Shown here one piece after another: positions 1 through 64,000 of a DNA stretch of 64,000 bases (positions within the stretch are counted from its first letter, which is position 1; the number at the start of each line of letters is the position of its first letter). Under the pieces are notes generated by a model that was not told the origin of the DNA, made no database searches, and saw nothing but the letters and a program-made list of their open reading frames with translations. A program made the position numbers and the translations under genes. Location of the stretch: positions 1,488,001-1,552,000 of the forward strand of contig JAALGY010000017.1 in NCBI GenBank assembly GCA_032358165.1. Reading direction: 5' to 3'. The stretch comes from Diplosphaera chodatii. Taxonomy: Eukaryota > Chlorophyta > Trebouxiophyceae > Prasiolales > Stichococcaceae.

Positions 1-220
1 TCGGCGTCACGGTGACGCTATGGTGTGGCACGGCGGCGCTGGTCATGGTTGCTGTGTGCACGCAGTCAAGCAGTGCGCGTGTGCTCGGATGTGGATGCTG
101 CCGTACCTTTCAATGCAGCTCCAAGGGCACGCTCCACTTGCAGTTGGGCTGTTACCAAACTTGGGTGTGAAGTTTGATTACTGGAAGATCAGTGGTGCAT
201 GTGCATGTGCAGACGGACAG

Positions 221-690
221 ATGCAGGACGGCATCCAGCACTTCACAGCAGATGTGGCGCCCGCGCCAGCCCCAAATGGCCACGCGGCCTTCGCGCTTTC
301 TCTGCCAGCCCAGCAGCCGCCATACTTTGGCGGCCTAGCCAGCGCTGGTGGGTCCAGCGCCGCCAGCAGCCGGCTGGGGCCGCATGCAGCATCACAGCTG
401 CCGGGGCTGCCGAGCCTCGGGGACCTGCATGCTGCGTCGCTGCAGATTCCCAAAGCAGCTGCCGACTTCACAGGTGGCCTGGCTGGAGCTGCCATGCCAA
501 ATGCCAGGCCCTACGGGTCCGCATCTCTTGCAACCGGCTTGCACGCGGGGACAGGTGGGCTGCAGGGCCACCTGCAGGGCTCAGCAGGAGCAGCGGCAAG
601 CTTTGGCGCGCAGCAGGCACTGCAGCAGCAGGCGCTACAGTCAGCAGCACTGCTTGGCAGCAGCGCCGCCTCTGCCATGCTGTTGTCGTC

Positions 691-734
<44 letters not shown>

Positions 735-3700
735 CGTCAGCACTGCAGTTTGGCGGTGCGGCCATCACAGCGGGGTTTGGCGGCGGCCTGGGCGGCGGCC
801 TCAACAGCAGCCAGTCCCTGGTGGCTGGCAGCCACGGCAGCGCCCTTTCAGGAGCTGGCGGCCTGGCAGGCGCGGGCTTCAGCCACGCGGGCGGCGGCGC
901 GGCCCTTAGCCTGGCGGCATCCGGCGGCAGCTCCCTGGGACTCAGCGCCGCCTTCAGCAGCGCCGGCGCAGTCCTGGCGCCGGGCGGCCACCAGAACGCG
1001 CTGCTCGCGGAGCACACTGAGGTGGTGCTGGCGGATGCGCACCAGGCGTACCGCCGCGGCCAGTTCCACGAGGCGCTGTCGCTGTGCCAGGCGGTGAGTA
1101 CACGAAGCTTGGCAGTGGGGTGCTGTCGTGCTGTGTGGCAGCGCGCTTGCACGTGACCCAGTGGTGTACGTGCTGGAGTGGCAGGGCACGCGGGCGTGCA
1201 TCCGATGGACGACCTGAGATCTGTCCCCCACCTGCAGATCTTCCCCAGCTGCACGAATCGCACAGATGTGCTGCTGCTGATCGGGGCGATCTACTATCAG
1301 CTGGGCAGCTATGAGCAGTGCATCGCGTTCAACGACCGCTGCATCCTGCTGGACCCGCACATGGCGGAGGCGCACGCCAACCTGGCAAACGCGCTGCAGC
1401 AGATCGGCAACTGGGACATGGCCATCATCTACTACAAGGTGCGGCCAGGGAGGCAGTCCTTCAGCCGTGTCAGTGATCGTCACATCCTTGCACGTAACCC
1501 TCTGCACGATCAGTGGTGGTACCGGCATGAGTCCACCCTCGCAACCGCACGGCCTGCAAAACAGCGCAGCATAGCAGCTCGGTTCTGTGCATCCTGCTTA
1601 CTGGTGGTAACAAGGCTGCGAGGCTGTCTCCCTGCTCGTGCAGTCCGCGCTGACGCTCAAGCCGTCATTCACGGATGCGTACAACAACATGGCGAGCGCG
1701 CTGGTGCAGAAGGGCTGCATCCCGCAGGCCATGGAGTGCTACGCTGCCGCCCTGCGCATCGACCCCAACGTGGTCAGTGCCACGGCCTGCATGAGCGTGC
1801 CGTCGTTTGCTGCCCTGCTAATTGTGCTTCATGCAAAGCTTGCTGCGCAGCCGCGGCTGAGCCTGCTGTTGGGTGCGCTGGCCGACGGACGGGCCCCTCA
1901 CATGTCATTGCAGGTCGATGTGCACAACAACTTGGGGGACCTGTGGCGGGCGCAAGGGGCGGCGGGGCGGGTGGCGGCGCAGCGCTGCTATGCGGAGGCG
2001 CTGCGGCGCAACCCGCAGCATGCGCCGGCCTGGCGCGGCCTCGGCGATCTGTACCGCGAGTTTGGGGACCACCCCCAGGCTGTCGCCTGCTACCAGGTCA
2101 GCCGGCCTCATTGGCACCCTCTGCCTTTGTCAAACTGGTGGTCATGTTGGTGTAGGACTGAGGTGACCCACAGGACACACAGGCGTGTGCAGCATGTTCT
2201 CATTTGTATTGCCCATTGCTGTACCAGAGGTGTTGACCTCTGACTGCAGGAAGCCGTGCGTCTACGGCCCAACTATGCAGACGCATACACGGGGATGGGC
2301 GTCAGCCTGAAGGAGCTCCGGCGGCGCAGCGAGGCGCAGGCCTGCTTCGAGACGTGCGTGCAGCTGCGCCCCGGCTGCGCGCTGTCCCTTGGCAACCTCG
2401 CCGGCCTGTACTACGAGCAGGTGTGTTGGACACTTGTCGTTGGTGAAGTCCTGGGAAGTGGCAGCCAGGCGCAATCCCTGTCACAATGTGATTGTGTTCC
2501 CTCTTGCAAAGCATTGTAAGGGTGGTCTTGACACACTACCGCACCTTCGACAGCGACAAGATGGCTCATATGCCGTCCGCTGCAGGGCAAGCTGGAGGAG
2601 GCGGTGGCCACATACCGGGAGGCGATCGCACGGGAGCCCAACTTCCCGGAGGCCTACAACAACCTGGGCAATGCTCTGCGGGAGGCGGGGCGCCCTGATG
2701 AGGCGATCGCCTGCTACACCGCCTGCATCCAGCTGCAGCTGCAGCGCCCCGGCACTACACCATCAGGGGTACGTCCTGCGCCGGTGCGCCTGGCTCGCCA
2801 CCAGGTCCTTGCCATGCCCCATCAAGCAGTATCGTTTACACATAACACTTGACACAACAGCCACCAGGAGCATGTCCGTATGTGGACTGATGAGGCATGG
2901 CAGCGCTGTCAAGGGAGGCGAGTGTGTTCTGCCTGCCGAAAGGTCTCGTCATATCCTGCTCATGCATCTGTAGCTGCCGCAGGGCAACCCGGCGGCGGCC
3001 GCAGCGGCGCAGGCGCAGCGCCTCAGCGTGGCGTATAACAATCTGGGGGGCATCCTCAAGATGCAGGGCCGAGCTGCGGAGGCGATCTCCTGCTACGAGC
3101 ATGTCGCCCTGCTGCAGCCCAACAGCCCCGAGGTGAGTGTAGGTCATTTCCCAGGATCCCGGGCCTGCTGTGATGACAAAGCACCTCATGCAATACGGAT
3201 AGCAGCACTCTGGTAAGCAGTCCCCACCAGTCACCTCTGGGTCACATGTGTTCTGCCTGAATTTGCGTGCAGGGACATGCCAACCTGGCGAGTGCTTTCA
3301 AGGATGCGGCGCGGCAGGATGCTGCTATAGCATCCTACCGCCGGGCACTGGCGCTGCGGCCCGACTTCCCAGAGGCATTCGCCAACTTGGTGCACAGCCT
3401 GCAGGTCAGTGCTTGGGTGCCGACCTGAGCGAGACCTGAGTATATACGATGCAGGTGGCATCTGCAGTCTTGCTGTATGTTGTCGTGCTGACAGCAGGGG
3501 CTTGGCACGGGGGTCTTGACGGTGACTGCGGCTGGGAAAAAGAGACGTGTGTGGTGACATGGCGGTGCACCCGCTGCAGCTGCCGGTTGCGCTATCCACA
3601 AACATTATAGGGGTGTTGCGACGGGAGGTGGAGCTGTTGACTGTTCCTCAAGGCCAGCCAATCGTCTGCAACCGGACACCGCAGCTGTGCCCTGACATGA

Positions 3701-6700
3701 CGGGTTCCCCGCTGCAGTGCGTGTGCGAGTGGCGGGACCGGGGGGAGCTGTTTGTGCGGCTGGAGCGGGAGGTGCGGCGGGACCTAGCCGCCGGCCGCCT
3801 GCCCCCCGTGCAGCCCTTCCACATCATGGCCTACCCCTTCCCCGCCGACCTGGCCAAGGCGCGCACCCCCTGCCCCGCGCTGCCGTGCAGGCCCACCACG
3901 GCGCAGCCCTGCATGTCAGTTGCTGATGCCCGTCAAACTGATGTGTGTTGCCACGACAGCCTGCACGCTGGGGTGTAGATCACGAAAGTGTGCTGCAACA
4001 GCAGTTTCACAATGAACAATCTGGCCGTCAATGCCCGGGTGCGACTGCACAGGCGGTCAGCGTCAAGTATGCGGAGTTCTGTGCACTCACGGCGTCGCGG
4101 CTGGGGGCGCCGCCGCTGCAGCACCCGCCGGCGGCGCCGCTGCTGCCGGGCCAGCGCCTGCGCGTGGGCTACGTGTCCTCCGACTTCGGCAACCACCCCC
4201 TGTCGCACCTCATGGCCTCCGTGTTCGGCCTGCACGACCGCTCGCGGCTGGAGGTAATAAGTAATGATTTTTTAAAAAGTACAGTAAAGTAAATAATTTC
4301 AAATATCACCTTGTGCTGCATCTTTTCAAGCGCGCCCACTTGGCTCCTCATCACGAGTGCATCAAACTCACAGTCCATGTCTGTGCACCGCTCATCCTGC
4401 TGCATGCAAGCGCAGTGACCACCTTGTGTCTGCAGCTCTGACGCTGGTCGCACAGGGTCTCAACCAGTTGTCATGTGTGGTGCAGATCTTCTGCTATGCA
4501 TTGAGCCCGCCGGACGGCAGCGAGTGGCGGACACGCATTGAGGCCGAGGTGGAGCACTTCACCGATGTGTCCTCCTGGTCGATCCCTGACATCGCTGCGC
4601 GCATCTCCGCTGATGGCATCCAGGTGCGCTGCATCTGCTGCTGCTGCTGATTGGGAAAACACCTTTCCGCATGCACGACCCTGTGCCAAGGTTTTGTGGT
4701 GTTGATTCAGTGCTGCTCTCAAGCCGGCAGGTGAAACGACCAGAACTGAGCCAGTTTCACAGTGAGTCATTGCTCTGCCCACATAGTGACTTGGGACTTG
4801 CTTGCATCGCTTTTCAGGTGGCAGTGAATCTGAACGGGTACACAAAGGGCGCTCGGAACGAGATCTTTGCCCTGCGGCCAGCACCTGTGCAGACCAGCTA
4901 CATGGGCTTCCCCGCCACGACCGGCGCCGACTTCCTGCCATACCTCATTGTGGACAAGGTGCAGACGAATCGCTTTCACTGCTCCTGACCTCGTTTGCCA
5001 CATTTGACGACCACGGGGATGGCCCAAGCCGTTTCAGTCGCCTTTGATTCGCCCATCGACGAGGATGCTGTCGGCATCGCTGTTGTAGGTACACCCTTCA
5101 CAGCTTCCTGAGCACCTGTACGAAGTTGTGTCATGCGCAGGTGGTGGCGCCGCCGGAGGTGCGGGACTGCTACAGCGAGGCCCTGGCGCTGATGCCCAAC
5201 TGCTACTTCGTCAACGACTACAGGCGCGCGCACACCGACGTGCTGGACGAGGTGCGCTGCCGGCAGCACTGGCCAGGCCCTTGGCTCCCTGTTGTGCTGC
5301 CATGCTCCCTCTGCGCCGGCACGGTACCTTCGCAACAGCAGCACTGGGCTGCCGCATGCCTTCGCCATTGTGCCGCTCAGCAAAGCATGTGCTGTGTGCA
5401 CACAGGAGAGTCCATGCACATGTACCAGCTGTTTGATGCTTTTTCCAGACCTCTGGAACCACTTTGCCGCATAATGATGCCATGCTGTTGCTGCAGAGCC
5501 GGCTGCCTACTCGTGCAAGTGTGGGGCTGCCGGAGAGGTGCATCATCTACAGCTGCTCTAACCAACTGTACAAATATGACCCGGAGACCTTCGACACCTG
5601 GTGCAACATCCTGCGGCGTGTCCCCAACAGGTAGGTTGCACTTCAGTGATGCTGGTGCCAGCCCTTCTTATCGCGGTAACGTACATCTTGCAGTGCGGCA
5701 CCCAATGTGGTCTTCTGACCCCTCCTGTCTCTGATCACTTGCACTGTGTCTGCAGTCTCCGCATCGCTGCAAGGACATGAAACATGACGCTGTGTGCATG
5801 CTGCCCTGCAGCATCCTGTGGCTTCTGCGCTTCCCGCCATATGGTGAGCCCCATGTCAAGGCAGAGGCGGCTGCGCGTGGCATCGACCCCGCCCGCATCA
5901 TCTTCACTGACGTGGCCGCCAAGCCTATCCACATTGCACGATCAGGTACCTTTCTCAGCCCGACAGCGTCTTGACACTCAGACAGATGGCCAGATGCAGG
6001 GCCATTCAGCAGCATGGCAGCAAAAGCTTGCAACACAGCAGCAACGATGGCATTTGGTTCCGGCGCCAAGGAAGGCTCTGGCGGAGTAGATGGCCGTTGG
6101 CAGGCCAGCTGGAGAGCAAGGTCAGTGTGGTCATCAGCATGTGAGCTCCTGCGCTATCTACTGCAGGGATTGCGGATGTGTTCCTGGACACGCCGCTGTG
6201 CAATGCGCACACGACGGGGTGCGATGTGCTGTGGGGCGGGTGCCCCATGGTCACGCTCCCGCTGCAGCGCATGGCGTCGCGGGTCGCCGCCTCCCTGTGC
6301 GCTGCGACTGGCCTGGGCAACGAGATGATCGTGCACTCGCAGCAGGTGCGCCCCCGCTCGATGCTTGCGTTCCCCTCGTCAGCTGTTTGCCAGATGCATG
6401 CGCGCAAGCCAGAGCCTGCAAGAGCAAAGCCTGCAACCAGATCGCCTGGATGCGTGGAGCATCACATGCAAACGAACACGGCGGTCACTCCATGAAACTC
6501 TGTCGCTCATGTAACTGTTCCAGATGCCCAGCACTGGGCTGGCACTCTTCGGCTCAAAAGCAGGGTCACAAGCTGGCGGTGGTATGGGGCCTGGGATGTG
6601 CGCAGTGCTGTCCTTGCATCCGGCTTGACATTCCGCTTTTGTGTTCTCCTTCGGCCACCAGGCCACCAGGGTTCCGAGGAGCTGGCGGGTATGGTTTAGG

Positions 6701-7221
6701 GAATATGTCTGGGGCAGCATGCTCAGCTACCACTATCCGCACTGCTCTCCTACATTGGACCCTCACTGCCCGCCAGGAGTACGAGGAGCTGGCGGTGGCG
6801 CTGGGGACGGACCACGCGCGACGGGAGGGGCTGCGCGCCCGCCTCAAGGCCGGCCGCCTGTCGTCCCCGCTCTTCGACACCGACACCTGGGTGCGCCCCC
6901 CAGGTTTTAAATCAATATGACTAAGATGTTCTTTATGTTTACCGTTTATTTCGCACCCCCCGCACGCCGCCCGTCTGCTCCTGCACACTGTCCCACATGC
7001 TGCGCAGCACCCTGGGCCGACTGCATGGCACGCAGCACTGGATGTGCTCAGCTGTGCTGTGATTGTCATGCTGTCCACGGTACTTCAGCCGGCCAGGGGT
7101 TGCAGCCGCGCACGTGACCATGCCTGGCACGAACCCGCAGGTGCGAGACCTGGAGCAGGTGTACCTCCGCATGTGGGACATCCACTGCGCGGGGCGGCCG
7201 CCCCACACCTTCGAAGTGTAG
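221..7221 (+). CDS. SEC: O-GlcNAc transferase, SECRET AGENT type (TPR + GT41)
   Basis: Transfers N-acetylglucosamine from UDP-GlcNAc to Ser/Thr of nuclear and cytosolic proteins. Eighteen exons end at 1093, 1438, 1772, 2096, 2420, 2768, 3132, 3404, 3858, 4253, 4623, 4958, 5251, 5630, 5945, 6345, 6890 and the stop at 7221; phases all agree, giving about 1131 aa (land-plant SEC is about 980). The N-terminal 270 residues are Ala/Gly/Gln-rich with a polyQ run. About ten TPR units follow, then the GT41 catalytic domain: [28 protein letters not shown], and NQLYK carrying the catalytic-lysine position of human OGT. The match is to SEC/animal OGT rather than to SPINDLY. The start is uncertain: the frame is open from base 20, and ATG 221 follows a possible splice acceptor. 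The intron after 3858 seems to use a GC donor. Confidence 0.93.
692..733 (+). repeat. CAG trinucleotide run (polyQ) in the OGT N-terminus
   Basis: About 14 uninterrupted CAG codons lie inside the first coding exon of the O-GlcNAc transferase and encode polyglutamine. The run sits in an Ala/Gln/Gly-rich region that probably is disordered and length-variable. Confidence 0.95.
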
Positions 7222-7914
7222 AGGGCATCGCGGGCATCAGCGATGGTAGCCAGGTGGGGTTGGCGCGTGGTGCCAAAGGGTTGGAAGAACGACTAGTGGG
7301 GTTGACGGGCGGGTGCCAAAGGGTTGGAAGAACAACTAGCAGCGGCTTCGTACTAGGTGAGGGAGAGTCGGTGTTCCTTCCAACTGCAGTCCAGCGGATG
7401 GCTGCTGTCGATGTCTGCAGAGTACAGCAAGTTCATAGTGGTATGGGGATCAGTCGGCGGTGCGAGGCAGCCGTCATTCTTTGGGTAGTGGGCAATCCAT
7501 CCGCATCCTAGATGCTCGAGTGTGGTGACAAGCGGGTGGGAGTTATACACTGTTGGGTTATCGGTAGCACATCTAACCCTTATGGATGTTTGGCTTGGTA
7601 GGGTCTCAATGCGCATGCTGTGTGCGCACATGGCCCGCTATTAACTGCTGCTTGGCATATGTGGTGCATGCCAGCCGCTATGGGTGCCATCAGCGAGTCC
7701 ATTTGTCTCAGCTGAACAAGGTAGCCACAGTCAGTCCTAGTGTACCTTCTTATTGGATGTCATGCCAGCTGCGCCTGTTCAGCAGAAGGGTGTTCAAGTG
7801 TGTCCTGTATAACCAAGCTGCTGCGCCAACCCAAACGATTCTAGATCAATAGAAGTCCACTCCGACAAGCGGTCCATCAGTGTCAAATTGACGAGCACGG
7901 AACCAGTCATTGCA
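7222..7914. other. Convergent intergenic region between OGT and ABC-F
   Basis: The region lies between two converging genes, so it should hold both 3' untranslated regions. Its first part contains a 43-bp direct repeat (7255-7339). I see no convincing coding exon; open frames here are short and lack splice partners. Confidence 0.6.
7255..7339. repeat. Two-copy direct repeat of about 43 bp
   Basis: Two adjacent copies begin with tggggttg and end with gaactactag-like sequence. They share an identical 20-base core, gtgccaaagggttggaagaa, at 7270 and 7313, and differ at a few bases. The repeat lies just after the OGT stop codon, in its likely 3' UTR. Confidence 0.85.
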
Positions 7915-10900
7915 TCAAGCTTCGTCCCTGTCTGCCAGTTCAAGCCAGCGGTCCTCCTTCTGCCTGAGGTCCTCCAGCAGGGCCGCCAGCCGCTGCGATG
8001 CCGCCTGCACGGCTTCATAGTCGCCGCTGGCTGCCGCAGCTGCCACGTCTGCATCCAGTGCATGCCTCGTGTCGCCGAGGTCCGCCACTTGCTGCTCCAG
8101 ACGCTCCATATCCTGGTGCACACAACATGCTTAGGTGAGCCGTGCCATCATGACACGGGCTTGAAGAAACAGCCGATGGCATGGTACTCCCGAATGTGCT
8201 GCAGCCCGAATGGCATGTCGCACGGCTGCACATGTATGAGACTTGGGAAGCAGGTGCACCTGCCGCTCCCTCCAGCTCAGGGGCTTGGCCCGAGGGGCTG
8301 CGCTGCCGTTGCTGCCAGGGTTTGAGCTGCCGTTGCCGCCGCTGCTGTTGCTCCCGTTTGTGCTGGCTGCCTGCTTTGCTGCCTCCTTCCGCTGCTGCTT
8401 CTCCTCCTTCTCCATGATCTCGAGGTACTGCAATAGATGGTGCGACAAGTGATTGACGAGCTGTGGGTCCTCCACTGGCTATTGCATTGCACAAGTAGAG
8501 CATGGTATCACCACATCGGGCTTGCAATCGGTTATGCGGCAATATGTGCATCCAGGCTTTGCTGTGTCTAGCTCACCTCGCTGTAGGAGCCATCAAACAG
8601 GCGGACCAGCCCATCGCCGCGCAGCACGAACATGCGCTCGGCTGTGCGCTCCACAAACTGGCGGTCGTGGGAAACCACCACTAGCACGCCCTTGTACTCG
8701 GAGAGCAAGGCCTCCACCGACTCAATGGTCGTCAGATCCAGGTCATTGGTGGCCTGCATAAAGCCACACAGTTTGTTGGCCGTGAAGATTTCCCCTGACT
8801 CAGTCACAGGTTCAATATCAATCCGAAAATTACGAAGATGCCGCAAGTTCTACTGTTTTTGCATGGCAGCCAGGTGCACTCCGGCTTGGCACCTCATCGA
8901 GCAGCAGCATGTTGGGCCGCCTGCGCAGCACCGCGGCAAGCTGCAGCCGGCGCCGCTGCCCGCCTGACAGGAGCCCGATCTGCAGGTGCAGAACCGACAC
9001 CGAGCTCTGCGACCGTGGATGCATATGTTGGCCATGAAGCGGCTGACATGCTCTGCCATCCAGCACGAGGCAGTGATGTCGAGCTGCGCAGATGTGCAAC
9101 TTGTTGCGCACCTCCTTGTGCTGCTGGGAGCGCGGGAAGCCGAGGCGCTCCAGCAGCGTCTCTGGTGAGAGTCCCCGCCCCTCAGTCTCCTCTGTCTGTG
9201 GCGCCACCTCCACCATATCCCTAGACAGCACAAGCACCGTAGCAGCTGTTTTGGACACTCGCATCACAGTACAAGCCACGGTCAAGAATGTGACTCGTCC
9301 GCCCTGAAGCAAGCCGCGCAACTCAGGGCTGCCAGCAGGCATTGCAACACGGACAGTACGCACACCACGGCGCCACTTGGCGGGTCACCTGAGCCAGCCG
9401 AGGATGGAGATGTGCTCGGGCATGTCCACCGGGTGCTGCGTGAAGTTGCCGAGCACCGTCGTGTCGCCGACTGACCGGGTGCCGCCCACGGGCGGCAGCG
9501 TACCCGCTATGAGGTTCAGCAGCGTCGACTTGCCGGCCCCGTTGGGACCTGCGGTCACCAGGTATGACATGTGTGCATCCGCATGCTGCGCTTGCATGTT
9601 CCTGCCATGCCATGTTGTGGCGCTGCAAATGATGTGCTAGTACGGTGCAGTGTGCCTCGGTGATCCGACTCACCTACAATGCCTATCCGCTCTCCAGGCT
9701 CGAAATCATAGCAGAAGTCCCTGGCACAAGGACGCACATGTCTCATGACATGTGAGGCATGAAGCTCGAACGTGAAAGGCCATGTGGAGCGCAACAGCAA
9801 GCATCCTCTGGTAGATGAGCACCTGATGACTTCCTTGCCGCCGACATGCGCTGAGCAGTCCTCCAGGACCAACACCTTCTTGCCCTGCATCGTCGTCCAA
9901 TGAAGTCAGATCTGACGCTCCATCTGGTCTGGATAACAGTGCGGCACTACCGGACTCACGACTATGCTGGACCACAATGCCGTGGCATGTCGCAGACATG
10001 TGCCATACCTGGCGAGACATGAGGCTGGTGCTGCTGCCAAAGTCCACTGAAATGTCTCGCGCCGGACCCGATTTGGACTTTGCTAGCAGCGAAAAGTAGT
10101 TGTCCTGCCGTGACTTGGACTTCGCCTGCGACCCAATCGAGGATCAGGTTTGAGAATTGTCATGCAACCTGAAAATTTCTGCAGGCTGGAACACTGGACG
10201 GGAGTGTCCAACGCCGAGATTGCACGGAACCTGCCGAGCCTTGGGCTGCCTGGACATCCACTCCGACTCCTTGCGGAGCACGGTGCGTGCGTCTGCCGCC
10301 GCCTCTGCCGCTGCATGCCGCCGTGCTGCCCGCGCCTGTAGTTTCAGAACATACGATGGTTACGACTACCAATACAGCTGGACACTGCCGTCATGCATGC
10401 CTGAGGCGCCGTCCGGCATGACTGTCAGGCGTGCGGTTCTGGGTACGCTGTGCAGAGGCGCGCAGCGGCAGCCGGCTGCGCACCTCGCGGAAGCGCTGGT
10501 AGCAGCCGCGGCCGCCGAAGGCGTGCAGGTGCACCCCGTCCCGGTCCAGCTCCAGGATGGCGGTGGACACCGCCTCCAGGAACGCGCGGTCGTGCGTGAC
10601 CAGCACCAGGCTGCTGCCCGGCGCCCGCAGCCGCCGCTCCGCCCACTGGATCGCCTGCCACAGGCACAGCCGATCGCAAGTGACCTCCAGCACGATGACA
10701 TCAGATATACGTGCTAGTACCGTGGGAGACTGGGTCCCTGCTGCTGTGGGGCAGCTCGCCAGGGTCAGACTCGGGAGGGAGGGCGAACCAGGTTTTGTGG
10801 GGTGGCCATGACTCAGCATGGCCAGCATCTGTAACGCTACCGACAAATATGGTGGTACCCCTGTAACCTACCAACCACTGGTGGGTGGTGGTACCCCTTT

Positions 10901-12283
10901 AACCTACCGACAACGTTGGATGGTAACACCCAGGTGACACCGTCACCACTTTGCACTGTTCTAACCACTGAACTGTTTTGCCTAAAGAAAAAACAAACGA
11001 AATTTCAAAAACAAAGACTAGAAATGAAAAAAACGACAAACCCCATACCTGCAGGTCGAGGTGGTTCGTCGGCTCGTCCAGGATGAGGAGGTCCGGCACA
11101 GACATGAGCGCCGCCGCGAGCGCCGCCCGCCTCCGCTGCCCGCCCGACAGGCTGCCCACCCTCGCATTCACGTCCTGGCAGCCCAGCTCCTTCAGCATCG
11201 CGCGCGCCTGCATGCAGCGCCACGCCTGACTCCACCACATGTCCGATGCCCGATAGTCTGATCAGTTTGTCTATCAGCGTGCGCCTTCCTGACATTGGAC
11301 GCTGCAGCAGTGCTGCACCGTCATGGGTGCCAGCACTTGCGGCACCACACCAACAGCCTCACCTCTGCATCCAGTGCCCAGGCACCGTAGTGGTCCACGC
11401 GCTTGTGCGCCTCGTTCAGCTCCTCAGCCGTGCTTGACCCGCTCTGCAGAATGTGCGAGATGTGCAGCTACCAACATGCGCATTGACCAGAAGCTGCAAG
11501 TGCACATTGAGTCGTATCAGAGCGATGTATGGCTGAAAGTGGATGCATCGTCGACATCTCACCAGCGTGCCAGACAAGACGTGCTCATAGTGCTGCAGCG
11601 CCAGGGCCGCCTCTGCGTCTGAAGACAAGACAGCTTCCAGCACAGTAGCCCTGCAGCACAGCTTGCCAACATTGTCAGCATCTGCAGCCGTCAAAGACAC
11701 TCGCACTGCGGCAACTGCTGCTGCTTTTATCATTTATTGACGGCAACGCTAGCGGTGCATTTCCCATCGCAAGGCTCACTCGGGGTCCATCTCTGGGTCC
11801 TGCTTGAGGAAGCCCACACGCACGCCCTCTATCCGCCGGACAACACCCCCATCTGCCGCCTCATCCCCAGCCATGATCCGCAAGAGTGTTGTCTTGCCTG
11901 CAGTGTCGAGACAGGCGGTGCTAAGTCACACACCGAAACATGACAGGCATGCTAGCTGCTGTGTTCGGAGCCCGACTGACGACCTGTGCCTATGACAAAC
12001 ATGGGGCATGCCCACCTGAGCCATTGGTGCCGACAACTGCCAGGCGGTCGCCACGGCACACGGTGGTGGACACGTCCTTGAACAGCTGGTTTTCGCCGTC
12101 GTGGCTCTTGATCACGTCCTCAAGCACCAGCAGCGGCTCGCCACGGGAGCTATCCGGTTTTGTGGCGGGAGGGCTGGTGCGGCTGACTGTGGCGCCTGCG
12201 CTGCGTGCCGCCCCACAGGTGACCGTGGTGTGTCCGAGGTGTGGCTGCACGCTGTGGAAGCATGTATGTCTGCACGCTTTCAT
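7915..12283 (-). CDS. ABC-F family ATPase, Uup type, probably plastid-targeted
   Basis: Soluble twin-ATPase of the ABC-F class, which act on ribosomes rather than membranes. Sixteen exons (from 12283 down to 7915) keep one frame of about 704 aa. First cassette: Walker A GTNGSGKTT across the 12016/11897 splice, signature LSGGQRRR, Walker [14 protein letters not shown]. An Ala/Arg-rich linker follows. Second cassette: [29 protein letters not shown], switch VVSHDRQF. A charged coiled coil ending RWLEL closes the protein, as in bacterial Uup. No transmembrane segments are seen. The start is tentative: ATG 12283 gives an N-terminus rich in Ser, Ala and Arg, compatible with an organelle transit peptide. 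The second cassette has DEA in place of the usual DEP. Confidence 0.9.
10851..10908. repeat. Short intronic direct repeat (22-bp unit, two copies)
   Basis: Units at 10851-10872 and 10887-10908 share ggtggtaccccttaacctacc-like sequence and differ at one position (g versus t). They lie in the ABC-F intron 10655-11048, followed by an AT-rich stretch (about 10975-11045) that is very unlike the GC-rich surroundings. Confidence 0.75.
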
Positions 12284-12438
12284 CGCAGCCTCAGCTGCAT
12301 GGTCGCTGTGTCTGCTGAGCACGCGCCCAGCTGCTGCCGCATGTTGTGTCGTAGGCAATGCACGAGGCCTGCCTGAGACGCAGCTAAGGTGCCGGCACAG
12401 AATGCACAATGATGTGTGTCGCTCGAAGCTGACAGACA

Positions 12439-13010
12439 TCATTCTACAGCTTTCTGCCGGTTGAAGTACTCAAGTGCTGAAGCATGCATGCAAATCCTCG
12501 CGAGCACAGCAATATCGGAGGCTGACTGATGCAAGTCGCTCCAACGTGCGACAGGTGCCAGTTCGTCAATCACAGTGCGACTGGGTACTGCAAGCAAACG
12601 GGACTGTGCCGCGCTGCCCCTCCAGCACATGCGCATGCTGGCAGTGCGAGGTTATGCTCATCTCCCTTGCTGGGGATCTAGTCGCTGGTGCGATCAAGTC
12701 TACTTCAGCGGTCATTGTGCAGTGCAAAGGTACTCGTAACATGAGCGTCGAGGTGTCCAGATTGTGCAGCAACATGCAAGGCAGGGTGATCCTGAACTTG
12801 ACCTGTTACCGACCTAACACCTGCCGCAGTCTGGCTGCAACCTCAGCCCTGACATGTCCCTTCAGAGCATCGATAGCTGCATTGAGAGGCTCTAGCTCAT
12901 GGGCTCGTTCGCCAGAGCACCAGCGTGGATGCCGTGCGTCTTCAGCAGGCAGCGCTGACGTGCCGCAGAATCAGCGCCCGCAGGTCCAGCAGGTCATCCG
13001 ATAGAGCCGC
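12439..13010 (-). CDS. Possible small unknown gene (fragments only)
   Basis: Three minus-strand segments look coding but I cannot join them fully. Segment 12960-13010 (17 codons) begins after ttggcag and ends at a gtcagc donor. Segment 12821-12895 (25 codons) begins after catgag and ends at gtgtta. Both are phase 0 and read as helical, Leu/Ala/Arg-rich peptide. A third, ending in a stop at 12439, reads through IDELAPVARWSDLHQ and ends NRQKAVE. The phase of the third does not fit directly, so an exon is missing or these are chance frames. I do not recognise a family. Confidence 0.25.
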
Positions 13011-13025
13011 CTGCCAATATGGATC

Positions 13026-15000
13026 ATGCTTTACGCCGACACGAGTTCACAAGAGAACATGCTGATCAGGCTCTGTGCACCTGGTCCGCAGAGTGAGCAG
13101 CCCTTGACTCCAGAGGAGCGCACTCGGCATGCGCTTCAATTGGCAGAGCAGGCGCTAGCTGAGGCGCAGGAGATGTCGGAGCACGTACAGCAGCTGCCAA
13201 GCGCACGTACTGTATCGACGGTACACAACCTGCACGGTCGGGGATATGCATGCCGCCGGATCTGCAGGGTTGGGATAGGACACCGGAGTGCAATGGTCCC
13301 AGAGTCAAATCATGTGGGTGTTGGTTTGTGCAGGGTCCCAACAGGCTTGTGGTGGCTCTCAAACCGGCAGCATATGTAGCTGCACTTGCGGGCGTGTGGC
13401 TGTCACATGCAGTGGGCCTCGTTGCGCAGGCGCCCACAGCACTGCTTGTTGGCACTGCCATTGGGTGGCGTGGCCTGCGCAAAGGCTCGCTCAATGCCTC
13501 AGGTTTGTGGCAGTGAGGACCATGTGCAAAATGGGTGTCCAGAATCTTGATATGCTAGGCTTGGGCTCGACCCCTAAGATGGCTGCACCCTTAAAGCAGC
13601 AGGCCGCAGGATAACACAGCTGCTTGTCCACCGTGAACAGGTGCATTAGCAGCTGTGCTTGTGGGTGCCGCGACCCTGGGGTCCAGCCTGCGGTGTGGCG
13701 CCACGCTGCTGGCTTTCTTCTTCGCATCCTCATCCCTGACGCGGTACGCAGAAGACAGGAAAGACTTGGACGAGGAGTTTAAGCCTGGCGGCCAGCGCGA
13801 TTGGAAGCAGGTGTCTTGACAGGCTGCCATTGTGGCGAGGATGCACAGGACAGAGAACGACCCTTGCCTTGCAGTCCTAGCAAATCATCGAAGCACTGAC
13901 TGGGCAGTCAATCTGGCCATCCGAAAAGGCGTGATGCTACTGCAGGTTTTCTGCAACGCGCTTGTACCCTCCGGTATTGCGGTGCTGCTGGCATGCCACA
14001 CGGGCGGCAGTGATGTTCTCCTAGGATTGCAGGGCATGAGGGCTGCGACCCAGTGCCTGGGTGCTTACTTGGGTAAACACTGTCAATTTGAACCTTCTGA
14101 CCGTCCACTTCCCAGACCTTCAACACTGGGGTGCACTTTCACACGCTGCCAATGCCTGGCCTTGCGCTCCTGTATGCAGGCTACCTCGCATCATGCTGCG
14201 GAGACACATGGAGCTCTGAAGTAGGCCAGCTTTCAGATGTGGAGCCGCGTCTGATTACCACGGGGCGACCTGTCCGGCCCGGCACCAATGGTGGTACGCA
14301 ACAATGTGCAAGCAAGATGATGTTGCCCTGCCACCTTGATCAGCAGTGCATCCCAAGCGACACTGCACGCTCAAGCCCGAGCAGTAGGGTGTTGCTCGCA
14401 GGTGTCACACCTCTGGGCCTGGGCGCTGGGTTGGCAGGTGGCCTGTTTGTGGGTATCGTCTTTTTCCTCGGCGGCCTGGTCACTCCTTCCACAGCACTCG
14501 GTGGCAGCTCAGTAGTGCAGGCGGCTGCGGCACAGTGGCCGATCATCCCTCTGGGTAAGGCTGCACACCCACAGCTGGGCTGCTGTATGGTCCAGCGCCT
14601 GTCACTGGTGGAAGACACCCCTGGGGACTCGTAGTCCCAGTGCTTATGGGGGACTTGGGACGATGGCCGCAGGGCTGGCAGCCGGCCTGGTGGGGTCGCT
14701 GATCGACAGCGTGCTGGGAGCCACCATTCAATTCACGGGCTTCAACAGAAAGACCGGGAAGCTCACCTCGAAGTACAGCAGCGACATCATGCCAATCAGC
14801 GGCATTCCCCTGCTGTCCAACAATGCGGTGCGGTCAGATGCAGCATGCCATGTGGCAGTGCCGCTGCGTGGAGCTTGAGCGTGCACAGGACGTGCAGACA
14901 GCGTTGACCCCACTTCCGGTGCCAGCAGGTGAATCTGGTGTCGGCAAGCCTGTGCGCGCTGCTGACCTCCCGGGCGGCGTTAGTGATGTGGGCGTGTTGA
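13026..15000 (+). CDS. TMEM19: TMEM19 / DUF92 family membrane protein
   Basis: Multipass membrane protein of the DUF92 family, which includes human TMEM19, plant PGR and the phytyl-phosphate kinase VTE6. Eight exons: 13026-13184, 13334-13502, 13653-13810, 13946-14072, 14180-14293, 14402-14554, 14673-14827, 14929-15000. All phases agree, giving 368 aa (human TMEM19 is 336). Diagnostic family motifs are present: EFKPGGQRDWKQVFCNA, GDTWSSEVG, RPGTNGGVT, QWPIIPLG and the Gly-rich LVGSLIDSVLGATIQ helix. The C-terminus stops soon after LSNNAV, as in TMEM19. The first exon encodes a charged helix (QLAEQALAEAQE) and is the least certain part. PGR-like sequences are closer than VTE6, so kinase activity should not be assumed. 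Confidence 0.88.
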
Positions 15001-16187
15001 CAGGATGGCCCATGGGGGCGTGCCACATACACTGGTCAGCCGGCCTCTGTGCGATCTTTGCACACAGGGTGTGCGCTGTATCAGCTGCGGTCGCCTTTGT
15101 CGTGCTAGCTGAGCGTTGTGGGCCAGATTGGCGGTTGGCCGGTATGAATGTATTGCCAAATCGGGGCAGTGGCCTGCCTTTGCACAACCTTGTGTCGTAC
15201 GTGTCTAACGCGTCTACGACTTCTCTGCAGTTTTGTCTTTTTCGAGCACAATCGCCAGTTCTGCCAATCAACGTCACAGACTTCAAAGAAGCTGAGGCCG
15301 AGGTCGGCGCGTGTTGCGTCACCTGCATTCAGTTGTCACGATCCGCGTAGTACATCGAGCTGGGGACGCGGCGTATCGCAGCGCTCCAAGGAGCAGGCAG
15401 GAAGCTGTTACAGTTGCCCATCGCACACAGGCGCCCGCTGCAGCCGGTGAGCACCCAGGCGTCCGTCAGACGGCCGTCACGTGCCGGCTTTCAGCATGAC
15501 CTGACCATGCCTCAACAGCTGGAATGTCGCGTGCACCACGGTCAACTTTGGCAAACGACCTACCGTGATCAGGCTCGCGTGCCCCACCTTCAAAGCAGAC
15601 AGTGGTGCAGTGCGCTTGCTGACCGTTGCTCAGCGTTGGCACCCGCGGCTTTTAGGCCGCACATTTCGGTGGTAAACAGAACGTGACCTCTGTGCGCAAG
15701 CACTGATGACCACACGTCAGCGGCCGTCCGCCGACGAACACTCCAGACCTGTTCAGCAGTTGCCTGATGTTGTTGGCTTCTGATTTGCTCGGCGGCACAC
15801 GGGGGCCACCTGGCGCCTCCCAACAGAGGGGTTGCCCTGGGACGCTGACGCTGATGACACTGGCTGCGGGGGCTGCGAACCGCCTCGCCTCGGGCCTGTT
15901 GGACTCACGCTAGCTTGAAGCGGGCCGAGGCCGCGGCCCGGCAGATCTCCACTGTTAACAGAAGCTGGGCAAGTAGCTTCCGGTGAACCTGGTAACACAG
16001 CGGCACAGAAAGGTAACGGACGGGCTTCAGCGCCAGCTCCTGCGCTCGCTTTTTCGACAGCGAGCCGCAGGTGTGAACATGCATCAACGGAGTGCCGCCC
16101 TGGTGCTGCAGAATGGGCGACAGTGGCGACTTTTTGGACAAGCCATCGTGAATCGACCACTCCAGCAGCCTCCCGCACAGCAGCCTC
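15001..16187. other. Intergenic region between TMEM19 and the SBP gene
   Basis: About 1.2 kb that should include the TMEM19 3' UTR and the SBP promoter and 5' UTR. Open frames exist on both strands, the longest on the minus strand over 15905-16357, but none has recognisable domains or consistent splice sites. I call nothing here. Confidence 0.5.
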
Positions 16188-19100
16188 ATGGATGACTGGC
16201 CCGGGGGCCGCGGCGACCCGGACTGGGCGCCGCACTCGCCTACCGGCCGGCGGGCCGCGGGGCCGCCCAGTGCTGCAGCGCCGCCCCGCGGCTTCCGCTC
16301 AGTGTCGGCGCCGATGCACCGGCTGGCAGAGCCGCAGCCTGCTGACGAACCCATCATTTGTCAGGTGCGCCGACTTTCTCGGGCAGGGTAGCGCTTGCAT
16401 GCTCGGCCTCTAAACTGGAGTACAGTGGCTTTGCGTGATCCGCTGGCGCCAGGTGAACCGGTATGTGTTTGCTGCACAGATAGGGAATCACGTAGGTTCA
16501 TACGATATACTGCCCACATCTGATCACCAGTAGCTGCCCTACAGGAGCTTGCATGCTTGCCTTGCTGACTCCACACACTGTGTCATTAAGGTGGAGGGAT
16601 GCACCAAGGACATCCGGGAGGAGAAGGAGTACTACCAGCGCTACCGCATCTGCGAGGAGCACCTCAAGCTGGGCTCGCTGCTGAAGGACGGCATCCCCCA
16701 GCGCTTCTGCCAGCAGTGCGGGCGCTTCCACGAGCTGGCGGAGTTTGACGGCGACAAGCGGTGACTGCTCCAAGGCGCCCCCCGTACAATGCTTTCAGAC
16801 CCTGCCTTCCCGCAGCACCATAATCAAGTTGCATGCATGAGCTGTCGCCTTGTGTGGTCAGTGGGCGTGGTGTGCAACATGCGCTTGGGCTGATCCAGGA
16901 GGTAAGAATGCCACGCCCACTATCCACAGGAGCTGCCGGGCGCGGCTCAGCCTGCACAACAACCGCCGGCGAAAGCGCGGCACGGCAGCCGCTGGCGGCG
17001 ATGGCGGCCGCGGCCGGCGGCAGCGCATGCGGCAGCGCAAAGCGCCCAGCCTGCTGCAGGAGCGCCGGGTGCGTGTGAGACATTTGCGCCCTTGCAGCGG
17101 GCACCCGTCGAGGCCTTGCCCCTGTTGACTCTTCAAGCTGCCCGCACCACAGCTTAGTGCAGCATCAGTCAAGGTTTGCGTGTCCACCACCCTGTGCTGC
17201 AATAACAGCGGAACTGGGAGTTGCAGTATTGCCTTACAATGGGCTGTCATAGCGCTGCAGGGTATGCAGGAGGAGGGTGAGGAGCAGCACGGAGGCGGCG
17301 TGATGCCCCGCCTGGTCCCGCAGGACGACGAGCTGCTGGCAGCCGGCGCAGCAGGTGCACCTGGATGCCTTGCCCATACTCCACACGCCGGTAGCTGAAG
17401 GCACTGATTCTGGTGGTATTCTGGTGGACTGCCTGTCAAGTGCAGCACCCTCATGACACTTGCTGCTGCCACAGCGTCAAACCCATGCCAATGCTTATGG
17501 GGTCATCATCTGCCTGTCTCCCGGCTTCTGCTGCAGGCGGCGGATATGGCATGCCACATGGCGGCCTGCGCCGTGCCTCGGAGACGACCCTGCTGGCACG
17601 AGCGCAGAGCATGTCGGAGGCGGCAGGCTTCCAGGCACCGCCAGAGCTCATCAATGCTATGGAGCTGCTGGCTGGCGAGGCGCCCTACCCTGTTTCGGCA
17701 GATCCGTTGACAGGTGAGTCCAGCACTGGGGCTTCTTGCAGTGTGTCTCATCATCATACATGACACCAGCAATGCGCTCATGTGTATGGGGCATTGCAGC
17801 ACGGGAAGAGCCAGCCTGGTGTGGACGGGATGCCAGACTGTGCATTGCTTGTGCTTCAAGCCATGCTGATACCAGGCTTAAGGTCGATGACGCTGATGTC
17901 AAGCTGCAAAGCAAACATGTCCCGAGCATGGTGGAGCATTGCAGTTTATATGTGAGGGAAGGCGAAGAGTCATAATTTCGTACAGCTGCCACATGCTGGT
18001 CGTACCAGCTGGCTCTTGTTCGGCCCCTCTCCCACTGCAGGTGAGTGCACACGATGACACTGGGGCCTTGCCCTATCTGGCCGAGTATCCAACTGTGAAG
18101 CGTCTCTGCTGTGCAGCATCCCGCATGCAGCGCCACCGCAGCATGACGGAGGAGCCGGTGCTGGCGTTTGGCGGCCACGGTGGCGCGGAGGCCGCCCCCC
18201 AGGACCTGCACAAAAGCGCCTCCGACCCAACGCACATCATGCACGGGCTGCACGGCATGGGCAGCCTGACATGGGTGAGACCCCAGCTGCCAGATCGGCA
18301 ATCTACTTGTTTGGAATTGACACCTGCACAGTCAGCTGCATTGTGTTGCCCCAACTCACACCTCTTTGTGTTGGTGTTGCAGGGCGACCTGGCAGCCCTT
18401 GGGCATTCTGGGGTGCCACCTGCAATGCAGTCAGCAATTGAAAGGTGCCTATCTTTGCTCATTGCCAGTAGTCTGTCTCGGTCGTGACTTGCGGGCATGC
18501 TTTCAGTTCGCTTCCTCGGCCTGGAGTCTGTTGGAGGGTGGCTGCCCTACACACTCGAGCATGAAAAACCCCAATGGCGCTGGACACTGCAGTGGCTTCC
18601 GCCTCGAGCCACGGCTGCTGCAGCAGTACGCCAATTTGCAGCAGCAGAGCCCGATGGCCAGTGTGCGCATCCCACCACCGGTGCACGACGGCGGCGGGCT
18701 GTACAACCCCTTCAACGCTGGCCCGCTTGGGCCGCCACCGCCTCGGGATCTGCAGGTGTGCGTCGCACACCCCAAACAGTCTATGTCGCAGCACATGTGT
18801 CAGTGTGCAAGGATGATACGACAAGCGGGTGCAGCGTAGCGGGCTGGCTTGTGCATGTGCTTCTCTATGGCACAACTTCTCACTCATGTTTGCAGGCGAA
18901 GCATCCCAGCCTGCAGCGGGTGTCCGACTCTTCTCTGCCGCTGCGCTTCAACTCCAGTGAGTTGGTGGTGTATGCTGCTGCGTTGTGCTGCTGATCTGCC
19001 TGATGTGCTATGAGCTTTGCGGGTGTGTGGGCTGCCGGTCTCAGGTGACTGAGTCCTCCTCACGCAGGCGAGTCCCTGCACACCACCAGCGCGGACACCA

Positions 19101-21427
19101 TGCAGCGGTGGTCTTCGCACGAGGGCCTCGGCCCCCGCCTCAGCAGCCACTTCTCCACAGATGTGCGCAATGCAGCCTGAACGAGACAGCAATATCCATC
19201 AGCTGTCCCAGCTTTTGCATCATGAGGGGCATTGCCAGTAGGACTCCCAGGTTCAGGCACTGTGGTGTTCAGCGCGTTCACCCTGTGCTGCAGACCATCA
19301 TGCGGAGGATGTCTAGCCAGGAGGCCGGGGCGCTGGGCCGACGGCTGTCGAGCCAGGAGGCAGCCACCGGCGGCGCGAGCGGCCGCCTCAGCATGGACAG
19401 CAGCAGCCTGGGCGGGGCGAGGCACCCCAGGTGTGCACCACAGTGCAAGCAGAAGTGTACATCGGCTTGAAGTGTATCAGATATTCAGATTGCCGCCCGC
19501 ATGTTGTCACATCACCTCAGTCACCTGTATCAGATCAGGATTTCCTGCCGGTGATCCACGTTGACAAGTGGTGTAGAAAAACTGCCTGCATTGACGCATG
19601 CAGCTGATCGATTTGACACGGTCGAGATACAATGTACAGGTATGTGAGAATCTATTGAGCATGAACAGTGATGACACATGCTGCTGCTGCTTGGGCTGCA
19701 GTGGCCTGTCGAATATGTCGTCCTCAAGCGAGGCGCAGCTCGCGCGCGCGATCTCAGGCGGCTCCTGCCTGGAGCACAGGATGGCGCGCCACTCCTCCTC
19801 CGCGGAGGCCTCGCGCCTGGCGCCCCGGCCGCCGGTGCCCCAGTCCGCGGGCGTGCGGCGGGCGTCCCCCGTCGCCCTGGCAGCCCGCATCGCCGCCTCG
19901 GAGCACCAACTGGGTGAGCTGTCACAGCAGCTCCGCACCCTACGGGTGCTGCAAGCTTGCAGCCAGCATGCTTCCCCAGTGTGCATAAGGTGCATCATGG
20001 TCTGAGTGGCAGGGTTCTACCTTTGTGCGTGGTCTGATGTCTGTCATCACCGTGCTTCCTGCTGTGGCAGGTCCCGGCGGCACGGCTATGCCCGATGACA
20101 TCGCCTACGAGGCCGAGGCCGGCCGCCTGCTGCGGCAGCACTCTGCAGGCGCCGCCCAGCACGGCATCATGGGCATGGCCTCGCCACAGGGCCTGCCCAA
20201 CTTCGGCTACATGGGCGGCGGCGGCGCAGCGCTCACCGGCCCAGCTGGTGGCATAGGCAGCTTCAGCATCGGGCATGGGCATGGCGGCATTGGCGGCACA
20301 GGCATTGGTGGTGCGCATCCTGACCAAGTGCTCACGTCCATCTGACTTGCAAGGCAGGGGCATTGCTGCAGGCTGTCCCTGTCGATTATGTGTTTGCTGT
20401 CCGCAATACTGCCCCCAACGGTCAATGGGAGGCAGAACAGGTGTTTCAACTGCCGACAGCAGGCCAAGTTGTACGCATGGGCTAACTCACGGGAGCACCG
20501 CTGCACACCTGCAGGCAGCGGGCTGCCGTACAACCCGTTCAGCACGCGCTCGGACCCGGTGCTGATGCAGCGCAGCCGCACAGCGTACGCGCAGATGGAG
20601 CGTGACTCAGCCGAGACGCACGCGGCTGCAGCGCAGTCGACTATGCTGGCACCTGTGTATGATGACGACGACGAAGAGTATGAGCAGCTTGGTCGTCGCT
20701 CTGCGGCAGGCGGAGGCGGCAGCGAGCCTGGGGTTAGCGACCCGGTAAGCTCCAGGCTGCAAAGTCGTGGTGCCCTTGGGCCCAGCATGTTGCCTTCTGA
20801 CAATCCAGTGTCTGTATCAGCAGTTGTAAGGGGTGCTTGCAGCTTAGAGTCTGGTGGACCAGCTAAATGGTTCTGGAGCCAACCCCTCAGCAGCAACTTC
20901 TGTTGACGTTCAGGGACTGCCGGCAGGAGAGTTCAGCCTGCAGCCATCGGTGGCGAGGCCGGGGCTGGGGAACAGGGAGGCCAGCGTTGGCATGACGACG
21001 CCGCACGCGGGGCAGCGCCACACGCCCCCGGGTGGCGGCTTCACCGTCACCACCGGAATCGACCCTCGCCACCACAGCATCAACCCCCTGCAGGTGGGCT
21101 GCACCAGACTTCTGCGGCTGAAGTCCTCCTGTTGCACCTGCCTGCTTCTGCAGCATTTTCTTTCGCTCGTGCAGCAAGCTTTGCAGCAGGCGCGGCTCGA
21201 AATCGTTGTGAGCAGCTCTTTGGCCTCTTGCAGGACCGACTGCAGGCGCTGGCAGAGTCTGTCACGAGGCGCGCCCAGCTGCAGCACCACGAGGGCGGCA
21301 GAGGCACGCCCCCGGGAATGGACACGTCCCCCAGGACGCCTGTGAGTACCACCGGCCGGCACAGCGCTGACGAGCCGCCGGAGCCGCGGTCGCCCCCCCT
21401 GCAGCATATGCAGCAGCAACCGGCCCC

Positions 21428-21465
<38 letters not shown>

Positions 21466-21497
21466 TGCCGGATGTGTTCCAATGGGGCGGCGCCTAA
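16188..21497 (+). CDS. SBP-box (SQUAMOSA promoter-binding-like) transcription factor
   Basis: Plant/green-algal DNA-binding factor; SBP domains recognise GTAC-core sites, and the Chlamydomonas copper regulator CRR1 is a member. Sixteen exons run 16188-16364, 16591-16760, 16930-17068, then on to 21234-21497; phases all match, giving 852 aa. The SBP domain spans the first three exons, about residues 58-133. All eight zinc ligands are present: CQVEGC, ICEEH, FCQQCGRFHE and RSC, followed by the nuclear-localisation run NNRRRKR. The remaining 700 residues are low-complexity: Ser-rich segments with repeated RRxSSQEA units, a DDDDEEYEQ acidic patch, Gly/His-rich GHGHGG, and a C-terminal polyQ. I see no ankyrin repeats or C-terminal Cys-rich region like those of CRR1, so a copper role is not supported. 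Confidence 0.93.
21430..21463 (+). repeat. CAG run (polyQ) near the SBP C-terminus
   Basis: About eleven CAG codons shortly before the stop of the SBP-box gene. This is a second long CAG tract in a regulatory protein gene of this window. Confidence 0.93.
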
Positions 21498-23161
21498 GAG
21501 TCCAGCATCCACAGCTGCAGGCTTATTCAACGTTGGCGAAACTCGCCGCTTGGCCGCTCTGAGTGTTTTGGAGACTGCCAGCGCGCCAAACCAGGGACCT
21601 TCAGTGCCTGCCGCTGCGTGCGGGAGCCCCGCCGTACTGCGGGGACCCCCCCTTTCATACGTTCGTCAGCGGCAACATTCAAGGAGCGAGAATCTGCAGT
21701 ATTTGATGGAACGGGATCAAGATCTCCGAGTTGATGTGTGCGGTCTATGTGACATGCAATCAGTTGAGCCTGCGGTGCTGGCTTTTGCGCTGGCGGGGTT
21801 GGTGTGCGCACAAGCCATGCGAGGGGCCCTCGCCGCTTGCTTGCGGGCTGCAACCACGCAGCACTTGACGGCAGGCACTGCACATTTGATTGTTTTGCGT
21901 TTCGTTGGGTTTGAAGGCGGAGTTGCGGGTGATCGCACAATCTGGCAGTACTGCGCTGCATTGGCGGCGCCATGTCGCCGCAGTTTTGCTGCCTGTCGAA
22001 GGCTGCACGTTACAGGCGGGTGCGTCGTTCTGCAAACAGCCACAATGACTGGGGAGTGGCTCGTCTGGTGAGGGTGCCAGAATGTATTCATGACTTGCAA
22101 CGTGGAAGCTTTGAAACGTGGATCTAGGACAGAGGATCTCCCGCCCGCCAGCGCACAATGCACCTTCGCAAAGTCAGCGGCTTCGAGCACACATGATTCT
22201 TTACAGTAAGATCTGCAGCTCATGCGGTTTCTGACCAGCGAAACAGCCTGACCAGCATCAGGCAGAATTTGCCGGCTTCGGCATACCGATCGATGTTACA
22301 GGGTGCCAGCCGGCTGTCTGCCGATGCGCAACTTCACTTCACTTCACTGCACAGCCACTACCGCGAGTTGCGAGCTAACGCGCATCATCAGCAACAAAAC
22401 CATCATATCCTTGCATGCTTTGTGGGGTCTTCTCATGATGACAGTCGACTGCACACACACGCTTGTTGTGCAGTCCTGCAGGCGTGTGACGCATCGGTGA
22501 ATTCATGGCGCCTTCGGACAGGAGGTGCGCCCAACCTGTACAACAAGAGTCAGCCAACTTTAGCAGTCCTAGTCCCCTCAACTGGCTCAACATCGAAGAG
22601 GCGTGGCCGTCGACACTACACCGTCATTTCGCACCCCTTGCTCGGGATCTCGAAATTACACCCTGCGTGTGCTCTCCCTCACAGACAACAACGTCAATCG
22701 GGCCAGCCCACAGCGTGTGCTAGGACCGTCGATGGAAACATATCGTCACTGGTGAGCCCAGAACTCAGGTCGTCAATTCTTTCTGTGACTTGTCCCGTGG
22801 CCCTTGTGACAACGCGTTCTCCCGATTGATGCGTGTGAGCTGGCTGAAAGTGGAGCTGCCGGTTCTGGCTCCCACTGGCTTCTCTTGAAATCGGTTCAGG
22901 CGCTGATGTCGGGCGCAAGAGCTGCCACAGCTTTGCACCCACCCTTGCCGCTGCTGCCACCTAAGCCACCTGCGCCGACGCTGCAGGCTGAGCTGCTGCT
23001 CCGCAGGGCAGCGATCCTGCAGCTCCTTATTGAGGCTGATCGAGCAGCATGGTGCGACAGCACAACTTGCCAGCATAGTATGTCATGACTTTGGGCGCTG
23101 AACCACTGGGTTTCCTGCCAGTGCCCCCTGACATGATGAACGCCCGGCACATGAGTGCAGG
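21498..23161. other. Region without a supported gene
   Basis: Downstream of the SBP gene. Several overlapping open frames on both strands, for example 21472-22071 (+) and 21717-22223 (-), lack domains and splice-consistent partners. Upstream exons of the membrane-protein gene that follows may lie near 22900-23090, where a Pro/Leu-rich frame reads PPLPLLPPKPPAP, but I cannot join it. Confidence 0.4.
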
Positions 23162-25261
23162 GTGCTGTGGACTCTGGTACGGGCCAGCAGATTCAGCATC
23201 GCATCGTTGCAGCACATACACTCAGCCCCTTTGCAGCTGGCCCCCGGAGATCACAGCAGCGCTCCCAGCAACTCAGCAGCAGTGCCTGAGCATCTCCAGG
23301 AGCACCCCGTCAATGATGCTGGCAGTCCGCAACGACTGCATGGTATTGGAGGGTCGCCGCCTGCTGCAGGCAAGCTCACCCTGCACACGGACACGACAGA
23401 TGCAGCAGCGCAGGGGCGACCGGAGGCGCTGCAGCATGCAGCAGAGCAGGCAGAGCCGCTGGCAGACGATCGCAGCTCAATCGCAATGCAGCCTCCTGGC
23501 AGCGCCGCTGCCCATGGCGCCACGAGTGCAGGGGATGACGACAGCACCCCACTGCGCAGACGCAGCAACCGGATCGCAGCTCGGCACGGCCGAAGAAAAG
23601 CTGACACAGGCGTAGACCGGGACGCACGGGGTGCAGCCGACCCCTCACATGAGGTCGCAGCAAAGGCGTCGCTTCACCACAGCTCTGGGCCGCCGCAGCA
23701 ACCGCCACAGCAACTATCAGATGCATACAGCACTGCGGCGCTGCGCTTGGCATATGCGATGTCAGTGCTGCTGTTTCTGGCGCTTTTCCTGCCGGTAGTT
23801 GCACCGCAAGCCTCCAAACAGGTCAGCAAGGTACATGCACCGTGTCCCAAACTCATCCACTGCTGTGATGTGGTGCCACTCCTTACTGTTATCCTGGCTG
23901 GTGCGCCAGCGTGGCATTTCACAGCGCAATTTGTGTAGGAAGGCATCACTCCCAGCATGGCTCAACGTCCGAATTTCCCTGCAGATGCTGTTTGCAGCCG
24001 TGCTGGGGTCAATGACATTGGCGGTGGCAATTGCGCCGGTGCTCAAGAAGCCCGCTGCCCGGCTGAACCCGAGGTTCACGGCGGCTGAATGGGAGGCCAG
24101 CTTCCTGTTCCATGACAGCAGTGCGTCACATTGCGGCTTGAAAGCAACCTGCCATCCTGGCAGCTTGTCATGTCCGCGCTTAACAATGCACAAGTGCAGC
24201 GTGTCATGAAGCACGCCCACGACTGGTGTATGGAAAGTGTACTAGGGGGGCGCCAGCTGGCAGACGTCATGGCCAGCATCACGGCATGTGCATCCTGCAC
24301 CATTCGCCTATACCGCGCGCTGCTGGGCGACTGTTCAGGAAGTTTGGCGCAGGCAGCGCCCGTCATTGCGTACTTTGCACTTCAAGCTGTGCCGCTTGTG
24401 CTCATTTGCAGCAGCAGGTGATCACAGCCGTCTGGCTGCAAGCATCTGGCTGGCTCTTCTTCGCCTTCGTGCTGCGGCTGCAGTGCTGCAGTGACAGACC
24501 ATGCTGTTGTCATCAGCGGACAGCGCCTCAACTGTGCCACATGTCTACCATGCAGCCTGTGGTATGTGCGCCACCGGGAGGCCGTTCTGACGGCTGTGCG
24601 CATGTGCACTGCGGTAAGCTTTGTAGACTGCCGGCTTGTTGGGATGCACAACATATGCATGATTGTTACCCTCAGATATGAAGCGTTGCTGTATGCACAG
24701 GCTATTGCTGCGGGATGGAGCAGTGGGGCCCTATCACCGTGCCGGACCCCGAATGACGACCTCAGCCTGACGATTGTAGTGGCCCTGGCTGTTCACCATG
24801 CGCTGTCCTTCCAGGTACCTGACCTGCCGCGTTGTCATATAGCACGTTCAAAGATCCTGGAAGTGGGAGCACGGAATTGGTGTACAGACTTAGGATGCCA
24901 TGTATCTACGCAGGTACGGTTTGATAAGCACATGCTGCTGGTGGCGCTGGCGGAGGCGCCAACACAGCTACTGCGGCTGCTAGTTGGCCGGCGGCTGAGT
25001 GGCGTGTGGGTGCTGGTCTGGGCAGTGGCCCTCGTGGCGGCGCCGGCGGCAGCTGTGTGGGTGTCTGAGCAGACGGCACGACGGCACTTCGCCATCGCGC
25101 AGCGTATGGGGCAGCCGGGTGTGGCAGCGCCGACGCCGCCTCCCGACACCTTCTTCCGCCTGCCCGACCTGCATGCGGCCGACTCAGCGGCCGTGCTCGC
25201 CAAGATGGCAGGCGCCGAAGCGTCAGCTTATGCGGAGCCGCCCCGGCTGAGGCTCAACTAA
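23162..25261 (+). CDS. Multipass membrane protein of unknown function
   Basis: I do not recognise the family. The first clear exon is open to 23821: about 200 residues of hydrophilic Ser/Ala/His-rich sequence with a basic patch (RRRSNRIAARHGRRK), then a hydrophobic segment (AMSVLLFLALFLPVVAP). Next come 23985-24120 (second segment, FAAVLGSMTLAVAIAPVL), about 24412-24482 (ASGWLFFAFVLRL), 24556-24613, 24701-24814 and 24914-25261. The last exon has another hydrophobic segment (VWVLVWAVALVAAP) and a hydrophilic tail ending at a stop. Five or six membrane spans are likely. The exon between 24120 and 24412 is unresolved because two frames there both look plausible, and the true start lies upstream of the first exon. 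Confidence 0.6.
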
Positions 25262-27055
25262 TGGCGGGCAGTGCAATGCAATCTTGCACTGCAATGTGGT
25301 CTAGTCCAAAACTTGACACCTATCACCTTCACCCTGCAGATGGCAACCTGTAGGCACGGTCGAGTCTGCTTGCTGCAGGATGACCAGGGATGCACCCAGC
25401 CTACGACCTGCTGTTTCGTTGGTTGATTGCTTGCCTCAGTCAAAATTGCACAGCTCTGGTGGGCTTCATCGTTGTATGATAGGCTGAGTGCTGCAATAGG
25501 CAGCAGCGACTGCTGGCTCTGGTGTTCTGCATGCTTGTTGGAGCCCTGTGGGCCATGCATGCAGCCATCGGCTCGACGACCTCCTGTGATGACCTGCATG
25601 CTTGCGAGCTCTTCTGCAGTGAAGTATGCAATGCACTTTGCTGCTCGCAACGTTTGGTGTTCATTGGTTGGCTCATTCAGTCGGTGAGAGGACTAGCGCA
25701 AATCGTTTACTTTCCCACTTGGGTTGTTCGGGCCAGCATACATGCAGCATCTCAGCAGGTTGTACATTGCACGACGGTGCAAATGTATCTATCAAATTTG
25801 GTGGACTGTGATGACTCTGAGCTTGTGTCCTCCTGTGCCTCGTGGTCTGTTATCATGAATATAACAGCTGTAATCACAAACAGCTGTAATCTTAAATGTA
25901 ATGCACTTCAAGGCGAGGCTGCAGGCTACGTACAGTGACAAAGCAAGACAGTCAGTTATATTGCACACCGGAGTCTGACGGTACAGGGTGGTCAAGTGAC
26001 GTCCAGGGGATTCTGCCTCAACCCCTCAAGGCCTCGCCCGCCAAACGGCGCCGGCAGCCAGATCCGCCCTTGCGCGTCACACACCGGCGCAGCAAGGTAT
26101 CGCTGCTGCATTAGCCAACGACTGGAGCTGGCAGCGTTACTCAGGGAGAATTATCAGGACAGAGTGGGGTTTTGCGAGGCTAGGAGTGCGTGCACAGCAC
26201 CTGCAAGCAGCACTCGGCCCTGCAAACGCTGCGGGTACTTGCACAGCCAACAAACCGCCAGCATGCGCCAGGTAAGGCGTGGTGGTCGCCTCCTTGCAGG
26301 CCGCCTGCCACCACCAGCGAGTATGAAATCACACAACGCACGGTCTGCGCAGCAGCACAGTCCCGAGGGCCATTTAGCGGCCGGTCTGGCAGCTATCCGC
26401 CTGTCAGCTGCCGATTGTCCCGGCGTGGGGTACGCTGTGACCTGTTTCAGGGTAGCCTTAATTGTTCATGAGGGGGACGACTGGAAACTGCACGTTCAGC
26501 CGAGCCGAGCAGCCGGTGACAGTCTGCGGTCCGGGCCACATGGGCCCTGCTGGCGTGTTACGAAGGAAGTGGGGCCAGTTGGCGTCCTGCGGGCGGCGCA
26601 CAAGCCGCGTCTACCGCTCTGAAGCTGGGCTTGTGTCGGGCGCCACAGGAGCCACACGGGCGGCTGCTGCACCTTGTCAGCGGCTCGTGGGGCTACTAGC
26701 TGGCATGTCAGGCCTGTGCAGTGGGTCTTTAGTGCAGATCTTCCTGCGCCCTGGTCACCCTGTGTGCTAGCCGGCGTTGACGCTCCTACTTCCGTCCGGC
26801 AAGGCTGTCCTCTCCGCATGTTCTTTGGCTGGTGCAGCCGCTCGTGCTACAGTCGTGCGTCAGGATCGCGTCGTTTGCGGATCAGTCTCGGCGGATTGGG
26901 CAGGCAGGCCGCCGGGATGATTGCCTTGTTGCAAACCTGTGTGTGGCCAGGTCCGTCCTCCCGGGTTGTGCGTCCTGGCACGCAGAGTGGTCGGCCCAAA
27001 CGTTTCGAATTTCAGATACTGTGGCCACGCGCAGCGGCACTTTGTGGTGACGCGC
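25262..27055. other. Gene-poor stretch between the membrane protein and the glycoprotein
   Basis: About 1.8 kb. The first part is AT-richer than the surroundings and includes three TGTAA pentamers within 40 bases (25870-25905), the usual chlorophyte polyadenylation signal. A 208-codon plus frame at 25996-26622 has unnatural composition and no domains. The final part should hold the promoter of the glycoprotein gene. No gene is called. Confidence 0.5.
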
Positions 27056-30000
27056 ATGCTGTTGTGGCTGCAGGCATGGCGCATGTGGGCAGCGGTAGTG
27101 GCGGCGCTCGTGGCCACCGCGGCGGCTCAGGGCTCTGAGAGTCTGACGGAGACGGCGCCGGGCGCTGACGGCCAGCCGGCAACGTACGTCGTCACCACTG
27201 GCGCGTACTTGACCACCGCAGCCTCCGCCGGCATTGAGACGGCGTACACGCTGTCCACCGGCGCCTCGGACACCACTTTCACCTTCCTGGTGCGTGGTCA
27301 GGATCATGGGACTACATGTCACGGCAAGGACCTTGCTATGCGCATGTGGTCAGGGAGACTGCATGGGCTGATCATTGTGAGCCACTGATGCTTTCATTCA
27401 ACATTGTAACCTGACTCGCACACCTCTGCGGTATGTCAGGTGTCAGCGGGCACCGGGGGCCGTGCCATCGAGAACGTGGAGCTGCGCCTGGATGCTGCGC
27501 TGGCCGCCACTCCCGGCGTGATCACCAGCACGGAGCCGACGGCAGCCGTCCAGCAGTCCAACGCAAACGGTGCTCACTTGTGTCCTGCCTCGCATGGAGC
27601 TGGGTACCATGCGCAGCAGTGGATCGCTTGGTGTCCTGGTAACGAGAATAACGTGGGACCCATGGACGTGTCAGCCGTCACGCTGACCATGCACCCTGCT
27701 CCCCTGTCTGCTCACAGGTGGCCCGGCGTTGGTGTGGCCATGGCAGGACGTGGGCGAGGTGCAGACATTCCAGGTGTCCATCTCCAATGACGGCCAGGAG
27801 CCGCCGCTGTTCCTGTCGCACATCGCAGCACAGAATATCACGGTGGTCAACACGGCTGGGGGGTCGGCCACCCTCTTCACGCAGCCGCCGCTCACCTCCG
27901 GCACCTCCGGCTCTGCTGTGTGAGTGTTGCTGTTGACTGTGGACAAGCGCGGTCTGCATTGTTCTGCCGCCAACCCCTGCTGATGTCGAAGGCAGCCATA
28001 TGCACGGACGGATTGCACGCTGATTGCCTGCTGCCGCGTGTCTGCAGGCTCATCATCACCTTCAGCGACAGCACATCGGCGTACTCGCTGCTGACTGACA
28101 ACGAGAATGTGGTGTCGGGTGACACACCTGCGCCCACGGCCGTGCCGGCAGTCCCGCTGCCCGTGCCAATCCCGCTGCCAGCGCCAGCGCCCGACACCTC
28201 TGCACCAGCGCCCGACACCTCTGCACCAGTGCCCGAAACCTCGCCAGCCTACGGCGGCAGCTACGGCGGCGGCTCGGGGTACGGCTACTATAACTCGGCG
28301 GCATACGCTGCCCCGCCGCCGCCACCGCCGCCCCCTCCGCCACCGCCGCCGCCACCTCCGCCACCTAGCACTTCTGCCGGCTATGGTGGTGAGTGTGCTG
28401 CCACACCAGACCATGCTCCGGCCTGCAGCGCGCCTGCTTGCTTTTCTGCGGGTGTTGTTGGCTGCCTCGCAGCCGGGCATAGCTTTTTACATCGGGCTTG
28501 AGACACTGCTACCCCTTGCCCCACTAAAACGCGTCTGTATGACATGGTAAGGACGTCATTTCTGCAGGTGCTGACGTGGCTGCATACAGCCCGCCCCCTC
28601 CGCCACCGCCTCCACCACCGCCCCCGCCGCCGCCCCCACCCCCAGCCTACACTTCGTATGCAGCGGGTGCAGCTGCTTCGTACACCTCGTACCAGCCGCC
28701 CCCTCCGCCGCCGCCGCCGCCGCCGCCCCCGCCACCGCCCCCGCCGCCTGCTTATGTGGGAGCCTACCCCGCCTCAGGTGTGTAGTCGTGTGGTGTGCCT
28801 GCTGATAACATACGATGTCAATTTCGTACAGAATGAGGCTGCTTTGTGACAGTGAACCCCAGCCAGGAGATGCATGCAGCAGTTTGCCCCAGTTGCTCGG
28901 ACTGAGTAGACTACGGTTGCTAGATCATCAGCCTGATGATCTTGTATCTGCTGATGTTGTTATGCAGGCTATGCGCCTCCCCCACCACCACCACCGCCTC
29001 CTCCGCCCCCACCGCCTCCCCCGCCACCAAGCCAGTATGGTGCAGCAGCATCCGAAGGCTATGGTCCAAGTTACGCTCCGCCGCCGCCACCGCCACCGCC
29101 GCCCCCGCCCCCACCACCGCCACCGCCCCCAACCAACTTCGGAGCCCCTCTGGGCGCCTACCCGGCTGCAGGTGAGGCAGATCCACACTCAGTGGATCTA
29201 CTCTCCGATGTCCTTGCATGGCTATATGATATTGCATCTCGACACCATCTTGCTGTGTTTTTTTTCATCGTGCAAGTTCACATACAAACCTTGCCGTTTG
29301 ACTTCCAGGCTACTCTTCTGCTCCGCCGCCCCCGCCGCCGCCACCACCACCGCCCCCGCCGCCGCCTCCGCCACCTGTGACCTACTTTGGAGCCGTTGGA
29401 GCTGAGTCGTATGGCTATGCACCGCCGCCGCCGCCTCCTCCCCCACCGCCACCCCCGCCCCCGCCGCCACCACCAACCTACTTTGGAGCTCCCCTGGGCG
29501 CCTCCCCGGCCGCAGGTGGGTTCCCCGCCCTGGTGTCACCTTTTTGTTTCTTTGAAGAGTACTGCATTGTCGTCATGGCATAACATGGCGTCTGACACAC
29601 GCTGCCGTTGCGTGGAGTGCTATACTGTGGACACGTGTGGGCTGATGGAGGTTGTTTGCCTCAGGTTACTCGTCTGCACCGCCCCCTCCACCACCACCCC
29701 CGCCCCCGCCACCACCGCCACCCCCGCCACCAGTCGCCACGTACTCCTCTCCCGTGGCAGGCTATGCGCCTTCCTACTCTCCACCACCTCCGCCGCCGCC
29801 GCCGCCGCCGCCCCCACCCCCTCCACCACCAGCTGGTGCGTGCTCTGCCTTGCTGCCGGCCTGATTGCCGGCGAGCTGTGTCAAAAGGCTCCTGCTACTA
29901 GCTTCAGATAGCAGCAATGCTGCCGCTATCTTGCTGCTGTCATCCAACTTGCTTTGACACCAGCCAACTTGCCTTGACACTAGCCATGAGGTTCCACAGC

Positions 30001-31207
30001 CAGCACTGTCCACTCTGTCCACACCAGCATTGGTGGGAGTGCATCCGCTGGCATGCGATAACGAATTAAAGTCAGTTCCAATACTATCAAGCTATGGAGT
30101 TGCATTGCATGCACTGGAGCGCCTGCATTCCTGGTGCAGGTGGCTACACCGCAGGCGCCTACGGGGGCTATGGTCGCCGGCTGCAGGCAACACAGGCTAC
30201 GGCCGAGCAGCCGCAGGCCAGCGCTGAGGAGGCATGCCTTCGCAATGGCATCTCCAGCACCGCCTACAACAACCTGGTGCGTGGCTACATGCTGAAGTGC
30301 AGCTGCTTGACGTCTCCTGGCACGCTGCATTTCCATCCAGATCACTGCAACTGGCCTGTAGAAATATGCAGATGCACGTTTCTTCGCTGAACACATACAC
30401 TCATTGCTGCAGGTGAAGGACTCTCCTTTCGCGCTTGAGTATGCAGTGAACGGCGGCCGCCACACCGTCACCATCACTGCAAAGGGTATGCGGCTAAGAC
30501 TGCCACATCCTGTCATCTGTGGCAGGCCTCCAGTTGTGGGCAACGATGTGCTCAGTGCACTTAGTGGAGCATTGTGCATTGTGCACAGAGGTCACTCTGA
30601 AGCTCGTCTGCTGCCTGCAGATGAGCTGCCCGATGAGGTGCACCTGCGGCTGTCAGAGGAGGCATTCCAGGCGGAGCGCACAGTCACGCCCGCAGCGGTT
30701 GCGCAGGCTGACTGCACGCCTGTTGGACTGCAGGTAAGCTGTCGAGAGCCGACCAGTGCACATGGTGCCGTCCTCCTGCTGTCTCAATGCCCAGCGTCGG
30801 CAATGTCATGCAAGCTGACGTTTGGCTTGCTTTGTCGGGCAGAACACGCTGCACTTCACAGAGATTCCGTTCGAGCTGGTAGATGGCGTGCACAAGGCCG
30901 TCCTCACGGTGCGCAATGTGTCTGCAAGTTGACGACGCCCTGGACGACTATCCTGTTTCGCATCAGGCCCCGAGTCTTGTCTTCACCAGTTAGCAGGATC
31001 ATCGCCGTTGTTGCCTGCCTCGCTTGTGACGCTGGGCCATGCTGCGAACAGGTTGAGCTGCAGAAGGACGTGCAGCTGGGTGGGGAGGCAGACATCCTGA
31101 GCCAAGGGGGTGTGCAGGTGTTGCAAACGCCGCGCAGCAGCCTGCTTGCGGTTGTCAGCGCAGATGATCGCAGCTGGGCCATTACGCTGCAGCCGCAGCA
31201 GGGTTGA
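27056..31207 (+). CDS. Secreted hydroxyproline-rich (polyproline) glycoprotein
   Basis: Probable extracellular-matrix or cell-wall protein. Thirteen exons (27056-27289, 27440-27569, 27718-27919, 28048-28388, 28568-28777, 28968-29171, 29309-29515, 29665-29835, 30140-30276, 30413-30485, 30621-30733, 30843-30908, 31052-31207) sum to exactly 748 codons. The N-terminus is a signal peptide (WAAVVAALVATAAAQ). A globular domain of about 190 residues follows, then AP-rich spacers (APDTSAPAPDTSAP), then eight blocks of 9-19 consecutive prolines separated by Tyr/Gly/Ala linkers such as TYFGAPLGA, and finally a non-repetitive domain of about 180 residues. The architecture, two globular domains around a polyproline rod, recalls volvocine pherophorins, but I see no pherophorin signature. 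The polyproline would be hydroxylated and arabinosylated if family behaviour holds. Confidence 0.88.
28291..29833 (+). repeat. Array of polyproline-encoding symmetric exons
   Basis: Four consecutive exons (28568-28777, 28968-29171, 29309-29515, 29665-29835) are 210, 204, 207 and 171 bp, all multiples of three, and every one is phase 1 at both ends. Each encodes two proline blocks with Tyr-rich spacers. A fifth proline block ends the preceding exon. The near-identical spacers (TYFGAPLGA, TNFGAPLGA) show recent duplication. Confidence 0.9.
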
Positions 31208-32054
31208 TGTAGCTGGCAGCAGTTTTGTCTGTTGGTGCGTCGCTAACCCCCATGTGTGTTCGTTGCTACTGCTGCGCCTTTGTCGAGGCCACGGCTTCTT
31301 GTCGTGCATGCATGTTGCTTATTGATGTGTTCAAACACTTTCACCTCTGCTCTGTAGGGGACTAGAGCAGGTGGCGGTATTGATGTTCAGCAGCAGGATT
31401 TGGCGTTTGTTTTCCTCAGCATCGTTCCTCCTCGGTGGCATGGCAGCGACATCGTGACAGCACACCGTTGCTACTGTTGCTTGCCCGACGATTCTTTGCC
31501 TGGAGCCCAGTCGGCAGCGCCAGCTGCCGGTGCTTCATGCGTTCATAGATTCAGAGGGGCTGGGGCATATACTGCAGATAGGCAGCACTCTTGTCCACAC
31601 TGTGACACAGCTGCACTCGCAACCATTTAAGCAATGCTGATTCCAATGCAACTTGTGCAAGCATGTGCCCATGTAATGGACACACAGCATGGTGTACTGC
31701 ATGCGTGGTACCGTTCTCCAGCTGGCCATGCACACCAGCGAGCTGATGATAGCAGACGTGAAACCGCTTTATTGCAACAGCAAGTCAGCATGACCATGCA
31801 CCAACAGGTGCTGCGTGGATTGTGTGCGGACCCACTGTGTTGCCATATACGTTTCCAATCCCATGTCCGACAGCATGCTGGGTCAGTAATCCGACAATAT
31901 GTGCCGCATCGGAGTAGAAGACAAACGTTGTGCACTCTAGGAGCTCAACCACAGACACACACAGGTGACCTGTATGTGCACCCTGCTGATTACATAGGCA
32001 CATGTGCATGGCGGCATCGTCATGCGCACTGTTCTGCCCCATGCACATGTGCAG
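31208..32054. other. Region upstream of the RNase Z-like gene
   Basis: It should hold the 3' UTR of the glycoprotein gene and the promoter and first exon(s) of the RNase Z-like gene. An open frame runs 31634-32308 (+) into the first recognised exon, but its N-terminal part has no clear character, so the true first exon is unresolved. Confidence 0.4.
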
Positions 32055-34826
32055 GCCTAAAGGAGCGCGCTCGTGGCCCACCTAACCCAGATATCTGGGT
32101 AAAAGCGCCACCCGCAGCTTTTGCCGACATCGTAGAGTGCAACCCCACCGGCCTACAGCTGACATTCCTGGGCACCGCCGCCAATGATGACCGTCATGGG
32201 TGCGCATTTATAACGGAACTGCCCCCGGTTAGTGACCTACCAGTAGAAGTGAAACATTTCGCTTATGATCAACCATGTCAACGTCATTTACCTTCCCATG
32301 CACGATGATGGTGTGGCAAGCGGCACACATGATGGCTTCGCTGCTTGCAGGCGGCGACGCTTCAGTCTGGCAGTGCGTACGCCGCGGTCGTGCCTGCTGT
32401 TTGACTGCGGCGAGGATACGCAGCGTGCGTTGCTGCAGGCGCCGCATGTGCGGCCATCCCGCATCACGCGTATATTCATTTCCTGCCTAGATGGCGACCA
32501 GGTCTGTGGTCTGCCAGGTGTGTGCGTCCTCTGTCACTGTGCCAGCATGCAGTGACAGGATGTCGCAATGACGCACACCGCTGATTCTGCTGTTTGGGTC
32601 CCTGAGTCGCGCACCCATGATGGCACTCTTGGGCGTCTGTGCAGGCATGCTCTGCACGATTAGCGCGGCGCGCGAGAAAGGCCATGACATGGCGGATGTG
32701 CCGGTAGGCGGCTTGGGTACCATGCTTGCTGCAGTTGTTCCCCTGCCACACATCCGCGAGTTTGCTGCAGCGTCAGCCTATCTGCTCGCACTAGTACCAT
32801 GAGCCTATCTGCTCACACGCGTATGTGCATCTGCAGCTGCACATATATGGACCCAGGGGCGTCGCGCAGTACGTGGACGCAATGCTGCGGGTGTCTGACA
32901 CATACCTGCTCATGCCTGTCGTCATCCACGAGTTCGCGGTGCAGCCCCCCGATCTCACGGGGTGGCAACCAGACGAGGTGCGGTGCACAGCTTGCAAATA
33001 ACCTGAAAGTCGGTTTGCTTGGAGCCAGAGCATCAGCATGTAGTCGCTGCGCCACCCTGCTCATCAGCAGGTTGTGTCCCACACGCTTCCTGCATGTGTG
33101 CAGCTGGAGCAGTGGGGCCCGGATGTAGAGCAGATCAACAGGCGGGCACGCTTGTACATTTGCACGCTGCCGCCCGACCAGCTCAATCCAGCTGGCCACT
33201 ACGATGGCTCGCAGACGACCATGCTCAGCGTGCGTGGTGTTGCCAGGCATGAGCGGTCAAGTGCCTGACAGTGATGGCCGCCCTGCTGGCTGGATGCCAG
33301 CCCTCAGAGCAGCCCACCGCAAGGCCCCAGTTGAAGACCTGTTGCGGTTGAAGACCTGAGGCGGCGTGTGCGTGATGCCTGTAGCGCAGAGCCAAGAACG
33401 GGGGTCGCCTCAGAGGTGGCGACGCACGAGCCGGCACACTGCCAATGGAGCTGCCACCGCCAGGTGTGCATTTGAGGCAGTCGTTGCTCTCTTAGTAATC
33501 ATAGTAAGATCATGCTGTGAGATGTTGGCCGTCTGCAAGCGTCTGTGACCAGTAATGTGGACGAACAAGACCAGCCTCTCTGACCATATGAGGTGGTGTA
33601 CACATGTGGGCAAGCCTACTGCTCTGTGCCACAGGGAACCCAGCTGCGTCAAACGTGCGGTTACCAGACATGACCTGGACCATCCGTTCTGACGACGACT
33701 ATGTAGTCACAGCGTCAGCGCTGCAACACGACAGTGCCCCCTGCATTGCGTACACCTTCACTGAGGCAGACAGGTGGCCTGTCATGCCAGTATGCATGCA
33801 AACGAAATCTCAATCACATGGCCCCACAAGATTGCAAGCCAGCAGAACGCCGTGATGTAAGTGACAACGATGCACAACACTCATGATTGCGCACGGCAGG
33901 AGCGGCGTGCTGGATCCAGACAAGGCAGTTGCTCTGGGCGTGCGACCTGGCCGGGCCTTTGCAGAGCTGAAGGCCGGGCGGGCCGTGGCAACAGCAGAAG
34001 GCCGCACAGTGGAGCCCTCGGAGGTGTGCGCTGTGGTGGACATGGGCGCCGGGCACAGTCAGAAAGGCAGGGCGAACCTGCAGCCCTGCTGTGTTCCTAA
34101 ACCTGTACGTTTGTGAACTGGAAGGTGCTGGGGGCCAACCGTCCTGGGCGGCGCTTGTTGATACTCGGAGAGAGCCAGCAGCCAACGGCACCAGCAGCCG
34201 CAGCTCAATGCGATGTTGTTGTTGTGGCACCCGCCTCCTACAAGGTGTGTCTTGCATGGCATTGCCGTGAAGCAGAGAAAGCAGCACTTGAACTTGAGTG
34301 TCAAGTCGGAAGGCCTCACAGCACCTTGCTCATCATTTGCGATGCGGTCATCCGTAGGGCGTAGGCATGGCGGCAACTGCAGCTGCACTGGCTGCTCAGC
34401 TAGGTATTTCTGCTGCACTGTACCATACATGCAGCGGGGCTTGCATGACCAAATATGAATAATGCTTGTTTGTCGTGTGATCGTCCTGCACCACGTGTTT
34501 GTGCATCCAATTTGGTGACAGCTGTGCATGAATGCACAGGAGCAAGGCAGCTGATTGTTGCACGGCATGCAATTGGACAGAGGCACTTGGCAGGTACAGT
34601 ATGACCCGCAGATCGGATGCACAGTGACTGACTGTGTGAGGTAAATGCAGTTCACTGTTGGAGTGCATGGTGTCTCAAGCTGTCTGCAATGGGCTACATC
34701 GCAGGTGCAGCAGCCGACGGTGATGTGACAGAGGCAGCAAGAGCGCTTCAGGACAGCAATGTTGTATCAGCGTTGGACCTGGGCATCATAAACTTGCCAC
34801 GGCCAGAGCCAGCAATGGCACAATGA
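32055..34826 (+). CDS. Ribonuclease Z (ELAC1-like) fold protein, catalytic motifs degenerate
   Basis: Relative of the short tRNA 3'-endonuclease tRNase Z. Recognised exons: to 32199, 32351-32517, 32645-32703, 32837-32977, 33104-about 33233, 33635-33773, 33900-34023, 34125-34244, 34358-34403, 34540-34593, 34705-34826. Family landmarks in order: LTFLGTAA, LLFDCGEDTQ, ITRIFIS, GLPGMLCTIS, LHIYGPRGV, the exosite-like RPGRAFAELKAG, GRRLLILGE, ARQLIVARH. The metallo-hydrolase motif HxHxDH reads CLDGDQ, the later GDT reads GES, VHEAT reads VVAPAS and GHST reads GVGM. Most metal ligands are therefore gone although frame and splice sites are intact. It is probably a pseudoenzyme or has a new role. It ends with its own stop, so it is not the N-terminal half of a long tRNase Z. 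The 5' end is incomplete. Confidence 0.8.
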
Positions 34827-35100
34827 CCACCCACACATGGTCATAGCATTGAAGTTCGATAAAGTTACGTGTGAAGTAACTACCGTGACCATAGCGCATG
34901 CAGGCCAACATTGGCTTGCCATTCCGCTTTGATTGCTCCAACGAACATCGGCAATGCTAGCTGCATTGCTCATTCTGAGTTGCAACTTTCTGGTGCTCAT
35001 TGGATTTGTAGAAGACACCGGCAGGTGGCAGCAAACTCTTTATCTACATGCTGACTGCCAGCTCTCTGTGAGGCTGTGCCGCATACGAGGCAGAAGGACT

Positions 35101-36313
35101 TCAGCGCAGTGACTCGCTGGGCTTCTTGGAAATCTTGTCTGTGATGTCGATGCACTTCTGTGCCTCGTGCGGGTGGCTTGTGCCCTTGTACACCTGCAGC
35201 ACCATGCCTCATGCTGAGTATCCTGACACGGTGCACATTGCAGCACCGGATATCGCACAGCTGTGTGGGGTGGGTGGAGTACCACAAGCATTTGGCATGG
35301 CAGTGCGCCTTGTCGCATGCTGTTGCAGCAGAGATTGCACCTTGAGATGCCGGAACAGGGCATTGCCGAGGCGGCCGCGTGTGAGCATGCCCTTCACTGC
35401 CTTCTCAATGATGCGCTCCGGTATCCGCTACAAGCAGGAAGTCCCCCCATGTCAGTAACATGCCAACATGCTACGACTGGTAAACACTGCTGTGACTACA
35501 GTCATGCAGACTGCAGGAATGCACAGTCCACCTTTGCGCATGTCCGGCAAAACATCAGCATGTGCACATGCCGCCCTTGGACCGCAAGGACGCGATAGCC
35601 ATTGATGACTTGGGAGCAGGAAGCGTCAAGAGGGGCCACGCACCGCCTGCAGGTCCTTGAAGGTCTCGACCTTCATGGACCCGGGGCGCCCGGTGGTGTG
35701 CCGCCGGTACAGCTTCTGGTTGAACTTGTTGCCGGTGACCAGCACCTGCTCCGCGTTGATGACCACCACGTAGCCGCCCATGTCCATGCTGGGCGTGAAC
35801 GTGGGCATGTGCTTGCCCCTGCGCAGCAACGGCAGCGTCATCAACAGTGTGGCGGCAGTGTGGCGGCAGGATGTGAGCGATACGCGCAGGTGGGGCGTGG
35901 AGTGGATATTACGCGCCCTTGACCAACAGCAACAGCAGCACTTAGTAGTGAGCCGAAGGTTGTGCATCACCAAGTGCAGCAGATGCAGCGTTGACCACAT
36001 AGCAGTGCTGGGAGCTGGCGTTCATGTGGCAGCACCTGATGTGGTGCGCTGCCAGTGCTGCCAGACGGCCCAGTGTCTGCCCCTTGGCGTCGATGATGTA
36101 CCAGGCCTTGGTGACGGCCTGGGCGTCCTCGCCGGTGGGGTAGTAGCTGTCGTTCCAGAGGTCCTTGCCCTTACGGGCCACCCTGACACCGGCTGACGCC
36201 ACCACCGACTGCTGCCGCGGTGGCTCTGCCACTGCCGCCGCCGACTCAGCTGCAGATGCAATCAATGAACGTCGGCGGATCTGCGCAGCCGGGCTCCTAG
36301 GTTGCTTGTTCAT
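35101..36313 (-). CDS. PRPL13: Ribosomal protein uL13, plastid type
   Basis: Large-subunit ribosomal protein encoded in the nucleus. Four exons (36036-36313, 35644-35818, 35341-35427, 35101-35193) give 210 aa, with all phases matching. The core reads [65 protein letters not shown] and FRHLKVYKG, which is diagnostic for bacterial/plastid L13. The N-terminal 60 residues are rich in Ser, Ala and Arg ([19 protein letters not shown]), fitting a chloroplast transit peptide, and the C-terminus has a short extension ending [11 protein letters not shown] 36313 is the first in-frame Met; an extra 5' exon cannot be excluded. It lies head to head with the uS15 gene. Confidence 0.93.
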
Positions 36314-37124
36314 GCATGTCGCGACAATGCGGCATGCAGCAGATGTTGATGGCGCTCACCTCTGCACGTCATCACGCCTCGCCGGCGGCTGTGCAGCGGC
36401 GCAGCGCTGTGCTGAAGGTTCAGGAAGTGCAGGCCCTGCAAGCGCCGGGCATGTGTTGGATCACGGAAAGTTGGAGACACACCTCCACAAGGCCAGAGTG
36501 TTGCCACACACGAGCCTGCATGCATGCAGTCGTGTCTGCCTGCAAGTGAGGGATTACACCGCACCTTGCAGAGGCCCCTGCACTCGGTGTGGGCTGCCGA
36601 GCTCCCGAGTTGCGTCCTGTGGCTGCTAAGCTGGCCGATGGCCGCCATGCTGACTGGCCGACCAGATCCCAGGCCGCGCAAGCCCTGCCAGTCGCTGACG
36701 TGTGTTGTAGGTCAGCCTGGTCGGTTTGCCTACACCTGGGCTTCTGCCAACGCCACTGTGCTTGTAATGGGTTGAAACCCTGCAAAGCCAGCGGGATGAC
36801 GCCGGAGAGGGTAGGACGTAGGTCTGCCGCTGCACTTCAACGCGCCTGCTCCCATAACCTCCGCCTGCGCGAGCCCAATCACACCTGTGAAAAAGCGCCT
36901 AGAGCTGCAGAAGCCAGTAGCCGCGCGGGGCCGCACCGGCGTTTGACACTATGGCACAGTGCCTGTGCTCAGCAATGGGCGGCCTTAGTCTCCAGGCGAC
37001 CAGCTCAAACCGCACAAGTAAGCAACAGTGTGCTTTAGAGGGGGGTTGCGCAAGCGATCCACCCATCCGGGCCGCCCTGCGTTGAGGCTCCTGTACCGTA
37101 ACTGGGGCCTGTCAATCCCTGCGC
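36314..37124. promoter_or_regulatory. Shared upstream region of PRPL13 and PRPS15
   Basis: 811 bp separate the start codons of the two divergent plastid ribosomal protein genes. I found no clear TATA element or coding exon. Both promoters and 5' UTRs must lie here. Assignment as regulatory is inferred from gene orientation only. Confidence 0.45.
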
Positions 37125-37927
37125 ATGACTGTAGCAGCAAATGTTGTGCCACGCTGCGCAGGCTTTGCAACCGGCACAGCCCTCCGGGCGCCCGCGTTCC
37201 CAACAGCCCAGCGCCGCCCAGCCACGCTGCCGATCGAGTAAGCACTCACAGCAGCGGCTTTTGCCAAAGCCGCCATGTCAGCGGGCCTTCTTGGTCACAT
37301 TGCTCGAACTCTGCAGCTTTGCGGGCAGTCTGTCACAAATCGCTCTCATTTCGTGACTGCATGCAGCTCAGCGGTGATTGTGCTGGTGTTCTCACGTCGG
37401 CCGCTATGTGCAGGGCACGCTACCGCGGCATCAACACAGACCGGTCGCAGGTTGCGCAGTTCAAGCGCGCCGACGCGGACACTGGGTCCTCGGAGGTTCA
37501 GATCGCGCAGCTGACAGCGCGCGTGAAGCAGCTGACCGCGCACCTGCAGCAGCACCGGAAGGACTACGCCTCGACACGCGGCCTCATGAAGGTGCTCCTG
37601 AGAAACCCTCGGCATGCAGTTGCTGATGTTGTAAGTCAGGACAAGACAAGCGCACGTTGTGCAGGTCGGATAGCATGTCGTTTGACATGTGTTTTCACCT
37701 TGCCGTTTGCAGACCCTTGCACGGCGGACGAGCCTGCTGCGGTACCTCAAGCGCACAGACAGGTGTGCTGTGGGTGCATGCCTGTCCGACTTGATTTGTA
37801 TCTATGTTCTGCCAGATATGCGCTGCTGCACTCGGGCCCTGAACAGTGGTCAATTCGCTGCAGGGCGAAGTACGAGCAGGTTCTGGTGACGCTGGGCATC
37901 CGTGGCCTCAAGGAGATCATCGCCTGA
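37125..37927 (+). CDS. PRPS15: Ribosomal protein uS15, plastid type
   Basis: Small-subunit protein that binds 16S rRNA. Four exons: 37125-37237, 37414-37591, 37713-37762, 37864-37927; lengths sum to 405 bp, 134 aa. The first exon encodes a typical chloroplast transit peptide ([20 protein letters not shown]) and ends in phase 2, which exactly fits the next acceptor. The mature part carries the family pattern: [35 protein letters not shown], then [18 protein letters not shown] and LGIRGLK. The first exon is short and easily missed; it is supported by the splice phase and its composition. A mitochondrial location is the alternative. Confidence 0.92.
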
Positions 37928-38315
37928 GTTGTGTCATGTGTGATGTTGTCAACATCGCAGGGCATCACCAGAAATGGGTTTTATTGAATTGTTAGGCATA
38001 TGGTAAGCCCTGCCGGGCACCTCCTCTGCATTGGTGATGTAGGATACATTACACAAGAACGAACAGCTGCATTGGATACCATACACCTCAACACTCCTCT
38101 GCACGCCTATCAAATATAATAGCAATTGCCTTCCCCGCTGGGATCATACATGAGCAACACTTAGATGGTTCAGCTGACTAACGTCGCATGTGTCACCACG
38201 AAAAGCCACCTACATGTGGCAGCATTGGCCGCTGAGGTGCCTCGCAAAAAGATACAAATTAATGAAATTGACCCCGTGACAACCTCACGCTGGCATGACG
38301 AGCCACACAGCCACA
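37928..38315. other. Convergent 3' region between PRPS15 and the RING gene
   Basis: 388 bp between two stop codons on opposite strands, AT-richer than the coding parts (for example tatcaaatataatagc near 38108). It should contain both 3' UTRs. No gene seen. Confidence 0.5.
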
Positions 38316-41300
38316 TCAAAGTGAACGGTACACGGCCTTGAGCCGCTCGTCCGACTCCTTTAGTGCCTGTTGCATCGCTGCATCACGTGCAGCATAGGCA
38401 TCAAGTGCGACCCTGCAGCGCAGCCATACATGCAGTTCAGGCAGACAGCATGACGCTTGCAAGTGCTCGCGATGCGACTGTTTGGCTGCTGATGGACTGG
38501 GCCTGCACACGAAGAAAGGCGAGCACGCAGCACCTGTACTGCTCGTCTGCTGTCTGCATCGCGAGCGTCTGCTGGCGCAGGGCAGCCTGTGAGTGTTGCA
38601 TCAGTGCCACATCAGCCGCTGCTAGCGCGGCAGCCAGGTGCCGATCAGCAGCATCCTGCACCATCCAAATACCTGCGTCAGCTTGTGCCTCCGTGCCTGA
38701 GTGCGACCTGCGCTGCAGTGCACAGCATCATGGCAAAGGCAGGATGTTTGACTAGCTGCACTGCTACACACCTCACAGTTGATCTCGTAGAGCGGCACGC
38801 CAGGGCCAGCCAAGCTTGCAGTTGAGGGTATGCCCTGCGCCGGCTGTGCTGGCAGGGTTGCTGCCGCTGCTTTTGCCGCTGCCGCTGCCGCAGCACCGGC
38901 AGTGTAAGCATTGATGAGCAGCACCAGCAGAGACGTGCCGTCTGGCTGCAGCAGCAGAGCGGCGCCGCCAGCCTCATCGAGCGATTCTGTGCTGCAACTG
39001 TCTGCAGGGTCGCTCTCCTTGGCAGTGTCATCAGTGCCTGCCGCACATGCTTGCGGTGTGTTTGTGGCCGCAAGATCCACTGCCCCAGCAGTACCCTGAT
39101 GATATCTTGCTGGCTGCGCGCTCAGCAGATCTGTCGGTGCCTGTATGTGGGCCGCCGCCTGCATCATCACCATGCCCAGAAACGGCGGCTGCTGCGCTGC
39201 TGCCACCTGCGCGGCGTGCTCACCAGCAGGTTCAGGCTCGCTGGCAGCACCCCAGCCATTGGCTGCTGCAAGCGCCTGTGCCAGTGCGGAGGATCCAATG
39301 CCTGCCGGCGCACCGCTGCCACCATTGCTGTTGCTGCTGAGCAACCTGCTGTGCGGCGCTGCTGGTGCTGAAGACGCCCAGCCCGTTGCAGTTGCGAGGG
39401 CATCCGCCAGTGCTGCACTGCCAAAACTGCTGAGGCTGCGCTCCTCTCCCTGGCGCACGTCACTGCCAACACGGCTCTCTGCAGCTGGAACTGTCTCAAC
39501 AAAGGCGATGGTGGCATCGCAGGTTGCAGCTGTGGCAGGTCCTGCTGATGCCTCGGCAGAGGCAGCATTGCCTGTGACCAGGCTACCCTGCGATCGGGTG
39601 CTGTCCAACTGACGTGGCTGAAGCGCCACTGCACGCTCTGCAAGCCTGGCAGCATGCGCGAGCAGCTCAGCGTCTGAAACATCTGCTGTCTGTGATGTGC
39701 TGCCCCTATCTTGCAGCATAGTAGCTGCGTCTGCCAAGGCTGGTGCACTGCTGGTGGCCGCTGCAACGCGTGGTGATGCCGCAGCGCTACCAGCTGACAG
39801 GTGACCTGCGTCTTGGGGCGACTGCGTGCTACTGCCGTCATGGCGAGGTGGCAGGTGGCCACCATCGCGGGACGCCTGGGCTGCGGCAGTGTTGCTGATG
39901 CTTGAAGAGGGACCAGCGTCACGTGACGAGCCGCTGGCACCCTCGGCGCCACCCGCGCCACTGTGCTGCTCGTCCAGTGACAGCAGCAGCGCCTGCATGA
40001 TCTGCAGGCAGGTGCGATGTGACATTGGACAGGCTGAGATGAGAAAGGAACCGGACAAGCGAGAGTTGCAGGATGAAAGAGGGCCTGGGCCAGTCACACG
40101 CCATGTGCAGTGTGCCACCGAAAAGCCAAAGACGCCTTCGCCGTCAAGAAACAGGCACAGTCGCTGTCATGGTCGGGCAGCACACCATCAGCTCCTCGAC
40201 GTCCATGTCGTCTGCCTCGTCACCGGCCTCGGCGGCCGCCGCCGCCCGTGCGAGCGCCTCCCGCCACCTGTCCTGCCGGCTGGACAGGTACCGCTCCTCC
40301 TCCTCCTGGGCGCGGGACCACTCCTCCGCCAGCGAGCCCTGCTCCAGGGCAGTGCAGCTGACTGTGTGAGCCGCACATACGCATGTATATGTCCAGCAAG
40401 AGAGAATGTGTGCGGGCGCCAGACAGGCCAGTTGTTCCATCCTGTCTGCACACGTGCAGCAGATACCTGCTCTGGCGACATGGGTGTTGACGCGCTGGCT
40501 GCATGCTTGAGCCGGCGCTGCTCGGCCCTACGCTCCTCCTCCTGTGGCAATTGTGGTGCACTGCTCATGATCACCTCTGCAGTTGTGATTGCAGCCACAC
40601 ACTTGCGGGTAGGCACTCTGAAAGTGTCGACAACGTCCTGCTGGATGCCTTGCACATATGGTGCTTCAGGGTGGGTGCACCTGGCGGGCGTGCAGGACAG
40701 CCTGTTCAACGTGCTCTCGCTCTTTGCGCTCAGCAGCCCGCTGGGCAGCATTCTTTGCACGGAAGATCACGCTGTAGTTCGCTTTGTTGCAGAAGGGACA
40801 CGATCCGGCGTCATGCTCAGACCGCGATATAGCTACCTACCATGCCATCATACAACCGTCAGAGTCATCCTCGCAGCAAGGAAACAAACACAGTGCGCCA
40901 CTCACATCTCAGGTAACATGCATGTCAAAGCCTGGCAGTGTGCACTCACCTGAATATAACAGTCGGTACACAGCGAGCTGCCGCAGCAGGCGGCGGTGTT
41001 TATTGCTGGGTAGTGCAGCAGGCAGATGGGGCCTGCAGAGGAGAGTGCTACCTCATGCCTCACATAAGTGTCTTGCCTCAAGGGGGCAGTTGAACGCATA
41101 CAACAAAGCTAGCAGTGCACGTCACGCATGATGTACATGCAACTGCATAGCATGCATGCAGCTTGAATGAAAGGAGCCCTTGAGCGACATGCTCACACTC
41201 GTCCAGTGTGCCTGCGGGATCATCGTCTCGGCCCTCCAGAATGGGCGCCAGCTGCTTGTTGCGGATGGCCTTCTTGATGGACTTGCTGCTGAGGGCTGTA

Positions 41301-41341
41301 GAACCGTCCGCACCCTTGTTCTTGCTGCTGCTGAGGCCCAT
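38316..41341 (-). CDS. SIP5/DA2-like RING-finger protein, putative E3 ubiquitin ligase
   Basis: Eight exons (41197-41341, 40950-41032, 40681-40815, 40467-40574, 40186-40338, 38772-40001, 38534-38655, 38316-38412) give 690 aa with consistent phases. The N-terminus resembles yeast SIP5 and plant GW2/DA2: KKAIRNKQLAPILEGRDDD, then an atypical RING: ECPICLLHYPAINTAACC, SLCTDCYIQ, CPFCNKANYSVIF. An acidic/basic coiled coil follows (RAEQRRLKHA; EEWSRAQEEEERY), ending DDMDVEELM. One 1230-bp exon encodes IMQALLLSLDEQ, a UIM-like helix, then 400 residues of Ala/Ser-rich low complexity. The last exons form a helical tail. The protein begins MGLSSSKNK, a good N-myristoylation context. Substrates are unknown. 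Confidence 0.85.
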
Positions 41342-41932
41342 GCTGCTGCAGCGTCTGGCAACGGTGCCGTAGCAGGCCAAACAGTTCTCGTGATGCGATC
41401 ACGTTCTGACCCCGTCAGATTGTAGCTAACAATGTAAGATACAGAATGAGGACGGGTAAGTCAGCTTGACACGACTGCCTGCCACAGGGTTGTCTGGAGC
41501 ATGTGTGTGCATGGCCCTATCGGAGAGCATGCAAGGGACTGACGTCAAGCCGAGCGCCAGACTCTGTGTACACCAGAACATGGCTGTGCAACAAGTGTAT
41601 GGTCGCATCACAGGCGTATCACACATGGTACTGCAACACACTGGTCCGGCTTCAGCTCCCTGCGAGGGTAGGTGTCGGACCAAGCGAAACCCTGATTGCC
41701 AGCTGTTCCCCCGTGGTTGCTAGTCCGATCTTCAGCCGGTGTAAGAATGACAATTGATATTTGCAGGTGGTAGCACTCCCGGCAGCATGTCACATACAGG
41801 TGCTGGTTTCCTGCCTACATTCAAGAGAGACAGCGGCCATAGTCCAGCAGGGATGTCTCCTCCTGAGAGGCGCGTGCACATGCTGCTGTGAGCATGCATG
41901 ACACTGCGTATGCTACACCAGTAGCACCTACA
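41342..41932. other. Intergenic region upstream of the RING gene
   Basis: Between two minus-strand genes; it should hold the promoter of the RING-finger gene and the 3' UTR of its upstream neighbour. Short frames on both strands have no recognisable features. Confidence 0.45.
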
Positions 41933-43082
41933 TTATTCGACCCCAGCAAACCACCGACAATAATCACGCACGCCGAGATCGTAACAGGTGTAAGCGGTAG
42001 CCACAACCCTGACACTGCAATTTGCTCCCAATATTCCGCATGGCAGTGACGCTATATCTGCAGTCCGCATTGCTAGAAAACAGTGGTCAGCGTACGCAAG
42101 GGTGTTCCCTGCGGCATAAATCTTACCAAAATTGGTGCCATGCTTGCAGCCTGATGCGTGGCACCTGCGTCACAGCCGTCTCAGCCACACAGGCCAAGGG
42201 TACCACTTCAGGCGCCTGTCATTTGACTTTGCCTTCACATCCTCCGGGATGTCCTTTGCAAAGTAGAAGCCGAGCGCTGCATCTTCGCCAGCTGCACCCT
42301 TGCTGGCCTTGTGCTTCGCCACTGCCTGCAGGTGCTCCAGGCTGCTGCCACTGCCCACGGCCTCCCCAGGCGCGAGTTTGGTGGCGCCGTGCTTGAGATC
42401 TTTCAGATCCTGCCGCAAGGAGCACCACACCCGCCAATGACCACGTGCAAGCTTGCCACACTGGATGCTGGGCAGACACGCAGCAAGACCAGACAGAGCA
42501 AGCAATGTGTGCTTCCACATGTGTGTGAACACCTGGATCACGGGACGAAGCAATGGGCCGTACCTTCTGAAAGTAGAAGCCTAGGGGCCTGACTTTGCCA
42601 CCCTTGTCATTGTTTGCGCCTGCGTCGGCGCTGCCGTGCCCAAAGACACGCTCTGGCATCGCCGCCTTCTCGTGCACTCCAACAGCACCTATGAAGAGCG
42701 CTTTCTTCCCAGTGAGTAGAGCAGAGTCGAGACTCCCTTAGATAGCATGTTGGAGCTGTTCACAACACCATCCACCTCATTAGGGTTCGCAGGCCCGATG
42801 GCAGTATCATGCAGTATCTGTCGCTGAAACACGGCCTTTTACCTTCTCCAAAGAAGATGCCACCCTTTCCAGTGTCCTCAGCCGTCTGCACTGCCACTGC
42901 TGACTGCTGTACCCCGGAAAGCTCGCTGTCATGCTTTCCTGTCGAGCACACGCCGCGAATGATGAGCTTGCAGCTCGTGCGAGCACACTGGAACACCTGT
43001 CAGTTTGCGGCCTTTCAAGTGCAGCCGACACATTGCAGGGGGTTGCTGCTGCAGAGCGCGCATCAGCCGGCCGGCACGGCAT
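41933..43082 (-). CDS. Unknown protein, probably plastid-targeted
   Basis: I do not recognise this family. Five exons join in perfect phase: 42843-43082, 42769-42823, 42564-42688, 42204-42409 and 41933-42008, giving about 233 aa. The N-terminus (MPCRPADARSAAATPC) and the next 60 residues are Ala/Ser/Arg-rich, like an organelle transit peptide. The middle reads IGPANPNEVDGAVGVHEKAA, then GGKVRPLGFYFQK, and the same aromatic motif recurs as AALGFYFAKDIPED. The C-terminus is LKWVVATAYTCYDLGVRDYC followed by RWFAGVE and a stop. The two GFYF segments suggest an internal duplication. No transmembrane segment is evident. Confidence 0.65.
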
Positions 43083-43357
43083 GCGAGCCGGGAACACAGG
43101 ACCTTACCTGCTGCGCTGTGTCCTAGACGACGGAGCAGCACCGGCGTGCCCCCTGCGAAAGGGAGAAGTGCAAGGTCGGGTCAAAGGACGGTGAACACTG
43201 CAGCGCTGGAGGTCATTCCGGAGCACAGCACACGCCCTCAGATCATGGCGGCACGTAAAACGCCTCAGACGCGCTCACCAGCATATGGCAAGACTGGCCG
43301 CTGAAACAGGTAGATGCAGATCAGGATGGCTGTGCAGACGATGAGCGTGACAACACT

Positions 43358-43777
43358 GTGTTTGCCAGCCCACTTCCCTCGCCTCCTTGCAGATGCTGGC
43401 GACCTCATGCAACGGCCGCCGCCTTGAAGACAAACTACTCAGAAGCCAAACCAGCTGCTGCTTGCCAGCCCATCCGAAGCCCTGCCGGCCTCCCGGGCCG
43501 GCCAGTAAGTCGCACAGGCAGCAGGGGTCACTCTACTGCTTATGAGCCAACAGCCCAGCTGAGCGTTTGGCTGACTGATGGTTGATTGCAGATGGGATCC
43601 TTCCTCTGCGGAGAGCAGACAGGTGCTGCTGTCAAAGTTGCAGTCGCGTGGGTAGCCTGGTCAGACCTGAGGGCGCAAAGCCAGATTTGCAACTAACCGC
43701 AGGCAGCAGCGCTGCGCTCAGTGGCTGCGTTCTTCAACGTATGGCAATACACTCGGAGCGTAAATGCTGGATCGTGA
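43358..43777 (+). CDS. Possible small protein, start unresolved
   Basis: Three segments join in phase 0: open frame to 43504 (donor gtaagt), 43592-43651, and 43703-43777 with a stop. The short second intron is only 51 bp. The joined C-terminal part reads CGEQTGAAVKVAVAW then AAALRSVAAFFNVWQYTR, an amphipathic helix-like sequence. The first segment has no ATG in frame inside it, so the start must be in an upstream exon. It could be a small organelle-complex subunit, but nothing identifies it. Confidence 0.3.
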
Positions 43778-44076
43778 TTGTGCCGGCTGCTGCGGGCCCT
43801 GCTCCCCCTTCCCAACACGATTGGCAGCACCAGAGGGCAAGCCCGAGGGGAGCTACGACCCGATCCTGAAAGGGACACCCCGACCACCAAGGGGCGACAC
43901 CAACTCAGCTCAGTCAGCTGCTGTTCCCAGTCCGCGGCTTAGGCAAATGGTCGGGAAGACGATGCGAGTCGCTGCCAGCGGCACGCATATGCTACCCTGC
44001 GTAAGTATTGGCACACAACCCACTGCTGTACATCGCCTCCAGCAAAGGCATGCCGGAGCTGCCTGGCGTGCTGCAA

Positions 44077-46681
44077 TCATTCAGAACCGTCGCTATCATC
44101 CTCTTGCTCCGCCTGCTCATCGTCGTCATCCTCTTCGTCTGCTTCCTCGTCATCCTCGACCGCCGAGCCGCTGTACAGCGCTGCCGCCACTCGAGCGTCG
44201 CGCTCTTTGTCAGCATCCTCGTCCTCCTGCTGCCTCCGATTTGCCTGCAAATCCCGCGGTCACTCTATCATGTATGGCCTGAGTTTGGTCTGGCCTCGAG
44301 CTGAAGTGCATGATGCAGCTGCACAGTCGCACACCAACCAGAACCTTCGTCAGGTGACTGGTGGGCAACGCCGATCGCAAGTGCTGACACATTGGCACCA
44401 CGTTTCCGCAGCAGGCAGCCGACAACTGGACTGCACCTTGTCGTGCTTCAGGCGTGCGCGCTCCTCTGCGACGACAGTCTTGTCAAACTCGCCGTACTCG
44501 TCGCCCCGAATCCCATCGTCCTCGATCAGGCGGTCCAGCACAAACACCTGCAGTTGACACGTCATAGTTGACACAGCAACACTGCAGTGGAACTTGCGCT
44601 CTGAAGAATGCATGACATGCATCAGTAAGGGTATCAATAGGGGCACGCATCGAGGCGCGCATATGCCCCACTACTTTGATCAGCCATCAGCACCTTGAAG
44701 GCGATTTGTGCAAGGAGGACGACGGGAATCCACCACTTGCCCCGCCGATTGGGGTTGGCCTGCTTGGCTGCTGAGACTGCATCCGCCTGAAAGGCGCGCC
44801 GGGAGCCTGTCGCCTGCTCTGCAACCTGCAATTGCAAAACCAGTCGCAGTGGCCCTCGTTAGAGTAGGCTCATGCCATTAGATATGATGGGCAGGCCCGG
44901 TGGCAAGTGCTGCTGTTTGTGTGTCAGCAACAACAATTGCCATGTTGCAAGCCGGGTGGCAATAAGCCACCGCACCTTCCGCATGAGCTGCGGCAGCCAG
45001 ACAGTGCCGTTAGGCAGCACTTTCTCGCTGCTGCCGTTGGTGTTGCACTTTGAGCTGTTCTCTATGAGCGCATATGGCAGCGGCCCGCTGGCGCCTGCCC
45101 CCTGCAGCGCCCGCTGCAGCGTGTCCAGCCGCCGCGCCAAGAACGTCTCTGCATCCGCAGTACCAACAGCTGAACATACACGGTACACTTCGCTCATGGG
45201 TTGATGCGAGGGAGGAGGTGAGACGAAGGCTTGTGTGGTTGCCAAACCATTGGAGCAGGGAAGAGCTACCGTATGTGGTGCCAGGCGGCGGTGATGTTAT
45301 CTGCGAGCGCGTAAGGCCCAGCAGGGCATGCCGCCACACCTCAGGCCCCAGCACCCGTGTGATGGCCTCCATGGCCTGTCGCCAATGGCGCAGAGAGGTC
45401 AGCTCACATGGTCAGGCTGGTATGAGCTGGTCTGACAGAGAGGAGACACTCCTGCGGACATGCAAAAACCTTGCAAGGACCACACTGGGCATTTGCATGC
45501 CTCCCTCCCACTCACCGAGTGATCAACAGGTTCAACCCTGTAGAGGTCTAGTCGATCAATATACAGCACCGCATCGACTGGTGTGCGAGCCACCTCTGCC
45601 TGTATGAGCTGCAGTGCCTGCAGAGTAGCATAGGGTGCTGACAGCCTCACAGCAGCGATGTCCATGCACACAGGGCTTGCAGGTGCAGCCTGTTGACTGT
45701 GTGTGGCATGCTTCAAAGCTGACAGCTTGCCGTCAACTTACCCGCTCACTGACTGTATCGCCGTCCACCAGCCCCGGGGTATCAATGAGTTTGAGCTTGA
45801 ACCCAGCTGTGCTGCGGGTGGCTGTGGCTGGACGGCCGACATCCTGCTGAAAAGGCGTCACTGCAAAGGCGGCCTCGTTCAGCAGCGAGTTTGCAGTGGA
45901 ACTCTTGCCCACTCCACTCTTCCCTGCAACACCAGCGCCACTGGTTCATCTCACCGCAAAGGTTGACCACCGCGCAGGGGCTCATCAGCGTTGCATTAAC
46001 AGCAGCATGCATCATAGCCTGCTCACCAAGCAGCAGCACAGTGATGTCACGCTTGCCCTGGCTGCGCAAATCTGCAATCACACTTTGGAAGATCTGCCGC
46101 GTCGGTGCCTGCATCGAAAGGTAGTGCCGATGAGACATCAGTTGCCTGCACGAGACCTGCCTTCTTCATAGTGAGGTGTGTGCTGCAGTGTAGGCACAGG
46201 GTGGTCAAGAAGCCTCACCGGCAGACCACTGAGGGCCCGCCACTCCTTTACTTCCTCTGCAGGGGTGGACCCTACAGTGTAACACAGACATCGCATCAAC
46301 GCCGTGCAACGAGGGGTTCTGAGGAGCACAACAGCGGTTGCATGCTGACGAGGCACTGCATGAGTGCATTCTGGAGATGACGGCGTTGCCGCACCTCGCT
46401 GCTGCGGGATGCCCGTGATCTCCTCGGCATCGTCATCGTCCAGCTCCTCCTCCTCGTCCACTGCATGGGACCCTCTGGCGTCAGCCGCCGTTACACCAGG
46501 AATGCAGCAACATGCAGTGGTGTGCTGGCGCAACACGGCGCTCACAGTCTTCGATCTCGCCGTCCTCCTCCTCTATATACTCGGCATCCTCATCTGTGAC
46601 GTACTCGTCGCCGTCTGAATACTCCTCCGCGTTCTCATCGTCGGTCATCACGATCTCGCCATGTTCATCAATCGTGGGCAT
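44077..46681 (-). CDS. TOC34: TOC GTPase (TOC34/TOC159 family), chloroplast import receptor
   Basis: GTPase of the outer-envelope protein import complex. Eleven exons from 46546-46681 down to 44077-44244 keep one frame of 440 aa. Residues 1-75 are strongly acidic (MTDDENAEEYSDGDEYVTDE; VDEEEELDDDDAEE). The G domain follows: P-loop GKSGVGKSSTANSLL, switch II LIDTPGLVDGD, VLYIDRLDLYRVEPVDH, LGLTRSQITSPPPG, and the TOC-specific ALIENSSKCNTNGSSEKVLP. A single hydrophobic segment (WWIPVVLLAQIAFKVLM) near residue 340 would anchor it, as in TOC34. A second acidic tail (DDEEADEEDDDDEQAEQEDD) ends the protein. An acidic N-terminus is typical of TOC159, but the large M domain of TOC159 is absent, so the overall plan is TOC34-like. 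Confidence 0.9.
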
Positions 46682-47288
46682 TGTATGGGCAGCCTTGCGG
46701 AGTCCAGGCACGCTTGCCCGGCTGGACTCCCCGAGGTGCTGTCGCAACAATGCCTCTGGCAGCTGATATGATCGAGTCTTGGCAAGCCTCGATAGGATCG
46801 TTGATGACTTACAGCGCTGGCCGCCTGGGCAGGATGATGGAGACAGCAGCCAAGCAGGACCTTGAGCGCTTCCTACTTCCAACCTGTCTCGGAATTACCG
46901 ATTACCAGCAACGCGCTGATGAGTCACTCCGTCCGCAGGAGCAACCCATGCCATCCGAAAGCTGTTCAGGATATCCCGCCATGCTTCTGCAGCCGCTTCC
47001 TCGGCGGCCGGCACTCCACGTCACGCACATCGCTGGCCTCGCCCACGTCCTGCCGCCACTCAAGGTCCTCTCCGACCCCGCAGCATCAGAGGTTATGATG
47101 ATGTTCAGCTTCATATTACACGGCTTTGCCATTTATTTGACATTTTGTCCTTCCTACTTGCCAGACGTACCCAGCATCATCAGGCTACGTTACCCATGCA
47201 GGCTGCATCGTGGCAATGCTGAAGCTGATACCGATCATCGTGTGTTGCAGGTGACTCTCTCGACACGAGGTGGCAATATCGCTGAAAG
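46682..47288. promoter_or_regulatory. Upstream region shared by the TOC GTPase and the 47.3-kb gene
   Basis: 607 bp between two divergent start codons. A long plus-strand frame crosses it but runs out of frame with the downstream gene and has no recognisable content. Regulatory assignment rests on orientation only. Confidence 0.35.
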
Positions 47289-48158
47289 ATGGGCAATCCA
47301 CTGGTTGCGTTCCGAAGCGATGCTACGGACGGAAACGAGCGCTTCTTGCCACCTGTGCTGTTGGGGCTGCCCCCAAATGTTCGGCATATCAGCACAGCAG
47401 CTTTTCAGGGCGCGACTGCCTTGGCCTACTTCGCAGCTTGCGGCCTGCCGGTCAGCGTTGCCAGGGGATGCACTGCTGTCCACGCGCTGGACACAAACAG
47501 CAAGCAGAGGATTGTGTCGTCAGTGGTGCAGCTGCTATTGGAAACGGAGGCACCTCTGGCGGAAAGCAGCAGCGTCCCCGCCACTGCACAGGCATGTGCC
47601 AGCCCTATCGACGTGCTGCATGCAGACACTGCAGCACAAACGCTGCCAGTAGCAGCCAACTGCAGGTCGACGACTCTCTCCCAGGGTGTCGAACCGAGCG
47701 GTGCTCCACGACATCAACAAGGACAATGGCAGCTGCCGCCACACGAATGCAGCGCTCCACCGCACCAGCCTACGCCGGGCAAGATTCGACACAGTGCGAA
47801 GTGTTTGCCGCTGCAGCTGGCGCATGCACTGCAAGCTGCGCACGCAGCGCCAGCCACGCTGGGGCCGGAGGACCCTATGCACCTGGCAGCGCTGTTGCTG
47901 CCGCGCAAGGCGGGGCCGCCGCGCCTGCTGCGCCGCAAGCCGGCCAAGCGCTCCTCACACCAGTTGCAGCATGCAGTCGTCGGCGAGCTTGGCAGCAGCT
48001 TCTTGCCATGGGGCGGGAGCCTTACCCAGCAGCTCAGCAGGGTAGGTGGATTGCAGTCAAGACTGCAGCAGGCAAAGCGTCCCGCCTGGGCGCAGCCAGT
48101 GTCTCCTGAAGATGACCAGCAGGAGCAGAACCTGCTCGACTTTGTCAGCGAGCTGTGA
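47289..48158 (+). CDS. Unknown protein, single exon
   Basis: An uninterrupted frame of 289 codons, unusual here because most genes have introns every 100-200 bp. The first 90 residues look ordered (ERFLPPVLLGLPPNVRHIS; QRIVSSVVQLLLETE). The rest is Pro/Gln/His/Ala-rich and basic (LLPRKAGPPRLLRRKPAKRS), and it ends in an acidic helix, EDDQQEQNLLDFVSEL. I do not recognise a family. Competing frames cover the same DNA, but this one has the most protein-like composition. Confidence 0.5.
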   Translation: MGNPLVAFRSDATDGNERFLPPVLLGLPPNVRHISTAAFQGATALAYFAACGLPVSVARGCTAVHALDTNSKQRIVSSVVQLLLETEAPLAESSSVPATAQACASPIDVLHADTAAQTLPVAANCRSTTLSQGVEPSGAPRHQQGQWQLPPHECSAPPHQPTPGKIRHSAKCLPLQLAHALQAAHAAPATLGPEDPMHLAALLLPRKAGPPRLLRRKPAKRSSHQLQHAVVGELGSSFLPWGGSLTQQLSRVGGLQSRLQQAKRPAWAQPVSPEDDQQEQNLLDFVSEL

Positions 48159-48416
48159 ACACTGGATCCGCCACTTGTGGCCTCAGTGATCGCAAACAGA
48201 TGCCAGACACGATGTGACATTGTCCAAGTAGTGAGTGTGCGTACTGCCACCTGCTCCGCATAGACCTTGGCACGTAAGCAGCAATGCAGATGCAGTGCAG
48301 AGTATTGCACATTGCAGAGACACTGCGGCACAGGCTACATCTCTGCTTCCTTCACGTTTGCAGAAAAAACATATTTGACTACATGGTCGATCTGACCATC
48401 TGTAACTCAGGCAGCA

Positions 48417-49193
48417 TTACTCGCGAGCACCATCCCGTCCGCCCTCCCGGCCACCGCCCCTGCCGCCGCCACCACCGCGGCCTTCCCCACGACCCAGCGT
48501 CCTCCCCCTGCCACGACCCCGGCCACCGCCAGCTGGGCGCTTCTCTGCACATACAATGGCCAAAGGTCGGAGACGCAGATGCACCATCAACAACTGCCCG
48601 TCAAAGCCTTTCGTGCAAATGTTGGGACGAGTGCTTACAACTTACCGTCTCGTTTGAACTTCTCGTCCTTCACCTTGTCAATCACCTGCACAGACGTGCA
48701 GAGGCATGTTTGCCATTATGCCCTTGGCTTGAACATTGAGAACAGTTTTCGTCGTCCTGGTGACCCACCTCATTGGGAACTCGCAGGTATTTGATAGTGT
48801 TGCCTCGCACATATGTCTCTGGCATCCTCCAGAACCGATCACCATCCTGCACAGCATGGCATGCGGTTTTCAACAGATCGCAGATCGCTTTCAGAAGCTC
48901 TTCTACAGCAGCTGCAGACAACTATCTACCTTTGATGTGCAGATGACTTCTCGAAGGTGCACGTTCATCCAACTGTCGCACGCCACCATGTGCCCATTGT
49001 ATGTCTCGCCATTCTTTAGCTCCAAGAGCTGCAGCAATAATGTGTGTTGCGCATGCCGCAACAAAGCCACAGCACGTAGGCAGGCTGTCTCGAGACACTT
49101 GAGCATTGGCACCACAATCGTATCTGCAGAGCGCAGCGCTGAGCTCACCACTGGATGGCTCTGCGCTGTCTTGAGAAGTAGCAGCGGCAGCAT
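48417..49193 (-). CDS. LSM4: U6 snRNA-associated Sm-like protein LSM4
   Basis: Subunit of the LSM1-7 (cytosolic mRNA decay) and LSM2-8 (U6 snRNA) rings. Five exons: 49149-49193, 48930-49028, 48769-48846, 48646-48685, 48417-48532; 125 aa, all phases match. It starts [15 protein letters not shown], then Sm motif 1 ([28 protein letters not shown]), Sm motif 2 ([15 protein letters not shown]), and a C-terminal tail of about 37 residues made almost only of Gly and Arg, ending GARE. An RGG tail is normal for LSM4 and mediates P-body aggregation in other eukaryotes. The gene lies head to head with the caprin-like gene. Confidence 0.96.
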
Positions 49194-49690
49194 TGCAGTG
49201 TTGGAGTGATCCCGAGGTGGGAGCAAGCCCAATACGACCGCCGACACGCAGATATGGAGTCGAGATGCGAGCAATCAGCTATCGCTGACTGCACGCAAAG
49301 TTTGCAGGAGGCAATATGCAGCAGTTGAGCAATCACCACAGCGGCCTGGTTTGGCAAGGCATCGACTGACACAGCAAGCGGATTCAGCTGGTGATGTCCG
49401 CCTGCTGCAGGGCGCTTGCGCTTTCGAGACAGATCACGCCTGTTTACTAGTGGGTTGCGCAAGGCAAGCTGCCAGTTGCAGGCTTGACGCTTGAGACCTC
49501 CATATGTTTGAAGACTGTAGCGGAGACCAGGCGGCCTTTCTCCCACCTCCATTCGACTGTGTCAAGATGCGAAAGGGAGTTTCTTCCGATGATCTGGTTG
49601 CGCACCTGCAGACGGTGATCCAACCCACAATCTACGGTTTGCACAGACCACGGACTGCTGCTGCATTGGAGCAACTCTGAGCTGGCAAGC
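49194..49690. promoter_or_regulatory. Shared upstream region of LSM4 and the caprin-like gene
   Basis: 497 bp between divergent start codons. It must hold both promoters and 5' UTRs. I see no TATA box at an obvious position. A minus-strand frame (49145-49552) is probably chance. Confidence 0.45.
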
Positions 49691-52600
49691 ATGCCGCGCA
49701 AGGTGAAAGAGGAGAGCAGCGCGCCCGCAGCAGGCTCCGATGCTGCTGTCAAGGCCGAAATTGCCAAGGGTGAAGCTCAGTTCACGGAAGCGGAGAAGGC
49801 CGCACCCGTCGCTCTCGCAGTCGCAAAGCGTCTCCGAGCAGCCCGGAAGCGCCTCAACAGGATCGCTGATCTCGAGGGGGCCGCTGCTCAGGGCAAGGAG
49901 CTGAACGCCGATCAGGTGCAGCCGTCACCAGTAACTGCGCTATCTGGGTGACATGCGAGTGTCACTCCATGTTCATTGCAATGTACAGCTCATCATAGGC
50001 GATTTGCTGTGTCGTTCCAACGCAATTAGCAGGGCGTGCCCCAGAGCTTGCATGCACCTTCGAGTTGCCACCTTGGCACCAGCCCACAACCCTGCTGATC
50101 GGAATCATCGGTGCAGCTGCTGCTTTGCATGCGTGTTGGGTTATCTGCATTCTGGCGCGTCTTGAGCGTGGTGCCCTGCTTGCTTACCTGCAGCGCGAGA
50201 CGCTCAAGAGCAAGAGCGGCGTGCTGGCGATCATCGATGAGCTGCAGAAGATCACGCCGCTGCTGAAGGAAGCGGCGGCCGAGGAGGTCGCCAAAGGGAT
50301 CGCTGCTGCGGACGCCAAGGCTGCAGCACGTGCGGAGAAGCGGGCTGAGCGTGAACGCGCCGAACAGGAGAAGGCCGCTGCTGACACTGCGGACGGCAAC
50401 AAGGCAAGGCGCTGTGCGGTGCATTGAGCAGCGTTGGTGCTCATATTCACAGGGGCTTGGACCTGCTCGCTGCGACGGCTCCCCAGTGATTTCCACCCTG
50501 TAGCCAGTGGCGTATATACACACCTGAAAGCCTCGCGCTCCTGCACTTGCCCGTCTTGCAGCATGCTCAGGAGATTCACGCCTGACTACAGGAGGAGGGC
50601 CCATCCACCCCGCCACAGGAGCACCACCAGGACGCAGACCATAGTGAGCCCACTGTCGAGGCCGCACCATCGCCTGGGCAAGCCGCCGGGGGTGTTGACC
50701 ATCTGCTCAGCCTCCTGTACTTCTCCCAGGTACTGCTCAGCTGACCGACGACATAGCCCACAGGTCCGCCATGCTGCATGGACACACTGGCGGCGAGGTC
50801 TGAATAACATCCTCTGGTTGGGATTGTTGACCCCGGATGCTGTTTCCCGCAGCTGTTCAGCGGCTCGTCACAGTATGTGCAGCAGGCGGAGCGCAACTCC
50901 TGTCTGTCATACGACCAGTACGCAAATGAGGTGTGCAGCTCATGCCATGCTGCTCACGACCATGCCGTCTGCAGCACCGCATGGCTTCGTCACCCTCTCT
51001 CCCTGGTCCTATGGCACTGATTGTCCTGAGGGCTGTGTGTCCAGGAGCGCGTGCTGACGGAGACTGACCTCGATCGGATTGCCAAGTTCGGAGGCCTGCT
51101 GCTGACGCGGCACCCCAACAAGACGAACAGCCATTCGGTGCGCGCAGCTTTGTTGCTGTCAGGAAAGCACCCGGCTGCAATGTTTGCAACATGTGCACCC
51201 TATGAGTGGTTGCCCAATGGTGCTGTCCGTTTTCCTGTAACGCCAGGAGGCGCTGGAGGAGTGCAAGGCCCTGGCGCAGACGTGGCTCTCGGAGCCTGGC
51301 GCGGCACTGCCCGACGCCGTGGCCTCCGATGGCACCACTGGTGAGCGCTTGCACATAACAATGCCATGTGCAGCACCAGCTGGTACACAGTGATGCTGAT
51401 GCATAGTCTATTGCAGCTGACTGCCCTGTCTGCATGCAGTGGGCGAGCTCATCGCCAAGCTGGAGCACATCATGAAGTCAGACTACTTCACCATCCAGCC
51501 GCAGATCCAGCAGATGCACCAGGTACAGGAGCGTTTCCGCTACCATTGTGGCCAAATGGAGCCACGTCTGCAGGAGCAGGCGGGGCTCTCACCTGCGTGA
51601 GCCGCTCACTTCATCAGCAATATCAGCAGCCACCACCAACTCACATATGTCGTGGTGCGGCCTGCAGGAGGGCGAGGACGGCGTGCAGCCGGGCGGCACC
51701 AGCGACGGCGAGTACCGGGGCCTTGCGGTGTCGCAGGCGGAGGCGGTGCTGGAGCCGCCGCCGCCGCCCCCTGTCGTCCCCCAGCAGCACGCCGGCGGCC
51801 TGGACCTGCACTCCAGCCTGCAGCCACAGGTGCGCGCCTTCACCAAGCAGCTGTTCTGATCAAGTCGAACAGCTGTCAAGGAGCTGCGCAGCTCGCTGGC
51901 ACCCTCAACGCTCCAAGCGCGTGGTCACACTGCTGTGGTTCGTTGCCAATGTGAGCAGTCTGGCTGAATGCAGTGAGTGCAGACATGAGCGTTGCATATG
52001 CCGCCGTGCTTGCAGGGTCTGCCAGATACGCTCAGTGGTGGCGACCTCACCAGCCTCAATCAGCTTCAGCCGCAGCCGCAGCCGCAGCACCAGCAGTCTG
52101 GGCAACAGCAGTTGCCAACTCAGTTCTACGGGTCAGGGATCTATGCGGGCGCTGCGGCGTACCACCCGGGTGCCAAGGCTGCCTTCCAGGCTGTGCCACC
52201 CACCACACAGTTCGAGGCCCCACAGATGCCAGGTGTGCTGCAGAGGCCCAACCATCTGCTGCAGTATGTCTGGCGTGCTCATCGCAAACTGTCACAAGTT
52301 CGTTCCTGTGCGTTCAGATCTGCCCCATAAATTCCATCTTCAAACATGGCATTTTGCCCATGCAGCGATCAACTTCATGAACAACAGCAGCCTTGGCATG
52401 GACAGCACTTCGGAGCCCTTTTCTTCGGTGCCCTCCCAGCCACCGCAGCAGCCGCAGGAGGAGTCGCTGCCCAAGCCGCCTGCCGCAATGCAGCAGCCGC
52501 AGGCGCCCCAGCAGCCGCAGCAGCAGCAGCAGCAGGGCCAGGGCGCTCCGCCGCAGCAGCCGCTGCAGGCACAGCCCTCTGCTGGCGGCTTTGCACGGGC

Positions 52601-53015
52601 GCCGCAGCAGGGCGGTGGCGGGCTGAATGCGAGCGATGCAGAGGTGCCTGCACCGGGCCGTGGTCGTGGTGGTGACAGGTGGGCATCTTCGGCGAATATT
52701 TCATGCGACGGGCTGTGGACTACTTGCTGTTACTGCAGATGGATTGATGCAGTTCACGTCACCACTGCCAGGCCATGCGCGTGTGTACTCTGCAGGGGTG
52801 GCCGGCGGGGCGGCCGCGGTGGCGGTGGCCGATTTGGGGGCTACCGCGGCGGTCCGCCTGGTGAGGGACGGGGCGACTACAGGGGTGAAGGCCGCGGCTA
52901 CCGTGGTGGGTACCGAGGCGGCCGGGGGCGAGGCCCACCTGGCGGCCCAGGTGCCAACGGTGGGCCGCCACAGCAGCAGCAGCAGCAGCCACAGCAGCAG
53001 CAGGGGCCGCAGTGA
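49691..53015 (+). CDS. Caprin-like RGG-box RNA-binding protein
   Basis: Eleven exons (49691-49915, 50194-50418, 50592-50729, 50853-50930, 51045-51137, 51247-51340, 51440-51522, 51668-51829, 52016-52232, 52366-52678, 52796-53015) sum to 616 codons. The order of parts follows animal caprin-1: an N-terminal coiled coil (RAARKRLNRIADLEG, KELNADQ), a helical Lys/Glu-rich stretch, and a region resembling the caprin dimerisation domain (LTETDLDRIAKFGGLLL; ECKALAQTWLSEPG; TTVGELIAKLEHIMKSDYF). Then comes QPQ-rich sequence with INFMNNSSL at the place of the caprin-1 NFIQDS motif, and a C-terminal RGG domain (GGRRGGRGGGGRFGGYRGG) plus polyQ. Caprins bind mRNA and act in stress granules with G3BP. Similarity is by motif order, not computed alignment. 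Confidence 0.75.
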
Positions 53016-53410
53016 CACAGCGGCTTTGGCTGCTGATAGTGCGCACGTCAGGCTCATTTAGGGCTTGTTCTGGATGAGCTGATGTGTTGGCTGAGGACCG
53101 GTAGGTTGCATGCATGCGGTGCACCTGTGAAGCAAATGCGGAGGATGTGCATGCGGCTTTGTAGCGCCAGAGCCCAAACGTTGCAGTGCTCCCTGCTGTG
53201 GTGCTACCCTTGGCTTTGGTGTGTCACAGCAGCACAGCCACTGCACCCGCAGTGTTGCTGTGCCATACTCATGGCGGAAAGCGGCGTCGGCACATTACAC
53301 CGAGTCAGCTGGTCATACTAAGCTAAGATCAGAAAACCACGAACATGTCCCAGAATATCATCAGCTGTTGTCGCTTCGCTCCACACCAAGCGGGTTCACG
53401 TTCAAGGGGA
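53016..53410. other. Convergent 3' region between caprin-like gene and archease
   Basis: 395 bp between two stop codons; expected to hold both 3' UTRs. No gene-like content. Confidence 0.5.
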
Positions 53411-54537
53411 TCAGATATCCACGATGACGAAGACCTCGACATCCTCGCCCTGCTCACGCACGTCCATGGCACTGTAGGTAATGGCTTTCACCTCTGTCCC
53501 CTGCGCATGCTTTTCCCGGCTGAATGTTTCGCCCTTCCTGCACCCAGAAGATGCAGTATATGAAGGATGACGTTGATATATGCACATGTGCTCCAGTCAA
53601 GGAAAGCAGGCAAGCTGAGTGTTGATGGCTGCGAATCTGCTGGTGTCTGCCTACCCAGTGGCCTCTAGTTGCCACTCATCCCGATCGAACTCTGTGATCT
53701 GCAGCTCCAACGGCACGAAAAGCTCCGTGGAGAACACAAACAGCAACTCGTCCAGATAGTTGAACAATAGCGAGTGCATGTCATGTCCGCTGGCCTTGTA
53801 TGTCCTGTGCTGGGAAGCGGCAGCAGTGTGAGCGGGCTTGTTGAGCGTACGCATGCTGATCAATCGTGGTCAAGGATGCGTTCGCAGATGCTGAACATCG
53901 TGTTGCGAGTGCACCTCACCGTGTTGACGCCTCGTCGATGCTGACGCCTGACAAGGGCGTCATGTAGTTAAACATGGCCAGCGCCACCTGCTCATATGCC
54001 TGCTGCACATTGCTGCCCCCTGCAAACATGCAACAAATAGTAAAGTCGACCATCCACATGCATGCCATTGACTCCAGCACGCATCACACACCGCTGAGCA
54101 CCAAGCACTTACATGCGTGCAGCTGGATGTCCGCCGTGTGGTCCAAATCTACATGGCAGCATTGAGCACCGGTGATCAGCATGTCAAGTCGAGACCAGGC
54201 TATTGATGATCGACTTGGCATCAAACGTCAGATGAGGCTCACATTCAAAATTGTAGCCATCCACTTTGGCGCTCCGCAGTGCTCCTGATGTGTGCTTGTC
54301 ACTGATGTGCAGCACTGGCGGCAGCGGCGCTGCTGCTGTGGTGGCTGCTGTCTGCCCAGCATCTGCGGCAAGCGCATCAGGAAAAGAACACAGTTGTTCG
54401 CCCGATGTATCTGTCGCATTGCCTGCTGCTCGTTTTGCGGGGCCACGCTCGGCATCATCGTCTGGGTGCGCCAATGTTGCTGCACGCCGCCGGGACCGGG
54501 GTGGGCGCTGCGGAAGACCTCCGCCGTCCGAGTCCAT
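53411..54537 (-). CDS. Archease, RtcB tRNA-ligase cofactor
   Basis: Archease stimulates the RtcB RNA ligase in tRNA splicing. Five exons: 54243-54537, 54113-54148, 53920-54019, 53655-53804, 53411-53537; about 235 aa, phases all match. The diagnostic start of the domain, YLDHTADIQLHAWG, spans three exons; then QQAYEQVALAMFNYMT, SLLFNYLDELLFVFS, and the C-terminal KHAQGTEVKAITYSAM, ending EVFVIVDI at the stop. The Asp in DHTAD and the C-terminal Asp, metal ligands in archaeal archease, are present. The first 95 residues are an extra Ser/Ala/Asp-rich extension not found in prokaryotic archease. Confidence 0.94.
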
Positions 54538-54973
54538 CCTCTCCACTTTGGTTCAGTAATGCTGAGATCCATGCACAAGATGTGAAAAGAGGCCGAAAGG
54601 CGCTCAGCAGATCCGCTAACACTTGAAGCAGCAGCAGTCAGCAGCTCGAGCTAATCTGGCTAGCAGTGCCAGCTGCACAACAGATGCCGGATGCGATGTG
54701 CACATGGCACCATGCGCATCGCATTGCGTGTTTCCAATCAGAAACATATGCGGACTTGCTGCAACTGTGCTTACTGCTCTGGCACATTGCTTAGCTAATC
54801 AGTGAAATGTTGCGGGACATTTGACCAGGGATTGCAGTCCAGTATCAGCATCTTCTTGTTCAGCCGCACGATCGACGACTTTCGACACCCCACAGCGCAG
54901 GATCAGCTGCTGCATGCAATTTGAAACCTCCAAGGCAGCCGCCCGAAACCCAGTATGCCAAGGTGTTGACGAC
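54538..54973. promoter_or_regulatory. Upstream region shared by archease and phosphatidylserine synthase
   Basis: 436 bp between two divergent start codons. No distinct motif seen; assigned by orientation. Confidence 0.4.
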
Positions 54974-57384
54974 ATGGAGCGCCACCCGGCATTAGCAGAG
55001 ACCCGGTCAAGGCTCAGCAATAGCGGCATTGGTCCAGACCCGCACCCAGCGCTGGAAGACTTGGACCCGTCCACCAAGTTTCTCTATCAGCCGCGCACCA
55101 TCACTTTTGGCGCCATCGGTAGGAGCAACGATGCCACTGTCTGTCCCCTGTATATGAGCCATATAGGAAGTGCACGGAACATGTTGCAGCGGAAGATCGC
55201 AAAATCACTCACGTGAAATGTTCCAGGGCTGGCGCTCATGCTGTATTTCAGCCAGACGTTCAACCCTCCGGCAGTGCCCAGCGACACCGCGGAGGCAGAG
55301 GCGCGGGCGTACAGCAATGCCTACGCTGGCGTGTGGGCTGTGGTTCTCGCCTTTCTGGGTGGGCGCAGCATGTTTCGTACGTCTGGGCAGTGCCTGGCGC
55401 CAACACATGGCTAAGAGCAGTGGTATGGCACAAGTCGGGCTCGACCATCTGAGTGCCATACCCTGGCTCATGGCGGCGGTACCCATGCCAACAGCGACCA
55501 CGTCGATCTGCTGGCCGCAGGCTACTCCACGCTGCAGGGGCCGGTGACGTGCATGGTGCGGCCGCACCCCGCCGTGTGGCGCTTCATACACGGCGTGCTG
55601 GTGGCGTACCTTCTGCTGCTGGTGTTCCTGCTATTCCAGGACGTCGGCTACGCCCGCCAGTTCCTCAGAGTGAGCAGATGCACAATGGTGTGCAACTGCT
55701 GCACGTTGCGCGCATCCAGCTGCATTTCGTGCAGCCTTGCGGGGTTGCACAGCATGCTGCATAGCAGCTCATCCCAGCTGTCCGCCACCCCATGCACATG
55801 CGCATGCTCTGCGCTTCTGACAGCGTTCTGTTTCCTCTCTGCAGCACCTATTTCCGGAACTGGGGCGGGACCTCCAGGAGCGCGCATACGGGAGCGACTG
55901 CCGGCTGTGGATCGCTGAGGAGCACCGTGTGAACTGGGAGGTCATCAAAGGCACCGTGTTCGATGAGTTCGTTGTCGCACACACCCTCGGCTGGTGGTGC
56001 GCTCCTCGCAGATCAGTCAGGTCCATGGATAGAATAGCCACCTCGTTGTGTGTTGCTCTGGATACCTCAACACCAAACTCCTGCAAGGCTGCACTGGGGA
56101 CGGTGCGGATAGCTGGGAATCAGTCACCATGATGTGTACCCTGTTGGCTAGCAATTGTACCATGCATGGCAGTCAGTCTGCGCTTAGCACACAACAGAGG
56201 GCCCCCTGATGTTGCATGCTGCAGGGCCAAGGCGCTGATCCTGCGGGACTACCAGCTGCTGTGGGTGCTGTCCATCGGCTTTGAGCTGATGGAGCTGACC
56301 TTCCAGCACATGCTGCCCAACTTCAACGAGTGCTGGTGGGACTCCTGGATCCTGGACGTTGTGGTGTGCAACTTCCTGGGCATGTGGGCCGGCATGAAGG
56401 TGTGTGAGAGGTCACGGCCCGCCGACGACCATGCACTGGGATTGGTGACAGGTGTTGTGCACGCATGTATGCCACACAGGTTGGACATGTTCCTGCGGGT
56501 GCAAACACCAGCAGCTGCTGCTTCAACAAACACTCAGGCCATGCCCTCACCGCGTGAGTGTATTGTGCAACCTTCGAATGACGTTGCCCGCAGACGGTGG
56601 AGTGGGCCAAGGCGCAGGACTACAACTGGAGCGGGCTGAGCGAGCAGAAGAGCCTGACCGCCAAGGCGAAGCGCTCGCTGCTGCAGTTCACGCCCTACTC
56701 CTGGGACGACTTCAAGTGGAAGGCCTTCTCCACGCCAAAGCGATGCATGCAGAGCCTGGGGCTGCTGACCGTGTTCTTGTTGATGGAGGTGCGACGATTG
56801 CCAGCCATGTCCATGCCTCGGGCCTCCACTCCTGCACATGGCTACTCGCCGCATGCCATGGATTTGATCTGCATGGTCCTGGGACTCTCACCGCTCGGCA
56901 AACCGCCCGCAGGTCAACGCGTTCTTCCTGAAGTTTATCCTGTGGATTCCACCGACCAACCCCCTCAACACCCTCCGTCTCCTCATCCTGTTCCTGGCGG
57001 CGCTTCCCACAGCGAAGGTCCGGTCCGGAGGCTGCTCAGTGTCCACTTGCGCTGACATGACTGACGTGATGCAATGCTGCGGGCTGTCGGCATCTGCTGG
57101 GCGGACGATGGTTGTGCACCTTGCAGGAGTACTATGCATACATTGATGACACCTCAGTCAGCGGCAGCCGAAAGCTGGGCTTCTTCGCCTGGCTGTACTG
57201 CAGCATGGCCGTGGTGGAGACGGCAGTTGTGTTCAAGTTTGGACGAGGGATGTTCCCTGAGCCGTGGCCGGCACACGTGCTGTGGTTCTGGGGCATTGTG
57301 AGCAGCGCATTTGCTGTCATCATGAGCGCCTGGGTGTGGCGGGTACGCTCGCGTGTTGAGGCGGCAAAAGTCAAGGCGCATTGA
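54974..57384 (+). CDS. PSS1: Phosphatidylserine synthase, base-exchange type
   Basis: Integral ER enzyme that swaps the head group of phosphatidylethanolamine or phosphatidylcholine for serine. Eight exons (54974-55118, 55227-55358, 55521-55669, 55845-55996, 56225-56399, 56594-56788, 56913-57017, 57127-57384) give 436 aa with matching phases. Family landmarks: [13 protein letters not shown], the core [26 protein letters not shown], then [29 protein letters not shown] and [12 protein letters not shown]. Eight to ten hydrophobic segments are visible, for example [20 protein letters not shown]. It is the PTDSS1/PSS1 class, not the bacterial CDP-alcohol type. Confidence 0.94.
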
Positions 57385-57904
57385 CGCTTGGGCTGGAAAG
57401 CTCGATACCAGCGTCGTGACATCGTGCTGTGAACGTCTTGGTACGGTAGTGCTCAAACTTCCTGCCGACATGACAAACCCTGGCACTCGCACATTGTGGG
57501 CACGCCATGACTAACCAGACAAAGTGCTTTGAGTTGGTTCTGGTCTGGGCTGCTTCAAACGTCCTTTTCCTCCGAAAGAATGTGCCGTGGTTCCAGTGCA
57601 AACATGACCAATCAACCAAACTCCTCATGAGAGAGCGGGACACGACACTCTGGACCGCAGCTGCGGCAGCACAATCTGATGTGCAGTACTGTGTTGCTCA
57701 CTCTGAGGGGTTCCACAATTCATTTGGACCCTCCTGAGGTCAACAAGGTCTGGGGATGACATTGACCGACCAGGACTGGTGCACCCGGTGCTGATGCACA
57801 GCAGCGGCACAGCACGCCCTGGCAAAGATGCACGCCTCCCTCTGGCTGATGCGCAGCTATTGACTGCGCAGGGAGGCTGCCACCATCCGACACCCTCGAC
57901 CTCC
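57385..57904. other. Convergent 3' region between PSS1 and SAM synthetase
   Basis: 520 bp between two stop codons on opposite strands. Short frames on both strands carry no recognisable features. Both 3' UTRs should be here. Confidence 0.5.
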
Positions 57905-59623
57905 TCAGAGGTCGATCACCTGCCGAACAGCGGCAACAAGGTCAGACAGTCATTGGCAGGGCCCCGGTCTGAGGAACAGGAACAGCACAGGTGCAAGCGA
58001 CAGCAGCCACACGCTCTGATGCCGGTGCGGCAGTTGCACCTTCTCCCAGGTGAAGACATCGAGGTCGTCCCGGCCGAAGTGGCCATAGGCTGCTGTCTTG
58101 ATGAAGCGGTTGCCACCGCGCTGCAGGTCCAGGTTGCGTGCCATCATGCCTGCATCGCAGGCAGTGCGGTATGAGTGCCCCGTATGATGTACGGCAGGCT
58201 GTCCAGCCGCCACTCTGCCTGCTTGGCCCATTCAGGGGCTGCAAGTGCTGTCATGGATACAAGTGGTATGGTGTACCTGGCCGGAAGTCGAACTTCTCCA
58301 GGACCTTCTTCAGGATCTCCTTGTCGGGGATCTTTCCGGTCTCATAGGTGTCCACATGCACGGATAGCGGTTGTGCGACGCCGATGGCGTATGACACCTG
58401 CGGTCCACATAAGTGCTGGTCAAGGCTCGAATGCAAACACGACTGGCGCAGCTACAGCATATGCCGTGCAACACCTTGCTTTGCGGTTGTTCAAGCAGCA
58501 AGCTTGCACTTCGATGGTGCAATGAACACAGCACGACTTTGCACCTGCACAATGACACGGCGTGCAAGGCCGGAGGCCACGATCGACTTGGCCACCTGCC
58601 GCACAATGTACGCGCCTGACCTGTCCACCTGTTGCCGATCACACAGCCAGTTATCAACCAAGGTTCCAGTCACATCAGGGCCTTCGGTGTGGATGCTATG
58701 AGCGTGTCTCGTGACACGGGCTACTGATCGACTGCCAGCAGTATATCCTATCGTACATCCGAGGGAGTTAGAGGTCCCACCTTGGTGGGGTCCTTGCCGG
58801 AGAAGGCGCCGCCGCCGTGCGCGCCCCAGCCGCCGTAGGTGTCGATGATGATCTTGCGGCCGGTCAGCCCGGCGTCGCCGTGCGGGCCGCCGATGACGAA
58901 GCGGCCGCTGGGGTTCAGGTGGAAGATGGTCTCCTCGTCCAGGTACTTGGCTGGCACCACCGGCTTGATCACATGCTCCATCAAGTCCTGTGTAGTTGCA
59001 GCACCCGCAGTATTGTAGTAGCCAGACGAAGCGCAGTGATGCAGCTGCCGGTCAGCTGCACTGGCAGCTGCCGGCACTGGCATGCTGAGAGTACTGCATG
59101 CACATCCACCCTTCGATTGACAGCGTCTGCGCATGCTTGAGCGTGGGAATGCAGGCTCCCACCTTGTGGATCTGCTCGTTGGACACGTCCTCGTTGTGCT
59201 GCGTGGAGATGAGGACGGTGTGCACGCGGATGGGGATCATGGCGCCGCCCTCCTTCTTGTACTCCACTGTCACCTGCGCAAGTCGTTGACTATGCAAATC
59301 AACCATATGTTGAGAACAGTGGTGTCAAATACCAGCATTCATTGCCAGACGACACATGTACAGTGTGACAGGCTGCGTGCATTGGCAGGAATGCTGCCCA
59401 CCTGCGTCTTGCCATCAGGGCGCAGCCACGGCACCGTGCCGTTCTTCCGCACCTCTGTCAACCGGTACCTACACGCATGCGCAGTGCGGTATCAGCCTTG
59501 AGAACAGCAGCTCAACCTTTCCGAGTCTAATGTGCAGACAAACCAGGTCTGCATGGGCCGGCTTGCAGCACACAGGGCGCACACCCCAGCTTGGTGGCCA
59601 GCACGTGGGTGAGGGGCATGAGC

Positions 59624-59655
<32 letters not shown>

Positions 59656-60764
59656 GTGGCCCTGGTCGCCCGCGCCGATCTCCTCCAGCGTCTTGGTGCC
59701 CATGCCGTGCACGCCCTGCCCGATGTCCGGCGACTGCGCCTCAATGTGCATGAGCACCTGCACGTACATGCGCCGCGAGCCTTGGCGCACCAGTGTGCGT
59801 GTTACTGTATTGAGGCAAAGTGCACTGCGCACAGCCATATGCTTCGTGTGGGAGTGTAGCCTGTGAGGGCGACGGCAGCAAGCAGACAGCCTTGGCAGCC
59901 ACAGCATCGTATACAGCACGTCGTGCAGCGGCTCGTGTCTCTGATCAGAAGCGTTCCCACCTTGCAGGTGTCTGCGTCGAGGCCAACGTCCTCGGACGTG
60001 AAGCCGATGTTGCGGCACGTCTGCCGCACGATCGCCTCATAGTCCACCTTTGCATTGGTGGTGATCTCTCCGAAGACCATCACCATGCCCGTCTTCGTCG
60101 CCGTCTCGCAGGCAACCTGATGCAGCGTGATCGCCAGCTGTGAAATGCTGTGCAGCACGATGGCAGGACATGTATAGTGATCTGTGCTGCACAGATGCTA
60201 TTTTGTCCGGGAGGCTGCCCTTGCAGCGGCGCGTACATGACATATAATGCACTGCTCACCTTTGAGTACGGGTCCTGCTCGAGGCACGCGTCCAGGATGG
60301 CATCTGACACCTGCAAGACAGATGCCGAGGCCGCCTCAAGACTTCGCTCACCGTTCGTTTGCGACGGTCCGGCCGTCGGCAACACCAGCACCGATGCATT
60401 CTGGACGAACAACAAGCATGCAACACATGCTGCAGGCGCGTAGCGGCATCGCGCGCAGCAGACAGCGACAACCAGTCGTCCACCACGTGTTCGGTTGGGG
60501 CGTTTGACTTAGTTGCATGCTGCAGCGGCGACTCCTCCATGCATGCACGGGGTCTGTACTGTGGCATCATAGACAGGCACACCTGATCGCAAAGCTTGTC
60601 CGGATGTCCCTCATTCACGGACCTGCAGCAACGCACAGAAGCCTATGAGCCTTATGGTCAGCATTTGCAACATGTGTTCTGCACAGCGAACGGCTGGCAA
60701 TCACTGCAACGTACTCTGATGTGAACAGGAACGTCTCGCCCTCTGTGGCTGCCGGCGCCGCCAT
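57905..60764 (-). CDS. SAMS: S-adenosylmethionine synthetase
   Basis: Makes S-adenosylmethionine from methionine and ATP. Twelve exons: 60715-60764, 60583-60622, 60260-60310, 59961-60116, 59585-59757, 59402-59468, 59163-59273, 58781-58987, 58545-58628, 58277-58397, 58040-58149, 57905-57919. They add up to exactly 395 codons (394 aa), the normal length. Signature sequences: [65 protein letters not shown] and [13 protein letters not shown]. The last coding exon is only 15 bp (VIDL plus stop). The N-terminus is short with no transit peptide, so it should be cytosolic. Confidence 0.97.
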
Positions 60765-61262
60765 GGTGATTAAGCTGGCTGGCACTCCTTTTCTCTGATT
60801 GACTGGCGTTGGACGATTTGCTGCTCAAAGCTTCACTATGGCAGCGTTGTTACACCCCAGTCAAGGTGATCGCAGCTATTCAATCGCACGTAGCGTGCAG
60901 GTGTGTGCAGAGACGAAGGGAGAGCACATTGTTCGGTGTGAACATTGCACCGCACGTGCCCCGGCGGCAACTAGGTGTCGCCCTAGTCGCCTAGTGTAAG
61001 TAGCCAAGCGCAGGGGGCCGGACGAGTCGACGGGGCGTACAGCTGCAAATCTGCATATCTTACATCTGGTGCATAGCACCACCAGGCTAAGTGCTTTTGC
61101 TTGTCGCTTGACGTTCTGCCTTTCTGAGTCTTTTGCCCACTCTGTTACAGCGTTTGGTGGGATTATAAAGCGGCTTCAAGGTGCATTGCACACAGCTCCC
61201 AGGCCAGCCTACCCTCTTGCATCATTGCACTGGCGTCGGTTTCAGCTCATTCGCGTGCGACA
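60765..61262. promoter_or_regulatory. Upstream region shared by SAM synthetase and the mTERF-like gene
   Basis: About 500 bp upstream of the SAM synthetase start. The first exon of the plus-strand gene may also lie here, because no in-frame ATG is seen in its first recognised exon. No clear promoter motif found. Confidence 0.35.
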
Positions 61263-62176
61263 TTGCACAGTGGACATTTCTGCTTGCGGACAGCATCTGT
61301 TGTCGCAGCGGTCCAAAGGCGTCGGTGCATCACACCACCACCTCCACGTGCAGAGCGGCACCGGCTTGGGACTCGACCGTGGAGGCAGCTTCCACCAACC
61401 AAAGCCCAGAGACGCTTCGTACACGTGGAGTGGAATCGTAGCGCACAGGCAGCAGCAACTCCTGGCGACCCGTATGCGAGCACAGCGCAGCTGCGGCATC
61501 TCAGCATCGTACTCGGCTTCACCGACCACAAGGACCTGCAGAGCCTGATCAGGTGAGCCTCACAATTGATTCATGGTCCGTTGCAGTCAGGCAAGCGCAC
61601 CCGCATCACATTTACCTTGTTCGATGCCATGCTTGCATGATGTGCAAGCCATGCATCAGCAGGCGTGCGCCTGAGATCTTGGACGTGCCTCCGGCGGCAG
61701 TGCTGACTCGGGTGCTGCAGCTGCGCGCGTTGCTGCCGCACACGGACCTGCGTGCCGTGGTGCAGCGCCGGCCGCGGGTGCTGACGCAGGTGCTGAGGGG
61801 TGCACTTCACTCAGTGCCGCCTCTCGCGCATCTGTTTACTGTCTTGCCATGCATGACCCTCAGCTGGCCCTCCTTCCCCTGTATCAGCATCCGATGTGCT
61901 CCTGCGCCTATGCTTCCCGAACTGGATACTCATTTGATCATCGTGGAGCAGATGGCACTGCCTTGCCTCAAGAGCTCTTGCCGTGCTGATAGTTTAATCT
62001 CACGCAACAGGCGTCCAATGCCACCTTGGCTGCAGGACTCGGTTGCTGCAGTGGAAGCGGCGCTGCGGCAGCTGGGGCGGCTCATGCCGGGGTACGACCT
62101 GCAGGCCGACGGCAAGCTGCTGGAGCTGCACGTGTGGCAGAACTTTGTGTCCTGCCTCGAGGAGGCGCGCTTGTGA
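61263..62176 (+). CDS. mTERF-like repeat protein (may continue into MOC1)
   Basis: Helical repeats of the organelle transcription-termination factor type. Three exons: about 61263-61552, 61663-61789 and 62036-62172. The first starts with Arg/Ser/Pro-rich sequence that looks like a transit peptide and ends LSIVLGFTDHKDLQSLIR. The second continues RAPEILDVPPAAVLTRVLQL, LRALLPHTDLRAVVQRRPRV. The third reads VEAALRQLGRLMPGYDLQ. The pattern LGxxDxxLxxLIRRxPxIL is that of mTERF repeats, although only about three are present. Either the frame stops at TGA 62174-62176, or a gtgagt donor overlapping that stop joins it to the next exons. The start codon is not resolved; the frame begins with TTG, so an upstream exon is likely. 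Confidence 0.55.
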
Positions 62177-62700
62177 GTGCCATGCCATTACGCGCGGGCT
62201 GCCCTCAGCAGCAGGCGGCTGGTCACTTCTGAGCGGCAGTCACAGCAGCAATGCAAGCTGCTGTCAGGCATGCGCGCGCTGCATACCCGCATTGCTTCAT
62301 CCAACTCGGCAGGCTGAGGCTGCTTCGGCCTGCCCTCAGCAGCAGCTGCCGGTATTCGGCAGGCGTGCAACATGGGCAGCCCTGGGCAGCCCCTCCAGCA
62401 TGCAGCGGACAGCGGCTGCAGCAACATGCAGGTGCGGCCGTGTCACCATGTGCTGCACAGCATGACGCATGGCATATATTGATCGCCCAACACAAAGAGG
62501 CAAGCGTCCGCTTGAAGTGCAGGTGCCTTGACGTCCCACTTGCCGGGGCGACGAGCACTGGCTGTCTCTGCTGCAGCCCCAGCAGCTTCAGGTGGTAGGC
62601 AGCTCGTAACAGAAGCAACAAAGTGCCGTTGCGGAAGCAACAATGTGGCATGAAGGGGTTGTGTCAAGACATCTGAGTCAATAGCGCTATGGTGCTGCAG

Positions 62701-64000
62701 CTAGTAAGCGGGTCAAGAAGCACAAATCACCTGGGACAGCGCCCGGACCCCTGCCGTTGGATGTGCCCACTGGCAAGCCGGTGAGAAGTGCACACGACAT
62801 CACCTGCTGGCAGCGCCTGTCGATGTGTCTCTCCCTACTTCTGGGCCAGCGTGCTACTTTGCGGTTTCGTGCAGGTGGTCATCCTTGGGATCGACCCAGA
62901 TGCTTCTGGCGCATTCGTAACCCTCGAGTGGTCTGCAACTGCTGCTCGCACAGAGGAGGGCATGCCCAGCAGCCTTGCTGATGCCACCCTCAACGTGTTC
63001 GATATGCCGATGGAGACCATCGCTCTTGAGAAGCGCAGCCGCAGGTGACCTGCTCATGCATGTCTTCACGTCATGCAAAACACATGCACCTTGTCAAAGC
63101 TGACATTAGGGAGTGCTGAGCTGAGCTCTGTAGTGACGTTTCTGTTGCAGGCAAGCAGACGCCTGCGTGATCAGCGATCAGCTGCATGCTCTGCTGCCGC
63201 CACTCCAGGAGAAGTGCACTGTGCACTGCATCTTGGAGCAGCCTGTGCCAAATGCACTGAATGGTGCGGGTTGCATCCGGCACTGGGCATCAGTCCTGCC
63301 TGCTTAAAAGTCACCAGGTCTGCGACTGGGTATCTGACGCGTCATGGGAATGATGCCTCGTGGGAGTGAACTGGCTGCAGGGAAGTTCAGCTGGTTCCAG
63401 TCTGGGTATGCATACGGCGTATGGAACGGCTTGCTTGCAACATACGCCATGCGCAAGCAGGTACCCCGGCCCCTGCAATGCCGTCCTGTGCTGTGGCATC
63501 CTGACCATGTCAGGGCACACACATGGTGTCACGCACGGCATGGCATGGGGCAATCTCTGGATGTGAAGGCTGCGTTATGTAGGCTGATCTTGCATTGCGC
63601 ACTGCAGGTCATTTCCGCGTCACGGTGGAAGCGGGACATGGGGCTGTACGGCAAGGGCAAGGAGGGCAGCCGGCAGCTGGCGCTCGCCCTCTTCCCGCAG
63701 GCCGCGGGACACCTCAAGTGCGCAGCCGTTGTGTCATTTGATGTCGTGCCAGAAAGCTCTATTCTCGTACTGAGGTCTTCTTTGCACCACGATTGCTTAG
63801 TCCGACTGGGCACAAGCCACCATGCCACCATCTGCTGTCAGCAATGGAGCATTGCAGCCAGTATGCTCATGGCTTATGGTGTGTGCTGACTGGGCTGCAG
63901 GCGGAAGAAGGACCACGGGCGAGCGGAGGCGCTCCTGCTTGCAGCCTGGGCCTCTGGCATCGAGCTGCCTGCAGCAGCCTTTGAGACTGCGCAGGCGGTG
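62701..64000 (+). CDS. MOC1: MOC1 chloroplast Holliday-junction resolvase (runs off the window)
   Basis: MOC1 (MONOKARYOTIC CHLOROPLAST 1) cuts Holliday junctions to segregate plastid nucleoids. Exons: 62701-62780 (start possibly 62705), 62875-63044, 63151-63263, 63381-63460, 63609-63717 and 63901 to the window end. RuvC-like fold landmarks: VVILGIDPDASGAF (first acidic ligand), CILEQPVPN (Glu), FSWFQSGYAYGVWNGLL, SASRWKRDMGLYGKGKEGSR, and KRKKDHGRAEALLLAAW with the final Asp/His pair. All expected catalytic positions are intact. The frame at 62701 has no ATG and is closed upstream by a stop, so an earlier exon must supply the start; the mTERF-like exons are candidates. The 3' end is missing. 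Confidence 0.88.

Follow-up and report, generated by a model that had tools for sequence, protein, structure and literature searches.

The window analysed here, a 64,000-nucleotide stretch of the Diplosphaera chodatii genome (C15:1488001-1552000; the genome comprises 85.6 Mb in 55 contigs), contains a spliced gene whose product belongs to the tRNase Z metallo-beta-lactamase fold and has lost most of its catalytic residues (Table 1). We refer to this protein and its relatives as dead tRNase Zs. A second copy of the gene, 74% identical over the gene, lies in the same genome at C47:1496287-1499067. The gene has at least 12 coding exons, 12 of which were traced, and its reading frame ends on the + strand at a stop codon at 34826, the same place as in the homoeologue, which bears out the original prediction that the dead half is free-standing. 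Exon 33385-33463 was assigned to the gene because the homoeologue conserves it and orthologues carry a basic, proline-rich insert there; a 415-residue model without this exon was used for the TIGR02651, Pfam, PDB and first orthologue searches.

Table 1. The dead tRNase Z gene and its traced exons, in window coordinates
Feature	Position	Strand	Basis
Dead tRNase Z gene, as traced	32054..34826	+	440-codon spliced model, open in window and homoeologue
Exon 1 as traced, domain start (TGLQLTFLGTAAND)	32054..32199	+	GT donor common to homoeologue, 83% identity
Exon with LLFDCGEDTQR and dead motif II (SCLDGDQVCGLPG)	32351..32517	+	92% identity to homoeologue
Exon MLCTISAAREKGHDMADVP	32645..32703	+	Homoeologue comparison
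Exon LHIYGPRGVAQYVDAMLRVSDTYLLMPVVIHEF	32837..32977	+	Homoeologue comparison
Exon with family motif PPDQLNPAGHYDG	33104..33229	+	Homoeologue comparison
Exon RRAKNGGRLRGGDARAGTLPMELPPPG, basic proline-rich insert	33385..33463	+	Homoeologue conserves it; both copies have AG..GT
Exon with motif III region (LQHD)	33635..33773	+	Homoeologue comparison, aligned catalytic columns
Exon with most of flexible arm (GVLDPDKAVALGVRPGRAFAELKAGRAVATAEGRTVEPSE)	33900..34023	+	Best arm match in gene-oriented frames
Exon with arm end, GES (for GDT) and APAS (for HEAT)	34125..34244	+	Homoeologue comparison, aligned columns
Exon with GVGM in GHST position	34358..34403	+	Homoeologue comparison
Exon ARQLIVARHAIGQ, replacing motif V	34540..34593	+	Homoeologue comparison, aligned columns
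Last exon and stop	34705..34826	+	77% identity to homoeologue, least conserved exon

No Met codon lies between 32054 and the domain, and neither the start codon nor a 5' exon was found. The AG at 32053-32054 could serve as an acceptor, in which case an upstream exon may encode part of the first traced residue. In the window, the frame of the first exon continues without a stop as far back as 31631 and has ATGs at 31634-31796; in the homoeologue, stops fall within the stretch that matches 31631 to the first exon. No SAP domain was found in the window gene, and a tblastn search of 27001-36500 with eight orthologues (E 50, rows mostly noise) yielded no upstream SAP exon. Upstream of the gene, positions 31380-31620 match the homoeologue at 85-97% identity (60-base bins), a level on a par with the coding exons, and one-base indels between the copies break every frame there; the segment could be a UTR, a promoter or a short RNA. 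No Rfam family was found in the window at gathering thresholds. Among the neighbours, the gene upstream has CCG/CCA-rich short tandem repeats lined up at 28152-29986, and GC skew is strong at 28001-30000; frames on the - strand at ~35100-36360, recognised by eye, presumably belong to a gene for plastid-type ribosomal protein L13.

A tRNase Z scaffold without its catalytic motifs

The original prediction, made from the DNA letters and their open reading frames, was that the gene keeps a tRNase Z scaffold while its metal-binding motifs are gone. The scaffold is borne out by matches of the 415-residue model to the NCBIfam RNase_Z model TIGR02651 (150.8 bits, E 4.1e-44, short of the equivalog cut-off of 292.95) and, in the PDB, to human ELAC1 (E 4.1e-33); against Pfam, the window protein stays below every family's cut-off. 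Exon 32351..32517 matches TIGR02651 positions 15-75. A family motif in exon 33104..33229, PPDQLNP, is invariant in 10 aligned rows, and P0052, outside those 10, reads PPDQKNP.

The motif losses were likewise confirmed: HxHxDH has become CLDGDQ, GDT is GES, HEAT is APAS and HST is GVGM. Catalytic residues were counted from aligned columns, as regular expressions falsely reported GDT, HEAT and HST in dead sequences. By alignment, the window protein retains two of nine: the Asp of motif II and, in LQHD, the His of motif III. Two remaining histidines had been proposed, in LQHD and ARH; the first does fall on motif III, but the ARH histidine lies elsewhere in the alignment, and the motif V His column holds an Arg in the window protein. 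An exon hiding a proper HxHxDH, which might have accounted for the loss, was ruled out by the absence of the motif from the homoeologue and from 13 database orthologues.

A homoeologous copy under selection

The homoeologue shares every lost motif, and all nine catalytic positions read identically in the two copies. Every intron acceptor (11 of 11) is conserved, as are 10 of the 11 GT donors; the exception, a GC, belongs to the homoeologue's intron after the exon that ends at 34244. Exons are 77-92% identical between the copies, against 65% of aligned intron columns (893/1373). Over 438 codons, the NG86 method gives dN 0.060 and dS 0.481, a dN/dS of 0.12, far below the value near 1 that would have counted against the original prediction. 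Residue differences are unevenly spread, with 12/49 at residues 1-49, 1/109 at residues 50-158 and 11/124 in the stretch up to the arm, and with 2/52 in the arm against 23/106 after it.

Loss of every catalytic motif is what a decaying pseudogene, a sequencing error or an assembly error could produce, but the two copies read alike, dN/dS is 0.12, splice sites are kept, and 14 database relatives exist besides fragments, leaving such an origin a negligible chance. Because a second copy carries every lost motif and dN/dS is so low, the gene is no artefact: it is a real dead tRNase Z gene, and it is under selection. Each tRNase Z gene of this genome is paired on different contigs (C15/C47, C17/C45 and C13/C53), for which reason the genome looks like a duplicated or hybrid one; dS was measured for two of the homoeologous pairs, at 0.48 and 0.32.

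The retained arm and an armless catalytic paralogue

Fragments aside, database relatives of the dead protein comprise 14 sequences, 8 of them without a species name; orthologues occur in Chlorella, Micractinium, Coccomyxa and Pleodorina, and the proteins nearest to it indicate a green alga. Family counts refer to 15 aligned dead rows, which exclude P0008 (a member of the family that stops short of the arm) and the fragments P0014, P0022, P0044 and P0054. All 15 keep 0-2 of the nine catalytic residues, HxHxDH is absent from every one, and all have Asp or Glu where the Asp of motif II belongs. This last position, together with Cys, Asp, Asp, Gln, His and Glu at the first six catalytic positions of the window protein, might hint at a new enzyme, its metal site rebuilt with other ligands for a different reaction; the other catalytic positions, however, differ from genus to genus, so that no common new site is visible, and we regard this explanation as very improbable.

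What the family has kept is the flexible arm, which in tRNase Z grips the tRNA elbow; the fly enzyme without the arm's hand shows a Km raised almost 100-fold with kcat little affected (PMC3714273, excerpt). On a profile of the arm derived from 16 relatives that have it, for which we set 30 bits as our own threshold for a full arm, the 15 dead rows score 35.9-80.4 bits, and the window protein, at 74.2 bits, carries a bacterial-type flexible arm. The arm's GP motif is worn in some members (P0006, P0050 and P0052). Several dead orthologues have SAP-like amino ends, all below Pfam's cut-off. In the volvocine member P0053 (Pleodorina starrii, 1019 residues), the amino end is much extended and includes a stretch that appears SAP-like by eye; no Pfam domain was found in it at E 0.1.

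A check of the same genome for a second, active-looking tRNase Z turned up S1, a short tRNase Z with all nine catalytic residues (9/9) and two SAP stretches (30.9 bits, cut-off 23.9). S1 scores 3.1 bits for the arm, and no arm match was found in the gene-oriented frames of its locus in either copy. The S1 pair gives dN/dS of 0.043/0.322 = 0.13 over 386 codons. The state of S1 extends to its clade: among the matches listed, none of 80 clade members reaches 30 bits on the arm profile and 6 of 80 reach 10 bits, against at least 30 bits in 38 of the 40 listed matches outside the clade, 14 of those 40 being in the profile. This 80-row set holds all clade members among the best 120 of 3,663 matches, possible fragments included, and two of its rows (P0129 and P0146) lack HxHxDH; a 23-row S1 set was picked by hand from named species, with S1b and P0057. 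In Coccomyxa, the S1 arm is of normal length and diverged (11.0-25.8 bits), and C. elongata also has the dead gene. When predicted C. vulgaris models were superposed on the armed chain 4gcw_A, 284 of the chain's 307 residues were aligned for the S1 type and 294 for the dead type; the comparison of these models does not separate the two types sharply.

A genome search with an Ostreobium S1-type protein gave matches at the S1 and window loci alone. C13 (1287500-1294000) and C53 carry another active-looking tRNase Z, similar to the carboxy half of a long enzyme; the ~2.5 kb upstream showed no amino half whose arm could be recognised. The Thermotoga-type model TIGR02650, a poor probe for plant TM-type enzymes, had no match in the genome. 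A PF12706 match on C24, which has a pair on C14, was discarded as a tRNase Z candidate, no tRNase Z motif being seen by eye in the listed frames of that locus.

The phylogeny of dead and S1 proteins was reconstructed from 322 columns, with the arm and HxHxDH left out and long enzymes outside the sample; P0045 is in the trees and, as it ends early, has no arm status. The dead rows group together (100/100), as do the S1 rows (100/99), and the two clades join as sister groups (90/88, unstarred). Placing the dead clade outside makes the trees worse, yet these are not rejected (AU p 0.187 and 0.191). These relationships favour, without proving, a green-algal duplication followed by complementary losses.

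Among the matches listed, both genes occur in four of the seven species with a dead gene: C. vulgaris (dead P0003, S1 P0082), Coccomyxa elongata (P0005, P0070), Pleodorina starrii (P0053, P0112) and the D. chodatii genome. An S1 of C. sorokiniana, M. tetrahymenae or M. conductrix is absent among the best 120 of 3,663 matches. Conversely, no dead match stands under the names of many algae with an armless S1, including Trebouxia, Symbiochloris, Ostreobium, Bryopsis, Chlamydomonas, Volvox and Dunaliella (7,994 and 7,997 candidates scored). As only those candidates were scored and 8 of the 14 family sequences are nameless, missing matches are not proof of absence; the missing dead partner in these algae is nonetheless the main weakness of reading the dead protein and S1 as one split enzyme.

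That same pattern, the SAP-like amino ends of several orthologues (below Pfam's cut-off though they are) and the conservation of arm and core after catalysis was lost would all suit a stand-alone RNA-binding protein, whose arm binds tRNA or another RNA with a tRNA-like elbow without any tRNase Z partner. It might serve as a chaperone, in storage, or in the nucleoid or transcription, with a SAP-like domain in some species. Such a role leaves unexplained why the closest catalytic paralogue has lost its arm throughout its clade, and we think it rather unlikely. Dead paralogues are often regulators of active ones, and the further active-looking tRNase Z loci in the genome would offer targets for a dead protein that competes with or inhibits an active enzyme (S1 or long), for example by holding tRNA or forming unproductive dimers. 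Pure competition, though, gives no reason for the loss of the S1 arm, and we consider a regulator distinctly improbable.

The new evidence instead favours the dead protein as a candidate partner of an active-looking short tRNase Z, because the flexible arm, which the dead protein retains, is exactly what S1 lacks, and this division recurs across the S1 clade. In all 15 dead rows the arm is kept and the catalytic residues are lost, and an armless S1 with its catalytic residues intact is encoded in the same genome. Besides the missing dead matches, points that tell against partnership are the sister grouping that falls short of significance, the arm that Coccomyxa S1 keeps although C. elongata has the dead gene, the worn GP motif of some dead proteins, the models that hardly separate the two types, and the window gene's want of a SAP domain. 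Judged on sequence, it is somewhat probable that the dead protein and S1 are one enzyme split over two genes, copying the halves of tRNase ZL in trans. The dead subunit would supply the tRNA-gripping arm and the armless, SAP-domain subunit S1 would do the cutting, a duplicated homodimeric enzyme having become a heterodimer by complementary loss.

Known systems and a possible division of labour

Pairs of an active nuclease and a dead or weakened paralogue are familiar from CPSF73-CPSF100, INTS11-INTS9 and RNase J1-J2. These differ from the algal pair in being Beta-CASP proteins rather than tRNase Zs and in having, to our knowledge, no flexible arm. Within the tRNase Z family, the bacterial-type short enzymes (B. 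subtilis RNase Z, E. coli RNase BN/ZipD, human ELAC1) differ from the dead proteins, which have at most two of the nine catalytic residues left. The closer parallel is tRNase ZL, whose N-domain has the arm without a metal site and whose C-domain has the metal site without an arm (PMC3714273, excerpt). Like the window protein, its amino half (ELAC2, yeast Trz1) is a dead metallo-beta-lactamase unit that keeps a flexible arm, as that excerpt describes it; that half, however, is fused to an active one, whereas the window protein is a separate gene product, and the tree, built without long enzymes, places the dead family with S1 and other short forms.

A survey of green plants described tRNase Z-like proteins (TLPs), relatives of tRNase Z with conserved motifs missing that are widespread in green algae, and in the part available judged them most likely to be without activity (PMC3161902). 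The window protein resembles TLPs as a tRNase Z relative without the motifs needed for activity. Many TLPs, according to the same part of the survey, are armless with their remaining motifs intact, a state shared with S1 and the opposite of that of the dead protein; CreTLP1, CreTLP2 and VcaTLP1 might be orthologues of one or the other. A heterodimer has precedent in a 2010 fungal survey, a passage of which reports two short tRNase Zs, one of them armless, in four Basidiomycota and considers a heterodimer resembling tRNase ZL likely (PMC2942849). Those pairs belong to another lineage, and the passage does not state that the armed member is dead.

Literature searches on tRNase Z in Chlorella, on RNase Z with a SAP domain and on an armed RNase Z pseudoenzyme, which covered few subscription papers, found nothing. 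As far as these searches reach, novelty lies in the algal family of dead proteins that bear an arm, in the conservation and selection it shows, and in the way its loss matches the loss of the arm in its paralogue.

Whether green algae have gone further, exchanging a short tRNase Z that worked by itself for an obligate enzyme of two gene products, made of a dead arm subunit and an armless SAP-domain cutter, we hold to be an evenly balanced question on the present comparisons. If they have, the division of labour of tRNase ZL would have been invented independently, between separate genes, and the persistence of armless algal tRNase Z-like proteins would be explained; the published judgement that algal tRNase Z-like proteins are most likely inactive, as worded in the part of the survey available (PMC3161902), would be overturned for the armless ones. 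Tallies of tRNase Zs that rely on HxHxDH alone or on the arm alone could then score half-enzymes as whole. The dead protein and S1 would, if partners, document clearly how complementary loss turned a homodimer into a heterodimer, the diverged arm of Coccomyxa S1 being a surviving intermediate, and would provide a test system for the origin of tRNase ZL.
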